From positions 1 through 59,180 of the forward strand of contig JAGHVF010000049.1 in NCBI GenBank assembly GCA_018064425.1: a stretch of 59,180 nucleotides of DNA, read 5' to 3'. This document shows, piece by piece, positions 1-59,180 of the stretch; the stretch's first letter is position 1; each line of letters opens with the position of its first letter. The stretch comes from Candidatus Colinaster equi. Lineage in GTDB: Bacteria; Bacillota; Clostridia; Lachnospirales; Lachnospiraceae. Below the pieces are notes generated by a model. The model saw only the letters and a program-made list of their open reading frames with translations, was not told the origin of the DNA and did not search any database. Made by a program: the position numbers and the translations under genes.

Positions 1-57
1 ATTTATATTATGAGGGTTAGGCAATTGGGGGATATGCCTAATATGGGCGTGCAATGA
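1..57 (+). CDS. C-terminal end of an unidentified upstream gene (partial)
   Basis: One frame is open from the window edge to a TGA at 55-57 and ends in MRVRQLGDMPNMGVQ. The stop overlaps the start of the VanY-like gene as ATGA at 54-57, the usual form of translational coupling in operons. Only 18 codons are visible, so no family can be named and the call rests on the overlap and the open frame. Confidence 0.35.
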   Translation: MYIMRVRQLGDMPNMGVQ

Positions 58-1037
58 ATGCATATGTAAGTGTTGAGCAAATGAATAAAGCAAAGCGCTT
101 GGCTGCAAAGGGCAAGAGTGGCCTAAATGCGGCGGCGTTATATCTTGCGGTTATAATAATATCCCGCAAGGTGTGGCAGATGATTAAGATACCGGTGTGG
201 AGAACGGTATCCGTAGTTGGAACGGGCGTGATTTTTTGCACAACAACAAGTTTTGCTCCGATATCATATTCTGTACCGGAGTCAATTGTTGAATATGCGG
301 AGTCAATTCCTGTTGAAAGCGAGATGGATTCTGCGGAATATATTGAGACAGAACCGGAAGCCGAAGAGGATATGGCATCTTTGGATGATTTGATTGCCGG
401 AAGAGAAGATTCGGCAGATGATGACATAGGTGAACTTGAGGCTATAGAAAGTGAAAATGCCAATCTGTTTGATAAGAATGATTGGAATCTCATTCTTATT
501 AACAAGGAGCATCCAATATCTGACAGTTATTCTTTTACGCTTGGAACAATTAAGGGTAATATGAAATGCGATGAGAGAATCCTGACACCGCTTACAGATA
601 TGTTTACGGCGGCTGCGAATGATGGCATTAATCTTGTTGTTTGTTCACCTTTTAGAGATATTTCCAGACAGGAATATTTGTTTGATCGTAAGATGAAGAA
701 TTATATGAATTCCGGATATTCATATATAGATGCGTATAAGGAAGCTTCCGCGGTTGTAACAGTGCCGGGGGCAAGCGAGCATCAGATAGGAATTGCACTT
801 GATATTGTTTGCGACAGTTACAGTCAGTTAAATGACGGCTTTGGAGAGACTGCTGCAGGAAAGTGGCTGATGGATAATTCATACAAATATGGATTTATCC
901 TTCGTTATCCGCAGAACAAGGAAGAGATAACCGGAATAATATATGAGCCGTGGCATTACAGATATGTTGGTGTTGAAGCGGCAACAATTATTCATGATGA
1001 GGGCATTTGCCTTGAGGAATTTATCGGAAGCTTGTAA
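54..1037 (+). CDS. D-alanyl-D-alanine carboxypeptidase, VanY/M15B family, membrane-anchored
   Basis: This is a zinc peptidase expected to remove the terminal D-Ala from peptidoglycan stem peptides outside the cell. The 327-residue protein has a cytoplasmic N-terminus, one membrane segment near residues 48-70, a very acidic linker (about 75-135) and a C-terminal VanY domain. The M15 zinc motif SEHQIGIALD is at 241-250 (His243, Asp250), and the third ligand is His301 in EPWHYRYV. The start at 54 is supported by its ATGA overlap with the preceding frame, although the ribosome site is weak; ATG at 81 is an alternative. A strong terminator follows, so this is the last gene of its operon. Family assignment is firm; the substrate is inferred from the family. 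Confidence 0.85.
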   Translation: MNAYVSVEQMNKAKRLAAKGKSGLNAAALYLAVIIISRKVWQMIKIPVWRTVSVVGTGVIFCTTTSFAPISYSVPESIVEYAESIPVESEMDSAEYIETEPEAEEDMASLDDLIAGREDSADDDIGELEAIESENANLFDKNDWNLILINKEHPISDSYSFTLGTIKGNMKCDERILTPLTDMFTAAANDGINLVVCSPFRDISRQEYLFDRKMKNYMNSGYSYIDAYKEASAVVTVPGASEHQIGIALDIVCDSYSQLNDGFGETAAGKWLMDNSYKYGFILRYPQNKEEITGIIYEPWHYRYVGVEAATIIHDEGICLEEFIGSL

Positions 1038-1052
1038 ATAACGATTGACACT

Positions 1053-1092
1053 GACAACTATGGATAGTTATTATACCCATAGTTGTCTTTTT
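1053..1092 (+). terminator. Rho-independent terminator after the VanY-like gene
   Basis: An 11-bp perfect stem (GACAACTATGG at 1053-1063 pairing with 1077-1087) is followed by five T residues. Confidence 0.9.
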
Positions 1093-1095
1093 AAT

Positions 1096-1126
1096 TTGTG
1101 CAAAAGTAATGATGCTTTTGTATAAT
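1096..1126 (+). promoter_or_regulatory. Probable sigma-A promoter for tgt
   Basis: A consensus TATAAT lies at 1121-1126 with a weak -35 (TTGTGC, 1096-1101) 19 bases upstream, just after the terminator and 50 bases before tgt. Confidence 0.6.
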
Positions 1127-1176
1127 GGCATTATGGTGTACCAATAGAATTTGTAGTATTGATTTGGAAGGAAAAA

Positions 1177-2316
1177 ATGGCTGAATATAAAATACTGAAA
1201 ACCGAAGGAAGAGCAAAGAGAGCTCAGTATGAAACCGTTCACGGAACAATACAAACTCCGGTGTTTATGAATGTCGGAACGGTTGCTGCGATAAAAGGTG
1301 CTGTTTCGGCACCGGACTTGTGTGATATAAAATGTCAGGTGGAATTGTCAAATACATATCATCTGCATGTACGTCCGGGTGATGAGCTTATACATAAAAT
1401 GGGTGGACTTCATAAGTTTATGAATTGGAACAAACCTATACTTACCGACTCAGGCGGGTTTCAGGTTTTTTCACTTGCAGGCCTTCGGAAAATTAAGGAA
1501 GAGGGCGTTACATTTCATAGTCATGTAGATGGGCGAATAATTTTCATGGGACCTGAGGAAAGCATGCAGATACAATCTCATTTGGGGTCTACAATTGCGA
1601 TGGCATTTGACGAGTGTCCACCTGCAAAAGCCGAAAGAAGCTATGTTCAACCATCAGTAGACAGAACAACAAGATGGCTTGAAAGATGTAAAAATGAGAT
1701 GGCGAGATTGAATCAATTAAGTGATACTGTTAATCCGAATCAGTTGCTTTTCGGAATTAATCAGGGTGCGGTATATGATGATATTCGTATTGAACATGCA
1801 AAGGTAATAAGCGATATGAATCTCGACGGCTATGCCATTGGCGGACTTGCGGTCGGAGAAAGCCATGAAGAAATGTACCATGTGCTTGAGGAAGTTGTCC
1901 CGTTTTTACCAAAGGATAAGCCAACTTATCTTATGGGAGTCGGAACACCTGCAAATATTTTGGAGGGCGTTGAACGCGGTGTGGACTTTTTTGATTGCGT
2001 TTATCCGTCGCGTAACGGAAGACATGGCCATCTATATACAAAACACGGTAAAATTAATATTAAAAATGCAAGATTTGCTACAGATATGCGCCCGATAGAG
2101 GAGGGATGTGATTGCCCGACTTGTCGCAATTTCTCACGTGCATATGTAAGACATCTTCTTGTGGCGGGCGAAATGCTTGGAATGCGACTGTGTGTGTTAC
2201 ACAATCTTTATTTTTACAATAATATGATGGAAGAAATAAGGAATGCGCTTGATGAGGGACGATTTGCTGAATACAAAAAAGCAATGCTGTCGTCAATGGC
2301 GAATCCTCTTGATTAG
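1177..2316 (+). CDS. tgt: Queuine/preQ1 tRNA-guanine transglycosylase
   Basis: The enzyme exchanges guanine-34 for preQ1 in tRNAs with GUN anticodons, a step of queuosine synthesis. The 379-residue protein has the normal bacterial length. Visible motifs are LTDSGGFQVFSL (catalytic Asp), IGGLAVGE, the nucleophile region FDCVYPSRNGRHG, and the zinc site CDCPTC with a later Cys and His in MRLCVLHN. An upstream TTG at 1159 is in frame, but the Shine-Dalgarno GGAAGGA at 1166-1172 sits 4 bases before ATG 1177, which gives the usual N-terminus MAEYKILKTEG. yajC follows closely, an arrangement common in bacteria. Other queuosine genes are not present in the window. Confidence 0.95.
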   Translation: MAEYKILKTEGRAKRAQYETVHGTIQTPVFMNVGTVAAIKGAVSAPDLCDIKCQVELSNTYHLHVRPGDELIHKMGGLHKFMNWNKPILTDSGGFQVFSLAGLRKIKEEGVTFHSHVDGRIIFMGPEESMQIQSHLGSTIAMAFDECPPAKAERSYVQPSVDRTTRWLERCKNEMARLNQLSDTVNPNQLLFGINQGAVYDDIRIEHAKVISDMNLDGYAIGGLAVGESHEEMYHVLEEVVPFLPKDKPTYLMGVGTPANILEGVERGVDFFDCVYPSRNGRHGHLYTKHGKINIKNARFATDMRPIEEGCDCPTCRNFSRAYVRHLLVAGEMLGMRLCVLHNLYFYNNMMEEIRNALDEGRFAEYKKAMLSSMANPLD

Positions 2317-2378
2317 TTATAGTTTTTTGTGTATTATAATACTCGTGGTAAAAAATTGATTTAAGGAGATTGTATTTT

Positions 2379-2669
2379 ATGGAGACATTACAGAATAATT
2401 CAGGATTAGTGCTTATTTTATATATTGTTGTTTTTGCGGCAATTATGTATTTTTTGATGATTCGTCCTCAAAAGAAGGAGCAAAAGAAAGCGGCAGCTAT
2501 GTTGTCTGCACTTGCAATAGGCGATTATGTTCTTACTACAAGCGGTTTTTACGGAACAGTTATTGATATTCAGGATGATACTGTTATAGTTGAGTTTGGA
2601 AACAATAAGAACTGCCGTATTCCTATGACAAAAGCGGCAATCAGCCAGGTTGAGAAAGCTGAGGCATAA
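2379..2669 (+). CDS. yajC: Preprotein translocase accessory subunit YajC
   Basis: YajC is a small membrane protein associated with SecDF and the Sec translocon. The 96-residue protein has one membrane helix (about residues 8-27), the YajC signature MIRPQKKEQKK directly after it, and a basic-then-acidic C-terminal half with GDYVLTTSGFYGTVI. The ATG at 2379 is chosen because AAGGAGA (2363-2369) is 9 bases upstream; an in-frame TTG at 2370 would overlap that site. secD and secF, frequent neighbours, are not present: leucine and valine genes follow instead. Confidence 0.92.
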   Translation: METLQNNSGLVLILYIVVFAAIMYFLMIRPQKKEQKKAAAMLSALAIGDYVLTTSGFYGTVIDIQDDTVIVEFGNNKNCRIPMTKAAISQVEKAEA

Positions 2670-2735
2670 CCCCCGGTTATAAAAAACATAATTGTTATAT
2701 ATTTTATCAATAATGTGGAATATGATAGAATTGAG

Positions 2736-2764
2736 GGCGTAAGTTAAGGCTTACGCCTTTTTTA
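2736..2764 (+). terminator. Terminator-like hairpin just before leuB
   Basis: GGCGTAAG (2736-2743) pairs with CTTACGCC (2750-2757), followed by seven T residues. It ends 20 bases before the leuB start, leaving no room for a separate promoter downstream. It is either the yajC terminator read through into leuB or an attenuator; the sequence alone does not decide. Confidence 0.75.
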
Positions 2765-2784
2765 TTATTCGTGGAGGAAGAAAT

Positions 2785-3867
2785 ATGAATTTGAATATTG
2801 CATGTATTAACGGCGATGGAATCGGACCTGAGATTGTTACGGAAGCGAAGAAGGTACTGAATAAGATTGCAACAAAATATGGACATGAGATAAATTACAA
2901 TGATGTACTCATGGGAGGTGCGTCGATTGATGCAAATGGTGTGCCACTTACAGATGAAACAATAGATATATGTAAGAAATCCGATGCCGTGCTTATGGGA
3001 AGCATCGGCGGAAATACTGCTACAAGCCCATGGTACAAATTGGATCCGTCACTTAGACCGGAGGCCGGATTACTCAAATTAAGAAAGAGTCTTAATCTTT
3101 TTGCTAATTTAAGACCTGCAGTTTTGTATCCGCAGCTTAGCGGTGCATGTCCGCTTAAGGAAGAAATCAGTGAAGCCGGTTTTGATATGCTTATTATGAG
3201 AGAGCTTACGGGCGGATTGTATTTCGGCGAGAGAAAGACAATTGAAGAAAATGGTGAAAAGAAGGCTATCGATACACTTACATATACCGAATCGGAGATA
3301 AGAAGAATTGCTATAAAGGGATTTGAAATAGCAAATGTCAGACGTAAGAAGGTAACAAGTGTAGATAAAGCCAATGTGTTGGATTCATCAAGACTTTGGA
3401 GAAAAGTAGTTGAGGAAGTTGCAAAAGATTATCCGGAAGTTACATATGAGCATATGCTTGTTGATAATTGTGCAATGCAGCTTGTCAAAGATCCTGCACA
3501 ATTTGATGTAATACTAACAGAGAATATGTTTGGTGATATTCTTTCCGATGAAGCGAGTATGGTAACAGGATCAATCGGAATGTTGGCATCGGCAAGTATG
3601 AACGATAGTAAGTTTGGTTTGTATGAGCCAAGCCACGGTTCGGCTCCCGATATTGCGGGACTTAATGTTGCCAATCCGTTAGCTACCATTTTATCTGCGG
3701 CAATGATGTTAAAATACAGCTTTGATTTGCATGAAGAAGCGCAAGCTATAGAGAATGCAATAGGAAAGGTGTTGGATGAAGGCTACAGAACGGTGGATAT
3801 TATGTCTGATGGAATGAAGAAAGTCTCTTGCAGCGAAATGGGAGATTTGGTGACAGACAGAATATAG
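2785..3867 (+). CDS. leuB: 3-isopropylmalate dehydrogenase
   Basis: This NAD-dependent oxidative decarboxylase acts in leucine synthesis. The 360-residue protein opens with the dinucleotide/substrate motif [10 protein letters not shown]. It carries [12 protein letters not shown], the catalytic Lys region [21 protein letters not shown], and the metal-binding [15 protein letters not shown]. The IPMDH loop distinguishes it from isocitrate dehydrogenase, and the setting among ilv genes supports leucine synthesis. GGAGGAAG lies 4 bases before the start. ilvD and ilvB follow on the same strand. leuC and leuD are 42 kb away in the window and leuA was not found. Confidence 0.95.
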
Positions 3868-3934
3868 GATAAATAGAGCTTTTGTGATAAGATTATTACT
3901 AATGGTGTAATTATAATAATGGAGGATAGATGTT

Positions 3935-5602
3935 ATGAGAAGTGATGAAGCAAAATGCGGTAAACAACAGGCACCCGGCAGATCATTATATAATGCTTTG
4001 GGTTATACAAAAGAAGAACTTGATAAACCATTGGTTGCTGTGGTTAGTTCATATAATGAAATCGTTCCGGGTCATATGAACCTTGATAAGATAACTGAGG
4101 CTGTTAAACTTGGAATAGCAATGGCAGGAGGTACTCCTGTTATGTTTCCGGCAATTGCTGTTTGTGATGGTATCGCAATGGGACATGTCGGTATGAAGTA
4201 CTCTCTTGTAACAAGAGATCTTATTGCCGATTCAACGGAATGCATGATGGAAGCACATAGATTTGATGCTATGGTATGTATACCTAATTGTGATAAGAAT
4301 GTTCCGGGATTATTGATGGCTGCAGCCAGAGTAAATGTTCCGACTGTTTTTGTTTCCGGCGGTCCGATGCTTGCAGGTCATGTTGATGGACATAAGACAT
4401 CATTATCATCCATTTTTGAAGCAGTTGGAGCTGAAGCAGCAGGAAAAATCACAGAGGAAAAACTTACCGAATATGAGTGTAAGGGTTGTCCTACATGTGG
4501 CTCTTGTTCGGGTATGTATACTGCCAATTCAATGAACTGCCTTACTGAGGCAATCGGCATGGGACTTAAGGGCAACGGTACAATCCCTGCGGTATATTCT
4601 GAGAGAATAAGACTTGCAAAACATGCAGGTATGAAAGTTATGGAACTTTATAAGAAGAATATTCGCCCAAGAGATATTTTGACAAAAGAGGCATTTATTA
4701 ATGCTTTGACTGTAGATATGGCTCTTGGTTGTTCAACAAATACAATGCTTCATATTCCGGCAATTGCTCATGAGTGCGGAATAGATATTGATATAAGAGT
4801 GTGCAATGAGCTTTCGGCTAAGACTCCTAACTTGTGCCATCTTGCACCGGCAGGTCCTACATATATGGAAGACCTTAATGAGGCGGGCGGTGTATATGCC
4901 GTAATGAACGAATTGAACAAGATCGGACTTTTGAATACCGAACTTATTACAGCTACAGGTAAGACAGTCGGTGAAAATATAGAAGGTTGTGAGATTCTTG
5001 ACAAGAATGTTATCAGACCGTTAGACAATCCGTATAGCAAAGTCGGCGGTATGGCTGTATTGTCGGGAAATATTGCACCTGATACATGTGTAGTAAAAAG
5101 AAGTGCGGTATGTGATGAGATGCTTGTACATTCCGGTCCGGCAAGAGTATTTGATTGCGAAGAAGATGCAATCGAAGCGATTAAGGGCGGAAAAATTGTT
5201 GCAGGCGATGTTGTTGTAATAAGATATGAAGGCCCTAAGGGTGGTCCGGGAATGAGAGAAATGCTCAATCCGACATCGGCAATTGCAGGTATGGGACTCG
5301 GCAGTAGTGTTGCTCTTATTACTGACGGTCGTTTCTCAGGTGCAAGCCGTGGCGCTTCGATAGGTCATGTTTCTCCGGAAGCTGCAGTAGGTGGACCTAT
5401 TGCTTTTGTACAAGAGGGAGATATTATTGACATTGATATTCCGAATTGCAAAATCGATATGAGAGTGTCTGATGAGGAAATTGCTAAGAGAAAAGCAAAT
5501 TGGACACCAAGAGAGCCGAAAATCAATACAGGTTATTTGAAGAGATATACAGCAATGGTTACCAGCGGTAATAGAGGCGCAGTTTTGGAATTACCAAGAT
5601 AG
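3935..5602 (+). CDS. ilvD: Dihydroxy-acid dehydratase
   Basis: This iron-sulfur dehydratase makes the 2-oxo acids leading to valine, isoleucine and leucine. At 555 residues it is of standard length. The cluster cysteines are visible in [11 protein letters not shown] and [18 protein letters not shown], with the IlvD motifs [10 protein letters not shown] and GGPGMREML. The C-terminal substrate domain has [18 protein letters not shown] lies 8-9 bases before the start. A possible weak promoter lies in the 67-base gap after leuB (TTGTGA at 3882, TGTAAT at 3906). It is followed after 44 bases by ilvB. Confidence 0.96.
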
Positions 5603-5646
5603 ATATAGCTAAATGAGCAGGGAACTGCTTGGAAATGAGGATTATT

Positions 5647-7323
5647 ATGCAACTTACAGGTTCGGAAATAGTAGTAGAATGTCTCAAGGAACAGGGTGTT
5701 GATACTGTATTCGGATATCCGGGAGGAACAATTCTGAATATTTATGATGCATTATATAAACATCCGGAGATTAACCATGTATTAACAAGTCATGAGCAGG
5801 GCGCGAGTCATGCTGCCGACGGTTATGCTCGCTCTACGGGAAAAGTCGGTGTGTGTATGGCAACATCGGGCCCGGGTGCTACAAATCTTGTGACGGGAAT
5901 AGCGACAGCATATATGGATAGCATTCCAATGGTGGCAATTACTGCCAATGTAACGCTACCGGCTCTCGGAAAAGATTCCTTTCAAGAGGTTGATATTGTC
6001 GGCGTAACAATGCCTGTTACAAAGCATGGCTTTATTGTTAAAGACGTTAAACAGCTTGCAAAGACAATAAGAAGAGCATTTTATATTGCAAAAAGCGGCA
6101 GACCCGGACCGGTAATTGTTGATATTACGAAGGATGTAACGGCAAATTCCTGTGAGTACAAGCCTGCAGAATTAAAAGAAGTTACATATGACAATGAATA
6201 TACCGTTAAGGATATCGATAAAACAATAGAACTCATGCAGGCATCGAAGAAACCGTTTATTTATGTAGGCGGTGGTGCAATCAGTGCCGATGCATCTAAA
6301 GAAGTGGCTGATTTGGCCAGACTTCTGGATGCACCTGTATGTGATACATTAATGGGAAAAGGTGCATATGACGGACGCGATGACAGATATACAGGTATGA
6401 TTGGTATGCATGGTACAAAGGCCAGCGACCTTGGCGTAACAGAGTGTGATTTGCTCATTGCTCTTGGAGCACGTTTCTCGGATCGTGTTATCGGAAATGC
6501 AAAGAAATTCTGTAAGAATGCAAAAATTGTTCATTTTGATATTGACGCTGCCGAGATAGATAAAAATATTAAGACACATGTGTCAGTTATCGGTAACCTT
6601 AAAGATTCGTTAAGAGATGTATTAAGTAAGCTTGAGCCACAGTCTCATCCGGAATGGATGGCTCATATTATGGATTTGAAGAATACATATCCGTTAGATT
6701 ACGACAGAAAGAAACTGACTTGTCCATATGTTATAGAGACTATTGACAAAGTAACAAACGGACAGGCAATTATTACAACAGATGTAGGTCAGCATCAGAT
6801 GTGGGCGGCACAATATTATAAATATTCTAAGCCGAGAACATTTCTTTCAAGCGGCGGACTCGGCACAATGGGTTATGGACTGGGGGCATGTATTGGTGCT
6901 CAGGTTGGTAATCCGGATAAAGTGTGCATTAATATTGCCGGCGACGGTTGCTTTAGAATGAATATGAATGAGCTTGCTACTGCAAGCAGATATAATATTC
7001 CGATAGTGCAGGTGGTTATTAATAATCGCGTTCTTGGAATGGTAAGACAGTGGCAGACATTATTTTACGGTAAGAGATATTCGCAGACAATTCTTGAAGA
7101 TAATGTTGATTTCTGTAAGGTTGCACAGGGACTTGGCTGCGAGGCGATTCTTGTTACAAAACAGGAAGAGGTTGAGCCTGCAATAAGAAAAGCGATAGAA
7201 ATGAAGGCGCCTGTTTTAATCAACGTAATGATTGAAAAGGATGACAGCGTATTCCCTATGGTACCTGCCGGAGCACCTATTTCGGAAGTGTTTGATAAGA
7301 AGGATCTTGATAACAAACAGTAA
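5647..7323 (+). CDS. ilvB: Acetolactate synthase, large (catalytic) subunit, copy 1
   Basis: This ThDP-dependent enzyme condenses pyruvate with pyruvate or 2-oxobutyrate. The protein is 558 residues. HEQGASHAADGYAR holds the catalytic Glu; TSGPGATNLVTG and the ThDP motif GDGCFRMNMNELATA with following Asn residues are intact. ATG 5647 is preferred because GAGG (5637-5640) is 6 bases upstream and gives the family start MQLTGSEIV; in-frame starts at 5629 (TTG) and 5635 have poor sites. The stop overlaps the next start (TAATG). No regulatory subunit follows directly: the likely partner ilvN is 21 kb away beside ilvC. Confidence 0.95.
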   Translation: MQLTGSEIVVECLKEQGVDTVFGYPGGTILNIYDALYKHPEINHVLTSHEQGASHAADGYARSTGKVGVCMATSGPGATNLVTGIATAYMDSIPMVAITANVTLPALGKDSFQEVDIVGVTMPVTKHGFIVKDVKQLAKTIRRAFYIAKSGRPGPVIVDITKDVTANSCEYKPAELKEVTYDNEYTVKDIDKTIELMQASKKPFIYVGGGAISADASKEVADLARLLDAPVCDTLMGKGAYDGRDDRYTGMIGMHGTKASDLGVTECDLLIALGARFSDRVIGNAKKFCKNAKIVHFDIDAAEIDKNIKTHVSVIGNLKDSLRDVLSKLEPQSHPEWMAHIMDLKNTYPLDYDRKKLTCPYVIETIDKVTNGQAIITTDVGQHQMWAAQYYKYSKPRTFLSSGGLGTMGYGLGACIGAQVGNPDKVCINIAGDGCFRMNMNELATASRYNIPIVQVVINNRVLGMVRQWQTLFYGKRYSQTILEDNVDFCKVAQGLGCEAILVTKQEEVEPAIRKAIEMKAPVLINVMIEKDDSVFPMVPAGAPISEVFDKKDLDNKQ

Positions 7324-8735
7324 TGAGAAAAACATTAAAAGTATTGGCAATGGTGGCGGCAATAGTTCTCTTTGTTATGCTTTGCATATATTTCTCACTT
7401 GCAGCATATTACAGAAACGGTTTTGCATACGGAACATATATCAATGGTATATATTGTACCGGTAAAACTGTTGAAGAGGTTGTTGACGCACTTAATGCTA
7501 AAGTTGATAGTGACAACGAAAAAATATCTGTTATTGTCGATGATAAACTGTATAGTATTGATCAGGAAACAATCGAATTCAGATTTGATTATGCACCTGC
7601 AGTGAAAAGTTTCTTGGATGAACAAAATCCGTATTTATGGGGATATAATCTGATTACTGCAAAGTCAAACGGCATTATGAATCCGGGAGGAGTATATGAT
7701 GTTGATAAATTGGCGGATGTTGTTCAAAACATAAATCTTGAAGCTGATGATAATTTGCATAATGTTGAAATCAGAATTGATGACACAGATGTCATTTTGT
7801 ATGACGGCAAGAAAAGTATAATTGACGGTGACAAAGTTTTTAATCAAATATTCGAGGAATTAACTGACGGTAATATCAGAATTACAATACAGGATTGCTA
7901 TCAGGTACCGAATTATTCGGATGAAGATAAAAGCCTGATGGACAGATATACAGAGATATCTTCCTTTGCTGAGAACAATATAGCGTTTACTTTGATTGAC
8001 TCGGAGTATGTACTTTCTCCAAGCGATAAATGTGGCTTACTTGTATGTAGTGATGATGCGATTCCCGCGCTTTTGGATAATGGTGAAATTGGTTTTACAA
8101 AAGAATCGGTTTTAGACGGAGTCACACACATTTTTGAGAATATCAATACATATCATAATCATACATTTAAAACTCATGACGGAAGATATGTATATCTTGA
8201 TGAGGGTACATTCGGTATTGAATATGATATTAAGAAGACAGCTGCTGAATTGTACCGGGAACTTACAAACGGTAAAAGCGATATTGTTATAGAACCTGCA
8301 GTGTTACATAATGAGAGCTATAACGGTGAGTACAATGTAGGCGATACGTATATTGAAGTGAGCTTGGATGAGCAGCATTTGTATTATTATAAAGATGGTG
8401 AACTTGTATTGGATACGGATGTTGTTACAGGAAAAAAAGGGAGAAGCGATACACCACAGATGGTGAGCTATGTGTATTACAAGCAAAAGAACAGAACGCT
8501 TGTCGGCCCTACTTATCGAAGCTTTGTGAAATACTGGATGGCGATATACAAACATATCGGTATACATGATGCCAGTTGGAGAGATGAGTTTGGCGGTGAA
8601 CTTTATGACGGTGGTGGTTCACATGGCTGTATTAATACACCGACACAGCAGGTTAGCAGATTGTATGAAATGGTTGAAGAGGGAACACCTGTTGTTGTTT
8701 ATTCGTATGAAGAGTCACATATAACGGTAAGTTAA
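7323..8735 (+). CDS. Membrane-anchored L,D-transpeptidase (YkuD family)
   Basis: This enzyme is expected to form 3-3 cross-links in peptidoglycan, or attach other groups, outside the cell. The 470-residue protein has an N-terminal membrane anchor (about residues 7-28), two repeats resembling the clostridial peptidoglycan-binding module (about 40-330) and a C-terminal YkuD domain. The catalytic signature is visible as IGIHDASW followed by GGSHGCINTP, with the nucleophile Cys in SHGC. Its start overlaps the ilvB stop by one base, so it is translationally coupled to a metabolic gene. That is an odd partnership and may be only positional. Confidence 0.92.
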   Translation: MRKTLKVLAMVAAIVLFVMLCIYFSLAAYYRNGFAYGTYINGIYCTGKTVEEVVDALNAKVDSDNEKISVIVDDKLYSIDQETIEFRFDYAPAVKSFLDEQNPYLWGYNLITAKSNGIMNPGGVYDVDKLADVVQNINLEADDNLHNVEIRIDDTDVILYDGKKSIIDGDKVFNQIFEELTDGNIRITIQDCYQVPNYSDEDKSLMDRYTEISSFAENNIAFTLIDSEYVLSPSDKCGLLVCSDDAIPALLDNGEIGFTKESVLDGVTHIFENINTYHNHTFKTHDGRYVYLDEGTFGIEYDIKKTAAELYRELTNGKSDIVIEPAVLHNESYNGEYNVGDTYIEVSLDEQHLYYYKDGELVLDTDVVTGKKGRSDTPQMVSYVYYKQKNRTLVGPTYRSFVKYWMAIYKHIGIHDASWRDEFGGELYDGGGSHGCINTPTQQVSRLYEMVEEGTPVVVYSYEESHITVS

Positions 8736-8781
8736 CCGTTTGAATTACACAACTTCTTATTGATTTATTGAGTAATAGAAG

Positions 8782-8809
8782 TTACAATTAGTATCGCGTG
8801 CAGTAAAAT
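8782..8809 (+). promoter_or_regulatory. Possible promoter for serC-serA
   Basis: TTACAA (8782-8787), a 16-base spacer and TAAAAT (8804-8809) lie 40 bases before serC. An imperfect dyad at 8751-8783 abuts the -35 region. Evidence is by eye only. Confidence 0.4.
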
Positions 8810-8848
8810 GCTGGCAATATATTATTTTAACGAGGAGGAATTGGAGAA

Positions 8849-9931
8849 ATGGCAAGAGTGTATAACTTTTCCGCAGGTCCCGCAGTTTTACCTGAAGAAG
8901 TATTAAAAGAAGCTGCAGAAGAAATGATGGATTATAAGGGATCCGGAATGTCGGTAATGGAGATGAGCCATAGATCCAAGGTTTATGATAATATCATCAA
9001 AGAGGCAGAGCAGGATCTTCGTGATCTTATGAATATCCCGGACAATTATAAGGTATTGTTCCTTCAGGGTGGTGCCTCACAGTTCTTTGCGGAAGTACCT
9101 ATGAATATGATGAAGAACAAGAAGGCCGGATATATTGTTACAGGTCAGTGGGCAAAGAAAGCATATCAGGAAGCAAAGATATATGGTGATGCAGTTGAGC
9201 TTGCATCAAGTGCCGATAAGACATTTTCATATATCCCGGATTGTTCAGACCTTCCGATTACTGATGATATGGATTATGTTTATATTTGCGAGAATAATAC
9301 AATTTACGGTACAAAGTATAAGGAACTTCCTAATACAAAGGGTAAGGATCTTGTTGCAGATGTTTCATCATGTTTCTTATCTGAGCCTGTTGATGTATCA
9401 AAATATGCAGTTATTTATGGTGGAGTACAGAAGAATGTAGGACCTGCCGGTTGTGTTATTGCAATCATCAGAGATGACCTTATAACAGATGATGTGCTTG
9501 AAGGAACACCTACAATGCTTAAGTGGAAGACACAGGCAGATAATGATTCACTTTACAATACACCACCATGTTATACAATCTACATTTGCGGTAAAGTATT
9601 TAAGTGGCTCAAGAAGATGGGCGGACTTGAGAAGATGAAGGAGATCAATGAGAAGAAGGCAAAGATTCTTTATGATTTCCTTGATGAGAGCAAATTGTTT
9701 AAGGGAACAGTAGAGAAAAAAGATCGTTCACTTATGAATGTTCCTTTTGTTACAGGTGATGAAAATCTTGATGCAAAGTTTGTTGCCGAAGCTAAGGCTG
9801 CCGGTTTTGAGAATCTTAAAGGACACAGAACTGTTGGCGGTATGAGAGCAAGTATTTATAATGCTATGCCAATTGAAGGCGTAGAGAAGCTTGTAGAGTT
9901 TATGAAGAAGTTTGAAAAAGAAAATGCGTAA
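8849..9931 (+). CDS. serC: Phosphoserine aminotransferase
   Basis: This PLP enzyme converts 3-phosphohydroxypyruvate and glutamate to phosphoserine. The 360-residue length is standard. N-terminal YNFSAGPAVLPEEVL, LFLQGGAS and the PLP-lysine region YGGVQKNVGPAG are all present, as is the C-terminal GGMRASIYNAM. A strong GAGGAGG site precedes the start. serA begins 16 bases after the stop, so the pair forms the first two serine steps in one transcript. serB was not seen. Confidence 0.96.
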   Translation: MARVYNFSAGPAVLPEEVLKEAAEEMMDYKGSGMSVMEMSHRSKVYDNIIKEAEQDLRDLMNIPDNYKVLFLQGGASQFFAEVPMNMMKNKKAGYIVTGQWAKKAYQEAKIYGDAVELASSADKTFSYIPDCSDLPITDDMDYVYICENNTIYGTKYKELPNTKGKDLVADVSSCFLSEPVDVSKYAVIYGGVQKNVGPAGCVIAIIRDDLITDDVLEGTPTMLKWKTQADNDSLYNTPPCYTIYICGKVFKWLKKMGGLEKMKEINEKKAKILYDFLDESKLFKGTVEKKDRSLMNVPFVTGDENLDAKFVAEAKAAGFENLKGHRTVGGMRASIYNAMPIEGVEKLVEFMKKFEKENA

Positions 9932-9947
9932 TTGTGAGGAGTAGAAA

Positions 9948-11111
9948 ATGTTTAAGTATCATTGCCTTAATCCTATCGCACAGGTAGGACTTGATAAGTT
10001 CAATAACCAATATGTGAAGACAGAAGATATTGCTGAAGCAGAGGGAATCCTTGTTCGTTCTGCAGCAATGCATGATATGGATCTTCCTGAGAATCTTCTT
10101 TGTGTTGCAAGAGCCGGAGCGGGAGTTAATAATATTCCGCTTGATAAATGTGCCGATAAGGGCATTGTTGTTTTCAATACACCGGGTGCAAATGCTAACG
10201 GTGTAAAAGAACTCGTTTTTGCAGGAATGCTACTTGCAGCAAGAGACGTTGTCGGCGGTATTGAGTGGGTAAAGGAGTCATCGGATGATGACAATATTGC
10301 AAAAGTTGCCGAGAAGCAGAAGAAGAATTATGCCGGTACGGAGCTTATGGGCAAGAAGCTTGGTATTATAGGTTTAGGTGCAATCGGTGTTCGTGTGGCT
10401 AATACTGCAAAGCATTTTGGTATGGAAGTATACGGCTATGATCCGTATATATCTGTTGATGCTGCTTGGAGCCTCAGTCGTGACATTAAGCATGTAATCA
10501 ATATTGATGACATTTTTGCAAATTGCGATTATATTACTATTCATGTTCCGCTTATGGACAGTACAAAGAATACAATTAATGCAGAAGCTATCTCAAAGAT
10601 GAAGGACGGAGTAATTATCCTCAACTTTGCACGTGATCTTCTGTGCGATGAGAATGCAATTCTTGAAGGAATCAAATCAGGTAAGATTAGAAAATATGTA
10701 TCTGATTTCCCAAATGCAACAACTGCAGGTAAGGAAGGCTGTATTGTAACTCCTCATCTTGGAGCGTCTACTGAAGAATCTGAAGACAATTGTGCAATAA
10801 TGGCAGTCAGCGAGATGAAGAATTACCTTGAGAACGGTAATATTATTAATTCGGTTAATTATCCGAATTGTAATATGGGCGTGTGTGAATCAGCCGGCCG
10901 TGTAGCAATATTCCATAAGAATCAGGCAAATATGATTGCAAAATTCACATCTGTATTTGGTGATAACGGAATTAATATCTCCGATATGATTAATAAATCA
11001 AAGGGCGAATATGCATATACAATGCTTGATGTTGAGACAGCTGTAAATGAAAAACTTGTTGAAACACTTGAAGCTATTGACGGAGTTATTAAAGTAAGAG
11101 TTGTAAAATAA
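9948..11111 (+). CDS. serA: D-3-phosphoglycerate dehydrogenase with C-terminal ACT domain
   Basis: This NAD-dependent enzyme catalyses the first committed serine step. The 387-residue protein has a catalytic domain with RAGAGVNNIPLDKC, a Rossmann motif LGIIGLGAIGVRVAN (about residues 140-155), and a 70-residue C-terminal ACT domain that includes GINISDMINKSKG. The ACT domain suggests feedback control by serine. This is the short form lacking the intervening domain of longer SerA proteins. GTGAGGAG precedes the start, and a strong terminator ends the serC-serA operon. Confidence 0.94.
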   Translation: MFKYHCLNPIAQVGLDKFNNQYVKTEDIAEAEGILVRSAAMHDMDLPENLLCVARAGAGVNNIPLDKCADKGIVVFNTPGANANGVKELVFAGMLLAARDVVGGIEWVKESSDDDNIAKVAEKQKKNYAGTELMGKKLGIIGLGAIGVRVANTAKHFGMEVYGYDPYISVDAAWSLSRDIKHVINIDDIFANCDYITIHVPLMDSTKNTINAEAISKMKDGVIILNFARDLLCDENAILEGIKSGKIRKYVSDFPNATTAGKEGCIVTPHLGASTEESEDNCAIMAVSEMKNYLENGNIINSVNYPNCNMGVCESAGRVAIFHKNQANMIAKFTSVFGDNGINISDMINKSKGEYAYTMLDVETAVNEKLVETLEAIDGVIKVRVVK

Positions 11112-11124
11112 TGTAATTAGTTTG

Positions 11125-11157
11125 AAAGCCGTGGTACATAGGTATCACGGCTTTTTT
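11125..11157 (+). terminator. Terminator of the serC-serA operon
   Basis: AAAGCCGTG (11125-11133) pairs with CACGGCTTT (11146-11154), and the T-run continues to 11157. Confidence 0.9.
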
Positions 11158-11169
11158 GTTTTGAGAGTT

Positions 11170-11219
11170 GCGATATGTTCATTTGAAGGTGTGAGATTTC
11201 TTCAAAAATGCTATATCGC
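11170..11219. repeat. Nested inverted repeat upstream of the DUF1015 gene
   Basis: An outer pair GCGATAT (11170-11176)/ATATCGC (11213-11219) encloses an inner pair TTTGAAG (11182-11188)/CTTCAAA (11200-11206). Both arms are perfect 7-mers and there is no T-run. It lies between a terminator and AT-rich -10-like sequence (TATAAT at 11245), so it may act as DNA, for instance as an operator, or as part of an RNA if transcription starts further upstream. Confidence 0.6.
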
Positions 11220-11286
11220 CATAGAATAATATCAAATTATATATTATAATTAGAATACTTAGAAAATATAGAAGACGGAGATTAAT

Positions 11287-12510
11287 ATGGCGAAAATCAG
11301 ACCATTTGAAGCATATATGCCGGCACAGGGAATGGAAAAAGATATGGCTGCACTTCCATATGATGTATACAATCGGAAAGAAGCGAAAGCAGTTGTCGAG
11401 GGGAAACCGTACACATTTTTGCGGATTGACAGAGCAGAGACAAATTTTTCTGATGATGTTGATACATATGATGAATGTGTGTATGAAAAGGCAGATTCAT
11501 TGTTACAAGAATGGATAGCAACAGGATACTATGTAAAGCAGGATACGCCTAAGTATTATTTGTACCGGGAGATTATGAACGGTCGGGCACAGACGGGTAT
11601 TGTTGCGGTTGCTTCCGTAGCGGATTATGAGAACAATATTATAAAAAAACATGAAAATACGTTGGCGGCAAAGGAAGCTGACAGAATAAGACATATTGAG
11701 AAAACACGGATGCAAACAGGACCGATTTTTCTCGCGTTCAGAGATGATGATACAATAAACAGTATTATTGAAAAAGTTTGCAAAATGACACCGTATTATG
11801 ATTTTAAGAGCGATGACGGCATCGAACATATTGTATGGTTGGTTGAGGATGCTGATGACATTCGTGCAATTACGGATGCATTTGAGGGAATGAATGCAAT
11901 TTATATTGCCGATGGTCATCATAGATGTGCTTCTGCCTGTAAAGTCGGCGCAAAGCTTCATACTGACGGAATTGAGAAAGAATCGGATTTCTTTTTGAGT
12001 GTTTTGTTTCCGGAAAGTCAGTTGAAGATTTTGGATTATAACCGAGTTGTTAGGGATTTGAACGGATATTCAGCTGATGAATTTTTGGAAGAGTTGGAAC
12101 AGTATTTTGATATATGTCATTCTGACACAAGTGTCAGCCCGACTTGTAAGGGCGAATTTGGTATGTATCTTGAAGATAACTGGTATGTTTTGAAACTTAA
12201 GACAGAATGGTTAAACGATGATCCTGTTGATGGACTTGATGTTTCGCTTTTACAAAAGTATGTGCTTGGTGGGATGCTTGATATTGATGATCCGAAGAAT
12301 AACAATAGGATTGACTTTGTCGGCGGAATAAGAGGATTGTCAGAACTTGAACGAAGATGTCATGAAGATTGCAAAGTGGCATTTTCAATGTATCCGACGG
12401 ATATAAAAGAATTGTTTGCTGTGGCTGATGCGGGAAGATTGATGCCACCGAAATCAACTTGGTTTGAACCAAAGCTTAGAAGCGGTTTGTTTTTACACGA
12501 TATTAGATGA
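11287..12510 (+). CDS. DUF1015 family protein
   Basis: The 407-residue protein belongs to the DUF1015 family (SerA-neighbour type), whose biochemical role is not established. Recognisable features are RPFEAYMPA and ALPYDVYNRKEA near the N-terminus, the central IADGHHRCASA and the C-terminal LMPPKSTWFEPKLRSGLF. The family often follows serA in clostridia, as here, although a terminator separates the two. ACGGAG lies about 7 bases before ATG 11287. The stop overlaps a possible start of the next frame as ATGA, but the better ribosome site of the next gene is 30 bases further on. Confidence 0.88.
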   Translation: MAKIRPFEAYMPAQGMEKDMAALPYDVYNRKEAKAVVEGKPYTFLRIDRAETNFSDDVDTYDECVYEKADSLLQEWIATGYYVKQDTPKYYLYREIMNGRAQTGIVAVASVADYENNIIKKHENTLAAKEADRIRHIEKTRMQTGPIFLAFRDDDTINSIIEKVCKMTPYYDFKSDDGIEHIVWLVEDADDIRAITDAFEGMNAIYIADGHHRCASACKVGAKLHTDGIEKESDFFLSVLFPESQLKILDYNRVVRDLNGYSADEFLEELEQYFDICHSDTSVSPTCKGEFGMYLEDNWYVLKLKTEWLNDDPVDGLDVSLLQKYVLGGMLDIDDPKNNNRIDFVGGIRGLSELERRCHEDCKVAFSMYPTDIKELFAVADAGRLMPPKSTWFEPKLRSGLFLHDIR

Positions 12511-12539
12511 GACAGAATGTTGATTGGGAGGAGACATTG

Positions 12540-14744
12540 ATGAAAGATAAACTGTACAAAATGATGAATTGGCCGGAAATTGAGGCGATAGTATATGGAG
12601 AAGAGGGCAGACCACAGACGATTTTGGGACGTCATAATGTGTCAAACTATACGCTTTTTCAAACATTTATGCCTGATGCCAAAGAAGTAAAACTTGTTCT
12701 TGAGAATGACGACAAAGAATATATTATGGAAATGGCAGATGAGGAAGGCTTTTATGCGATAGCGATTCTTGGTAAGGTTAAGGGATCGTATTATTATATG
12801 GTTACCGACATTAACGGTATAAAGCATAAAGTTGTGGACCCGTATGATTTTGCCGACCAAATTGATGATTTTGACAAGAATCGTTTTACTGACGGAACGA
12901 TGTACGATGCATACCGTTTTTTCGGAGCTCATATGGTTACCAAGAAAAAGACAAAAGGCGTAATGTTCAGAGTGTGGGCACCAAATGCCATCAGAGTATC
13001 TGTAATCGGTGATTTCAATAATTGGAACGGAAAGAGTCATCCGATGATTAAGGACGAAGAAACAGGTACATTTTCGCTTTTTATCCCGGGACTTTCGGAA
13101 GGTGCAAAATACAAGTATGAACTTAGCATCAAAGGCGGAAGAGTATATTCAAAACTTGATCCGTATTCTGTAAAAAACGAGTCGGATGTAAGCGTTGTAA
13201 CAAAGAATTTTGAGTATTCATGGAATGACGCGGAATATATTGAGCGCAGAAGTATGTTTGACAGAATTAAGTCACCGCTTTCTGTGTATGAGTTCAATAT
13301 TGATAAACTCATTAAAGATGGTGGCCTGTCAAATAAGGATAAGATAAATCAGTTTGTTACCGAAATTGAGAAAAAAGGATATTTGGCCATTTTGGCAGAT
13401 TATAATGCTGACAGCGTATATATGTTGCCGGAAAAAATGGATAGAGAAAATATGTGCGATTTGGTAAGTACTGCACATGAACACGGAATCTGTGTGGTTC
13501 TAAAATGGAATCCTTGCGGATTTGTTCTTAAAGAAGAAGGGCTTCAAAAATTTGACGGAACATATCTTTATGGTCATCTTGATGACAAGAGAAGATATAA
13601 TCCGTTATGTGATGGATATAATTACAATTACGGACGACCTGAAGTTGATGATTATCTTTTATCGGCAGGAATGTTTTGGATGGAAGAGTTTCATATGGAT
13701 GGCCTTCATATTGATGGTTTGTCATCGATTATTTACTTGGATTACGGTAAATATGACGGTGAATGGACTGCCAATATGTATGGAGGACATGAAAATCTCG
13801 AAGCAATTGAATTTATTAAGCATTTAAACAGTATTGTGCATATGAGATATCCATACGCAATTATGACTACAAAAGAAGTGGGAGCATACCCGAACGTAAC
13901 CGAACGACTTGACAATGACGGACTGGGATTTGATTATATTTGGAATAATGGATATTCGGAAGACTATATTGATTTTATGAAGCATGACGGCGGATTAAAG
14001 AATATACATAAGCTTACTGACAATATGGCATATGCATACAGCGAAAATTATATGCTTACAATTTCTTACGAAGATGTTGTAGCAGCTTTGGAATGCGATT
14101 ATCTTAAGGCCGACGGTGACGGTACATATTGGGATTATATTCCGGTAGATGATGATAAGAAGGCAGCTGTAAAACGTGCAACACTTGCATACATGTATGC
14201 TCATCCGGGTAAGAAACTTATATATATGAATCAGGATGATGAAAAAGAAATAACGCGACTTAATGAGATATATAAAGCCCAGAGCGCATTGTATAGCCTT
14301 GATTGCAATCCATATGGATTTGAATGGATTAATGCGGTTGACAGGGGCGACGGTGTTGTGAGCTTTATGAGGAAGGATGAATATCTGAATCATTCTGTTT
14401 TTGTTGTATGTAATTTTTCAAATAATGAATATCCGAATTACAAATTCGGCATACCGTATGAAGGAAAATATAAGATGATATTTACTTCGGATGATAAGAA
14501 GTACGGTGGCAATTCTTCGGTAACAACAAGAGCAAAGGAGACCAAAGAGGAAAACTACGATTCGAGAGCAAACAGCCTTACTCTAAAACTGACACCAATG
14601 TCGGTTAGCTATTATACATATACTCCGTATACGGAAGAAGAACTGCTAAAGTTTGCTGAGGACAAAGTTGCAAGATTTAAGGAAAAATTGGAAAAGGAAG
14701 CCAGAGAAAAGGCGAAAGAGTTAAAAGCAAAGACGACAAAATAA
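12540..14744 (+). CDS. GlgB-like (GH13) protein with lost catalytic residues
   Basis: This is a homologue of 1,4-alpha-glucan branching enzyme, 734 residues from ATG 12540 (GGGAGGAG 6 bases upstream; an in-frame ATG at 12507 lacks a site). A CBM48 module (about 125-215, with VWAPNAIRVSVIGDFNNWN) precedes a GH13 barrel clearly colinear with GlgB: FDGTYLYGH, NYGRPEV, FWMEEFHMDG, IYLDYG, NMYGGHENLEAIEF. Key GlgB residues are changed. DWVP..HF is KWNPCGF (Lys322), GLRVDAV is GLHIDGL (Asp392 kept, Arg to His), the AEEST acid/base position is Lys445, and SHDEVVHGK is SYEDVVAAL (509-517). I infer it is catalytically inactive and may bind glucan. A Lys/Glu-rich tail (about 700-734) looks like a helix. 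Confidence 0.85.
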   Translation: MKDKLYKMMNWPEIEAIVYGEEGRPQTILGRHNVSNYTLFQTFMPDAKEVKLVLENDDKEYIMEMADEEGFYAIAILGKVKGSYYYMVTDINGIKHKVVDPYDFADQIDDFDKNRFTDGTMYDAYRFFGAHMVTKKKTKGVMFRVWAPNAIRVSVIGDFNNWNGKSHPMIKDEETGTFSLFIPGLSEGAKYKYELSIKGGRVYSKLDPYSVKNESDVSVVTKNFEYSWNDAEYIERRSMFDRIKSPLSVYEFNIDKLIKDGGLSNKDKINQFVTEIEKKGYLAILADYNADSVYMLPEKMDRENMCDLVSTAHEHGICVVLKWNPCGFVLKEEGLQKFDGTYLYGHLDDKRRYNPLCDGYNYNYGRPEVDDYLLSAGMFWMEEFHMDGLHIDGLSSIIYLDYGKYDGEWTANMYGGHENLEAIEFIKHLNSIVHMRYPYAIMTTKEVGAYPNVTERLDNDGLGFDYIWNNGYSEDYIDFMKHDGGLKNIHKLTDNMAYAYSENYMLTISYEDVVAALECDYLKADGDGTYWDYIPVDDDKKAAVKRATLAYMYAHPGKKLIYMNQDDEKEITRLNEIYKAQSALYSLDCNPYGFEWINAVDRGDGVVSFMRKDEYLNHSVFVVCNFSNNEYPNYKFGIPYEGKYKMIFTSDDKKYGGNSSVTTRAKETKEENYDSRANSLTLKLTPMSVSYYTYTPYTEEELLKFAEDKVARFKEKLEKEAREKAKELKAKTTK

Positions 14745-14781
14745 CTTGTTTTTTTGATTTAATTCATCTATAATACAAAAG

Positions 14782-14806
14782 TGCGTGTCATGCGACACGC
14801 ATTTTT
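14782..14806 (+). terminator. Terminator between the GlgB-like gene and tRNA-Thr
   Basis: TGCGTGTC (14782-14789) and GACACGCA (14794-14801) form an 8-bp stem with a 4-base loop, followed by five T residues that abut the tRNA. Confidence 0.9.
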
Positions 14807-14879
14807 GCCGACATAGCTCAGTTGGTAGAGCACTTCACTCGTAATGAAGGGGTCATGGGTTCGAGTCCCACTGTCGGCT
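14807..14879 (+). tRNA. tRNA-Thr (anticodon CGU)
   Basis: The cloverleaf can be drawn by hand. Acceptor GCCGACA (14807-14813) pairs with TGTCGGC (14872-14878); D-arm GCTCAGTTGGTAGAGC; anticodon stem CTTCA/TGAAG with loop CTCGTAA (anticodon CGT); T-arm GGGTTCGAGTCCC. The discriminator is T and CCA is not encoded. It reads ACG codons. Confidence 0.95.
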
Positions 14880-14908
14880 TATGTTATGAATATTATATTC
14901 ATATCCGA

Positions 14909-14938
14909 ATAGCGTTTCTGCAAGGATACGCTATTTTT
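14909..14938 (+). terminator. Terminator after tRNA-Thr
   Basis: ATAGCGT (14909-14915) pairs with ACGCTAT (14928-14934) and a run of T follows. Confidence 0.75.
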
Positions 14939-14963
14939 ATATTTTCAATATTGGGAGAGAAAT

Positions 14964-16049
14964 ATGGCAAAGATTATACTTACCGGTGACAGACCGACAG
15001 GAAGATTACATGTAGGTCATTATGTAGGATCACTCAGGCGAAGAGTTGAATTACAAAATAGTGGTGAATATGACAAGATATATATAATGATTGCAGATGC
15101 ACAGGCGCTTACCGATAATGCGGACAACCCTGACAAAATAAGGGAGAACATTGTTGAGGTAGCTCTTGATTATATGTCTGCGGGATTGGATCCGACCAAA
15201 TCAACCATTTTCATTCAGAGTATGATACCTGAGCTTACCGAGCTTACGTTCTACTATGCAAATCTTGTTACGACGGCAAGACTTGAACGTAATCCTACAA
15301 TCAAATCCGAATTGCAAATGCGTGGATTCGGCGGTAGTATTCCGGTTGGATTTTATACATATCCTATAAGCCAGGCTTCGGACATTACAGCTTTTAAGGC
15401 TACAACAGTTCCGGCCGGCGAAGACCAGATGCCGATGGTTGAGCAGACACAGGAAATAGTTCAGAGATTCAATTATATCTATGGAGAGACACTTGTTACA
15501 CCGCATATTTTGTTGCCGGATAATAAGGCATGTCTTAGATTGCCGGGTATTGACGGTAAGGCGAAGATGAGTAAGTCGCTTGGCAATTGCATATATTTAT
15601 CGGAAGATCCGAATGAGATGAAGAAGAAGGTTATGAGTATGTTTACCGATCCGAATCATATTAAGATTGAGGATCCGGGTAGCCTTGAGGGTAATACTGT
15701 ATTTACTTATCTGGATGCATTTTGCAGGGATGAGCATTTTGCTGAATTTTTGCCGGAGTATAATAATCTTGATGAGCTGAAGGAGCATTATACAAAGGGT
15801 GGACTTGGCGATGTTAAGGTTAAGAAGTTGCTCAATAATGTATTACAGGCTGAGCTTGAGCCGATAAGAGCTAAAAGAGCTGAACTTCAAAAAGATATTC
15901 CGTATGTATATGATGTGCTTAAAAAGGGAAGTGAAGTTGCAAGAGAAGTTGCTGCAAGTACGCTTGATGAGGTAAAAGCGGCAATGAAAATAAATTATTT
16001 CGATGATGATGCCTTGATTAGAGCATCGATTGAAAAATACAGCAAATAA
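14964..16049 (+). CDS. trpS: Tryptophanyl-tRNA synthetase
   Basis: This class I synthetase charges tRNA-Trp in the cytoplasm. The 361-residue protein carries the HIGH-type motif in TGRLHVGHYVGSL and an exact KMSKS in KAKMSKSLGN. It also has the tryptophan-pocket region PVGFYTYPISQASDI and PAGEDQMPMVEQTQEI. It is slightly longer than the common 330-residue form and resembles the longer Firmicutes variant. GGGAGAG precedes the start. No T-box leader is present: the 84 bases after the tRNA contain only a terminator hairpin. Confidence 0.95.
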   Translation: MAKIILTGDRPTGRLHVGHYVGSLRRRVELQNSGEYDKIYIMIADAQALTDNADNPDKIRENIVEVALDYMSAGLDPTKSTIFIQSMIPELTELTFYYANLVTTARLERNPTIKSELQMRGFGGSIPVGFYTYPISQASDITAFKATTVPAGEDQMPMVEQTQEIVQRFNYIYGETLVTPHILLPDNKACLRLPGIDGKAKMSKSLGNCIYLSEDPNEMKKKVMSMFTDPNHIKIEDPGSLEGNTVFTYLDAFCRDEHFAEFLPEYNNLDELKEHYTKGGLGDVKVKKLLNNVLQAELEPIRAKRAELQKDIPYVYDVLKKGSEVAREVAASTLDEVKAAMKINYFDDDALIRASIEKYSK

Positions 16050-16071
16050 TTTGTCTGACAAAGGTTAACAA

Positions 16072-16098
16072 AATCCGCGATTTTTCGCGGATTTTTTA
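16072..16098 (+). terminator. Terminator of trpS
   Basis: AAATCCGCG (16072-16080) pairs with CGCGGATTT (16087-16095) across a 6-base loop, with T residues to 16098. Confidence 0.92.
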
Positions 16099-16173
16099 TT
16101 GCACTAAAGCGACTATTGTGCTAATATAATTTAGATTAAACAAATCGAAAATGTAATGGAAGGAAGTATATAT

Positions 16174-17571
16174 ATGGCACAGCTTTGGGGCGGCAGATTT
16201 ACCAAGCAGACAGATGATGAGGTTTTTGCATTTAACGAATCATTATCGTTCGATCATAGACTGTTTGCACAAGATATTGACGGAAGTGTCGCACATGTCG
16301 TAATGCTTGAGAAACAGCATATTATCACCCTGGATGAAAAAGATGCGATTGTAAAAGGTCTGACATCCATCAAAAACGAAGTTGAATCCGGAAAACTAGA
16401 ATTTACAAGTGAATATGAGGATGTTCATAGCTTTGTAGAGGCTAAGCTTATTGAGAAAATCGGTGATGCCGGCAAAAAGATGCATACGGGAAGAAGCCGT
16501 AATGATCAAGTGGCATTGGATATGAAACTGTATGTCAGAGATGAGATAGTTGCTATCGATAGTTTAATTAAGAAGTTGCTTGAAACAATTCTTTGTACGA
16601 TGGAGAACAATCTCGAGACATATATGCCGGGCTTTACACATATGCAGAAAGCACAGCCGACAACAGTTGCACATCATTTCGGCGCCTATTTTGAGATGTT
16701 CAAGAGAGACAGAAGCAGACTTGCGGACATATATAAGCGTATGAATTACAGCCCAATCGGATCAGGAGCTTTTGCCGGTACTACATATTCTCTCGACAGA
16801 GAGTATACGGCAAGCTTGTTAGGCTTTGAGGGCGCAACGCTTAACAGTATGGACTCTGTATCCGATAGAGATTATATTATTGAGTTCTTGTCGGCACTTA
16901 GCACTGTTATGATGCATCTTAGTCGTTTCAGTGAGGAGATAATAATTTGGAATTCCAATGAATACAGATTTGTTGAGATTGATGATGCATATTCGACCGG
17001 AAGCAGTATAATGCCGCAGAAGAAGAATCCGGATATTGCGGAATTGGTCAGAGGCAAGACAGGTAGAGTGTACGGCGCGCTTGTTAGCATGCTTACTACT
17101 ATGAAAGGTATTCCTCTTGCATATAACAAAGATATGCAGGAAGACAAGGAAGTGACATTTGACGCGATTGATACCGTAAAAGATTGTGTTCATCTTTTTA
17201 CAGGCATGATTGCCACAATGAAATTCAGAAAAGATGTTATGGCCAAATCGGCAATGATGGGATTTACAAATGCGACGGATGCGGCAGATTATCTTGTGAA
17301 AAAGGGTATGCCGTTTAGAGATGCACATGGTGTTATCGGAAGATTGGTGTTGTATTGCATTGAAAAAGATTGTTGCATTGAACAATTGCCTATTGAAGAA
17401 TTGAAAGAAATTTGCGACTTATTTGATGTGGACGTATATGACGCAATTACGTTGAAGACTTGCGTTGAAAAACGTTTGACAAAAGGGGCACCCAGTCCCG
17501 AGCAAATGAAAAAAGTTATTGAAATACAAAGAGAGTATTTAAATAAAGATGTGGAGGAGAATGAAAAATGA
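16174..17571 (+). CDS. argH: Argininosuccinate lyase
   Basis: The enzyme cleaves argininosuccinate to arginine and fumarate. The 465-residue protein begins MAQLWGGRF, the usual N-terminus, from ATG 16174, with GGAAGGAAG (16158-16166) 7 bases upstream; the in-frame ATG at 16156 lies before that site. The fumarase/aspartase-superfamily signature GSSIMPQKKNPD is intact, as are HTGRSRNDQVALD and QKAQPTTVAHHF. The stop overlaps asd by ATGA, so the two are coupled. No other arginine genes are in the window. Confidence 0.96.
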   Translation: MAQLWGGRFTKQTDDEVFAFNESLSFDHRLFAQDIDGSVAHVVMLEKQHIITLDEKDAIVKGLTSIKNEVESGKLEFTSEYEDVHSFVEAKLIEKIGDAGKKMHTGRSRNDQVALDMKLYVRDEIVAIDSLIKKLLETILCTMENNLETYMPGFTHMQKAQPTTVAHHFGAYFEMFKRDRSRLADIYKRMNYSPIGSGAFAGTTYSLDREYTASLLGFEGATLNSMDSVSDRDYIIEFLSALSTVMMHLSRFSEEIIIWNSNEYRFVEIDDAYSTGSSIMPQKKNPDIAELVRGKTGRVYGALVSMLTTMKGIPLAYNKDMQEDKEVTFDAIDTVKDCVHLFTGMIATMKFRKDVMAKSAMMGFTNATDAADYLVKKGMPFRDAHGVIGRLVLYCIEKDCCIEQLPIEELKEICDLFDVDVYDAITLKTCVEKRLTKGAPSPEQMKKVIEIQREYLNKDVEENEK

Positions 17572-18653
17572 GTGACAAATTGAGAGTTGGTATCCTTGGC
17601 GGTACAGGTATGGTTGGCCAGAGATTTATTTCTTTACTTGAGAATCATCCGTGGTTTGAGGTAACAACAATTGCGGCAAGTCCAAGAAGCGCCGGCAAGA
17701 CATATGAAGAGGCTGTTGGAGACAGATGGAAGATGGATACTCCAATGCCGGAGGCGGTTAAGAAAATCGTTGTAATGAACGTTAACGAGGTTGAGAAGGT
17801 TGCAAGTGAAGTTGATTTCGTATTCTCTGCCGTTGATATGACAAAGGATGAAATCAAGGCGATTGAGGAAGCATATGCAAAAACAGAGACACCTGTTGTT
17901 TCTAATAATTCAGCTCACAGATGGACACCGGATGTTCCTATGGTTGTTCCGGAAATCAATCCTGAGCATATGAAGGTTATCGAGTTCCAGAAGAAGAGAC
18001 TTGGTACAACAAGAGGTTTTATTGCTGTAAAGCCAAATTGCTCTATTCAGAGTTATGCCCCTGTTCTTACTGCATGGAAGGAGTTTGAGCCATACGAAGT
18101 TGTTGCAACAACATATCAGGCAATTTCCGGTGCCGGTAAGACATTTAAGGATTGGCCTGAGATGGTTGGAAACGTTATTCCATACATTGGCGGTGAAGAA
18201 GAAAAGAGTGAGAAAGAGCCTCTTAGAATTTGGGGAACAATTGAAGATGGTGTCATTAAGCCTGCAACAAGCCCTGTTATTACATGTCAGTGTATAAGAG
18301 TTCCTGTTCTTAACGGACATACAGCTGCTGTATTTGTTAAGTTCAAGAAACAGCCTACAAAGGAGCAGTTGATTGCAAAACTTCGTGAGTACAGCGGTGT
18401 ACCACAGGAGCTTAAACTTCCAAGCGCACCAAAGCAGTTTATTCAGTATCTTGAAGAGGACAACAGACCTCAGGTTAACCTTGATGTTAATTTTGAGAAT
18501 GGTATGGGTGTAAGCGTTGGACGTATTAGAGAAGACAGTGTATATGATTGGAAATTCGTAGGACTTTCACATAATACTGTTCGTGGTGCTGCAGGTGGCG
18601 CAGTGCTCTGTGCCGAGCTTTTAAAGGCACAAGGATATATTACAAAGAAGTAA
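17568..18653 (+). CDS. asd: Aspartate-semialdehyde dehydrogenase
   Basis: This NADP-dependent enzyme makes aspartate semialdehyde, the branch point to lysine, threonine and methionine. The 361-residue protein has the nucleotide motif GILGGTGMVGQRF at the N-terminus, the catalytic Cys in KPNCSIQSY and the later QAISGAGK. Length and sequence fit the archaeal/fungal-like Asd class found in many clostridia rather than the E. coli class. thrC and metH elsewhere in the window use its product. It overlaps argH by four bases. Confidence 0.94.
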   Translation: MSDKLRVGILGGTGMVGQRFISLLENHPWFEVTTIAASPRSAGKTYEEAVGDRWKMDTPMPEAVKKIVVMNVNEVEKVASEVDFVFSAVDMTKDEIKAIEEAYAKTETPVVSNNSAHRWTPDVPMVVPEINPEHMKVIEFQKKRLGTTRGFIAVKPNCSIQSYAPVLTAWKEFEPYEVVATTYQAISGAGKTFKDWPEMVGNVIPYIGGEEEKSEKEPLRIWGTIEDGVIKPATSPVITCQCIRVPVLNGHTAAVFVKFKKQPTKEQLIAKLREYSGVPQELKLPSAPKQFIQYLEEDNRPQVNLDVNFENGMGVSVGRIREDSVYDWKFVGLSHNTVRGAAGGAVLCAELLKAQGYITKK

Positions 18654-18681
18654 TTAAAAAAACCGTAGTGAGGTTGGGGTT

Positions 18682-20415
18682 ATGCAGAATAGTTCATCCG
18701 ATAATAATTATCAAATCGGCCTGCTTAATGCAATGAATTCAAGATTGATGAAAGATGACGGGATTTTCAGACTTCTCATTGAGAAGTCTGGAGATGCCTT
18801 TGCATACTATGATTTTGCGTCTCGTAAAACTGATTGCTTAGGCAATTGGGAACATTTCTTTGGATTTGCATCAGATCAATATGTTTCTATTTCCCAGATT
18901 ATGGATATGGTGGAAGAACGGTATTGTGCCGAATTATATGAATGTTTAATGCTGGAGCGCAGAGGCAAGGAAAAGGAAGTTCTTGAATTTAAACTTGCAG
19001 GTAAAGATGTTTGGGTAGAACTTGAGACATGCGTAATTTATGACAATGATAAAAATCCCACACAGAAGACATATTGTTTCAGAGATATCACAAAGTATCG
19101 TATGATGCATGATGAACTGTCATTCATGGCATATTATGATACACTGACGGGCTTGCTTAATCGTAATTTCTTTGTAAGAAGCCTTGAAGAAATGATTGAT
19201 AAAGCTGAAAAGGAAAAATGTGTCGTTAGTGTGCTGTTTATTGATATTGATGATTTCAGAAGAATCAATGATGGCATGGGAATGTTAATCGGAGATGAGG
19301 TTGTCAGAAAATTCGGTACTATGTTACGCGAATATTCAAGTGACAACGTGATTGTTTCACATTTTAACGGTGATATTTTCTGCATAGGAATATATGATCC
19401 GTGTGGAGTCAGAAGCGTAAATAATATTCTTGATTCAATAAAACAGAGATTAGGCGAGCCGATTGAACTCTCAAACGGAGCAGAAGTTAATATTACTGTG
19501 TGCGTTGGAGTATCCGAATATCCGGAGGCGAGTGTTGAAGCTGTTGAACTCATTAATCTTGCAGAGATTGTTATGTTTAAAGCCAAGCATAGAGGCAAGA
19601 ATCAGATTCAGTACTTTGATCAGCCGATTATTCAGGAGTTTATTGATAAGGTTGAGATTGAACAAAAAATGGAGAAAGCCATTAAGAACGGTAGGTTCTT
19701 TATGTGCTATCAACCGCAGTATGATACTGTCACACAGAAACTTCGTGGAATTGAAGCACTGGTTCGTTGGAAGGATGAAGACGGCAATATAATCAGCCCC
19801 GGTAAGTTTATTCCGATAGCTGAGAAAAACGGTGCTATTCTTCAACTTGGTGAATTTATTATTGAAAAGAGTTTGTCGGATTATTCAAAGTGGATTGAAA
19901 AATACGGACAGAAAGATATTATTCTTTCCATTAATATTTCGGCAATACAGTTTAAGACAAAGAATTTTGTTAATTACATTATTTCAATGATAAAGAAATA
20001 TGAAGTTCCGCCTACCAATGTTGAACTTGAGATAACAGAATCCGTATTTATTGATGATATGGAAGATATTGTCAGCAAAATGAATGTTTTGAGAGATATC
20101 GGAATAAGATTTTCTATGGATGATTTCGGTACCGGTTTTTCTTCTCTTTCATATCTTAGAAGATTGCCGATTGATACGCTTAAAATTGACAAATCATTTG
20201 TTGATACGGTAGTTACGGATGGTCCTACAAGGACAATCGCCGAGGCAATTATTGAATTAAGTAAGAAATTGGGATTTGATACAATTGCGGAAGGCGTTGA
20301 ACAAGAGGTCCAATACAGCTTATTGAAAAATATTGGTTGTGAAAATATACAGGGGTACTTTTTCGGTAAACCAATGTTTGTTGAGGATATAGATAAGCTA
20401 TATAAAGAAAATTAA
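18682..20415 (+). CDS. PAS-GGDEF-EAL protein, probable c-di-GMP phosphodiesterase
   Basis: The 577-residue cytoplasmic signalling protein has a PAS-like domain (about 20-135, ending in CFRDITKYR), a GGDEF domain (about 145-310) and an EAL domain (about 325-575). The GGDEF signature is degenerate (NGDIF, 229-233), so cyclase activity is unlikely. The EAL domain keeps EALVRW, NISAIQF, ELEITES, DDFGTGFSSL, LKIDKSFV, AEGVE and QGYFFGKP, the metal and catalytic residues of active phosphodiesterases. I infer c-di-GMP hydrolysis gated by the PAS and GGDEF domains. It begins 29 bases after asd and is followed 27 bases later by an unrelated ATPase. Confidence 0.9.
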   Translation: MQNSSSDNNYQIGLLNAMNSRLMKDDGIFRLLIEKSGDAFAYYDFASRKTDCLGNWEHFFGFASDQYVSISQIMDMVEERYCAELYECLMLERRGKEKEVLEFKLAGKDVWVELETCVIYDNDKNPTQKTYCFRDITKYRMMHDELSFMAYYDTLTGLLNRNFFVRSLEEMIDKAEKEKCVVSVLFIDIDDFRRINDGMGMLIGDEVVRKFGTMLREYSSDNVIVSHFNGDIFCIGIYDPCGVRSVNNILDSIKQRLGEPIELSNGAEVNITVCVGVSEYPEASVEAVELINLAEIVMFKAKHRGKNQIQYFDQPIIQEFIDKVEIEQKMEKAIKNGRFFMCYQPQYDTVTQKLRGIEALVRWKDEDGNIISPGKFIPIAEKNGAILQLGEFIIEKSLSDYSKWIEKYGQKDIILSINISAIQFKTKNFVNYIISMIKKYEVPPTNVELEITESVFIDDMEDIVSKMNVLRDIGIRFSMDDFGTGFSSLSYLRRLPIDTLKIDKSFVDTVVTDGPTRTIAEAIIELSKKLGFDTIAEGVEQEVQYSLLKNIGCENIQGYFFGKPMFVEDIDKLYKEN

Positions 20416-20441
20416 AACGGGGAAATTGAGGAGACGGCAAA

Positions 20442-21809
20442 ATGTTGATCGGCAGAGATTCCGAGATAAATGTATTAAATGAGTATAAGAGACGTAGCGG
20501 CAATCAGGTCATGATAATGTATGGTCTGAAGGGGGTTGGAAAGACTACGTTAACAAGAGAATTCTTAAAGGATGTTGAAGACAGCCTTTTCTTTGAATGC
20601 AAACAGCTTTTTGAAAGAGAGCAGTTGTATCACTGGGCAAATATCGGTGAAAGAAAAATCGATTTGCCAAAATATCCTTCTTTTACGGATTTGTTTTCGG
20701 CAATAGATGATTATTATGTCGATTCGGAAAGCAAGAATATTTTGGTTTTTGATGAGTTCCAGTATTTACTCAAATATTCCAATGAATTTACAAATGCATT
20801 ATTTGATTTCCTGGCTAATTCCGAGAAAAAGTATTTTGTTATTTTGATCAGTTCGTCAATTGAATGGGTTGAGAACAGTATGGTCAAGAAGATAGGTCAG
20901 CGTGCAAGGGGAATAACAGGCTTTTTCAAGGTGAAAGAACTGACATTTTCGGATTTTAGAACATATTTTAATCATTTCAGATATGATGAGTGCATTAACG
21001 GATATGCAATACTTGGCGGAATTCCTAAACTTTGGAGATATTTTGACAAAGAGATGGGACTCAAGGATAACATTATTAAAAATATTTTGGATGAAAATGC
21101 ACCGTTGCTTACTTATGGTGAGGATTTTGTTGCTGACGAGCTTCGAGAGACAAGTGTTTACAATACAATACTCTGTTCGATTGCAGGCGGCATGAAGAAG
21201 CTCAATGATTTGTTTGCACACACCGAGTTTTCTCGTGCCAAAATAAGCGTTTATATTAAGAATCTTATGGAGCTTGGTTTTGTGTGCAAGGCCTTTTCTG
21301 TTGATACAGAGGGAAGAAGCAACACGAAAAAGGGCGTATATGATATTTGTTGTAATTTCGTGGATTTTTCATACAGATTTTTGTATCCGTATAAAGAGGA
21401 ATTGCAATATAAAGATTCGGTTACTTTTTTCAATGAGCATATTAAGCCTAATTTAACGGAATACACATCAAGATATTTCCCGCTTATTTGTAAGGAGTAC
21501 CTTGATACGCAGAATTCGTTCTCGAATCTGCCGATAAAGTATGAGCGAATCGGTTCTTGGATTGGTAAAGCGGGCACAATTGATTTTGTTTGCAGAGATG
21601 CGAATAATCATATTCTTATTGCATTGTGTAATTGGGAAAAACCGATGATGAGATTTGATGATTATGAATGGCTTATTTATTGCGCAAAGCAGGCTAAGAT
21701 TAAGCCGGATTATGTATATCTTTTCTCTGCCGGAGGATTTGACGAACAACTTAATTTTGCGGTTAGCAGCAAGAAGAATATCAAGCTTATTTCACTTGAT
21801 GAGTTGTAA
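20442..21809 (+). CDS. Archaeal-type ATPase with DUF234 C-terminal domain
   Basis: This 455-residue P-loop protein belongs to the family pairing an archaeal-type ATPase with DUF234, which has no settled function. Walker A is GLKGVGKTT (about 28-36) and Walker B is NILVFDEFQY (about 100). A winged-helix region follows (about 215-285, LMELGFV). The C-terminal region resembles a restriction-endonuclease fold: TIDFV keeps the Asp, but the usual GECKW is ALCNWE, so nuclease activity is doubtful. It is 19 bases upstream of topB, so the two are probably co-transcribed. The family is often found in mobile or accessory DNA, but nothing else here marks an element. Confidence 0.8.
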   Translation: MLIGRDSEINVLNEYKRRSGNQVMIMYGLKGVGKTTLTREFLKDVEDSLFFECKQLFEREQLYHWANIGERKIDLPKYPSFTDLFSAIDDYYVDSESKNILVFDEFQYLLKYSNEFTNALFDFLANSEKKYFVILISSSIEWVENSMVKKIGQRARGITGFFKVKELTFSDFRTYFNHFRYDECINGYAILGGIPKLWRYFDKEMGLKDNIIKNILDENAPLLTYGEDFVADELRETSVYNTILCSIAGGMKKLNDLFAHTEFSRAKISVYIKNLMELGFVCKAFSVDTEGRSNTKKGVYDICCNFVDFSYRFLYPYKEELQYKDSVTFFNEHIKPNLTEYTSRYFPLICKEYLDTQNSFSNLPIKYERIGSWIGKAGTIDFVCRDANNHILIALCNWEKPMMRFDDYEWLIYCAKQAKIKPDYVYLFSAGGFDEQLNFAVSSKKNIKLISLDEL

Positions 21810-21828
21810 TATTAGTAGTTGGTAATAT

Positions 21829-23868
21829 ATGGGTAAGAAATTGATAATTACCGAGAAACCAAGTGTGGCAAGAGAATTTGCCAAGGCAATCGGTGAAAAT
21901 ACAAAACAATATGACGGATATATTGAGTCACAGAATTATATAATAACATGGTGCGTCGGCCATCTTGTGACAATGTGTTATCCGGATGCATATGATGAAG
22001 CTTACAAAAAGTGGAGTCTAGACACAATTCCTTTTATCCCGTCTGAATATAAGTATGAAGTAATTGATAATGTCCGTAAGCAGTTCGAGATAATAAAAAG
22101 ACTGTTTCATAGAGAGGACGTTGATGTTATTTACAATGCCGGGGATTCCGGAAGAGAAGGAGAATATATTCAGCGTCTGGTCAAACAAGAGGCGGGATGT
22201 AATCCAAATGCAATATGGAAAAGAGTGTGGATTGATTCGCAGACAGAGGATGAAATCCGCCGTGGTATAAATGAAGCAAAAGACATGACGTTTTACGATA
22301 ATTTGTCTGAAGCAGCTTATTTGAGAGCGAAAGAAGACTACCTGATGGGTATTAATTTTTCCAGAGCGCTTACTCTCAAATTCGGATGGCCGCTTAAAAC
22401 ATTTTTAGGCGCGGACAAATCCGTAATAGCGGTCGGCCGTGTTATGACGTGTGTTCAGGGTATGGTTGTTAACAGAGAGAGAGAAATACGCAACTTTGAG
22501 AAGACACCGTTTTACAAGCTTCAGGCACAATTTGGGTATGATGGTGCAACTTATATCGGTGAATGGAAAAGGACAGAAGAGAGTTCTTATAAAGATACAA
22601 CAAGATTGTATAAGGATAGCGGCTTTTTGAATGAGGCTGATGCCAAAGCACATATTGCATCATTATCCGAATATGATACGGCAGTTATTGAAAAGGTTGA
22701 AAAAAGTAAGGTAACAAAGAATCCACCGCTTTTATATAATCTTGCGGAATTGCAAAATGATTGTTCAAAACTTTTCAAAATCAGTCCGGCAGATACATTG
22801 AAAATTGCACAGGAATTGTATGAAAAGAAGATGACGACTTATCCCAGAACAGACGCCAGATTTTTGTCGACGGCAGTTGCCAAGGAAATCACGCGTAACT
22901 TACGCGGAATTGGCGATATTGCGGCAATGAAACCGTTTGTTAATGAAATATTGGAAGGTGATGCAGTTAAAAAACTTGCAAAGTCAAAATATGTTAATGA
23001 TAAGAAGATAACCGATCATTATGCAATTATTCCGACCGGTCAGGGATTAGCCAATTACGCGTCGTTGAGTGTTGATGCAAAGAAAGTTTATGAAATCATT
23101 GTAAGAAGATTTCTTGGGATTTTTTATCCGGCAGCAATATATCAAAAGATTACGCTTGAGACCAAACTCGGCACAGAGAGTTTCTTTTCAAATTATAAGA
23201 CTTTAGCATCGGAAGGCTACCTTAAAGTCATGCATTATTCATTTGCTACCGATAAGCAGTCAGCTGACAAAGGTGTCGTTTCCGAAAACGGTGTAGCAGG
23301 AAAAGAGATGGCTTCGGAAGATGAACTGGAGCAAAATGCCGATGAGAAACTTGAAAAGCTAATCGGGACAATGAAAAAAGGTATAAGTGTAAAGCTTATT
23401 GAGATTTCTGTTAAAGAAGGCGTGAAGTCACCTCCTAAGAGATATAATTCCGGAAGCATAATTTTGGCAATGGAAAATGCGGGACAACTTATTGAAGATG
23501 AAGAACTTAGGGCGCAAATTAAAGGTAGCGGAATAGGTACTTCCGCAACAAGAGCTGAAATTTTAAGTAAGCTAATCAATAACGGATATCTTGCATTGAA
23601 TAAAAAAACGCAGATAATTACACCGACATTGTTGGGCGAACTGATTTATGAAATAGTCAACGGAGCAATTAAGCCGTTGCTTGATCCCAAATTGACTGCC
23701 AGTTGGGAAAAAGGTCTGACAGGTGTTGCCGATGGCGAAATTTCATCTGATGAGTATTTGCGTAAATTAAATGATTTTGTGGAAAGACGAACCAATTATG
23801 TAAAGAAGCAGTGGATAGATAATTCGATTCTTGATAAAAAATTTGAAGAAGTTAAGAAGAATTATTAA
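21829..23868 (+). CDS. topB: DNA topoisomerase III (type IA)
   Basis: This ATP-independent enzyme passes single strands and decatenates DNA. The 679-residue protein has an N-terminal TOPRIM domain (ITEKPSVAREFAKAIG; AGDSGREGEYI) and the active-site Tyr in MTTYPRTDARFLS. The late domain has SGIGTSATRAEIL, a typical topoisomerase III sequence. The C-terminus ends without cysteine-rich zinc ribbons. Such genes occur both on chromosomes and on conjugative elements; no relaxase or integrase is near. An insertion rich in Glu, Lys and Ala (about residues 480-520) has no obvious counterpart in my memory of the family. Confidence 0.93.
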   Translation: MGKKLIITEKPSVAREFAKAIGENTKQYDGYIESQNYIITWCVGHLVTMCYPDAYDEAYKKWSLDTIPFIPSEYKYEVIDNVRKQFEIIKRLFHREDVDVIYNAGDSGREGEYIQRLVKQEAGCNPNAIWKRVWIDSQTEDEIRRGINEAKDMTFYDNLSEAAYLRAKEDYLMGINFSRALTLKFGWPLKTFLGADKSVIAVGRVMTCVQGMVVNREREIRNFEKTPFYKLQAQFGYDGATYIGEWKRTEESSYKDTTRLYKDSGFLNEADAKAHIASLSEYDTAVIEKVEKSKVTKNPPLLYNLAELQNDCSKLFKISPADTLKIAQELYEKKMTTYPRTDARFLSTAVAKEITRNLRGIGDIAAMKPFVNEILEGDAVKKLAKSKYVNDKKITDHYAIIPTGQGLANYASLSVDAKKVYEIIVRRFLGIFYPAAIYQKITLETKLGTESFFSNYKTLASEGYLKVMHYSFATDKQSADKGVVSENGVAGKEMASEDELEQNADEKLEKLIGTMKKGISVKLIEISVKEGVKSPPKRYNSGSIILAMENAGQLIEDEELRAQIKGSGIGTSATRAEILSKLINNGYLALNKKTQIITPTLLGELIYEIVNGAIKPLLDPKLTASWEKGLTGVADGEISSDEYLRKLNDFVERRTNYVKKQWIDNSILDKKFEEVKKNY

Positions 23869-23898
23869 TGCATCTTGTATACGTGAGACTTAGAATTG

Positions 23899-23907
23899 TG
23901 ATATACT
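23899..23907 (+). promoter_or_regulatory. Extended -10 promoter for the hexapeptide-repeat gene
   Basis: TGATATACT (TGn plus TATACT) lies 13 bases before the Shine-Dalgarno site. A TTGTAT at 23875-23880 is too far for a normal -35, but extended -10 elements can act without one. Confidence 0.5.
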
Positions 23908-23919
23908 AGACTGGAAACT

Positions 23920-23963
23920 GGAGGAAGTATCACATTATACGCAAAATCAAAAATTTGTGATAC
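23920..23963 (+). promoter_or_regulatory. Shine-Dalgarno plus bridging hairpin
   Basis: A strong site, GGAGGAAG (23920-23927), is 46 bases from the only credible ATG (23974). Between them GTATCACA (23927-23934) pairs with TGTGATAC (23956-23963). Folding this stem would leave about 10 bases between the site and the start codon. A third related half-site, TGTGATA, is at 23898-23904. Confidence 0.55.
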
Positions 23964-23973
23964 GAATAAATTA

Positions 23974-24645
23974 ATGGCAAATATGAAGATTGATGATTTG
24001 TATACTTTAGATGAGACGATTGCAAAAGCAATTTTTGACGGAGTGACCTATCCGTGGGAGGTTTTACCAAAGATAAAAGATTTCATTATTAAACTTGGTG
24101 AAAGTCTTCCGGCTGACAAATATGAGAAGAGAGGCGAGAATATATGGATAGCCAAGAGCGCTACGGTATTTGATTCGGCGTATATCAACGGTCCGTGTAT
24201 TATCGATGAAGAAGCAGAAGTCAGACAGTGTGCTTTTATCAGAGGCAATGCAATTGTGGGAAAGAACTGTGTTGTCGGAAACAGTACCGAACTTAAGAAT
24301 GTTATTTTATTTAATAATGTTCAGGTACCTCATTATAATTATGTCGGTGACAGTGTGTTGGGTTACAAATCACATATGGGTGCAGGATCGATTACATCAA
24401 ATGTAAAGAGTGATAAGACATTGGTGGTTGTTAAGGCATCGGATGAACAGATTGAGACAGGACTTAAAAAGTTCGGAGCAATGCTTGGTGATTTTGTTGA
24501 GGTTGGTTGTAATTCCGTACTTAATCCGGGAACGGTTATTGGAAAACATACCAATATTTATCCTACAAGTTGCGTAAGGGGATTTATTCCTGCAAATCAC
24601 ATATTTAAGAATGAAGAGAAGATTGTTGAGAAGACTGAGCAGTAG
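23974..24645 (+). CDS. GlmU-like left-handed beta-helix acyltransferase/nucleotidyltransferase homologue
   Basis: The 223-residue protein is a hexapeptide-repeat protein related to the C-terminal half of GlmU and similar sugar-nucleotide enzymes. It has an N-terminal helical segment (1-60) and repeated turns such as IWIAKSATVF, AFIRGNAIVGKNCVVGNSTELKNVIL and GYKSHMGAGSITSN. The C-terminal half has NPGTVIGKHTNIYPTSCVRG. The pyrophosphorylase domain of full-length GlmU is absent, so a true UDP-GlcNAc pyrophosphorylase role is unlikely. ATG 23974 has no adjacent ribosome site; see the upstream hairpin. The substrate cannot be deduced. Confidence 0.8.
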   Translation: MANMKIDDLYTLDETIAKAIFDGVTYPWEVLPKIKDFIIKLGESLPADKYEKRGENIWIAKSATVFDSAYINGPCIIDEEAEVRQCAFIRGNAIVGKNCVVGNSTELKNVILFNNVQVPHYNYVGDSVLGYKSHMGAGSITSNVKSDKTLVVVKASDEQIETGLKKFGAMLGDFVEVGCNSVLNPGTVIGKHTNIYPTSCVRGFIPANHIFKNEEKIVEKTEQ

Positions 24646-24665
24646 TTTGGCGGAGGGGTACGCAT

Positions 24666-26099
24666 ATGAAATACTACGAATTTCTTGATAATGAAGAAGA
24701 GAACATCATTAAACGTGCGATAGAAGAAGGAGATAATACAGGACTTCTTCATAGCATTCTTGTATTTAATATTGACAATTTTGTAGTAGTTAATGAGATG
24801 TTCGGAAGAACAACGGGGGATAAGGTTTTAAATACCGTTTGTGAGAATATGAAAAAGGTATTCCGCGGAACAGACGTAATTGTTAAGCTAAGGGGAGATG
24901 AATTCGTTGTTTTTAATCAAAACATTGCGGAACTTAGTAATGTCGAACTGTTGGCTTACAAATTACTTAGAATGATTTCGGGGATATGTGTAAAAGATTC
25001 GTTTAACCTCACGGCGTCTGTTGGTATTGCAATGTATCCGTTTCATGGTACCGAATATTCCGAGTTGAAAAACAAGGCATATCAGGCGATGTACAGAGCA
25101 AAAGCTAATGGTAGGAACAGTTATAGATTATATGAATCTGCAAGAACGAAAGCTTTATATCATGATTATGTATATAACAAAGACAAATATATAGCTTCGG
25201 GTACTGACGATTACTTTACTTTTGGAGCTAAGAAAAGCTATTTTGATTTGTGTTCATCGATGTTTCATGAAGATAAAGATTTCTTCTCTGCCATAACATC
25301 AATACTTGAGATAAGTTGTATCTATCTTGGCTTTTCACGTGGCTATGTATATACAAAGCAGGACGTGGATGATGAAAAGAGAGAAAAACTTATATATGCC
25401 AATTCGGGATTTGAATATGGTAAAGAGAGTGAGACTCTAAAAGCTCTTAAAGAGGATATGATATGCAGATTGTCGGAACGTTTCCATTCACTTGCCGTTG
25501 TTAATGTGGATGATGAGACTATGGATGAAGAGGTCACTGCTTTTATGGATGCGCAGGGAATAATCCAATTGCTTTATTTCCCGATTTTGAGCGATGGAAA
25601 AGTTACTGCACATTTGGTATTAGAGAATATGTCGGGTGAGAAGTTAGAATTTTCGACTGATGAGATAGCTCATTACAACGAAGAGATGCGCTCGATACAA
25701 ATATATTTTTATCATTGCTATGATAAGAAGAATAACAAAGAAAATCTTGCCAAGCTTGAGCTTTTTGATAATTTGGATGCATGTGTCTATATTGTTGATA
25801 CGGATACGCATATTATCGAATATGAGAATCGTAAGGCCATGGAGATGGAATCGGAATCATGTCTTGGGTTACGATGCTATGATGTATTATGTAATAAGCA
25901 ACAGGAATGTGAGGAATGTCCGCTTAAAAACATGGATAGAAATGATGCACATGCGAATGCAAGTAACGAATCCTTCAATTTTGCATCAAGAAGTTGGGCA
26001 AAGAATTTGTTCTCTTGGCTTGATCCGGCTACGAATGAGGGTAAGGCCTTGTTAATAAGTGTTGATATTAATGATTATTTTGGTATTTTAAAGGATTGA
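24666..26099 (+). CDS. GGDEF diguanylate cyclase-like protein with C-terminal Cys-rich PAS domain
   Basis: The 477-residue signalling protein has its GGDEF domain at the N-terminus (about 25-155). The active-site signature is RGDEF (76-80), and a full allosteric I-site RGTD is at 67-70, so product inhibition is likely if the enzyme is active. A middle region (about 190-365) looks like a GAF domain. The C-terminal PAS-like segment (about 370-477) contains a cluster of cysteines (RCYDVLCN, then ECEECPL) that could bind metal or respond to redox. It follows the hexapeptide protein after 20 bases. Sensor placed after cyclase is the reverse of the usual order. Confidence 0.87.
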   Translation: MKYYEFLDNEEENIIKRAIEEGDNTGLLHSILVFNIDNFVVVNEMFGRTTGDKVLNTVCENMKKVFRGTDVIVKLRGDEFVVFNQNIAELSNVELLAYKLLRMISGICVKDSFNLTASVGIAMYPFHGTEYSELKNKAYQAMYRAKANGRNSYRLYESARTKALYHDYVYNKDKYIASGTDDYFTFGAKKSYFDLCSSMFHEDKDFFSAITSILEISCIYLGFSRGYVYTKQDVDDEKREKLIYANSGFEYGKESETLKALKEDMICRLSERFHSLAVVNVDDETMDEEVTAFMDAQGIIQLLYFPILSDGKVTAHLVLENMSGEKLEFSTDEIAHYNEEMRSIQIYFYHCYDKKNNKENLAKLELFDNLDACVYIVDTDTHIIEYENRKAMEMESESCLGLRCYDVLCNKQQECEECPLKNMDRNDAHANASNESFNFASRSWAKNLFSWLDPATNEGKALLISVDINDYFGILKD

Positions 26100-26114
26100 T
26101 TTTTTGGCGACTTT

Positions 26115-26146
26115 GTGAGAAAATTCTCACTGGTTAATAAATTAAC
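26115..26146. promoter_or_regulatory. Two adjacent dyads upstream of the NifU-like gene
   Basis: GTGAGAA/TTCTCAC (26115-26121/26124-26130) is followed at once by GTTAAT/ATTAAC (26133-26138/26141-26146). Between them lies TGGTTAATA, a possible extended -10, so the dyads would straddle the promoter as operators. There is no T-run, so this is not a standard terminator. Confidence 0.5.
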
Positions 26147-26167
26147 TATTCGAAAGGAGTTATACAC

Positions 26168-26872
26168 ATGATTTATTCAAAAGAAGTTGAAGAAATGTGC
26201 CCCGTAAAGCAGGGTGTGCATCATGGTTGTGCACCAATCCCTGAAGAAGCTAAGTGGGTTAAAGCAAAAGAGGTTAAGGATATTTCCGGTTATACACACG
26301 GTGTTGGCTGGTGTGCACCTCAGCAGGGAGCATGTAAGTTGTCTTTGAATGTTAAAGACGGTATTATTCAGGAGGCTTTAGTTGAGACACTCGGATGTTC
26401 AGGTATGACACATTCTGCAGCTATGGCAGCTGAGATTCTTCCGGGTCTTACTGTTATGGAAGCACTTAATACAGACCTTGTTTGTGATGCAATTAACACA
26501 GCAATGAGAGAGTTGTTCCTTCAGATCGTTTATGGTCGTTCTCAGTCTGCATTCTCTGAGGATGGTCTTGCAATCGGTGCAGGTCTTGAGGACCTTGGTA
26601 AGGGAACACGTACTATGACAGGTACAACATACGGTACTCTTGCAAAGGGACCTAGATACCTTGAACTTACAGATGGTTATATTACAGGTATTGCTCTTGA
26701 TGAGAATGATGAGATTATCGGTTACAAGTATGTTAACTTTGGTAAGATGATGGACTTCATCAAGAAGGGTGACGATGCTAATACTGCTCTTGAAAAGGCT
26801 TCAGGTCAGTACGGACGTGTACAGGATGCAGTTAAGGTTATTGATCCAAGAACTGACAAGGAAGTTAAATAA
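26168..26872 (+). CDS. NifU-like iron-sulfur cluster scaffold protein
   Basis: The 234-residue protein contains a NifU_N-like core (about residues 45-150): CKLSLNVKDGIIQEALVETLGCSGMTH in outline, then ILPGLTVMEAL. Cysteines near the N-terminus (CPVKQGVHHGC, GWCAPQQGAC) could hold a cluster. It has an extra C-terminal region compared with IscU. A strong AAAGGAG precedes the start. It is followed after 14 bases by the GGGtGRT gene, a pairing I recall from clostridia. Codon use is biased towards GGT, GTT, CGT, CTT and ACA, suggesting high expression. Its client is unknown. Confidence 0.8.
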   Translation: MIYSKEVEEMCPVKQGVHHGCAPIPEEAKWVKAKEVKDISGYTHGVGWCAPQQGACKLSLNVKDGIIQEALVETLGCSGMTHSAAMAAEILPGLTVMEALNTDLVCDAINTAMRELFLQIVYGRSQSAFSEDGLAIGAGLEDLGKGTRTMTGTTYGTLAKGPRYLELTDGYITGIALDENDEIIGYKYVNFGKMMDFIKKGDDANTALEKASGQYGRVQDAVKVIDPRTDKEVK

Positions 26873-26886
26873 GGAGGAGAGAGACA

Positions 26887-27906
26887 ATGGCTTTATTTGA
26901 ATCATATGAAAGAAGAGAAGCTCAGATCCTTGCTAAGCTTAAGGAGTATGGCATCTCATCTATAGAAGAATGTAAAGAAATTACAGAGGCTGCAGGTATT
27001 GATGTATATCATCTTATCGAAGGTATTCAGCCAATCTGCTTTGAAAATGCAAAGTGGGCATACACAGTTGGTGCTGCTATTGCAATTAAGAAGAACTGTC
27101 GTAAGGCTGCTGATGCTGCAGCTGCAATCGGTGAAGGACTTCAGGCTTTCTGTATTCCGGGTTCCGTAGCAGATACACGTAAGGTTGGTCTTGGACATGG
27201 TAACCTTGGTAAGATGCTTCTTGAGGAAGAGACAGAGTGTTTTGCATTCCTTGCAGGTCACGAGTCATTTGCTGCTGCTGAGGGTGCTATCGGTATTGCT
27301 GAGAAGGCTAACAAGGTTCGTAAGACTCCTCTCAGAGTTATTCTTAACGGTCTTGGAAAGGATGCAGCTCAGATTATTTCTCGTATTAACGGTTTCACAT
27401 TTGTAGAGACAGAGTATGATCCATATACAAATACTGTAAAGGAAGTATCACGTAAGTGCTATTCTAAGGACGCTAATTCTCCACGTGCAAAGGTTAACTG
27501 TTATGGTGCCAACGATGTATGTGAAGGCGTTGCAATCATGTGGAAGGAAAATGTAGATGTTTCTATTACAGGTAACTCTACAAATCCTACAAGATTCCAG
27601 CATCCTGTTGCAGGAACATATAAGAAGGAGAGACTTGAGGCAGGTAAGAAGTACTTCTCAGTTGCTTCAGGTGGTGGTACAGGTCGTACACTTCATCCGG
27701 ATAACATGGCTGCAGGTCCTGCTTCTTACGGTATGACAGATACAATGGGACGTATGCATTCAGACGCACAGTTTGCAGGTTCTTCATCCGTTCCGGCTCA
27801 CGTAGAAATGATGGGTCTTATCGGCGCAGGTAACAACCCAATGGTTGGTATGACTGTTTCAACAGCTGTATCTATCGAGGAAGCTGCCAAGGCAGGTAAG
27901 TTCTAA
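26887..27906 (+). CDS. GGGtGRT family protein
   Basis: The 339-residue protein carries the motif that names its family, ASGGGTGRTLHPDNMAAG (about residues 257-275). Function is not known. Other visible conserved-looking stretches are GVAIMWKENVDVSITGNSTNPTRF in outline, the glycine-rich LGHGNLGKMLLEEETE and the C-terminal GLIGAGNNPMVGMTVST. It is predicted cytoplasmic with no membrane segment. GGAGGAGAGA gives a strong ribosome site, and codon use is strongly biased as in the upstream NifU-like gene. The two are followed by a strong terminator, so they form a two-gene unit. Confidence 0.88.
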   Translation: MALFESYERREAQILAKLKEYGISSIEECKEITEAAGIDVYHLIEGIQPICFENAKWAYTVGAAIAIKKNCRKAADAAAAIGEGLQAFCIPGSVADTRKVGLGHGNLGKMLLEEETECFAFLAGHESFAAAEGAIGIAEKANKVRKTPLRVILNGLGKDAAQIISRINGFTFVETEYDPYTNTVKEVSRKCYSKDANSPRAKVNCYGANDVCEGVAIMWKENVDVSITGNSTNPTRFQHPVAGTYKKERLEAGKKYFSVASGGGTGRTLHPDNMAAGPASYGMTDTMGRMHSDAQFAGSSSVPAHVEMMGLIGAGNNPMVGMTVSTAVSIEEAAKAGKF

Positions 27907-27938
27907 TATTTTTAGATATAATTATTTGTTATGAATTT

Positions 27939-27981
27939 GTGGCATTTCTTGCTATACTATAGTGAGAAATGCCACTTTTTT
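27939..27981 (+). terminator. Terminator of the NifU-like/GGGtGRT operon
   Basis: GTGGCATTTCT (27939-27949) pairs with AGAAATGCCAC (27965-27975), followed by six T residues. The loop contains TATACT, a possible -10 element for the next gene. Confidence 0.92.
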
Positions 27982-27993
27982 ATGGAGAAGAAT

Positions 27994-28602
27994 ATGAAAA
28001 ATACGAGTACAGCCGATGTTCAAAAGTTTCGTTATGATAGTGCTTTGGCAAAATATGTTGTAGATATTGATACTGATATTTTGGCCAATGAAATAGTTGT
28101 TGAATTATCTAAGGACGGTCAGACGGTAGAACTCTCATGTTCGCCAAACGATATTGATGATTTGAAAAGCGGCTTTTTTTATATAATTGACAAGGAAAGT
28201 CCGATACTTTCAAATATTTCCGATGAAATTGAACCTAAAGAAATGTGTGATGTAATGAATGAATTGCTGAATAGTTCGACATCTTTTAAGGAAACGGCAA
28301 ATATGCATTCGTCAGCTTTGTGCAAAGATGGTAAAATAATATATTTGGGTGAAGACATAAGCAGATTTTGCAGTATATGTAAAGCTATAGGGCGTTGCGT
28401 TAATATGAATGATATTCCGTCAAAATACTATTTGTGTACTACGGGTAGAATTAATTCAAATGTCGCAAATAAAATTGTTGATTCGGGAATAAAAAGGATT
28501 GTCAGCAAATCTGCAGTAACCGATAGAGCAATCGGAATTTTGAAAGAGAATAGTATCGACATATTTGGTTTTGCAAATTGCAGAGGGATAAATATGTATT
28601 AG
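27994..28602 (+). CDS. FdhD-like protein lacking the CxxC motif
   Basis: FdhD proteins pass sulfur to the molybdenum or tungsten cofactor of formate dehydrogenase. This 202-residue protein matches the family throughout: SPNDIDDLKSGFFY corresponds to the N-terminal block. HSSALCKDGKIIYLGEDISR matches HSAALCD...REDVGRH, and TTGRINSNVANKIVDSG, VSKSAVTDRAIG and GFANCRGINMY match the C-terminal half. The conserved CxxC that carries persulfide in E. coli FdhD, expected before the HSSAL block, is not there. Sulfur transfer by the known mechanism is therefore unlikely. ATG 27994 is preferred (GGAG 6 bases upstream); ATG 27982 is in frame. No formate dehydrogenase is in the window. Confidence 0.75.
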   Translation: MKNTSTADVQKFRYDSALAKYVVDIDTDILANEIVVELSKDGQTVELSCSPNDIDDLKSGFFYIIDKESPILSNISDEIEPKEMCDVMNELLNSSTSFKETANMHSSALCKDGKIIYLGEDISRFCSICKAIGRCVNMNDIPSKYYLCTTGRINSNVANKIVDSGIKRIVSKSAVTDRAIGILKENSIDIFGFANCRGINMY

Positions 28603-28688
28603 TATTAATTTTGATAGATAATATTTTGATATATCGAGTCATTGTAATATAACCTATGCTTATATGTAATATCACATACTATCATACG

Positions 28689-28717
28689 TTGACAAGCACT
28701 ATGCATATTGCTAAAAT
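28689..28717 (+). promoter_or_regulatory. Sigma-A promoter for ilvN-ilvC
   Basis: A perfect TTGACA (28689-28694), a 17-base spacer and TAAAAT (28712-28717) lie 45 bases before ilvN. The 160-base gap holds no T-box or other recognised leader. Confidence 0.88.
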
Positions 28718-28762
28718 AGGGCTTGTGAGTTGCAGATATGTGACGAATGGAAGGAATATCTA

Positions 28763-29269
28763 ATGAAAAGAAAAGTATTTCAGTTGCTTGTTGAGAACAA
28801 TTCAGGTGTACTTAGCAGAATATCCGGTTTATTTTCAAGAAGAGGATATAATATTGAAAGTATAACAGCAGGTGATACTGCTGACCCCAATATTACGAGA
28901 ATAACGATTGTTGCTACAGGTGATGATGAAGTGCTTGCTCAGATTGAAAAGCAGGTTGCAAAGCTTGTAGATGTGCGTGATATCAGAGAGCTTAAGCCTG
29001 ATGTAAGTGTCTACAGAGAATTGGCATTAATCAAAGTAAGAGTGGAGGCAAAAGACCGACCGGAACTCATTTCTCTTACAGATGTTTTTAGAGCAAATGT
29101 TGTAGATGTTGCAAAAGATGGATTGATTATTGAAATAACGGGTAATCAAGGCAAGATTAATGCATTCCTTAAATTGATTGACGGATATGAAATTCTTGAA
29201 ATTGCACGTACAGGTATAGCCGGACTTAGAAGAGGAACGGATGATATTGTTTATCCGGTAGTGAATTAG
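28763..29269 (+). CDS. ilvN: Acetolactate synthase, small (regulatory) subunit, copy 1
   Basis: This subunit activates the large subunit and confers valine feedback. The 168-residue protein has an N-terminal ACT domain (FQLLVENNSGVLSRISGLFSRRGYNIESI in outline) and a C-terminal domain ending IARTGIAGLRRG. ATG 28763 is chosen because GGAAGGA (28749-28755) is 7 bases upstream; an in-frame TTG at 28730 is before that site. It is followed by ilvC. Its large subunit is probably the ilvB at 5.6-7.3 kb, as a second ilvB-ilvN pair is self-contained. Confidence 0.93.
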   Translation: MKRKVFQLLVENNSGVLSRISGLFSRRGYNIESITAGDTADPNITRITIVATGDDEVLAQIEKQVAKLVDVRDIRELKPDVSVYRELALIKVRVEAKDRPELISLTDVFRANVVDVAKDGLIIEITGNQGKINAFLKLIDGYEILEIARTGIAGLRRGTDDIVYPVVN

Positions 29270-29331
29270 TTTGTTTTGCCTGCGTGCGCTGGGCAAACAA
29301 TTTCGTTTACACGCATGTAAGCATAAAATAA

Positions 29332-30390
<1,059 letters not shown>

Positions 30391-30399
30391 TTACATTTG

Positions 30400-30429
30400 G
30401 CGAGAGCATTTTAGTGCTCTCGCTTTTTT
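30400..30429 (+). terminator. Terminator of ilvN-ilvC
   Basis: GCGAGAGCA (30400-30408) pairs with TGCTCTCGC (30415-30423), followed by six T residues. Confidence 0.93.
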
Positions 30430-30483
30430 ATATTCTGAATTGTTAGAAAAAATAAAATAAATATAGCATACCGACAGTTTTTA

Positions 30484-30492
30484 TGTTAGAAT
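30484..30492 (+). promoter_or_regulatory. Extended -10 promoter for the STAS gene
   Basis: TGTTAGAAT (TGn plus TAGAAT) lies 29 bases before the start, with an AGGAGG site at 30509-30514 in between. The gene is flanked by terminators, so it needs its own promoter. Confidence 0.6.
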
Positions 30493-30521
30493 AACTATAG
30501 TTTTTGTAGGAGGTAGTTAAT

Positions 30522-30818
30522 ATGACTATTGATGTGAATAAGAATGGTAATGCTACAACTGTTGCGTTGACAGGAAGGCTTGATACTACTACAGCACCGG
30601 AACTCGAGGCAAAGCTTAAGACTGAGATGGATGGATGCACAGAGCTTGTTTTTGATTTTACAGGACTTGAGTATGTATCTTCAGCCGGATTGAGAGTTCT
30701 TCTTGCAGCTCAGAAGACAATGAACAAGCAGGGAAATATGGTTATTAAGAATGTTGATTCTTCAATTATGGAAGTTTTTGAGATAACCGGTTTTGTAGAC
30801 ATTCTCACAATTGAGTAA
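30522..30818 (+). CDS. STAS-domain anti-sigma factor antagonist
   Basis: The 98-residue protein is a single STAS domain of the SpoIIAA/RsbV type. It has LTGRLDTTTAPELEAKL at the N-terminus and the phosphorylation-site region FTGLEYVSSAGLRVLL, where the Ser in SSAG is the expected target of a partner kinase. Such proteins release a sigma factor or another target from an RsbW/SpoIIAB-like kinase when unphosphorylated. An RsbW-like kinase is at 42.7 kb; whether they are partners is inference. It is monocistronic, between two strong terminators, with its own promoter. Confidence 0.92.
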   Translation: MTIDVNKNGNATTVALTGRLDTTTAPELEAKLKTEMDGCTELVFDFTGLEYVSSAGLRVLLAAQKTMNKQGNMVIKNVDSSIMEVFEITGFVDILTIE

Positions 30819-30830
30819 TTTTGAATAATT

Positions 30831-30866
30831 AATAGCCTTAAGGTTGTACCTTAAGGCTATTTTTTT
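30831..30866 (+). terminator. Terminator of the STAS gene
   Basis: A 14-bp perfect stem (AATAGCCTTAAGGT, 30831-30844, with 30848-30861) and a 3-base loop precede T residues to 30866. The stem could also terminate the opposing lipoprotein gene. Confidence 0.95.
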
Positions 30867-30898
30867 GAGCATTTTCGAATTGAAATAATTGATATTGA

Positions 30899-31417
30899 TT
30901 ATTCGTTGTTTATATCACCGGCACTATCAGTGACCGGTGTAAAATCATAGGCATTTTCTTCTGTTACCGATATATCATCGTCTGTTGGCATTTCACCTTG
31001 CAGTAGCAGGGAGATATAGTTTACGCGCTTCATGGCACGTGAATAGTTTTCATTTGCGGCATCGAGTATACTGTCATTCAGTTCTGAGCCTGAATAGTAA
31101 TCTGTATACATTCGGACGGCTGCTTTCATATATTCATATGCTTCATATCCCAATTCTTTATTGCTTGCAAATTCTTTAGGAACATTCATTTCGGATAAGA
31201 ATTTGAATTCAGCCTCCATATCATTTAAAAGTGAAAGCATTTCATCAGTTGAGCTGTCACTGTTTGTATCTATGGCTTCCATTGATTCTTTTAGCCCTGA
31301 CATGTTTTCACAAAATAGAGACATATCGTTATTATATTGTTCTAATTCGGGATTACTGCATGCCGTGAAAAAGCATAAGCAAAGTATAGTTGTAAATATT
31401 ATATTTATTTTTTTCAT
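30899..31417 (-). CDS. Small lipoprotein of unknown function
   Basis: The 172-residue protein starts MKKINIIFTTILCLCFFTAC, a short positively charged signal with the lipobox Cys at residue 20, so it should be lipid-anchored on the outer face of the membrane. The mature part is acidic and predicted largely helical, with no motif I recognise. ATG 31417 is preferred because AGGA lies 7 bases upstream on the minus strand; an in-frame TTG at 31435 precedes that site. It is transcribed divergently from metH with a shared promoter region. Confidence 0.82.
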   Translation of the reverse strand: MKKINIIFTTILCLCFFTACSNPELEQYNNDMSLFCENMSGLKESMEAIDTNSDSSTDEMLSLLNDMEAEFKFLSEMNVPKEFASNKELGYEAYEYMKAAVRMYTDYYSGSELNDSILDAANENYSRAMKRVNYISLLLQGEMPTDDDISVTEENAYDFTPVTDSAGDINNE

Positions 31418-31472
31418 ACTTGTTCCTACTTTCAATGTCCTCTATTTCGTAATTTATCATATTTTGTATTGG

Positions 31473-31503
31473 TTGGCAATTTGTAATCAGTATGTGGTAT
31501 AAT
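31473..31503 (+). promoter_or_regulatory. Promoter for metH
   Basis: TGGTATAAT (TGn plus consensus TATAAT at 31498-31503) has TTGGCA (31473-31478) 19 bases before the -10. On the minus strand TATGAT (31456-31461) could serve the lipoprotein gene. Confidence 0.65.
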
Positions 31504-31532
31504 AACAAAAGTATGATGAAAATAGGAGTAGT

Positions 31533-31547
31533 ATGCCATATTGGTAA
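31533..31547 (+). CDS. Four-codon leader ORF (MPYW) before metH
   Basis: AGGAG (31524-31528), the best ribosome site in this gap, serves ATG-CCA-TAT-TGG-TAA rather than metH. The metH ATG lies 6 bases after this stop, in the same frame, with no good site of its own. Translation of metH may depend on termination and restart. A product of four residues is not expected to be a functional protein. Confidence 0.4.
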   Translation: MPYW

Positions 31548-31553
31548 AGAGAA

Positions 31554-34013
31554 ATGACTAGAGAAGCATTTGAGAAATTATTAAATAATAAAATTGTATA
31601 TCTTGATGGAGCAATGGGATCTAATTTACAAAAGAAAGGTATGCTGCAAGGTGTGTGCCCGGAACAATGGATTCTCGATAATGAAGATATATTGACAGAT
31701 TTGCTGACAGAATATGTGCAGGCAGGATCGGATATTATATATGCTCCGACTTTTACGGCAAACAGAATAAAACTTGCCGAATATGGACTGGCTGATAGCA
31801 TTGGTAAGATAAATACTCGCATTGTTGAATTGGCTAAAATTGCCGCAGATTCCGTAAAAGACAGAAAAGTCTATGTTGCAGGTGATGTGACAATGACCGG
31901 AAGACAGCTTTCACCAATGGGTGATATGGATTTTGAAGAATTAATTGATGTTTATAAAGAGCAAATAAAGATATTGGCTGATGCGGGAGCGGATTTGCTG
32001 ATTATCGAGACAATGATGAGCTTGCAGGAAGCGAGAGCTGCGGTGATTGCCGCAAAGGAGACTTGTGATTTACCGATAATGGTAACATTGTCATTTAATG
32101 AGGATGGTCGAACATTGTACGGAACAGATCCGTTAACGGCTGTGAATGTGCTGGAACATCTCGGTGTGGCTGCTGTTGGCGCAAATTGTTCGACAGGCCC
32201 CAAAGATATGGCAAAGATTATATCAATTATGGCCGGTCATTCACGTATACCGATTATTGCAAAACCCAATGCAGGGATTCCTATGTTGGATGCTAACGGA
32301 GAGACAGTATATAATAATACACCTGATAATTTTGCAAATGAAATGGAATTATTGGTCGGTGCCGGAGCAACATTGTTAGGTGGTTGTTGCGGAACGAATC
32401 CGGAATATATAAAAGCTACCGTGAAGAAAGGCTTTGCGCCTGCGGCCATTTCCAAGGATGTTGACAGATACTTCCTATCAAGTGAGAGGATGACGGTTGA
32501 TTTTTCATTGGATGACAGCTTTGTCATTATTGGCGAGAGAATTAATCCAACAGGAAAGAAGCAATTCCAGGCAGAATTAAGGGAAGGTAATATTGATAGG
32601 GCAATAGAATTTGCCGAAGAACAGGAAGCGAACGGCGCAAAGATTTTGGATGTCAACTTGGGAATGGGTGGCATCGATGAAAAGGCAACTCTTTTGCGAG
32701 TGTGCGATGAATTGCAAACGGTGACGAATCTTCCGTTGTGTATAGATTCAAGTCATACATCTGTAATTGAAGCTGCACTTAGGAGATATCCCGGAAGAGC
32801 ACTTATTAATTCAATATCTTATGAATCGGCAAAGGTGGATAAACTGCTTCCGATTGCCGCTAAATATGGTGCAGCATTTATTTTATTACCTTTATCGGAT
32901 GCGGGATTGCCACAGAACAACGAAGAGAAGATTGATATAATTAATAAGATTTATGACAAGGCTGTCACATTTGGCTTTAATAAAAACGACATTGTTGTTG
33001 ATGGCCTGGTAACTACCGTTGGAGCTAATCCAAATGCTGCTGTAGAAACATTGGAGACAATACGATATTGTAAAGAACATGGATTTGCAACTACATGTGG
33101 TTTGTCGAATATTTCTTTCGGATTACCGGAAAGAGGTAATATCAATGCAGCATTTTTGGCAATGGCAATTGAAGCAGGACTTACAATGGCTATCGCCAAT
33201 CCTAATCAGAATTTGCTAATGAATATAGCTTTGTCATGTGATTTACTTCGCGCAAAAAGTGATGCGGCACTTCGATATATTGATAGAATGAATGCATTGA
33301 GCGAGGCCGGGTTAACAACAGGTAACGGAAATGTCTCACTCAAAAATATAGAAGCAAAGAAAGAGCAGACGCAAGCAAAGGATTCGTTAAGCGAATTAAA
33401 GGAAGCGGTATTAAAAGGTCAAAAAAACAGAATATGTGATATTACAAGAAAATGTCTCGATGAAGGACATGATGCTAAGGATTTGCTTAATAATGTTTTG
33501 ATCACGGCAATTAATGAAGTAGGCGACTATTTTGAGATGGGCAAATACTTTTTGCCGCAACTTATCAATTCAGCCGGAGCAATGAAGTCTTCAATTGAAG
33601 TGTTGGAGCCGTTTCTTGCAACTGACAGTAACAGTGATGAAGTACATACGGTAGTGATTGCAACTGTTGCAGGTGATATTCATGATATTGGCAAGAATTT
33701 GGTGGCATTGATGCTAAAGAATTATGGTTTTAATGTAATTGATTTGGGCAAAGATGTTGACAGAAAAGTGATAATTGATACGGCGATAAGAGAGAATGCA
33801 CAGATAATTGCATTGTCGGCATTGATGACAACAACAATGAAAGAGATGGACGAAGTAATTAAGGAGTGCAAGAAAGCCGGTTGTAATGCAAAAGTGGTTA
33901 TCGGAGGAGCGGTCACAACCAGTGAGTATGCTGACGAAATAGGGGCAGACGGTTACAGTAAGGATGCTGCCGATTGTGTAAAGACATGTAAGAGATTGCT
34001 AAATATTCTGTAG
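31554..34013 (+). CDS. metH: Cobalamin-dependent methionine synthase without the activation domain
   Basis: The enzyme methylates homocysteine from methyltetrahydrofolate. The 819-residue protein has a homocysteine-binding domain (about 1-290; zinc cysteines in GANCSTG and GGCCGTNPEY), a pterin-binding domain (about 310-600; IGERINPTGKK, DVNLGMGG) and a B12 module (about 620-819) with cobalamin ligand motif DIHDIGKN. The C-terminal SAM-dependent reactivation domain of E. coli MetH is missing, as in many clostridial enzymes where it may be a separate protein; none is seen here. It ends 21 bases before ilvB copy 2. No cobalamin or SAM riboswitch is visible upstream. Confidence 0.93.
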   Translation: MTREAFEKLLNNKIVYLDGAMGSNLQKKGMLQGVCPEQWILDNEDILTDLLTEYVQAGSDIIYAPTFTANRIKLAEYGLADSIGKINTRIVELAKIAADSVKDRKVYVAGDVTMTGRQLSPMGDMDFEELIDVYKEQIKILADAGADLLIIETMMSLQEARAAVIAAKETCDLPIMVTLSFNEDGRTLYGTDPLTAVNVLEHLGVAAVGANCSTGPKDMAKIISIMAGHSRIPIIAKPNAGIPMLDANGETVYNNTPDNFANEMELLVGAGATLLGGCCGTNPEYIKATVKKGFAPAAISKDVDRYFLSSERMTVDFSLDDSFVIIGERINPTGKKQFQAELREGNIDRAIEFAEEQEANGAKILDVNLGMGGIDEKATLLRVCDELQTVTNLPLCIDSSHTSVIEAALRRYPGRALINSISYESAKVDKLLPIAAKYGAAFILLPLSDAGLPQNNEEKIDIINKIYDKAVTFGFNKNDIVVDGLVTTVGANPNAAVETLETIRYCKEHGFATTCGLSNISFGLPERGNINAAFLAMAIEAGLTMAIANPNQNLLMNIALSCDLLRAKSDAALRYIDRMNALSEAGLTTGNGNVSLKNIEAKKEQTQAKDSLSELKEAVLKGQKNRICDITRKCLDEGHDAKDLLNNVLITAINEVGDYFEMGKYFLPQLINSAGAMKSSIEVLEPFLATDSNSDEVHTVVIATVAGDIHDIGKNLVALMLKNYGFNVIDLGKDVDRKVIIDTAIRENAQIIALSALMTTTMKEMDEVIKECKKAGCNAKVVIGGAVTTSEYADEIGADGYSKDAADCVKTCKRLLNIL

Positions 34014-34034
34014 AGGATAAGAGGAGAATATATT

Positions 34035-35657
34035 ATGAATGGTGCAGATATAATGGTTAAATGCCTTGAAGCGGAAGGCATAAAGGATATATTTGGATAT
34101 CCGGGAGTTGCAATAGCTCCTTTTTACAATAGTATATATGAGTCAAATATCCGAAGCGTTTTGGTTAGAACAGAACAGAGCAGTGCGCATGCTGCCAGTG
34201 GATATGCCAGAGCAAATAATAATGAAAAACCCGGAGTATGTGCCGTAACATCCGGCCCGGGTGCAACTAATCTTATTACGGGTATTGCGACTGCGTTTGC
34301 AGACAGTATTCCGCTTGTTTGTATCACAGGACAAGTTAATTCCGAACTTTTGGGTAGTGATGTTTTTCAGGAAGCTGATATAACAGGTGCATGCGAATCC
34401 TTTGTTAAATACTCATATTTGGTTAAGGATGTTACCGATTTACCCAGAGTATTTAAGGAGGCGTTTCATGTTGCATCAACAGGAAGAAAAGGTCCTGTGT
34501 TAATTGATGTTCCGATTGATGTTCAACAGGCAACAGTGAAGAACTTCAAGTATCCGGAGGGCGTTAATATGCGTACATATAAGCCTGCCAGTAAGGGCAA
34601 CGCCATTCAGATAAAGAAAGTTATTGGTGAATTATCAAAAGCAAAGCGCCCTATAATTTGTGCCGGCGGTGGAGTACTTTTGGGAAAAGGTAAGAAGGAA
34701 CTTTTGGATTTTGCCGAAAAACATAGTATTCCCATTGTCACAACAATGATGGGTATCGGAGTCGTTCCGACCAATCATAATCTCTGTTTTGGAATGGTTG
34801 GCAATAACGGAAAAGCGTATGCTAACAGAGCGATGAATGAAGCTGATTTGATAATTATGGTCGGAGCAAGAGTGGCAGACAGAGCTGTTAGTCAGCCTGA
34901 TCTTATTACAAAAGACAAAGTGCTTATTCATATTGATATTGATACAGCTGAAATTGGCAAAAATGCAGGTCCGACGATTCCGCTTGTAGGAGATGCAAAG
35001 GTGATATTTGCTGATTTACTTGAGATGGAATTGGAAGCAAATTATAGTGAATGGATTGATAAATTAAACGAATACAAGAAGGAGATGGCAAGAGTAAGAA
35101 AACCGAATCCGGAATATGTAGATCCTGCAGAATTTATTAAAACACTCAGTTCAAAAATGGATGATGAAAGTATATACATTGCGGATGTCGGACAGAATCA
35201 AATATGGTCATGCGACAATGTGTGCGTCAGAAACGGTAAATTTATGACAACAGGCGGCATGGGAACAATGGGATATTCTATTCCGGCTGCTATTGGTGCA
35301 AAACTTGGCAGATGTGAAAGACAAGTTGTTGCAGTGTGCGGCGACGGATCCTTTCAGATGAGTATGTGTGAATTGGCTACGGCAAAACAACATAATATAC
35401 CTGTTAAGGTTGTTGTATTGTCTAACGGCTATTTGGGAATGGTTCGTGAATATCAACATTTTACTTACAATGACCAGTATTCGGTTGTTGAACTGAAGGG
35501 CAATCCGGATCTTGAAAAGCTTAGTGCTGCATATGATATCCCGTTTATTCGAGTAACGAAAACAGATGAGATAGAGAATGCAATTGATAAGTTTTTAGCA
35601 TCAGATGAAAGCTATATCATGGAGGCAGTTATTGATCCGATGGATATTGTAAGATAG
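34035..35657 (+). CDS. ilvB: Acetolactate synthase large subunit homologue, copy 2
   Basis: The 540-residue ThDP enzyme is clearly related to, but diverged from, copy 1 at 5.6 kb. The catalytic Glu is in RTEQSSAHAASGYAR, and SGPGATNLITG, the flavin/ThDP central domain and GDGSFQMSMCELATA are intact. It lacks the short C-terminal tail of copy 1. It is followed after 16 bases by a matching small subunit, which argues for a true acetolactate synthase rather than another ThDP carboligase. Two isozymes may differ in feedback control. Co-location with metH is probably in one transcript. Confidence 0.88.
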   Translation: MNGADIMVKCLEAEGIKDIFGYPGVAIAPFYNSIYESNIRSVLVRTEQSSAHAASGYARANNNEKPGVCAVTSGPGATNLITGIATAFADSIPLVCITGQVNSELLGSDVFQEADITGACESFVKYSYLVKDVTDLPRVFKEAFHVASTGRKGPVLIDVPIDVQQATVKNFKYPEGVNMRTYKPASKGNAIQIKKVIGELSKAKRPIICAGGGVLLGKGKKELLDFAEKHSIPIVTTMMGIGVVPTNHNLCFGMVGNNGKAYANRAMNEADLIIMVGARVADRAVSQPDLITKDKVLIHIDIDTAEIGKNAGPTIPLVGDAKVIFADLLEMELEANYSEWIDKLNEYKKEMARVRKPNPEYVDPAEFIKTLSSKMDDESIYIADVGQNQIWSCDNVCVRNGKFMTTGGMGTMGYSIPAAIGAKLGRCERQVVAVCGDGSFQMSMCELATAKQHNIPVKVVVLSNGYLGMVREYQHFTYNDQYSVVELKGNPDLEKLSAAYDIPFIRVTKTDEIENAIDKFLASDESYIMEAVIDPMDIVR

Positions 35658-35673
35658 AGGAGATTAAGACGTA

Positions 35674-36162
35674 ATGAAAAGAATCTATTCAGTGCTTGTA
35701 GAGAACAGATCGGGTGTATTGATGAAGGTTGCCGGATTGTTCTCAAGAAGAAGCTATAATATTGACAGCCTGGCTGTCGGAGAAACGGAGAATAGTGATG
35801 TTTCGTGCATTACTGTTGTAAGCTCGGGAGATAATAGAACACTTGAGCAGATTGAAAAACAGCTAAATAAAAAGTTGGATGTTATCAAAGTAAAAACCTT
35901 TGATGAGATACACAGTGTCAATTTGGAACTTATGCTTGTCAAGGTAAAATATAATCGCGGCAATAGACGTGATATTATGGAAAATTGCGATATATGCGGA
36001 GCAAAAATCGTGGATATGAGCAATAACCAAATGATAATTCAAGTGTGTGATACTCCTGAGAGAACGGCAATGTTTTTAAAGATGCTTAAAGGCATTAGCA
36101 TACTTGAGGTTGCGAGAACAGGTACGTTGGCATTACCAAAATGCATTGAGAGCGATATATAG
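35674..36162 (+). CDS. ilvN: Acetolactate synthase small subunit homologue, copy 2
   Basis: The 162-residue protein has the ACT domain (VLVENRSGVLMKVAGLFSRR in outline, then SYNIDSLAVGETE) and the second domain ending EVARTGTLALPK. It is the natural partner of the large subunit directly upstream. GGAG precedes the start. Its last codons (Ser-Asp-Ile-stop) lie inside a 10-bp tandem repeat, so changes in repeat number would alter the C-terminus. Confidence 0.9.
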   Translation: MKRIYSVLVENRSGVLMKVAGLFSRRSYNIDSLAVGETENSDVSCITVVSSGDNRTLEQIEKQLNKKLDVIKVKTFDEIHSVNLELMLVKVKYNRGNRRDIMENCDICGAKIVDMSNNQMIIQVCDTPERTAMFLKMLKGISILEVARTGTLALPKCIESDI

Positions 36163-36190
36163 TGATATATAGTGATATATGGTGATATAT
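36151..36190 (+). repeat. 10-bp tandem repeat at the ilvN/alarmone-synthetase junction
   Basis: Four near-identical decamers (AGCGATATAT, AGTGATATAT twice, GGTGATATAT) run head to tail and degenerate at 36191-36200. They cover the ilvN stop codon and end 10 bases before the next start. Confidence 0.85.
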
Positions 36191-36200
36191 AGGTATAGAT

Positions 36201-37274
36201 ATGAATAATAAAGATAAAGAGATTATTAATCAATTCAAAAGAGAGAGAGAAATATATCTTGATATTGAGAAGATTGTATATGAGGCAATATGTGATGAAA
36301 TAGAAAAGAACAAAGTTTTTGTTATGGAAGTATCACATAGAACAAAAAACGTTGATTCGTTAAAAAACAAGGTTATTAAAAAGAGCGGCAAGTATGATGC
36401 TTTGCAGGATATAACCGATTTGTGCGGTATACGAATAATCACATATTTCTCAGACGATGTTGATACTATCGGAAGAATTGTTACGGAATTATTCGATGTT
36501 GATGAATCCAACTCAATTGATAAAAGAGAAGCCATCAACGCAACTCAATTTGGCTATTTGTCATTGCACTATGTTTGCGCATTGCCGATTGGAAAAGGTT
36601 ATTCTTCACAACTTGTCGGCAGAAAGTTTGAGATTCAGATACGAACGGTACTGCAACATACTTGGGCTGAGATAGAACATGATTTGGGATATAAATCGGA
36701 ATTCGGTGTTCCGAGAGAGCTGAGACGTGAGTTTTCCCGAATAGCAGGATTGTTGGAAATAGCGGACGGACAGTTTGTGTCATTAAGAGATAATTTGAAA
36801 AAATACTCAGATAACATCAAAGAGAAAATCAATTCCGATGACGCAAATGATGTATTAATAGATAGAATTTCACTTGAAGAATATATGCATAATAATACCA
36901 ATATGCAACGCTTTCTTAAGAGAATCTCAAGTGAATTGCAGATTGAAGTGGAACATATTGATTCCGAAGCATATATTGAATTATTTGAACTGTTGGAATT
37001 TGAGTCAATTGGGGATATTAGTCATTGCCTTGAAGAAAATGGTGATTTGGCATTCGAAATGATTAAGGAAATGATAGAATCCACGGGACTTGATATTCTG
37101 TCAACGAATGCGGCTTTAAGATATTTGTGCAGAGCATATATTATCAAAAACAGATGGAACAGGGAAAGAATTGCGAAATTTGTAGGTGCGGGAATTACAA
37201 ACAAAGAAAGAATAAATGAGCAAACTGATGTATTGATTGAGACAATGGAGAAATACTATGGCGCAAACAAATGA
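36201..37274 (+). CDS. RelA/SpoT-domain (p)ppGpp synthetase-like protein with long C-terminal extension
   Basis: The 357-residue protein has a RelA/SpoT nucleotidyltransferase domain at about 40-170. DITDLCGIRII (70-80), FGYLSLHYV (117-125) and EIQIRTVLQHTWAEIEHDLGYK in outline (144-165) match active small alarmone synthetases, including the EIQIRT loop. Lengths of about 200-260 are usual for such synthetases; here about 185 further residues, mainly helical and acidic, follow. No HD hydrolase domain is present. Some long relatives are toxic synthetases with a built-in control domain, so that role is possible but unproven. The ribosome site is poor. Its 3' end overlaps the next gene by 17 bases. 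Confidence 0.85.
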   Translation: MNNKDKEIINQFKREREIYLDIEKIVYEAICDEIEKNKVFVMEVSHRTKNVDSLKNKVIKKSGKYDALQDITDLCGIRIITYFSDDVDTIGRIVTELFDVDESNSIDKREAINATQFGYLSLHYVCALPIGKGYSSQLVGRKFEIQIRTVLQHTWAEIEHDLGYKSEFGVPRELRREFSRIAGLLEIADGQFVSLRDNLKKYSDNIKEKINSDDANDVLIDRISLEEYMHNNTNMQRFLKRISSELQIEVEHIDSEAYIELFELLEFESIGDISHCLEENGDLAFEMIKEMIESTGLDILSTNAALRYLCRAYIIKNRWNRERIAKFVGAGITNKERINEQTDVLIETMEKYYGANK

Positions 37275-37746
37275 AATTTTTAGACAAAAAAGTTTAAATA
37301 GAATTTCGTCACCGGAAGAACTTGATGGCTATTTGAAGGTAGTAAATCCCGGAATATGGATTGTTTTGGGAACAATTATTGTGTTATTGATGGGCTTTAT
37401 TGTTGTATGCACAGTTGGTACTGTTGAGGATAAGGATAACGTTGTCGCATTTGTGTCCAATAATGAAGTGACGGTATATCTTAATGATCAGCAAACAGAT
37501 AAACTTACAGAAGATTCTGTACTTAGAATTGAAGGGAACGAGCAAAGTATCACTAAAAGCGAAGGTGTACCGATGTGCATTGATGATAAGTTTGATGAAT
37601 TTAAGACATATTATGTCAAAGCACAAAAGGGTGATTGGGTAACAGAGTATAAGTGTTCGTGTAATAATCTGCAAGATGGAATGTATGATGCGACCGTACT
37701 TTATGAATCTATTAAACCAGTTAATTTACTATTTGAGACAAAGTAG
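37258..37746 (+). CDS. Short HlyD-like adaptor of an NHLM-type exporter
   Basis: The 162-residue protein begins with FRQKSLNRISSPEELDGYLKVVNP in outline (8-31), which matches the N-terminus of NHLM bacteriocin-system secretion (HlyD-family) proteins. One membrane helix (about 33-53) and a beta-rich extracytoplasmic part of about 105 residues follow. The coiled-coil hairpin and lipoyl halves of normal adaptors are missing, so this is a truncated or minimal form. ATG 37258 is chosen because GGAG (37247-37250) is 7 bases upstream; it lies inside the end of the synthetase gene. The next exporter gene starts 6 bases after the stop. Confidence 0.78.
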   Translation: MAQTNEIFRQKSLNRISSPEELDGYLKVVNPGIWIVLGTIIVLLMGFIVVCTVGTVEDKDNVVAFVSNNEVTVYLNDQQTDKLTEDSVLRIEGNEQSITKSEGVPMCIDDKFDEFKTYYVKAQKGDWVTEYKCSCNNLQDGMYDATVLYESIKPVNLLFETK

Positions 37747-37752
37747 GAATAT

Positions 37753-39921
37753 ATGCATATGAAACAACCGGTAGAGAATAAAATTGCAAAGACGCCTGTT
37801 ATTATGCAGATGGAAGCACTTGAATGCGGTGCGGCATGTCTTGCTATGATTTTGGCATATTATGATAAATGGATTCCGCTTGAACAGGTCAGAGTTGATT
37901 GCGGCGTTTCAAGAAACGGTTCCAAAGCAAGCAGTGTAGTTGCTGCAGCAAGGAATTATGGATTGGACAGTAAAGCATACAAACTTGAACCGGAAATTTT
38001 AAGAAAACAAGGGCAATTTCCTTGTATTATTCATTGGAATTTTAATCATTTTGTTGTACTAAAAGGCTTTAAAGGTGATTATGCATATATTAATGACCCG
38101 GCCAGAGGTGATGTAAAAATACATTTCGACGAGTTCGATGAAGCTTTTACGGGAATAGCTATTTTCTTTGAGCCAACTGATAGTTTCTGTCCATCCGGAA
38201 AGAAAAAATCAATGCTTAAGTATGCATTGGCACGCCTAAGCTGTGTTAAATCAGCAGTTGTATTTGTTGCGCTTGCAACATGCATTTCTTCGATTTTGGG
38301 CATATTTACACAAACTTTATCAAAAGTATTTGTAGATAGGATTATAGGACAATCATACAATAAATGGACTGTAGCCTTTTTGGTTATTTTGAGCGGTGCA
38401 TTGCTGATAGAAATTATTCTGGCATGGATTAATGCGGCTTGCAATATGCGAATTAACGGAAAAATTTCAACGGTAGGCAGTAGTACTTTTTTATGGAGAG
38501 TATTACATATGCCTATGGATTTCTTCAGCCAACGTATGACCGGTGATATTCAGATGCGAATGAATACTAATGGTGATATTGCCAATCAAATGGTTAACAT
38601 TTTTGCTCCATTGGGAATAAAGACAATAATGTTGTTTTTTTATCTTGCGGTTATGGTAAAGTATAGTCCGCTTCTTACTGTGGTAGGTTGTTTATCGATA
38701 TTTATTAATCTTTTTGTATCAAGAATAATATCGAATAAACGTATTAATACTACAAGAGTGATGGCGCGTGACAGTGCGAAAATGTCATCCACAACTTTAT
38801 CAGGAATTGACATGATAGAGACAATAAAGGCCAGCGGGGCGGAAAACGGTTTTTTTGCCAAATGGTCCGGATATCAGGCCGGTGTCAATGCTGCGCAGGT
38901 GGAATACAGTAAAATTGATTACCGATGGGGTGTGATTCCGACAATTGTCAGTGCGCTGTCGGATATTATCATTATGTATTTGGGCGCGATTCTTATTATG
39001 AACGGTGAATATACAATTGGTGCATTTGTTGCTTTTCAAGGCTTTTTAGTAAGTTTTTCGGAACCGGCACTTACGTTGATATCGACCGGACAACAAATTC
39101 AGGAATTGCGTACGGATATGGAGCGAATAGAAGATGTAATGCAATATCCGATTGATTATGAAAATGAGGATCCGCTAGATGATTCAAAGGAATATAGCAA
39201 ACTTAAGGGTAATATTTCAATCAAGAATCTTTCTTTTGGATATGCAAAGTTGGAACCGCCGATTATCAAGAATTTCAATCTTGAATTAGCTGCAGGAAAA
39301 AGTGTTGCATTGGTGGGCAGCTCCGGAAGCGGAAAATCTACAATTGCAAAGCTTGTATCGGGATTATATCGTCCGTGGGAAGGAACAATACATTTTGACG
39401 GACAGAGTATTGATGAAATAAATAAAGCGGTATTCAGAGGATCTGTAGCAGTAGTAGATCAGGATATAACACTGTTTGAAGATACGATATCAAATAATAT
39501 TAGAATGTGGGATAAATCAATTGAAGATTTTGAAATAATTCTTGCTGCAAGAGATGCTAAGGTTCATGAGGCTATAAGCAAAAGACCGGGCGGATATAAC
39601 TCTATGATGGCTGAAGGGGGTAAAGACTTTTCAGGCGGTGAGAGACAGCGATTGGAGCTTGCCCGAGTCCTTTCACAGGATCCTACAATTATTATTTTGG
39701 ATGAGGCAACGTCTGCCCTTGATGCCAAAACAGAATTTGAGGTAATTAATGCCATAAAAGATAGAGGAATCACTTGCATTGTTGTTGCTCACAGATTGTC
39801 TACAATCAGATATTGTGATGAGATTATTGTTTTGAAAGACGGTGAGACAATTGAGCGTGGAACACATGATGAGTTGTATACAGCAAATGGATTTTATACA
39901 GAACTTGTAAGTAATGAATAG
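37753..39921 (+). CDS. NHLM-type peptidase/permease/ATPase exporter (C39 family)
   Basis: The 722-residue protein matures and exports leader-bearing peptides. The N-terminal C39 peptidase (about 10-140) keeps its catalytic residues: Gln19, Cys25 in ECGAACLAMIL, His in NHFVVLKG and Asp in INDPARG, so cleavage is expected. A six-helix permease (about 160-440) and an ABC ATPase (about 480-722) follow. The ATPase has Walker A GSSGSGKST, signature FSGGERQRLELA and Walker B IIILDEATSALD. Either ATG 37753 or 37759 is possible. Family assignment to the NHLM peptidase/ATPase group is from the paired neighbour with its typical N-terminus. The cargo is not identified. Confidence 0.9.
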   Translation: MHMKQPVENKIAKTPVIMQMEALECGAACLAMILAYYDKWIPLEQVRVDCGVSRNGSKASSVVAAARNYGLDSKAYKLEPEILRKQGQFPCIIHWNFNHFVVLKGFKGDYAYINDPARGDVKIHFDEFDEAFTGIAIFFEPTDSFCPSGKKKSMLKYALARLSCVKSAVVFVALATCISSILGIFTQTLSKVFVDRIIGQSYNKWTVAFLVILSGALLIEIILAWINAACNMRINGKISTVGSSTFLWRVLHMPMDFFSQRMTGDIQMRMNTNGDIANQMVNIFAPLGIKTIMLFFYLAVMVKYSPLLTVVGCLSIFINLFVSRIISNKRINTTRVMARDSAKMSSTTLSGIDMIETIKASGAENGFFAKWSGYQAGVNAAQVEYSKIDYRWGVIPTIVSALSDIIIMYLGAILIMNGEYTIGAFVAFQGFLVSFSEPALTLISTGQQIQELRTDMERIEDVMQYPIDYENEDPLDDSKEYSKLKGNISIKNLSFGYAKLEPPIIKNFNLELAAGKSVALVGSSGSGKSTIAKLVSGLYRPWEGTIHFDGQSIDEINKAVFRGSVAVVDQDITLFEDTISNNIRMWDKSIEDFEIILAARDAKVHEAISKRPGGYNSMMAEGGKDFSGGERQRLELARVLSQDPTIIILDEATSALDAKTEFEVINAIKDRGITCIVVAHRLSTIRYCDEIIVLKDGETIERGTHDELYTANGFYTELVSNE

Positions 39922-39933
39922 GTGGATTGTGTT

Positions 39934-42126
39934 ATGGGATGGTTTGATTCGCAGATTCGAGAGAAAAATGAATACGATGATAAGGTATTTTCCGAAGCAA
40001 TGGCCAAAATGGCAAGTGCTGTTTTAGGCAACTCTGATTATATTCGGTATATGGATGACGATGTTTGTTCTCAAAAGGTAATTGGCAAGTTATTGCGTTA
40101 TTATCATATTAATCCGGTTCCGATTCCCGATTATATTGAGGATAATGGTGAGAAACTTGAATATGTCATGAGAATTTGCGGAGTAATGTATCGTACCATC
40201 AAGCTTACGCCGGGATTTTCTTCAAATTCAATGGGACCGATTTTAGCAAAAAGAAGTGATAATGGTTCAGTAGTTGCATTGATACCGTCTTTTGGCGGAA
40301 AATATACATTCTTAGATAATGTTACAGGTGAAACAGTTCGTTTAGACAAGAAAAATGAAGAATTGTTTCTTGACGAGGCGATTTGTTTTTACAAACCGTT
40401 TCCGACGAAGGCTCTTACAAAAATTGATTTGGTAAAATACATTTTTAGTAATCTTGATATATCAGATTGCTTGTATCTTGGATTTATTATGCTTGTTTCA
40501 ACAGCATTGGGGTTTTTATCTCCGATTGCTTCACGTGCACTATTTGCAATGTTATCAAATCAAACAGCAAATTACATGTCAATTACTTCGTTGATAATCT
40601 TTATGACATGTACAATGTTGTCTTTGCAAATGATCGGTGTAGTTAAAATGATGATGTTTAACAGAATTCAGGCAAAGATTAGTGTGCCGGTGGAAGCGGC
40701 GTCAATGATGAGATTGCTGTCTTTACCGGTTTCGTTTCACAGAAAGTTTAGCTCGGGCGAGTTAGCATCCTATAATTCTTATATTTGTTCGCTTTGCTCA
40801 ATGATAAGCAACAGTGTTTTGAGTATTGGATTAACATCGATTTTTTCATTGGCATATATCGGACAGATTTTTGCATTTGCTCCCGGATTGGTGATTCCGT
40901 CATTATGTATTATTGCTGCAAATGTTGTTTTTACACTTATATCCGTATTTGCGAGTATGCGTATCAACAAAGAGCGTATGATGCTCCAATCTAAGGAAAA
41001 CGGAATGACATATGCTTTGCTTAACGGTATTCAGAAGATTAAACTGGCCGGAGCACAAAAACGAGCTTTTGCAAGATGGGCCGATTTGTTTACTCAAATT
41101 ACAAAGGTAAATTATGACCCGCCGATAATAGTAAAATACAGTTCGGTTTTTTCACTTGCCATTTCAGCAGTCGGAACTCTTGTGTTGTATTATTGTACGA
41201 TTATTAGCGGCGTAAATGTAGCGGATTACTATGCTTTTACTATGTCGTATTCAATGCTTGCAGGAGCATTTATGTCATTAATAGGTATTGCGGGAACATT
41301 GGCACAGTTCAAACCGGTACTTGATATTGTAAAGCCGCTTTTAGATGCGGTTCCGGAGATGACGGAAGAAAAACAGATTGTAAATAGGGTGTCCGGTGAA
41401 ATTGAAGTTAATCATATATCGTTCAAATATGATGAAGATAGTCCCAATATTATTGATGATTTATCGATAAAAATTGCTGCGGGTGAGTATGTGGCAATTG
41501 TTGGCGAAACCGGATGCGGAAAATCAACGCTGTTAAGAATATTGCTTGGATTTGAGAAACCTCAAAAGGGTACGGTTTTCTATGACAACTATGATTTGAA
41601 TAGTATTGATATGAGATCGCTACGAAGAAAGATGGGAATTGTTTTGCAAAACAGCGCTCTTTTTATGGGAGACATTTTTTCAAATATTGCAATATCCAAT
41701 CCCAGTTTGACGTTGGATGAGGCATGGGAAGCAGCAAAAGTTGCAGGTATTGATGAAGATATTCATAAGATGCCGATGGGAATGAATACAATGATTAGTG
41801 AAGGCAACGGCGGAATTAGCGGAGGTCAGAAACAGAGGTTGATGATTGCCAGAGCAGTTGCCGGCAAGCCTAAAATTGTAATGTTTGATGAAGCAACATC
41901 TGCACTTGATAATGTAACGCAAAGGAAGATATCCGATGCAATGGATGATATGAAGTGTACACGTGTTGTAATTGCGCATAGACTTTCAACAATTAAGAAT
42001 TGTGATAAAATTATTGTACTAAAAGAGGGCAGAATATGCGAACAAGGTAACTATTCGGAGTTAATCGCGCTTGACGGCTATTTTGCTGATTTAGTCAAAC
42101 ATCAGAGATTGGAATCCGGAGCATAA
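39934..42126 (+). CDS. NHLM-type exporter ATPase/permease without peptidase
   Basis: This is the second exporter of the pair, 730 residues. It starts MGWFDSQIREKNEYDDKVF from ATG 39934 (AGGTGG 8 bases upstream; a GTG at 39922 is in frame), a typical N-terminus for NHLM-system ATP-binding proteins. An N-terminal domain of about 160 residues has no peptidase residues. Membrane helices (about 170-460) and an ABC ATPase follow, with Walker A GETGCGKST, signature ISGGQKQRLMIA and Walker B IVMFDEATSALD. It probably forms a heterodimer with the upstream exporter. The stop is followed after 14 bases by the MobA-like gene. Confidence 0.88.
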   Translation: MGWFDSQIREKNEYDDKVFSEAMAKMASAVLGNSDYIRYMDDDVCSQKVIGKLLRYYHINPVPIPDYIEDNGEKLEYVMRICGVMYRTIKLTPGFSSNSMGPILAKRSDNGSVVALIPSFGGKYTFLDNVTGETVRLDKKNEELFLDEAICFYKPFPTKALTKIDLVKYIFSNLDISDCLYLGFIMLVSTALGFLSPIASRALFAMLSNQTANYMSITSLIIFMTCTMLSLQMIGVVKMMMFNRIQAKISVPVEAASMMRLLSLPVSFHRKFSSGELASYNSYICSLCSMISNSVLSIGLTSIFSLAYIGQIFAFAPGLVIPSLCIIAANVVFTLISVFASMRINKERMMLQSKENGMTYALLNGIQKIKLAGAQKRAFARWADLFTQITKVNYDPPIIVKYSSVFSLAISAVGTLVLYYCTIISGVNVADYYAFTMSYSMLAGAFMSLIGIAGTLAQFKPVLDIVKPLLDAVPEMTEEKQIVNRVSGEIEVNHISFKYDEDSPNIIDDLSIKIAAGEYVAIVGETGCGKSTLLRILLGFEKPQKGTVFYDNYDLNSIDMRSLRRKMGIVLQNSALFMGDIFSNIAISNPSLTLDEAWEAAKVAGIDEDIHKMPMGMNTMISEGNGGISGGQKQRLMIARAVAGKPKIVMFDEATSALDNVTQRKISDAMDDMKCTRVVIAHRLSTIKNCDKIIVLKEGRICEQGNYSELIALDGYFADLVKHQRLESGA

Positions 42127-42140
42127 TATGTGCATAAAGA

Positions 42141-42731
42141 ATGATGAAAAACAGTAAGGGATATTTAATTGGTATAGCGATTTTGGCAGGTGGAAAGTCT
42201 ACCAGAATGGGGCAAAACAAAACATTGTTACTTACCGACAAGGGTGTCACTTTTTTAGACAGAATGATGGATGAATTTGCAGGATTTGAATACAAATATC
42301 TTTCTTCAAATGATTGTCGGGAAGATATATGCAAAGGGTATAGTGTAATAAGAGACTGCTATAAAGATATAGGACCAATGGGCGGAATTTTTTCTGTTTT
42401 AAAACAGACTGAGTGCGATGCGGTGTTGGTGGCGGCCGCGGATATGCCGTTATATAATTCGGATGAAGCCCTGAAAATTATAGATATTTACAATGGTGAA
42501 GATATTTTGGCGGCTAAGCACTCTGATGGAAAATATCAAATGTTGGCATCTATTTATTCCAAAGGGTGCATTGAACGAATGGAAGAAATGATTACCGCCG
42601 GCGATTATAAGTTAATAAGGCTTATGGATTGCGTGTATTCGAAAGATTTTTTAATAACAAATGAGATAGCATATACCAATATCAACACTATGGCAGACTA
42701 CAGACAATTTATGTGTGAAAGGGAGAGTTAA
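42141..42731 (+). CDS. MobA-like nucleotidyltransferase
   Basis: The 196-residue protein has the NTP-transferase signature AILAGGKSTRMGQNKTLL near its N-terminus, a PMGGIFSVL block and the metal-binding AADMPLY. This fits molybdenum cofactor guanylyltransferase (MobA) and related enzymes. No other molybdopterin genes or molybdoenzymes are in the window, although an FdhD-like gene is at 28 kb. The ribosome site before ATG 42141 is weak, and a 9-codon out-of-frame ORF with a better site overlaps it. It is placed between the exporter and the RsbW-like gene. Confidence 0.78.
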   Translation: MMKNSKGYLIGIAILAGGKSTRMGQNKTLLLTDKGVTFLDRMMDEFAGFEYKYLSSNDCREDICKGYSVIRDCYKDIGPMGGIFSVLKQTECDAVLVAAADMPLYNSDEALKIIDIYNGEDILAAKHSDGKYQMLASIYSKGCIERMEEMITAGDYKLIRLMDCVYSKDFLITNEIAYTNINTMADYRQFMCERES

Positions 42732-42733
42732 TA

Positions 42734-43132
42734 ATGAGATTTGATGCAAAGGTTGAAGAACTTGATAATGTGATTGCATATATTGAAGGCGAACTTGAGA
42801 AGTTGAATGCTCCGACAAAGGTTATTATGCAAATGGCAGTTGCGGTAGAAGAAATATTTGTTAACATTGCACATTATGCATATGCTGAAGATAATATTGG
42901 AGGACCTGCCGAAGTAAGTGTGATTTTACACGATAATATGATTGATGTCATATTCGAAGATGAAGGTGTAGAATTCGATCCTTTAGCTAAAGCCGACCCG
43001 GATGTTTCACTTGAAGCTGATGACAGACAGATAGGCGGATTGGGCATATTTATGGTAAAGAAGAGTATGGATAGCGTGGAATATCGCAGAGATGGCGGAA
43101 AGAATATTTTAACAATAAAGAAGAGCTGGTAA
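42734..43132 (+). CDS. RsbW/SpoIIAB-like serine kinase, anti-sigma factor
   Basis: The 132-residue protein is a GHKL-type ATP-binding domain. The N box is AVEEIFVNIAHYAY (about 37-50), G1 is FEDEGVEFDP and G2 is GGLGIFMVKKSMD. Such proteins bind a sigma factor or other target and phosphorylate a STAS antagonist. The STAS protein at 30.5 kb is a candidate partner. No sigma factor or PP2C phosphatase is in the window, so the regulated target is unknown. The start lies 2 bases after the MobA-like stop with a good GGGAGAG site. Confidence 0.88.
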   Translation: MRFDAKVEELDNVIAYIEGELEKLNAPTKVIMQMAVAVEEIFVNIAHYAYAEDNIGGPAEVSVILHDNMIDVIFEDEGVEFDPLAKADPDVSLEADDRQIGGLGIFMVKKSMDSVEYRRDGGKNILTIKKSW

Positions 43133-43136
43133 TTGT

Positions 43137-43733
43137 ATGTATGCATATTTTATTGGAAAAGTAAAAAGAATAGAGAAAGACGCTATTGTTTTAGAGACAA
43201 ATAATATTGGATATAACATTATTATGCCTTCAAGTGATATTGCAAATCTTGAAATAGATATGGAGTTGAAGGTATATACATATACTGCAGTGAGAGAGGA
43301 TGCTTTTTTACTGTATGGATTTACCGGAGAAGATAAATTACATTATTTTAAGTTGCTTATAGAAGTTAATGGTGTTGGACCCAAGGCGGCGATTTCAATT
43401 TTGTCCAATATTTCTGTTGAAGATTTGATATGTGCCATTATTGCGGCAGATGCCAAGCTGTTGTCCAAAACTCCCGGTATCGGTAGCAAGACTGCGGCAC
43501 GCATTATACTTGATTTGAAAGATAAGGTTAGCAATGAAGATATACTTGGTGCAGGGGGACAAAAGGCGGCAAATGTAAGTGCAGAGAGTACGTTGCCAAA
43601 GCAGGAGGCCATGGAAGCACTCTGCGCACTTGGATACAGTAATACTGAAGCAATGAAGGCATTGAATATGCTGGAAATTTCGGAAGATAGTGATGTTTCG
43701 GAATTGATTTCCGAAGCATTAAGGCTACTTTGA
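43137..43733 (+). CDS. ruvA: Holliday junction DNA helicase subunit RuvA
   Basis: RuvA binds four-way junctions and loads RuvB. The 198-residue protein has the N-terminal OB fold (MYAYFIGKVKRI; TYTAVREDAFLLYGF), the two helix-hairpin-helix motifs (GVGPKAAISIL; TPGIGSKTAARIILDLKD) and the C-terminal RuvB-binding domain (ALCALGYSNTEAMKAL). Normally ruvB follows directly; here lysR, leuC and leuD intervene and ruvB is 2.8 kb downstream. The 3' end overlaps that of the convergent lysR gene by 9 bases, with no terminator between. Confidence 0.95.
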   Translation: MYAYFIGKVKRIEKDAIVLETNNIGYNIIMPSSDIANLEIDMELKVYTYTAVREDAFLLYGFTGEDKLHYFKLLIEVNGVGPKAAISILSNISVEDLICAIIAADAKLLSKTPGIGSKTAARIILDLKDKVSNEDILGAGGQKAANVSAESTLPKQEAMEALCALGYSNTEAMKALNMLEISEDSDVSELISEALRLL

Positions 43734-44633
43734 GGGAATATCTTTTTGACAGTTATTAATAAACAATTCAATACTTGGATTTTCTTTAAGTTTTGTCGAA
43801 TTATATGCTAAGCCGACGTCACGACCGGTTGTTTTGTTTATTAGTTTTACTTCTTTTAAAGTACCGTCCTTTAATTCGTCACTTACAAATTCTTTAATGA
43901 CGGCGCACAGCCCCAAATCTGTTTTGGCAAAATCAATTAGCAAATCCAGATTTGTAACTTCAATTAGATTTCTTAATTCAATGCCTGATGAATTAAGTGC
44001 ATTATCAACATATTTTCTGGTTATGTTCTCTTTATCAAGCATCATGAAGGTTGCGTTTTCAATGAGACTTTTTTTGCTCACTTCATGCATTTTAGAGAAG
44101 TTGTTAAGGTATCGATCGCTACTGACAAATGTGTCATGTATTTGCATAAGAGGCAAATAACACAATCCGGTTTTAGAGGATGGATAGCCGATTACTCCGA
44201 TATCAATGTTGCCGTTTTCAAGTGAATGAATTGTTTCAAGTGATGATTGGCACGAAATTGATACCTTTATATGCGGATAATTTGAGGTAAACTGTTTGAG
44301 GTATGGAAGAAGTAAATGCTTACATAGAGTTGTACTTACTCCGATACTTAGATGTCCGACTCCGAGTTCACCTGCAATTCTAATTTTTTCTTCACCGTTT
44401 TTAATTGCCTGAAAAGCGTATTTGATTTGTTCAAACAGCATTTCGCCTTCGGTAGTAAGTGATACACCACGTGAGTTTCTTGAAAACAGGGTGGTATTAA
44501 GATTGTCTTCAAGCTTTGATATTGCTTTGCTGATGGCGGGCTGTGAAATATACAACTCTTTGGCAGCACCTGATATATTTTTAGCTTTGGCAACTTCGTA
44601 AAAGATATAATATAGATTAAGATTGTTTTGCAT
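43725..44633 (-). CDS. LysR-family transcriptional regulator, probable leuCD regulator
   Basis: The 302-residue protein has an N-terminal winged helix-turn-helix (FYEVAKAKNISGAAKELYISQPAISKAI in outline, then LNTTLFSRNSRGVSLT) and a C-terminal effector-binding domain (about 90-295). It is divergent from leuC with a 157-base intergenic region, the usual arrangement for a LysR activator and its target, so it probably controls leuCD in response to a pathway intermediate. The ATG at 44633 has AGGAG 9 bases upstream on the minus strand. Its end overlaps ruvA. Confidence 0.9.
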   Translation of the reverse strand: MQNNLNLYYIFYEVAKAKNISGAAKELYISQPAISKAISKLEDNLNTTLFSRNSRGVSLTTEGEMLFEQIKYAFQAIKNGEEKIRIAGELGVGHLSIGVSTTLCKHLLLPYLKQFTSNYPHIKVSISCQSSLETIHSLENGNIDIGVIGYPSSKTGLCYLPLMQIHDTFVSSDRYLNNFSKMHEVSKKSLIENATFMMLDKENITRKYVDNALNSSGIELRNLIEVTNLDLLIDFAKTDLGLCAVIKEFVSDELKDGTLKEVKLINKTTGRDVGLAYNSTKLKENPSIELFINNCQKDIPSK

Positions 44634-44702
44634 ATAGAATTTCTCCTATGTGATATATTGTCAGGGTAATTGTGTATGCACATTGTAACATAATTGTAAG
44701 TT

Positions 44703-44722
44703 ATAATAAATATAAATATTAT
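44703..44722. promoter_or_regulatory. Candidate LysR-type operator upstream of leuC
   Basis: ATAAT (44703-44707) and ATTAT (44718-44722) form a dyad with T-N11-A-like spacing just upstream of the leuC -35. The region is very AT-rich, so chance symmetry is possible. Confidence 0.4.
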
Positions 44723-44726
44723 GTAT

Positions 44727-44755
44727 TTGGGTTATTAAGCAAAATAGGATAGAAT
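44727..44755 (+). promoter_or_regulatory. Promoter for leuC-leuD
   Basis: TTGGGT (44727-44732), a 17-base spacer and TAGAAT (44750-44755) lie 35 bases before leuC. Confidence 0.65.
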
Positions 44756-44790
44756 TTGTTTATAGTATTTATGATTTGGAGGAAGAAAAT

Positions 44791-46053
44791 ATGGGAATGA
44801 CAATGACTCAAAAGATTCTTGCGGCACATGCAGGACTTGAAAGCGTTTCCGCAGGACAATTGATAGAAGCTAATCTTGACCTTGTTTTGGGTAATGATAT
44901 TACTAGTCCTGTTGCAATACATGAAATGGAAAAGATGAAGGTTGACGGAGTATTTGATAAGAATAAGATTGCTCTTGTACCGGATCATTTTGTTCCGAAT
45001 AAGGATATTAAATCGGCACAGCATTGTAAATGCGTAAGAGAATTTGCGATAAGAAACAACATTACAAATTATTTCGAAGTCGGACAGATGGGAATAGAGC
45101 ATGCACTTTTGCCCGAAAAAGGTCTTACTGTTGCGGGTGATGTTATAATCGGAGCCGATTCTCATACATGTACATACGGTGCGGTCGGTGCATTTTCGAC
45201 AGGTGTCGGAAGTACTGATATGGCTGCAGGCATGGCAACAGGAAAGGCTTGGTTCAAGGTACCGGCGGCCATCAAATTCGTTCTTAAGAATAAGCCTGCA
45301 AAATGGATAAGCGGTAAAGATATTATTCTTCACATTATCGGAATGATAGGTGTGGACGGAGCATTATATAAGTCAATGGAATTTGTTGGAGACGGTTTAC
45401 AGTATTTGTCAATGGATGACCGTTTTACTATTGCCAATATGGCTATTGAAGCAGGTGGCAAAAATGGTATATTCCCTGTCGATGATTTGTGTCTTGAGTA
45501 TATTAAGGCTCATTCTGATAGGGAACCGGTTGTTTATGAAGCTGACGAGGATGCACAATACGATGAAGTAATAGAGATTGATTTGTCTACACTTAAGCCG
45601 ACTGTGGCATTCCCGCATCTGCCGGAGAATACAAAGACGATAGATGAGATTGAACAGGCCGTTAAGATTGATCAGGTTGTAATCGGATCATGTACAAACG
45701 GTAGAATGGATGATCTTAGAATCGCAGCCGGTATATTGAAAGGTAAAAAGGTTGCATCGGGAATAAGACTTATTGTCATTCCCGGTACACAAAATATTTA
45801 TTTACAGGCAATGGAAGAAGGACTGCTTCGTACGTTTATTGAGGCCGGCGGAGTGGTAAGTACTCCGACTTGCGGACCTTGCCTTGGAGGTTATATGGGC
45901 GTTCTTGCCGAAAATGAGAGATGCGTATCAACAACAAATCGTAATTTCATCGGACGAATGGGACATATTACATCAGAGATTTATCTTGCAAGCCCGGCTG
46001 TGGCAGCTGCCAGTGCGATTATGGGTAAAATTGCAAGTCCTGAGGAGGTATAA
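44791..46053 (+). CDS. leuC: 3-isopropylmalate dehydratase, large subunit
   Basis: This aconitase-family enzyme isomerises 2- to 3-isopropylmalate. The 420-residue protein starts [15 protein letters not shown] from ATG 44791 (GGAGGAAG 5 bases upstream; a TTG at 44776 precedes that site). The 4Fe-4S ligands are in VIGSCTNGR and [11 protein letters not shown], with [11 protein letters not shown] and [10 protein letters not shown] earlier. The length is that of the short LeuC class found in archaea and clostridia. leuD follows 2 bases after the stop. Likely regulated by the divergent LysR protein. Confidence 0.96.
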
Positions 46054-46055
46054 AA

Positions 46056-46544
46056 ATGAAGAGTGCACATGGTACAGTAATTAAGTATGGTGATAATGTT
46101 GATACAGATGTAATTATTCCGGCAAGATATCTTAACAGTTCGGATCCTGCCGAACTTGCAACTCATTGCATGGAAGATTTGGATGCTGATTTCCTTAATA
46201 AAATGCATAAAGGCGATATTATGGTCGCACAAAAGAATTTTGGATGCGGTTCAAGCCGAGAGCATGCTCCTATTGCAATAAAGGCATGTGGTATCAGCTG
46301 TGTTATTGCAGAGACATTTGCGCGTATTTTTTATCGCAATTCAATAAATATCGGACTTCCTATAGTAGAATGTCCGGAAGCTGTTCAGGGAATTGATGAC
46401 GGTGATGATGTTGAAGTGAATTTTGATACGGGCGTTATATACAATCATACTAAGAATACTTCCTATAAGGGACAGCCGTTCCCGGAATTTATGCAAAAAA
46501 TAATAGATTCGGAAGGTCTTGTGAACTATATCAACAATAAGTAA
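46056..46544 (+). CDS. leuD: 3-isopropylmalate dehydratase, small subunit
   Basis: The 162-residue swivel domain partners LeuC. Visible motifs are [16 protein letters not shown] near the N-terminus and [18 protein letters not shown], typical of the short LeuD class. GAGGAGG lies 6 bases before the start. It ends the leucine block; ruvB follows after 22 bases with its own probable promoter. leuB is elsewhere in the window. Confidence 0.96.
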
Positions 46545-46550
46545 TATTTG

Positions 46551-46559
46551 TGGTAAAAT
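46551..46559 (+). promoter_or_regulatory. Extended -10 immediately before ruvB
   Basis: TGGTAAAAT (TGn plus TAAAAT) ends 7 bases before the ruvB ATG. Transcription would start at or within a base or two of the start codon, giving a leaderless mRNA. Confidence 0.5.
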
Positions 46560-46566
46560 ACTACTT

Positions 46567-47568
46567 ATGGAAAGAAAAATTATTGATACATCTATTCACA
46601 AAGAAGATGTCAGAAACGAAAACATTTTACGTCCGGAATTTTTGAAGGATTATATTGGCCAGGATAAAGTTAAAGATTCATTGAAGGTCTTTATTGAGGC
46701 AGCAAAGGCAAGGCATGAGAGTTTGGATCATGTGTTGCTGTACGGACCTCCGGGACTGGGAAAAACAACGCTTGCTTGCATTTTGGCAAATGAGATGGGC
46801 GTAAATATAAAAATAACATCCGGCCCCGCAATCGAGAAACCGGGTGAACTTGCTGCGATTTTAAGCAAATTAAGAGATGGGGATATTCTGTTTATTGATG
46901 AGATTCACAGACTTAATCGGCAGGTTGAAGAGGTGCTGTATCCGGCAATGGAAGATCATGCAATTGATATTGTTACCGGTGCAGGCCCTGATGCAAGGTC
47001 ATACAGATTGAAATTACCGTCATTTACTTTGATAGGAGCGACTACCAGAGCCGGTATGCTGTCAGCACCGTTACGTGACAGATTTGGAATGATTCATAAG
47101 CTCGAATTCTATACTCCGGATGAATTAAAGACAATTATAATGAATTCTGCTGATAAATTGAATGTTGGAATTGACACGGATGGTGCATATGAGATGGCAT
47201 TAAGAAGCAGAGGGACTCCGCGTATAGCGGGAAGATTGCTCAAAAGGGTGCGCGATTATGCTCAAGTAAGATATGACGGAAGAATAAGTGCGGAAATTGC
47301 ATCTGAAGTATTGGATTTATTGGAGATTGATTCAATCGGACTGGATAAGACCGATTTGAATATTCTATACACGATTATAAATAAATTCGGCGGCGGACCG
47401 GTTGGGCTTGATACTCTGGCTGCAACCACAGGAGAAGATGCCGGTACAATTGAGGATGTATATGAACCCTTTTTGTTGATGAATGGATTTATTAACAGAA
47501 CGCCCAAAGGTAGAGTTGTTACTCCGGAGGGATATAAGCATTTGGGACTTAATGCACCTAATATGTAA
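46567..47568 (+). CDS. ruvB: Holliday junction DNA helicase subunit RuvB
   Basis: RuvB is the AAA+ motor for branch migration. The 333-residue protein starts MERKIIDTS, as is usual. It has Walker [10 protein letters not shown], Walker [13 protein letters not shown], the sensor [18 protein letters not shown] and the C-terminal winged helix ([25 protein letters not shown]). There is no ribosome site before ATG 46567, and an extended -10 lies just upstream, so translation may be leaderless. It is separated from ruvA by lysR-leuCD. Confidence 0.96.
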
Positions 47569-47590
47569 GCAAGCTTGTTGCATATTTTGC

Positions 47591-47619
47591 TTGCAAACAT
47601 GCGCCCTTTTTTGTATACT
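47591..47619 (+). promoter_or_regulatory. Promoter for zapA
   Basis: TTGCAA (47591-47596), a 17-base spacer and TATACT (47614-47619) lie 48 bases before zapA. A GCAAGC/GCTTGC stem (47569-47594) that lacks an adjacent T-run precedes it. Confidence 0.7.
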
Positions 47620-47666
47620 ATTAAAGGGTTTATGAAGGGGAAAGAAAGCAATAACGGGTGGAAAGA

Positions 47667-48074
47667 ATGGCAATTAAGACAGATACCGAAGTTATTATCG
47701 GAGGAAAAGTATTCACACTGTGCGGATATGAGAGTGAAGAGTATTTGCAGAGAATAGCTTCGTATATTAATAGCAAGCTTGCAGAGTACAGTCATGTAGA
47801 AGGCTTTAGAAGAGCCAATATGGAGATGCAGAATGTTCTGATGCAGATAAATATCGCAGACGATTATTTTAAAGCAAAGAATCAGATATCTGCGATGGAA
47901 GAAGATTTGGCGACTAAAGAAAAAGAACTGTACGATTTGAAGCATGAACTTGTTAATAATCAGATGAAGATGGAAAATCTTGATAAGAAGCTTAAGAGCC
48001 TGAAAGATGATCTTAATGACAGAGAAAAGAAGATTATCGAGTTGGAAGCAGAGAATAAGAATTTAAAGAAATAG
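47667..48074 (+). CDS. zapA: Cell division protein ZapA with extended coiled coil
   Basis: ZapA bundles FtsZ filaments at the division site. The 135-residue protein has the N-terminal ZapA domain (VIIGGKVFTLCGYESEEYLQRIASYIN in outline, about 9-37) and a long C-terminal coiled coil (about 70-135) rich in Lys, Glu and Leu heptads. It is longer than the 85-110 residues common in Firmicutes. ATG 47667 is preferred over an in-frame GTG at 47658, with GGTGGAAAG upstream. It follows ruvB, a usual clostridial order. Confidence 0.88.
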   Translation: MAIKTDTEVIIGGKVFTLCGYESEEYLQRIASYINSKLAEYSHVEGFRRANMEMQNVLMQINIADDYFKAKNQISAMEEDLATKEKELYDLKHELVNNQMKMENLDKKLKSLKDDLNDREKKIIELEAENKNLKK

Positions 48075-48079
48075 TTATG

Positions 48080-48107
48080 AGGGAATCGTAAGATTCCCTT
48101 TTGTTTT
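48080..48107 (+). terminator. Terminator of zapA
   Basis: AGGGAATC (48080-48087) pairs with GATTCCCT (48092-48099) across a GTAA loop, followed by a T-rich run. Confidence 0.85.
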
Positions 48108-48139
48108 ATTGTAAAGCTATAGATACGATAGGTAGTCTG

Positions 48140-50308
48140 ATGAATAAAGTGGAATTATTAGCGCCGGCCGGTGATATTGAGTGTTTTTATGCTGCAATTA
48201 ATGCCGGAGCGGATGCAGTGTATCTTGCGGGAAAGAGCTTTGGAGCAAGAGCAAGCGCGACCAATTTTACAACAGAAGAATTAATTGAATGCTTGGATTA
48301 TGCCCATGTGCGAGGCAAGAAAATATATCTTACATTTAATACCTTGATTAAGGAAAGAGAATGGAGCACCATATATGATTTCATTTTGCCGCTTTATGAG
48401 GCAGGACTTGATGGAATAATTATCCAGGATATTGGATTAATTGGTTATTTGAAAAAAGCTTTCCCTTTATTACCGTTGCACGCCAGTACTCAAATGACAG
48501 TCACGGATGCAGCGTCTGCTTTGTGGCTAAAGGAAAGAGGAATTGAGCGTATTGTTCCGGCCAGAGAGCTGTCGTTGACTGAAATTGAAGAAATCAAGAA
48601 AAAAAGTGGTCTTGAGATAGAGACCTTTATTCATGGAGCATTATGTTACAGTTATTCCGGACAGTGTTTGTACAGTTCATTTTTAGGCGGAAGAAGCGGT
48701 AACAGGGGCAGATGTGCGGGACCCTGCAGATTGCCTTACAATATCTTCGATAAGAATGGTAATCAGGTTGGGAAGAATATTGAATATCCTCTTAGCCTCA
48801 AAGATTTGTGTATTGTAAATCACATAGATAAATTGATAAAAGCAGGTATTGATTCATTTAAAATTGAAGGACGAATGAAGAGCTGTGAATATGTAGCAGG
48901 AGTTACATCTATATACAGAAAGTATATTGATGAATTCTATGAAACGGGTAATATCGCGGTTTCAGATGACGATATGGAAGTGTTGAAACAACTATATCTT
49001 AGAAGCAGTGTTGGAAGCGGATACTATTTTAAACATAACGGTGCCGATATGATTACGGCACATGATCCGTCTTATAATACACAAAATGACAAAGCTGTCA
49101 CTTTTGTAAGGGAAAATATTTTAAATAAGAAAGTTGTAAGACCGGTCGATATAGAAGCGTATTTTGCAGTTGGAGAGATAGCAAGACTGTCTATGAAAGC
49201 CGATGATATATGTGCGACTGTAACCGGAGAAAAATGCGAGGCAAGTTTAAATGCCGAGGCAACTGTCGCGGGAGTTACAAAGCAACTTTGCAAACTTGGA
49301 AATACCGGCTTTTGTGCGAATGAGGTTAAGATTAATCTTTCTCACGGTGTGTTTTTACCGGTGGGTGAATTGAATAATCTCAGACGTGCGGCAGTGGAGC
49401 AACTAAGTAATGGGATACTGAAAAGCGCTCATAGAAAAGTTGATGAAAATGCAGTAGATGATTGCCTGTGTGAGTATACAAAAAAGGAAACGATTTTTGA
49501 TAATACTCCCGAGGGTATTTATGACATAAGTATTAGAAGTGAAGCACAATTTAAACTTGCACTTAATTATGATGTCAGAAGAATATATGTACCTTATGAC
49601 ATGATATGCAAAAAGGATGCTGATTTTTTAAACGATGTTAATATACAAAATAAACAGATATACATTGAACTACCCAGAATTGTTAGGTTAAGAGATAATA
49701 CATATATGCAAGAGGCGATAAATTACGTAATCGGCAGTGATTTGATTGCCGGAGTATTGGTTCATAACCTTGAGGAATTGTATTATTTGAAGGAAAGTAG
49801 TTTTAATAAGTCAATTGTATGTGACAGTACTTTATATGGCTGGAATCGTGCATCACACAGGCTGCTTAGCGAGATTGGAGAAACAATAGCACCAGTTGAA
49901 TTGTCTATGCATGAGCTCAACGATATTGATGATAAGAATCTTATTATTCCGGCATACGGATATGTGCCGCTTATGGTTACGGCCAATTGTATCAGAAAGA
50001 CTTTAGGAAAATGTACGGGAAGTGAGTATGATTTCGAATTTTTCCTTTTGGACAGATATAAGAAAGAACCGAAGGTGTTTGTTAATTGTACACATTGTTA
50101 CAATGAGATATTCAATCCGATTCCCAATTCGATTCATAAGATGCTTGAGCAGTACATGAACAGTGGATACAGGAATTATTTGATTTCATTTACGTTGGAA
50201 AAACCAAAGCAATGTAAGCAGGTTTTAGATTATTATGTTGAAGGCATAACGACAAATCCGCCGAGTGAAGAGTATACGGTCGGACATAGCAAAAAGGGAG
50301 CAATTTGA
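48140..50308 (+). CDS. U32-family protein (RlhA/TrhP-like hydroxylation factor)
   Basis: The 722-residue protein belongs to peptidase family U32 with a C-terminal extension. Characterised bacterial relatives (RlhA, TrhP) act in RNA hydroxylation. It begins VELLAPAGDIECFYAAINAGADAVYLAG in outline. The cysteines in HGALCYSYSGQCLYSS and NRGRCAGPCRLPY are typical likely cluster ligands, followed by SLKDLC and FKIEGRMKS. The C-terminal half (about 390-720) resembles DUF3656. ATG 48140 gives the usual N-terminus MNKVELLAP; the ribosome site is weak. The stop overlaps the next start by one base (TGATG). Which RNA it acts on is not known. Confidence 0.85.
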   Translation: MNKVELLAPAGDIECFYAAINAGADAVYLAGKSFGARASATNFTTEELIECLDYAHVRGKKIYLTFNTLIKEREWSTIYDFILPLYEAGLDGIIIQDIGLIGYLKKAFPLLPLHASTQMTVTDAASALWLKERGIERIVPARELSLTEIEEIKKKSGLEIETFIHGALCYSYSGQCLYSSFLGGRSGNRGRCAGPCRLPYNIFDKNGNQVGKNIEYPLSLKDLCIVNHIDKLIKAGIDSFKIEGRMKSCEYVAGVTSIYRKYIDEFYETGNIAVSDDDMEVLKQLYLRSSVGSGYYFKHNGADMITAHDPSYNTQNDKAVTFVRENILNKKVVRPVDIEAYFAVGEIARLSMKADDICATVTGEKCEASLNAEATVAGVTKQLCKLGNTGFCANEVKINLSHGVFLPVGELNNLRRAAVEQLSNGILKSAHRKVDENAVDDCLCEYTKKETIFDNTPEGIYDISIRSEAQFKLALNYDVRRIYVPYDMICKKDADFLNDVNIQNKQIYIELPRIVRLRDNTYMQEAINYVIGSDLIAGVLVHNLEELYYLKESSFNKSIVCDSTLYGWNRASHRLLSEIGETIAPVELSMHELNDIDDKNLIIPAYGYVPLMVTANCIRKTLGKCTGSEYDFEFFLLDRYKKEPKVFVNCTHCYNEIFNPIPNSIHKMLEQYMNSGYRNYLISFTLEKPKQCKQVLDYYVEGITTNPPSEEYTVGHSKKGAI

Positions 50309-51627
50309 TGCTGTACTATTTTACGGAGATTTCAAAATATATAATTACGGCTCTTATGTGTTTGTACATTTTGGAATGCATAATATATGAGATAAAAAAA
50401 GAAGACTATCTTGAGTGCGATGGCATAGTGGTCAGACAGAGAATATATATGTTGCTTATTCAAGCTGTTTCGTATATGACTGTTGTGCTAAGGACAGGGG
50501 AATTGGATTATTTGTTTTTGTGTTTCTTTGTACAGATAATTCTGTTTGCTACGATGACATTATCATCGCTTATTTATCCATGTGTAGATAAGATACTGCT
50601 TAATAATATGGCATTATTATTGAGCATAGGTTTTATTATTTTGAGCAGACTTGATTTTGATAAAGCGATTAAGCAGTTCTTTATTGTAACGGTCTCTATA
50701 GTTATTGGTATGTTTATACCGTATATTATAAAAAAAATACCGGATATACAGTATTTTGACTGGATATATGCTGCCGTGGGCGCAGGAATGTTGCTTGTTG
50801 TTCTTGTTTTGGGAAAAGCAACATACGGCAGTAAAATAACATATTCGATTGGTGGTATTACTTTTCAACCATCAGAGATTGTAAAAATTATTTTTATTTT
50901 TGCAATGGCAGCAATGCTGTCAAAAGCAAAAAGGTTTACAGATGTGCTTATTACGACATTGGTGGCGGCTACCCATGTATTGATTCTTGTATTTTGCAAA
51001 GACTTGGGAAGCGCATTGGTGTTCTTTATTGCATATCTTTTTATGCTGTTTATTGCTACCAGAAGCTATGTGTACCTTGTTATGGGATTACTTGCAGGAG
51101 GCGTGTGCGCAGTTGCGGGTTATCAACTTTTTGCACATGTAAGGGTTAGAGTTCAGGCGTTTCTTGATCCGTTTTCGGTTATTGAATCTGCAGGATATCA
51201 GATATCACAGTCATTGTTTGCAATTAGCTGCGGAAGTTATTTTGGAATGGGATTGACGAAAGGTTTGCCAAAGGACATTCCGTTTGTGGCAACGGATTTT
51301 GTATTCTCTGCAATTGCTGAGGAAATGGGTGTTGTTTTTGCAATCGGAGTATTACTTGTTTGTTTTTCGTCTTTTGTAATTATGATGAAAGCCGGAATAT
51401 GTAAGATATCGAAATTTTATCGATTGCTCGTAATCGGATGCGCCGTAATGTACATTTTCCAAGTATTCTTAACTGTGGGAGGCGGAACAAAATTTATTCC
51501 TTTGACGGGTGTAACATTACCGTTTATAAGTTATGGCGGAACAAGTGTGCTTACAAGCATAGTACTTTTTTATATTGCGCAAAGCGTAATAATTTTAATA
51601 CGTGATGATGAATTGCAGGGTTGTTGA
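50308..51627 (+). CDS. SEDS-family peptidoglycan polymerase (FtsW/RodA/SpoVE type)
   Basis: The 439-residue integral membrane protein has about ten hydrophobic segments and the SEDS motifs ITFQPSEIVKI, FCKDLGSALVFF, and the conserved C-terminal TLPFISYGGTSVL. It polymerises lipid II glycan chains with a partner class B PBP, which is the next gene. It carries about 100 extra N-terminal residues of membrane sequence compared with RodA. ATG 50308 has AGGGAG 7 bases upstream and overlaps the U32 stop. Whether it serves division, elongation or sporulation cannot be decided from sequence. Confidence 0.92.
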   Translation: MLYYFTEISKYIITALMCLYILECIIYEIKKEDYLECDGIVVRQRIYMLLIQAVSYMTVVLRTGELDYLFLCFFVQIILFATMTLSSLIYPCVDKILLNNMALLLSIGFIILSRLDFDKAIKQFFIVTVSIVIGMFIPYIIKKIPDIQYFDWIYAAVGAGMLLVVLVLGKATYGSKITYSIGGITFQPSEIVKIIFIFAMAAMLSKAKRFTDVLITTLVAATHVLILVFCKDLGSALVFFIAYLFMLFIATRSYVYLVMGLLAGGVCAVAGYQLFAHVRVRVQAFLDPFSVIESAGYQISQSLFAISCGSYFGMGLTKGLPKDIPFVATDFVFSAIAEEMGVVFAIGVLLVCFSSFVIMMKAGICKISKFYRLLVIGCAVMYIFQVFLTVGGGTKFIPLTGVTLPFISYGGTSVLTSIVLFYIAQSVIILIRDDELQGC

Positions 51628-51629
51628 AT

Positions 51630-53060
51630 ATGAGTAAGCTTGGAAAAAGAAAACGCGGAAAAATTGAATGTATTGTGACGATATCGATGTTTGGGCTGGC
51701 TTTTATCGGACTGATTGTTTATCTTTTGATTTTTGTAAAGGATAATCAAAAAGAACTCATTTCCAATAACTATAATTCCAGACAAAAACTACTTGCAAGC
51801 GAAAACACACGAGGTACCATTTTTGACAGTACGGGGGAAATCATTGCATGCACAAAGTATGATGAGGATGGTAAAGAGTATCGATGTTATCCAATGAATG
51901 AGTTGTATTCGCATGCGGTTGGCTATTCGACAAAAGGAAAAACAGGAATTGAGAGTAGTGCAAATTACTATTTGATTAATTCGGACATACCACTTAATGA
52001 AAAGGTTGAAAATGAAATTGCAGGAAAGAAAAATCCCGGAAATTGTGTGTATACAACCTTTGATACCAATCTTCAACAAGTAGCAAGCAATGCACTGGGA
52101 GTATGTAAAGGCGCGATTGTTGTGTCGGAAGTAAAAACCGGCAGAATATTGTGTATGGTATCAAAACCGGATTTTGACCCAAACACGGTTGCCGCTGATT
52201 GGGACAAATATGTAAACGATGATGAAAGTTCGGTACTATTGAACAGAGTCATGCAGGGATTGTATCCTCCCGGATCAACTTTCAAAATAGTTACAGCATT
52301 GGAATATATAAGAGAACATCCGAATGATTATAAAGAGTATTCATATGTATGTAACGGTAAATATAAGAAAGATGATATTGATATAAGTTGTTTTCACGGT
52401 TCTAATCACGGTTCTGAGGATTTTGTCAAATCTTTTGCAAAATCGTGCAATTCCTCTTTTACAAATATCGGATTGTCTTTAGATAAGAATAAATATGGAA
52501 AAACAATTAATGAATTGATGTTTAACAGTAAATTGCCTCTTGATTATAACTATAACATTCCAAAACTTGAGGTTGATGAAAATGTGTCAGATTATAATAT
52601 CGCACAGATTGCTATCGGACAGGGGCAGGCATCAATTACTCCGATTTTGTTAAATATGATTACAAATGCAATAGCAAACGACGGCGTTGTAATGAAACCG
52701 CGAACAGTGGACAAGATAACAGATGTGCACGGCAATGATATTATAGTATATAAAGATGAAGAATATGCTGAAATTATGACTGCTGATGAAGCCGACAAAA
52801 TGACAGAACTTATGAAAGCCGTTGTAACCGATGGTACGGGAACAAAGCTTCTTTCGGATAATTATACGGCGGCCGGAAAAACCGGTTCTGCCGAATTCAA
52901 TTCGGTGAAAGAAGACTCACATGCATGGTTTACCGGATTTGTACCGGCAGATAATCCGCAAATATCTGTCACGGTGATTGTTGAGAGTATTGGCTCAGGC
53001 GGCGATTATGCTGTGCCGATAGCTAAGAGAATTATTGACGCATACGAGAAGGTAGATTAA
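51630..53060 (+). CDS. Class B penicillin-binding protein (PbpA type transpeptidase)
   Basis: The 476-residue transpeptidase has a membrane anchor (about 15-36), a short linker domain and the penicillin-binding domain. SxxK is in YPPGSTFKIVT, SxN is SCNSSF, and KTG is in AAGKTGSAEF, so the active site is intact. The family is the short PbpA type that pairs with a SEDS protein, here 2 bases upstream. Disrupted spacing is absent and the unit is probably co-translated. The two form a polymerase-transpeptidase pair at the membrane. Confidence 0.93.
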   Translation: MSKLGKRKRGKIECIVTISMFGLAFIGLIVYLLIFVKDNQKELISNNYNSRQKLLASENTRGTIFDSTGEIIACTKYDEDGKEYRCYPMNELYSHAVGYSTKGKTGIESSANYYLINSDIPLNEKVENEIAGKKNPGNCVYTTFDTNLQQVASNALGVCKGAIVVSEVKTGRILCMVSKPDFDPNTVAADWDKYVNDDESSVLLNRVMQGLYPPGSTFKIVTALEYIREHPNDYKEYSYVCNGKYKKDDIDISCFHGSNHGSEDFVKSFAKSCNSSFTNIGLSLDKNKYGKTINELMFNSKLPLDYNYNIPKLEVDENVSDYNIAQIAIGQGQASITPILLNMITNAIANDGVVMKPRTVDKITDVHGNDIIVYKDEEYAEIMTADEADKMTELMKAVVTDGTGTKLLSDNYTAAGKTGSAEFNSVKEDSHAWFTGFVPADNPQISVTVIVESIGSGGDYAVPIAKRIIDAYEKVD

Positions 53061-53069
53061 AATATTTCC

Positions 53070-53387
53070 ATGATAAAATACATTGATAAATTGTATGTAT
53101 CCGAGGAAATTTCCGATACGGATAAAATTAAGAAGAAAATAAGAAGAGGTGCCGGAAGTATTGATATTTTTGTGATAGCTCTGAGAAATGGTTCAGATCA
53201 GCTTGAATATTTTCACAATGGGCTGTTTAAGCAAAAAATAATGCATTCTTATGATGTTACGATTGTGGGATTTGCAAAAAGTGAAGCAGATTGTCTACTG
53301 ATAATTGAGCAGATAATGAAAGATACTATTGAAGTTACGGGCACATATGATATGAAATCATACCTTTTGAATTGTTGGGATGAATAA
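53070..53387 (+). CDS. Conserved hypothetical protein
   Basis: The 105-residue protein (MIKYIDKLYVSEEI at the N-terminus) is predicted soluble with mixed alpha and beta structure and no membrane segment. I do not recognise a named domain, although similar small proteins occur at this place in Lachnospiraceae-type genomes from memory. It lies 9 bases after the PBP gene and 0 bases before the DUF2953 gene, so it is in the wall/sporulation-like operon. The ribosome site before ATG 53070 is weak. Confidence 0.7.
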   Translation: MIKYIDKLYVSEEISDTDKIKKKIRRGAGSIDIFVIALRNGSDQLEYFHNGLFKQKIMHSYDVTIVGFAKSEADCLLIIEQIMKDTIEVTGTYDMKSYLLNCWDE

Positions 53388-54215
53388 ATGTTATATATAT
53401 TGGATATTTTGTTGAAGGCAATACAGATCATTGGAATTATACTTGGAGGAGCAGCGGCACTTGTCTTGCTCGCTTTGGCGATTGTATTGTTTGTTCCGAT
53501 CAGATACAGTGCGAGCGGGAAATATGATAAAGTGATGAATGCAACAATTAAGGCGACATTTGCTTTACATATTGTATCGTGTACAATAAAAATTGTTGAT
53601 GGAAATGTTAAGCCCCGAATATGCATATTCGGAATAAATATTTACGGATTATTTGGTAAAAAGAAAAAAGATAGTAAGAGTAATAGGAACAAAAAGAATA
53701 TTAATAGCGATAGCGGTGCCGATGCAGATGCATTGCATGATGGCAATGATAACAAAACGGATTCTATACGAACCGAGAATACCGTTGATAATGACAAGCA
53801 TGAGCAAAAGAATAAAAGAGGCTTGTTAGCGAGGCTTGAAAGAATCAAAGAATATATTGATATTTTGTGCGATGTAAGGACTGTTAGGGCGTTTAATGCT
53901 TGCAAGAAGAGATTAGGCATTTTAATTCGGGCGATTTTACCCAAGAAGATTAAAATTGTTGCGGAGTATGGATTGAGTAATCCATATAATGTTGCTCGTA
54001 TTTTAGCTGTATATAATGCATTGTGGGCGTATATCGGGCAATCAATTGTCCTGTATCCTCAATATGATAGTACGGAGGTTAAAGCCTACGGAAAACTTAA
54101 AGGCAGGATATATGGTATAACCTTTTTGATATTTGCACTTAGGATAATATTTGACAAGAATTGTAAAGCTTTTTATTATACAATAAAAGAATTGAAGAAT
54201 GAAAAGACATCATAG
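53388..54215 (+). CDS. DUF2953 family membrane protein
   Basis: The 275-residue protein has an N-terminal membrane helix (about 10-35) followed by VPIRYSASGKY, the usual start of DUF2953. A highly charged low-complexity linker runs about 85-135 (Lys, Asn, Asp). The C-terminal part has VAEYGLSNPYNVARIL and GIFVYPQY-like sequence (here SIVLYPQYDSTE). The family is found in spore formers next to ytfJ, as here; its role is not established. ATG follows the previous stop directly. Confidence 0.82.
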   Translation: MLYILDILLKAIQIIGIILGGAAALVLLALAIVLFVPIRYSASGKYDKVMNATIKATFALHIVSCTIKIVDGNVKPRICIFGINIYGLFGKKKKDSKSNRNKKNINSDSGADADALHDGNDNKTDSIRTENTVDNDKHEQKNKRGLLARLERIKEYIDILCDVRTVRAFNACKKRLGILIRAILPKKIKIVAEYGLSNPYNVARILAVYNALWAYIGQSIVLYPQYDSTEVKAYGKLKGRIYGITFLIFALRIIFDKNCKAFYYTIKELKNEKTS

Positions 54216-54229
54216 GAAAGAGGTTTTTT

Positions 54230-54619
54230 ATGAGTAGTTTTAGTAATACAATAGAAACATTGCTTAAGAATGTAGATAGTGTTTTGTCGACAAAGACTGT
54301 GGTTGGCGACGCAAAGCATATAGGAGACACGGTCATTGTACCGCTTGTAGATGTGTCATTCGGTATTGCGGCCGGGGGTAGCAGCAAGGATAGCAAGAAT
54401 GGTGCAGGCGGCGGTATTACGGGGAAGATGAGTCCAAGCGCCGTTTTGGTTATTAAGGATGGTGCAACAAAGCTTGTGAGTGTAAAGAATCAGGATACAT
54501 TGTCCAAAATCGTTGATATGGTTCCGGATGTGATTGATAAATTCACGGCAAAGAAAGCAGATATGCCTACAGATGAGGTGGCAAAAGATATTGCATTCGG
54601 AGATGAAGGTATAGAATAG
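54230..54619 (+). CDS. ytfJ: YtfJ/GerW family sporulation protein
   Basis: The 129-residue protein has the family features: N-terminal helix (IETLLKNVDSVLSTKTVVGD in outline), IPLVDVSFG-like block (here VPLVDVSFGIAAGG), a Gly/Ser-rich segment and AVLVIKDGATKLV. In Bacillus the family is needed for normal spore germination. GAAAGAGG precedes the start. It follows DUF2953 after 14 bases, as in many clostridia. Presence suggests a spore-forming ancestry but does not prove that this organism sporulates. Confidence 0.9.
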   Translation: MSSFSNTIETLLKNVDSVLSTKTVVGDAKHIGDTVIVPLVDVSFGIAAGGSSKDSKNGAGGGITGKMSPSAVLVIKDGATKLVSVKNQDTLSKIVDMVPDVIDKFTAKKADMPTDEVAKDIAFGDEGIE

Positions 54620-54642
54620 TCGTATTTGGGGAAAGGGGCTAT

Positions 54643-55194
54643 ATGCACGAGGAAAATGTAAAGGATATCTTAGCAGATTCATATAATCCGACATATGATG
54701 AACTGATGGAAGTAAAAAGATGGCTTTTTGAAGAACATAATAAGGTTCTTGAGCAGAAAGCGGAGCAACAGCGCATATATGAGAAGTTCATTCTGGAGAA
54801 GACTGCGTTTAATGAAGATATGAAACGCTTGAATTCGAAAGTACTTTCAGAAAGAAAACGCCTGAAAGATGATTCGGTGTTTTTTGATAAGAAGATGCAA
54901 ATATTGCAGAATGGTTTTATGCAGTTGGATCTCGACAGAAAGCGACTTGAGAGAGAAAAAAAAGAGTTTGAGAGTTTGAAGAACTCTCAAAGTGCATCTG
55001 CGAGTGCGTTTGGCTCGTATGAGGGAACGGATGCATCTTTGTTTTTCAGAGGTGTTCGCAATCCGTTGGCATTGCGAAAAAGATACAGAGATTTGCTTAA
55101 AATATTCCATCCGGATAATATGAGCGGAGATGAAGGAATTGTGAAAGCAATAAATGATGAATATGAACGCTTAAAGAAACAAGAAATTGTTTAA
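54643..55194 (+). CDS. J-domain protein with N-terminal coiled coil
   Basis: The 183-residue protein has a long N-terminal helical region rich in Glu, Lys and Gln (about 15-115) and a C-terminal J-domain (about 138-183) with the HPD motif in LLKIFHPDNMSGDEG. J-domains stimulate DnaK ATPase, so it is a likely cochaperone for an unknown client. Placement of the J-domain at the C-terminus is the reverse of DnaJ. It is 23 bases after ytfJ and 11 bases before the AP2-like gene. Confidence 0.85.
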   Translation: MHEENVKDILADSYNPTYDELMEVKRWLFEEHNKVLEQKAEQQRIYEKFILEKTAFNEDMKRLNSKVLSERKRLKDDSVFFDKKMQILQNGFMQLDLDRKRLEREKKEFESLKNSQSASASAFGSYEGTDASLFFRGVRNPLALRKRYRDLLKIFHPDNMSGDEGIVKAINDEYERLKKQEIV

Positions 55195-55205
55195 TCATTA
55201 AATGT

Positions 55206-56018
55206 ATGATAAATAGTGAACAGGTATCGCTTCCCGGCGTATATCGTGCTGTTAAGAAAAATGGGGAAGTGTATTACAGAGCATCTTTCAATTACAAATG
55301 TAAACATATATCTTTAGGAAGCTTTGACGATGAGGAGACCGCACACAGAGTTTACAGATTCGCACAGCTTACTGTTTCGACACCCACTTTGCGTCTTGAA
55401 GACTATTCGCCGGATAATTTAATATCCTTTGAAAAATGGGTGGTCATTATTAATTTCCGAGATAATAATATTTATTTTTCAAATCCGATTTATGTCAGAG
55501 CAAATTATTTTTCATACTATTTAAGTTTACATGAAGAGTTGAAGTTCTCGATTGATGATTTGTTCTATTATTCTTCTCATAAGATTATGAGAAGAGGCGG
55601 ACATTTGTTTGTTGCGGATTATGGAATGCAAGTATCCATTGTCAGTAGATATGGTATAAAGAGTCATGCGGTTGAAGAGCGTGATTATCGTTTTATTAAC
55701 GGAGACAAATGGGATTATAGATATGAGAATATTGAAGTGTTCAATGAGTATCACGGTGTATCTTTTGTGAAATATCGCGGTAAACCCGGTTACAAAGCTG
55801 TTGTTCATGTTGTGGGAGATTATGTGATAGGACATTATCATACGGCTATTGAAGCGGCGATTGCTGTTAATAAAGCAATAGATGTTCTTCATTCCAATGG
55901 AATTAATAAAGCATTCAAAACCAATTTTATTGAGGATATTTCACCATCGGCATATGCGAATATCTATTCGGAACTAAAAATTTCGGAGAAAATTGCAAAA
56001 TTATCAAATATTGAATAA
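55206..56018 (+). CDS. AP2/HNH-like DNA-binding protein
   Basis: The 270-residue protein has an N-terminal AP2-like fold (about 11-57: GVYRAVKKNGEVYYRAS, then LGSFDDEETAHRVY). A central region (about 155-185) resembles the HNH neighbourhood of homing enzymes (YRFINGDKWDYRYENIEVF). A second AP2-like copy follows (about 188-235: GVSFVKYRGKPGYKAVV, then HTAIEAAIAVNKA). The His and Asn residues needed for HNH cleavage are not clear, so it is probably a DNA-binding protein derived from a mobile homing endonuclease. It is at the end of a contiguous run of + strand genes from 48.1 kb and has no signs of being a free-standing intron or intein. Function unknown. Confidence 0.7.
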   Translation: MINSEQVSLPGVYRAVKKNGEVYYRASFNYKCKHISLGSFDDEETAHRVYRFAQLTVSTPTLRLEDYSPDNLISFEKWVVIINFRDNNIYFSNPIYVRANYFSYYLSLHEELKFSIDDLFYYSSHKIMRRGGHLFVADYGMQVSIVSRYGIKSHAVEERDYRFINGDKWDYRYENIEVFNEYHGVSFVKYRGKPGYKAVVHVVGDYVIGHYHTAIEAAIAVNKAIDVLHSNGINKAFKTNFIEDISPSAYANIYSELKISEKIAKLSNIE

Positions 56019-56039
56019 TAAAAAAGTAAGTGATATAAT
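56011..56039 (+). promoter_or_regulatory. Promoter for thrC
   Basis: TTGAAT (56011-56016), a 17-base spacer and consensus TATAAT (56034-56039) preceded by TGA (extended -10) lie 41 bases before thrC. The -35 overlaps the stop codon of the AP2-like gene. Confidence 0.82.
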
Positions 56040-56080
56040 CTTTTTTACTTGACAGAATATGTTTTAAGGAGTGGAGAATT

Positions 56081-57562
56081 ATGGAAATATTGTACAAGAG
56101 TACTCGTGACAGCAGCAAGAAGGTAACTGCTTCACAGGCTATTTTGCAGGGACTTAGTGATGAAGGCGGTTTGTTTTTCCCGGAGAGAATACCGACTTTT
56201 GATAAGAGCTTGAGCGAATTATCCAAAATGGATTACCGCGAAGTTGCATATGAAGTTATGAAGCTCTTTCTTACGGATTTTACGGAAGAGGAACTTAAAA
56301 AGTGTATTAATAATGCATATGATTCGAAATTTGACTGCGAAGAGATTGTTCCTTTGGCAGAGGCTGACGGAGCATACTATATTGAACTTTTCCATGGTTC
56401 CACTATTGCATTTAAAGATATGGCATTGTCAATTTTGCCACATTTGATGACAACAGCCGCAAAGAAAAACAATGTAAAAAATGAGATTGTTATATTAACA
56501 GCGACATCCGGAGATACAGGAAAGGCTGCATTGGCAGGTTTTGATTCCGTTCCGGGAACCAGAATTGTTGTTTTCTATCCAAAGGGCGGTGTAAGCTTTA
56601 TTCAGGAACGCCAGATGGTTACACAGACAGGAAAGAATACTTGTGTTGTGGGAATTAACGGTAATTTTGATGATGCACAGACCGCTGTAAAGAAGATGTT
56701 TGCCGATGAAGCACTTAAGGATGAACTCGCATCTCGCGGATTCCAGTTCTCGTCTGCCAATTCAATTAACATCGGTCGTTTGGTTCCGCAGATTGCTTAC
56801 TATGTTTTTTCATATGCAAAGCTTCTTGCAGAAGGTAAGATTTCAGACGGTGAAAAAATTAATGTAGTTGTTCCTACCGGCAATTTCGGTAATATCCTTG
56901 CAGCTTATATTGCAATGAACATGGGACTTCCTATTAACAAACTCATTTGTGCTTCAAATGAAAATAAAGTGTTATATGATTTCTTTAAAACAGGAACATA
57001 TGATAAAAACAGAGATTTTTCATTAACAAATTCACCATCAATGGATATTCTCATTTCAAGTAATCTTGAGAGACTTATATATGTAATTGCCGGAGAGGAT
57101 GCAAAAAGAAATGCATCATTTATGAAGGATCTTTCCGCAACAGGTAAGTACACTATTGATGATGCAATGAAGTCAAAGTTAGATTGTTTCTACGGCGGAT
57201 ATGCAACACAGGAGCAGACTCTTGAAAGAATTGCAAAATTGTATGATGAAACAGGGTATGTAATCGATACACATACAGGTGTTGCATCGTATGTATATGA
57301 GCAGTATGTAAAAGAGACAAATGATATGACAAAGACTGTGATTGCATCTACAGCAAGTCCGTTCAAATTTGTCGGTAATGTTCTTAAGGCAATCGGACAG
57401 GATTTTGACGGAGATGATTTCGCTAAATGTGACAAATTGTCCGAGGTATCGGGGGTAAGTGTACCAAGGGCTGTTGAAGAGATTAGAAATGCCAAAGTTT
57501 TGCATGATAAGGTAGTTGATATTGATAATATGCAGGATGCAGTAAAGGCGTTCCTTAAATAA
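56081..57562 (+). CDS. thrC: Threonine synthase
   Basis: This PLP enzyme converts O-phosphohomoserine to threonine. The 493-residue length is that of the long class. HGSTIAFKDMALS carries the PLP lysine, and TATSGDTGKAAL, VPTGNFGNILAAY and the C-terminal TASPFKFVGNVL are present. GGAG precedes the start. It uses homoserine derived from the Asd product, but the homoserine dehydrogenase and kinase genes are not in the window. It has its own promoter. Confidence 0.95.
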   Translation: MEILYKSTRDSSKKVTASQAILQGLSDEGGLFFPERIPTFDKSLSELSKMDYREVAYEVMKLFLTDFTEEELKKCINNAYDSKFDCEEIVPLAEADGAYYIELFHGSTIAFKDMALSILPHLMTTAAKKNNVKNEIVILTATSGDTGKAALAGFDSVPGTRIVVFYPKGGVSFIQERQMVTQTGKNTCVVGINGNFDDAQTAVKKMFADEALKDELASRGFQFSSANSINIGRLVPQIAYYVFSYAKLLAEGKISDGEKINVVVPTGNFGNILAAYIAMNMGLPINKLICASNENKVLYDFFKTGTYDKNRDFSLTNSPSMDILISSNLERLIYVIAGEDAKRNASFMKDLSATGKYTIDDAMKSKLDCFYGGYATQEQTLERIAKLYDETGYVIDTHTGVASYVYEQYVKETNDMTKTVIASTASPFKFVGNVLKAIGQDFDGDDFAKCDKLSEVSGVSVPRAVEEIRNAKVLHDKVVDIDNMQDAVKAFLK

Positions 57563-57618
57563 AATATTGGTTGGGGTAACCGGGGTATATGTTTTGACAT
57601 TTTGTCGAGGGAAAAAGG

Positions 57619-58956
57619 ATGGAGAAAAGAAAGATTTTGCTTGTTAACGGTTGTGGGGACGGTTGCGAGCAAACATATGACTTCCTTGATAAATATTATG
57701 ATGTTTCCAGATGTACATCTAATGAACTTGGAAGTTATGACAAGAAAGCTGATGTTGTTTTGTATTGCGTAAACGGCAAGCAAAAAGAGTGTTCGGCCGG
57801 TATCAATTTGTTAAATGGGAATGAGTATCTGAAAGATACGCCGTTTGTAGTTGCCGTAAATGATTACAATGAAAATGTAGAGGTATTTTGCCTTGAAACC
57901 GGGGCAAGTGATTATCTTGTGAAGGATAAGGGCGAAAAGGTATTTTGTTCAAGGATAGATAAGGTACTTTTTGCTCTGGATAATACCAACAGATTGATAA
58001 AGTATGCCAACAGGGATGCGCTTACGGGATTCTATAACAGAAATTACATTGAAAATTTTATAAAAAGCATTTCTCAGAAGAATTCATATGAAGCCGCATT
58101 TATGTTGTTGGATCTTGACAATTTTAAGGCTGTAAATGATACATACGGTCATTCAGTCGGCGATGAAGTGCTGGTAAGATTTGCGGAAGCGATTAAAGCG
58201 GAACTTGCAGAAGAAGTGCTTACATGCAGACTTGGCGGTGATGAGTTTGTTCTGTTTATTCCGGGTGATGTTTCTAAAGACAGTATTGCGGTTACCGCAC
58301 GACGAATACTTAGCAGCGTTGATGAGGCACTTTCGGAAATTGTTAAAGAGTATAGGCATGTTTCGGTCTCTATCGGTATTGCCAGATATCCCGAAGATGG
58401 AGTAAGTTTTGATAAGTTATATATGAATGCCGATAAGGCATTATACTATGTTAAGCAGAACGGTAAGAGAGGATTCCATTTCTTCGGCGATCAGGTTGAT
58501 TATATGATTACCGGACGCGGTGAGAAAAATGTCATTGATATTGATGAATTGAAGCAATATATTAATGAGACTCAAAGGGCAACGGGGGCTTATTCGGTTC
58601 ATTATGACGGATTTAAACGTATATATCAATTTGTATCAAGATGTATTGAGAGAACCAAACAGGATGTTCAGATTTTGATATATACATTGCAGACCAAAGA
58701 AGGCACTTTCTTAACTAATGAGGAACGAACGGAAGCGTTAGATGAGTTGAATAAGTGCATCAGTAAGGTGTTGAGACGAGGCGACGTTGCAACAAAATAC
58801 GGTGATACGCAGTATGTTGTAATTTTGATGGATACTAATTCGACAAACGGAAAACTTGTTGCAAAACGAGTTATGGATAGTTGGCGAAAAAGATGCACCA
58901 ATGAAGATGTATACTTGGAATACAGTATTGATTGTGTTGCAAATGAATATGAATAA
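57619..58956 (+). CDS. Pseudo-receiver/GGDEF diguanylate cyclase with degenerate second GGDEF
   Basis: The 445-residue protein has an N-terminal receiver-like domain (about 3-120), a GGDEF domain (about 130-295) and a C-terminal domain (about 305-440) that looks like a degenerate GGDEF (YGDTQYVVIL in place of GGDEF). In the receiver, the phospho-acceptor Asp is Cys50 (DVVLYCVNG) while the conserved Lys102 is kept, so it cannot be controlled by Asp phosphorylation. The catalytic GGDEF motif is exact at 206-210 (LGGDEFVLF) with DLDNFKAVNDTYGH. There is no RxxD I-site. I infer an active c-di-GMP synthase with unusual input. Confidence 0.9.
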   Translation: MEKRKILLVNGCGDGCEQTYDFLDKYYDVSRCTSNELGSYDKKADVVLYCVNGKQKECSAGINLLNGNEYLKDTPFVVAVNDYNENVEVFCLETGASDYLVKDKGEKVFCSRIDKVLFALDNTNRLIKYANRDALTGFYNRNYIENFIKSISQKNSYEAAFMLLDLDNFKAVNDTYGHSVGDEVLVRFAEAIKAELAEEVLTCRLGGDEFVLFIPGDVSKDSIAVTARRILSSVDEALSEIVKEYRHVSVSIGIARYPEDGVSFDKLYMNADKALYYVKQNGKRGFHFFGDQVDYMITGRGEKNVIDIDELKQYINETQRATGAYSVHYDGFKRIYQFVSRCIERTKQDVQILIYTLQTKEGTFLTNEERTEALDELNKCISKVLRRGDVATKYGDTQYVVILMDTNSTNGKLVAKRVMDSWRKRCTNEDVYLEYSIDCVANEYE

Positions 58957-58959
58957 AAG

Positions 58960-58990
58960 AACGGTACATATCGTTATGATATGTACCGTT
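58960..58990. repeat. 12-bp inverted repeat after the GGDEF gene
   Basis: AACGGTACATAT (58960-58971) and ATATGTACCGTT (58979-58990... 12-mer to 58990) form a strong hairpin with a 7-base loop. Only a short T-run follows on the + strand, so it may be a weak terminator or a protective 3' hairpin. Confidence 0.7.
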
Positions 58991-59003
58991 TCAGACTGTA
59001 GAC

Positions 59004-59044
59004 AAAGTAGCTCCGAAAAACAATCGTTTCCCAGAGCTACTTTT
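59004..59044 (+). terminator. Probable bidirectional terminator near the transposase fragment
   Basis: AAAGTAGCTC (59004-59013) pairs with GAGCTACTTT (59034-59043) and TTTTG follows. It could end the GGDEF transcript and the opposing transposase transcript. Confidence 0.65.
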
Positions 59045-59101
59045 GTTTCAATCTATTATTTTTAGTAAATTCTGATACAAAACAGTCAAAATTACACCTT
59101 A

Positions 59102-59180
59102 TTATACCGTTCTTAGTTCCCAACTTTGCTGCATTTTTGCCAGTTTCTTTAAATTCATGCACGCAAAGGTTAGCGCGACT
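59102..59180 (-). mobile_element. C-terminal tail of a transposase, probably IS1182-type (partial)
   Basis: On the minus strand the frame from the window edge reads VALTFACMNLKKLAKM and ends at a stop (59102-59104). FACMNLKKLA is characteristic of the C-terminus of IS1182-like DDE transposases. Only 25 residues are visible, so family and integrity of the element are uncertain. The sequence between here and 58991 may hold its terminal inverted repeat. Confidence 0.55.

Follow-up and report, generated by a model that had tools for sequence, protein, structure and literature searches.

A LahT-like double-glycine exporter with probable in-trans cargo in a Lachnospiraceae genome

The exporter cassette found in a 59,180-nt stretch of Candidatus Colinaster equi DNA (the window; genome G000) is probably a general double-glycine exporter with cargo encoded in trans under ECF-type promoters, next to which the RelA-like and MobA-like genes would lie by chance. 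In the mechanism that we propose, ABC1, ABC2 and a short HlyD-like protein would assemble as a general-purpose exporter, the C39 domain of ABC1 would cleave leaders behind their GG, and the mature protein would leave the cell through the ABC1/ABC2 pair. The cargo would consist of dispersed small proteins, in G000 a LysM protein, a protein with two CPxC motifs and a tandem cysteine-rich pair. Many cargo genes in the genus and in some other genera would stand under an ECF-type promoter (TGTnGCC, 12-16 nt, TCGTATA), for which the probable reader is an ECF sigma factor whose gene lies on another contig, and a partner-switch module of RsbW and STAS proteins, which tends to sit near such exporters, may control this sigma factor. 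The genes concerned are the following.

36201..37274, + strand: RelA/SpoT-domain protein, 357 aa (PF04607, 84.2 bits)
37258..37746, + strand: short HlyD-like exporter partner, 162 aa from ATG 37258 (clustering with HlyD-like ORFs of relatives)
37753..39921, + strand: ABC1, C39 peptidase/permease/ATPase, LahT-like (TIGR03796, 891.7 bits; 6MPZ, LahT150)
39922..42126, + strand: ABC2, permease/ATPase partner without a peptidase, GTG start according to the ORF list (TIGR03797, 664.5 bits)
42141..42731, + strand: MobA-like nucleotidyltransferase, 196 aa (PF12804, NTP_transf_3, 89.5 bits)
42734..43132, + strand: RsbW-like anti-sigma kinase, 132 aa (PF13581, HATPase_c_2, 84.0 bits)
30522..30818, + strand: STAS anti-anti-sigma protein, 98 aa (PF01740, 60.8 bits; TIGR00377, 74.8 against a cut-off of 53.45)

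The original prediction described the first six of these genes as an unbroken run. All six ORFs are present on the + strand, but the run reaches beyond them on both sides, with the end of ilvN 38 nt upstream and the start of ruvA 4 nt downstream. The HlyD-like ORF likely starts at ATG 37258, giving a 17-nt overlap with the stop of the RelA-like gene. The STAS gene, also located within the window, was absent from the earlier gene set.

ABC1 contains the Pfam domains PF03412, PF00664 and PF00005 and lies above the TIGR03796 equivalog cut-off (853.3 bits), and its peptidase domain matches LahT150 (6MPZ) with 243 bits across 141 aa. Residues Q19, C25, H99 and D115, which we take to be the catalytic Gln, Cys, His and Asp of the C39 peptidase, are intact as predicted, being invariant throughout an alignment of the window with 13 relatives (14 sequences) and also present in LahT150. 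ABC2 contains PF00664 (28.5, cut-off 28) and PF00005 and stays below the TIGR03797 cut-off of 709.4 bits, which is reached in 16 of 397 family genomes. A degenerate C39-like domain at the ABC2 N terminus was considered and rejected, as hhalign detected no similarity between this region and C39. The HlyD-like ORF gave no profile match at E 0.001 and, read from ATG 37258, scores 15.0 bits against TIGR03794 (cut-off 156.2); it groups with HlyD-like ORFs from 38 of 54 relative loci, one of which (L045) is a true TIGR03794 member with 283.9 bits. The description of the cassette as NHLM-like thus holds for ABC1, whereas ABC2 and the HlyD-like protein fall under their respective cut-offs, and the exporter core is, as judged by homology, a LahT/NHLM-type ABC pair with a short HlyD-like partner.

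ABC1 is the sole C39 match in G000, an assembly which is 84% complete, so that a second exporter could be missing from it. A scan of genome_contigs returned only two distant Trabulsiella matches, which were left out of the analysis. Within the genus, C39 matches occur only in G000, G003 and G012 of 20 genomes; the G012 locus (L205) is, judged by eye, unlike this exporter, and an exporter match is found in just 2 of the 20.

As anticipated by the original prediction, the window holds no recognizable precursor: a regular expression for GG-leader ORFs found none in it, matched at 23 of 57 relative loci and gave 1 match in 928 kb of reversed sequence. The proposal that the cargo is encoded elsewhere is supported by four GG-leader genes on three other contigs of this genome, in which ABC1 provides the only C39 match.

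G000 C21:1841-2113: LysM protein with GG leader (LysM, 62 bits)
G000 C40:4397-4603: first gene of a Cys-rich tandem GG-leader pair (PF04604, 22.1 against 21.7; TIGR01847, 15.9 against 15.7)
G000 C40:4650-4844: second gene of this pair (PF04604, 23.5 against 21.7; TIGR01847, 16.3 against 15.7)
G000 C20:42513-42770: CPxC...CPxC (zinc-ribbon-like) protein with GG leader

The C40 pair was found with leader model A1 and is missed by model A2, and the LysM protein falls under the TIGR01847 cut-off (14.3 against 15.7). For the C20 protein no bacteriocin-leader match was obtained up to E 0.1, the only match being to CPAC RiPP (13.4, cut-off 60). Its core contains two CxxC pairs and scores below the cut-off of every zinc-ribbon model (Zn_ribbon_3, 19.9 against 27), while one paralogue in G325 lies above that of Zn_ribbon_TFIIS (22.5 against 21); at least two CxxC are present in 24 of 82 cargo cores. 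It is unusual for a zinc ribbon to follow a GG leader, because such folds are normally cytoplasmic. All four G000 leaders are hydrophobic at -4 (V/I), -7 (L) and -12 (L/F), positions that pack into LahT according to sections of the LahT study (PMC6363468), and hydrophobic or small residues are found in 82 of 82 members of the model-selected leader set, which is biased to this by construction.

No Nif11 precursor (TIGR03798) exceeds the cut-off in G000, where the best match (13.3 against 32.3 bits) lies within a long frame; the congener G003 has one above it (41.7 bits) on another contig. Nif11-like ORFs are found at 12 of 54 exporter loci, at odds with the expectation that precursors would not be found beside orthologous cassettes. 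The suggestion that the exporter serves a different class of peptide is supported for part of the cargo only, namely for the proteins with LysM or zinc-ribbon-like cores.

Upstream of the GG genes we observed a shared promoter element, TCGTATA, first spotted by eye in G000 and G003. Among 18 GG genes picked by hand (4 of G000 and 14 of G003, with matches on G003 contigs C139, C104 and C122 outside the set), 15 have it at a distance of at most 180 nt on their upstream side, where it ranks first of all 7-mers (Bonferroni 3e-8). The three GG genes lacking it are one at L161 and two that are second in tandem. It is preceded by conserved -35 columns reading TGTnGCC, 12-16 nt (usually 15) before TCGTATA. 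Among other genera, TCGTATA was found at 15 of 40 GG genes read in G380, G154, G153, G399 and G264 combined, a count in which the tandem paralogues of G154 and G153 are not independent, and at 0 of 8 in G031 (4), G228 (3) and G267 (1). The window itself contains four sites (+47760, +50470, -36428 and -53765), and the exact element is absent upstream of its exporter.

According to one alternative, which we regard as rather unlikely, TCGTATA is just an extended -10 of the housekeeping sigma factor at accessory genes, and there is no ECF regulon of GG genes. At many sites the sequence is TCGTATAAT or TCGTATATAAT and thereby contains a good housekeeping -10, ECF binding is a prediction, and G325, the genome with most leader matches and the largest cargo set, lacks the element, with TCGTATA within 170 nt at 0 of 20 GG genes and five passing the promoter matrix at 13. 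However, the element occurs at just 3 of 83 other genes of the same loci (counting genes of at least 100 aa that are not cut off by a contig end and have an upstream gap of at least 60 nt). Similarly, in other genera minus G325, matrix sites are found at 10 of 48 GG genes compared to 1 of 134 control genes, and the GC-containing -35 together with an A-tract is kept at a near-fixed distance from TCGTATA.

Under the preferred ECF reading, the factor encoded at G000:C68 is probably the one that reads TCGTATA promoters, as their putative cognate factor. Our sigma model gives 198 bits in G000, which is outside the model set, compared with 246 in G018 and 217 in G003, both within it; the next-best congener reaches 126 bits, and a high-scoring factor is present only in these three of 20 genomes. 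A separate sigma-factor profile also caught proteins of other build (e.g. 254 and 372 aa), so that its count of 13 loci is an upper count. The region upstream of the G000 ECF gene itself offers only a weak site (11.7, TCGTATG). Near the sigma gene lies a gene for a small protein with the motif LFDYQ[KR]F, which has the same kind of promoter in three loci and whose product carries a GG/AAG-like site; this protein could inform the sigma factor about export activity, a distant parallel to FlgM in flagella.

At the level of the family, the leader model matched in 27 of 30 exporter-bearing genomes (three had no match) compared to 1 of 30 others, the latter with two matches (Fisher 2e-12). The model used (A2) had 18 exporter-bearing source genomes, of which 17 belong to the 30 tested; leaving out these 17, and counting G235 as negative since its sole match is in a 281-aa frame, the contrast is 9 of 13 versus 1 of 30 (p 1e-5). 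As many as 104 of 133 leader matches in exporter-bearing genomes (excluding the G235 row and two G174 rows) are more than 20 kb from the exporter or on other contigs. With a leader model made from other genera only, the short-frame matches that reach the GG numbered 15 in exporter-bearing G003 (two of these being doubtful cargo), 2 in G000 and 1 in the remaining 18 congeners (G018).

These distributions also bear on the possibility that the cassette is a relic, or a recent acquisition without native cargo, and that the GG-leader ORFs are unrelated, sharing the LSDEELxxVxGG motif by chance. In line with this, the window has no GG-leader ORF, exporter matches are restricted to two of 20 genomes of the genus, the cassette was apparently inserted into a neighbourhood that is exporter-free in a congener, and leader-like ORFs also occur in G005 and G015, two congeners without a C39 match. 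We nevertheless consider it improbable, as the catalytic residues of ABC1 are intact, chance GG-leader ORFs are as rare as the reversed sequence indicates, and GG-leader genes track exporters family-wide and have a promoter in common, both within the genus and in five genomes from other genera.

The remaining genes of the cassette appear to be more loosely tied to the exporter. The RelA-like protein, a probable small alarmone synthetase, clears the PF04607 cut-off (27) for a RelA_SpoT domain and lies under the GTPPhKinYjbM equivalog cut-off (71 against 320 bits); with regard to a defence-type synthetase, its best PADLOC match is candidate PDC-S33 (57.5 bits). Among 19 congeners it has one ortholog-like match (46%), and the genome concerned shows no match to the exporter. 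The MobA-like protein is below the MobA equivalog cut-offs (best 94.8 against 164 bits) and has no congener match of comparable score, the best being 62.9 bits. Across 54 other exporter loci, neither gene was ever found beside the exporter, so that the six-gene unit is not conserved in relatives and the suggested alarmone tie is unsupported. Both genes are thus probably incidental neighbours, outside the conserved exporter.

The RsbW-like protein is under the RsbW equivalog cut-offs (best 47.7 against 145 bits), and alignments show conserved motifs in both the HATPase and STAS proteins of the window, including an SSAGLR motif invariant in seven aligned STAS sequences; the STAS protein is the likely RsbW partner. 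RsbW homologues were found at most 15 kb from exporters in 13 of 42 family genomes, where about 1 would be expected, and in G003 STAS and RsbW genes directly follow ABC2. SpoIIE domains adjoin homologues elsewhere (L120 in the congener G006, L131 in G000). The predicted partner-switch link hence gains support from family-wide proximity, but the local genes also exist without an exporter: in G018 (L114), RsbW (59% identical to that of the window) and STAS lie side by side next to ruvA, and the RsbW-like gene is probably a resident of this neighbourhood rather than part of the exporter. That all six genes form one operon under alarmone and partner-switch control, with RelA-like signalling and RsbW acting directly on the exporter, is improbable. 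The close packing of the genes, of which those for RelA and HlyD overlap, and the proximity of RsbW homologues to exporters, as after ABC2 in G003, speak for it; against it stand the absence of RelA-like and MobA-like genes from all other exporter loci and the exporter-free RsbW/STAS pair of G018.

A gene beside the G003 sigma factor, considered as a SpoIIE phosphatase, was rejected since Pfam gives MCP, and a count of 12 PP2C loci was dropped as unreliable because the custom 'PP2C' profile also catches HAMP/Cache sensors. Another G003 gene (L158:3-1238), truncated where its contig ends, has a strong promoter site, its matches being only HAMP and a weak sensor match. For a MATE gene (L163:3830-5632), Pfam gives MatE only, its RsbW-like part being indicated by a custom profile.

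Compared to LahT of Lachnospiraceae C6A11 (AMS/PCAT), the window exporter has a similar ABC1 peptidase domain with shared catalytic residues. LahT belongs to a lanthipeptide gene cluster that encodes nine precursors, whereas here no precursor is found in the window and the candidate cargo is dispersed, with LysM or zinc-ribbon-like cores. As described in portions of the same report (PMC6363468), LahT150 cleaves many Nif11-type and short GG leaders, tolerates very diverse GG leaders and needs just the last 13 leader residues. The NHLM trio (TIGR03794/03796/03797) shares the HlyD-ABC1-ABC2 order and the ABC1 equivalog; the differences are the sub-threshold ABC2 and short HlyD, the lack of a Nif11 precursor over the cut-off in G000, and cargo with short leaders and partly folded-domain-like cores. 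Precursors away from NHLM export genes have been noted before, in passages of Haft 2010 (PMC2887384). Small secreted proteins of Synechococcus elongatus (PMC4997328) are comparable in their GG secretion motif and in having a function (biofilm) outside antibiosis; they belong to another phylum (cyanobacteria), and the part of the abstract covered here makes no mention of an ECF-type promoter or zinc-ribbon cores. RsbV/RsbW/SpoIIE modules resemble our case in the STAS and HATPase genes of the window and in SpoIIE beside homologues elsewhere, and differ in that the suggested sigma factor would be ECF-type and encoded on another contig and that RsbW is under its equivalog cut-offs. Titles and abstract starts of the open-access literature gave no report of zinc-ribbon or LysM double-glycine cargo or its ECF control, nor of partner switching with NHLM/RiPP exporters.

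Only tentatively do we extend this reading to a family-wide LahT-like secretion route for a dispersed double-glycine regulon of small proteins with folded cores (zinc ribbons and LysM), which would be ECF-driven in several genera and under partner-switch control; as a whole, this extension is possible rather than probable. Exporter cassettes without an adjacent precursor easily stay unexplained, and here the missing cargo is indicated by the leader model and, for some of the family, by the shared promoter, which offer a route for genome-wide searches. If true, small secreted proteins that make up a large and unannotated set, many of them zinc-ribbon-like, would become a secretome defined by a single exporter and a probable sigma factor, in which secreted zinc ribbons could serve metal binding, signalling or competition.

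The six open reading frames placed by the original prediction at 36201 to 43132, encoding RelA-like, short HlyD-like, ABC1 (C39 peptidase/permease/ATPase), ABC2 (peptidase-less), MobA-like and RsbW-like proteins, were all present on the + strand of the window, which lies on contig C58 of G000, the organism's draft genome (2.33 Mb, 84% complete). The probable start codon of the short HlyD-like gene is ATG 37258, and the gene overlaps the RelA stop. Pfam and TIGRFAM matches added one gene that the prediction had missed:

30522 to 30818, + strand, STAS gene

Its score against TIGR03796 (891.7 bits; cut-off 853.3) marks ABC1 as an NHLM-type equivalog. ABC2 shows relatedness to TIGR03797, yet falls below the cut-off (664.5 versus 709.4 bits), and the HlyD-like protein reached only 15.0 bits against TIGR03794. 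The latter ORF groups with HlyD-like ORFs from 38 of 54 exporter loci of relatives, and since 19 of the 39 cluster members (window member counted) are 129–173 aa long, the short form is common. A single PDB sequence matched ABC1 residues 1–150 at 1e-30 or better, namely 6MPZ (243 bits, 141 residues aligned), which is the LahT protease of Lachnospiraceae C6A11 and shares the ABC1 catalytic residues, invariant across 14 aligned sequences. Judged by sequence, the exporter is LahT-like, and it is of a known kind although two of its three proteins fall under curated cut-offs. According to the LahT150 report (PMC6363468), this protease strips Nif11, nitrile-hydratase-type and short GG leaders, the last 13 C-terminal leader residues are enough, and the hydrophobic leader residues at −4, −7 and −12 pack against it.

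Having seen no precursor in the window, the original prediction allowed that the cargo is encoded elsewhere, and the genome supports this with four genes for small proteins with a double-glycine (GG) leader:

C20:42513-42770, GG leader and CPIC...CPQC
C21:1841-2113, GG leader and LysM (62 bits)
C40:4397-4603 and 4650-4844, tandem Cys-rich pair, over the PF04604 and TIGR01847 cut-offs

Precursor model A1 (18 precursors, mostly adjoining relatives' exporters) gave 17 matches in the congener G003 and three in G000 at E values up to 1. The leader-only model A2, built without genus sequences and counted for frames below 150 aa with a match reaching the GG, gave 15 matches in G003, two in G000, one in G018 and none in the other 17 of the 20 genus genomes. 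About 13 of the 15 G003 matches are cargo-like, since that on C104 overlaps a hydrolase-like fragment in the script gene call (L162) and that on C122 is an LFDYQ protein (L203). Exporter matches occurred in two of the 20 genomes (G000, G003) and C39 peptidase matches in only three (G000, G003, G012), the G012 locus (L205) looking unlike the window-type exporter; its neighbours appeared Bacteroidetes-like by eye, a possible contamination of this draft. G005 and G015 carry leader-like ORFs by A1, yet no C39 match. These sequence matches make it likely that the exporter cargo is encoded in trans.

Across the family, leader matches were found in 27 of 30 exporter-bearing genomes (none in the other three) versus one of 30 lacking a TIGR03797 match at 1e-110, a set defined by that model alone, which may contain other exporter kinds; the single positive genome held two matches. 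As 17 of the exporter-bearing genomes had supplied leader-model sequences, the comparison was repeated without them and with one long-frame genome counted as negative (9/13 versus 1/30, p 1e-5). Of the 133 matches in exporter-bearing genomes, 29 lay no more than 20 kb from the exporter; 32 of the 104 located elsewhere belong to the relative G325.

Many of the cargo genes share a promoter-like motif. TCGTATA was found within 180 nt upstream of 15 of 18 chosen G000/G003 cargo genes versus three of the 83 other genes at these loci (Fisher 2e-12), ranking top among all 7-mers (Bonferroni 3e-8), and is accompanied by a conserved TGTnGCC-like −35 element and an A-tract, with a fitted spacer of 12–16 nt, usually 15. 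This layout resembles ECF promoters such as those of B. subtilis SigW. A matrix trained on the 15 sites detected sites upstream of 10 of 48 GG genes in eight other genomes versus one of 134 other genes (p 7e-6, the 48 including tandem paralogues that are not independent), and a site 56 nt upstream of a G018 GG gene, which lay outside the training. Exact TCGTATA preceded GG genes in G380 (5/12), G154 (5/11), G153 (3/11), G399 (1/4) and G264 (1/2), and none in G325 (0/20), G031 (0/4), G228 (0/3) and G267 (0/1), although five of the 20 in G325 pass the matrix. Neither TCGTATA nor a matrix site was found upstream of the window exporter. Because a HAMP sensor fragment (L158:3-1238, score 39.5) and a MATE transporter (L163:3830-5632, score 19.0) of G003 carry the cargo-type promoter, a sensor and a second transporter may belong to the regulon.

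Among 82 GG-leader proteins of the loci fetched, 24 have at least two CxxC motifs and 13 have one, motifs from which we infer that cargo cores may bind zinc. In G325, CxxC is present in 19 of the 20 proteins, arranged for example as CPKCGS...C..CGH.W, and one passes the TFIIS zinc-ribbon cut-off; one G031 protein passes Nif11 cut-offs, and many cores in G154 and G153 are very short. The 20 G325 proteins form a large expansion (L206-L209), most with two-CxxC zinc-ribbon-like cores; many of their genes have near-identical upstream regions without TCGTATA, that is, a different promoter region.

A candidate sigma factor for the cargo promoters is an ECF factor of the type described by model A5, built from eight factors near exporters or adjoining LFDYQ[KR]F genes. 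The highest genus scores were in G018 (246 bits) and G003 (217), both in the model, and G000 (198), outside it; the next two scores were 126 and 115, with the rest at 87 or below. GG genes linked to such promoters turned up in these three congeners. At L099, L129 and in G003, an LFDYQ[KR]F gene close to the factor is preceded by a promoter site at 50–59 nt; the G018 gene has none scoring over 11, the G000 factor gene has a weak site only, and the sequence inspected around it showed no LFDYQ[KR]F gene.

Genes of LFDYQ[KR]F-like proteins (62–96 aa)
L257:8504-8692
L260:2796-2987
L099:6589-6792
L129:15631-15831
L074:5026-5316
L211:913-1104

Most of these proteins carry a GG or AAG-like site, their genes lie mostly near ECF sigma genes, and three have a TCGTATA-type promoter. 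One protein examined had no Pfam match.

The six-gene order proved not to be a conserved unit. With script-called ORFs and custom profiles, an ABC2-like ORF (>300 bits) was present at 52 of the 54 relative loci, RelA-like and MobA-like genes at none (0/54 each), STAS at 13, RsbW at nine, sigma factors at 13 (some not of ECF size), and radical-SAM-like genes and Nif11-like ORFs at 12 each; STAS or RsbW occurred at 15 and neither at 39. The G003 exporter has groEL upstream and STAS and RsbW downstream. In G018 (60% complete), the contig of locus L114 reads leuD-leuC-LysR-lyxose isomerase-RsbW-STAS-ruvA-ilvC-ilvN...ilvB-metH. Because it keeps this neighbourhood without the exporter, RsbW and STAS look like residents, and the RelA-HlyD-ABC1-ABC2-MobA run looks like an insertion with ilvN on one side and RsbW on the other. 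Within the genus, RelA has one good match (46%), on a different G018 contig. The window holds two sets of acetolactate synthase large-/small-subunit-like genes (5629-7323, 28730-29269, 34035-36162; small subunit 35674-36162 called by Pfam, the remainder by eye), the second pair immediately preceding the RelA-exporter run.

Across relatives, an association between partner switching and exporters is seen. RsbW homologues, found in 49 of 61 genomes, lie within 15 kb of the ABC2 gene in 13 of 42 exporter-bearing genomes (G000 left out), compared with about 0.97 under random placement and none of 1,000,000 runs above seven, under a null that takes no account of accessory-gene clustering. The counterparts of the window's RsbW and STAS genes, however, stand without an exporter in G018. 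Two very long G000 frames (L131:23-9506 on C21; L111:110-7947 on C71) appeared nonribosomal peptide synthetase-like by eye; one adjoins a STAS gene and a SpoIIE protein (L131:7225-9201) whose HATPase region scores just below the Pfam cut-off, the other a MATE-like protein whose tail resembles RsbW by a custom profile.

By itself, encoding in trans is no novelty, since Haft and colleagues (PMC2887384) had earlier pointed out dispersed NHLP/Nif11 precursors. For the cargo class, promoter and sigma factor link, titles and abstract openings of the open-access literature yielded no prior report. Overall, what is new is an identifiable likely cargo, which is dispersed, includes folded-domain-like proteins and in part of the family appears to form one promoter-defined set.
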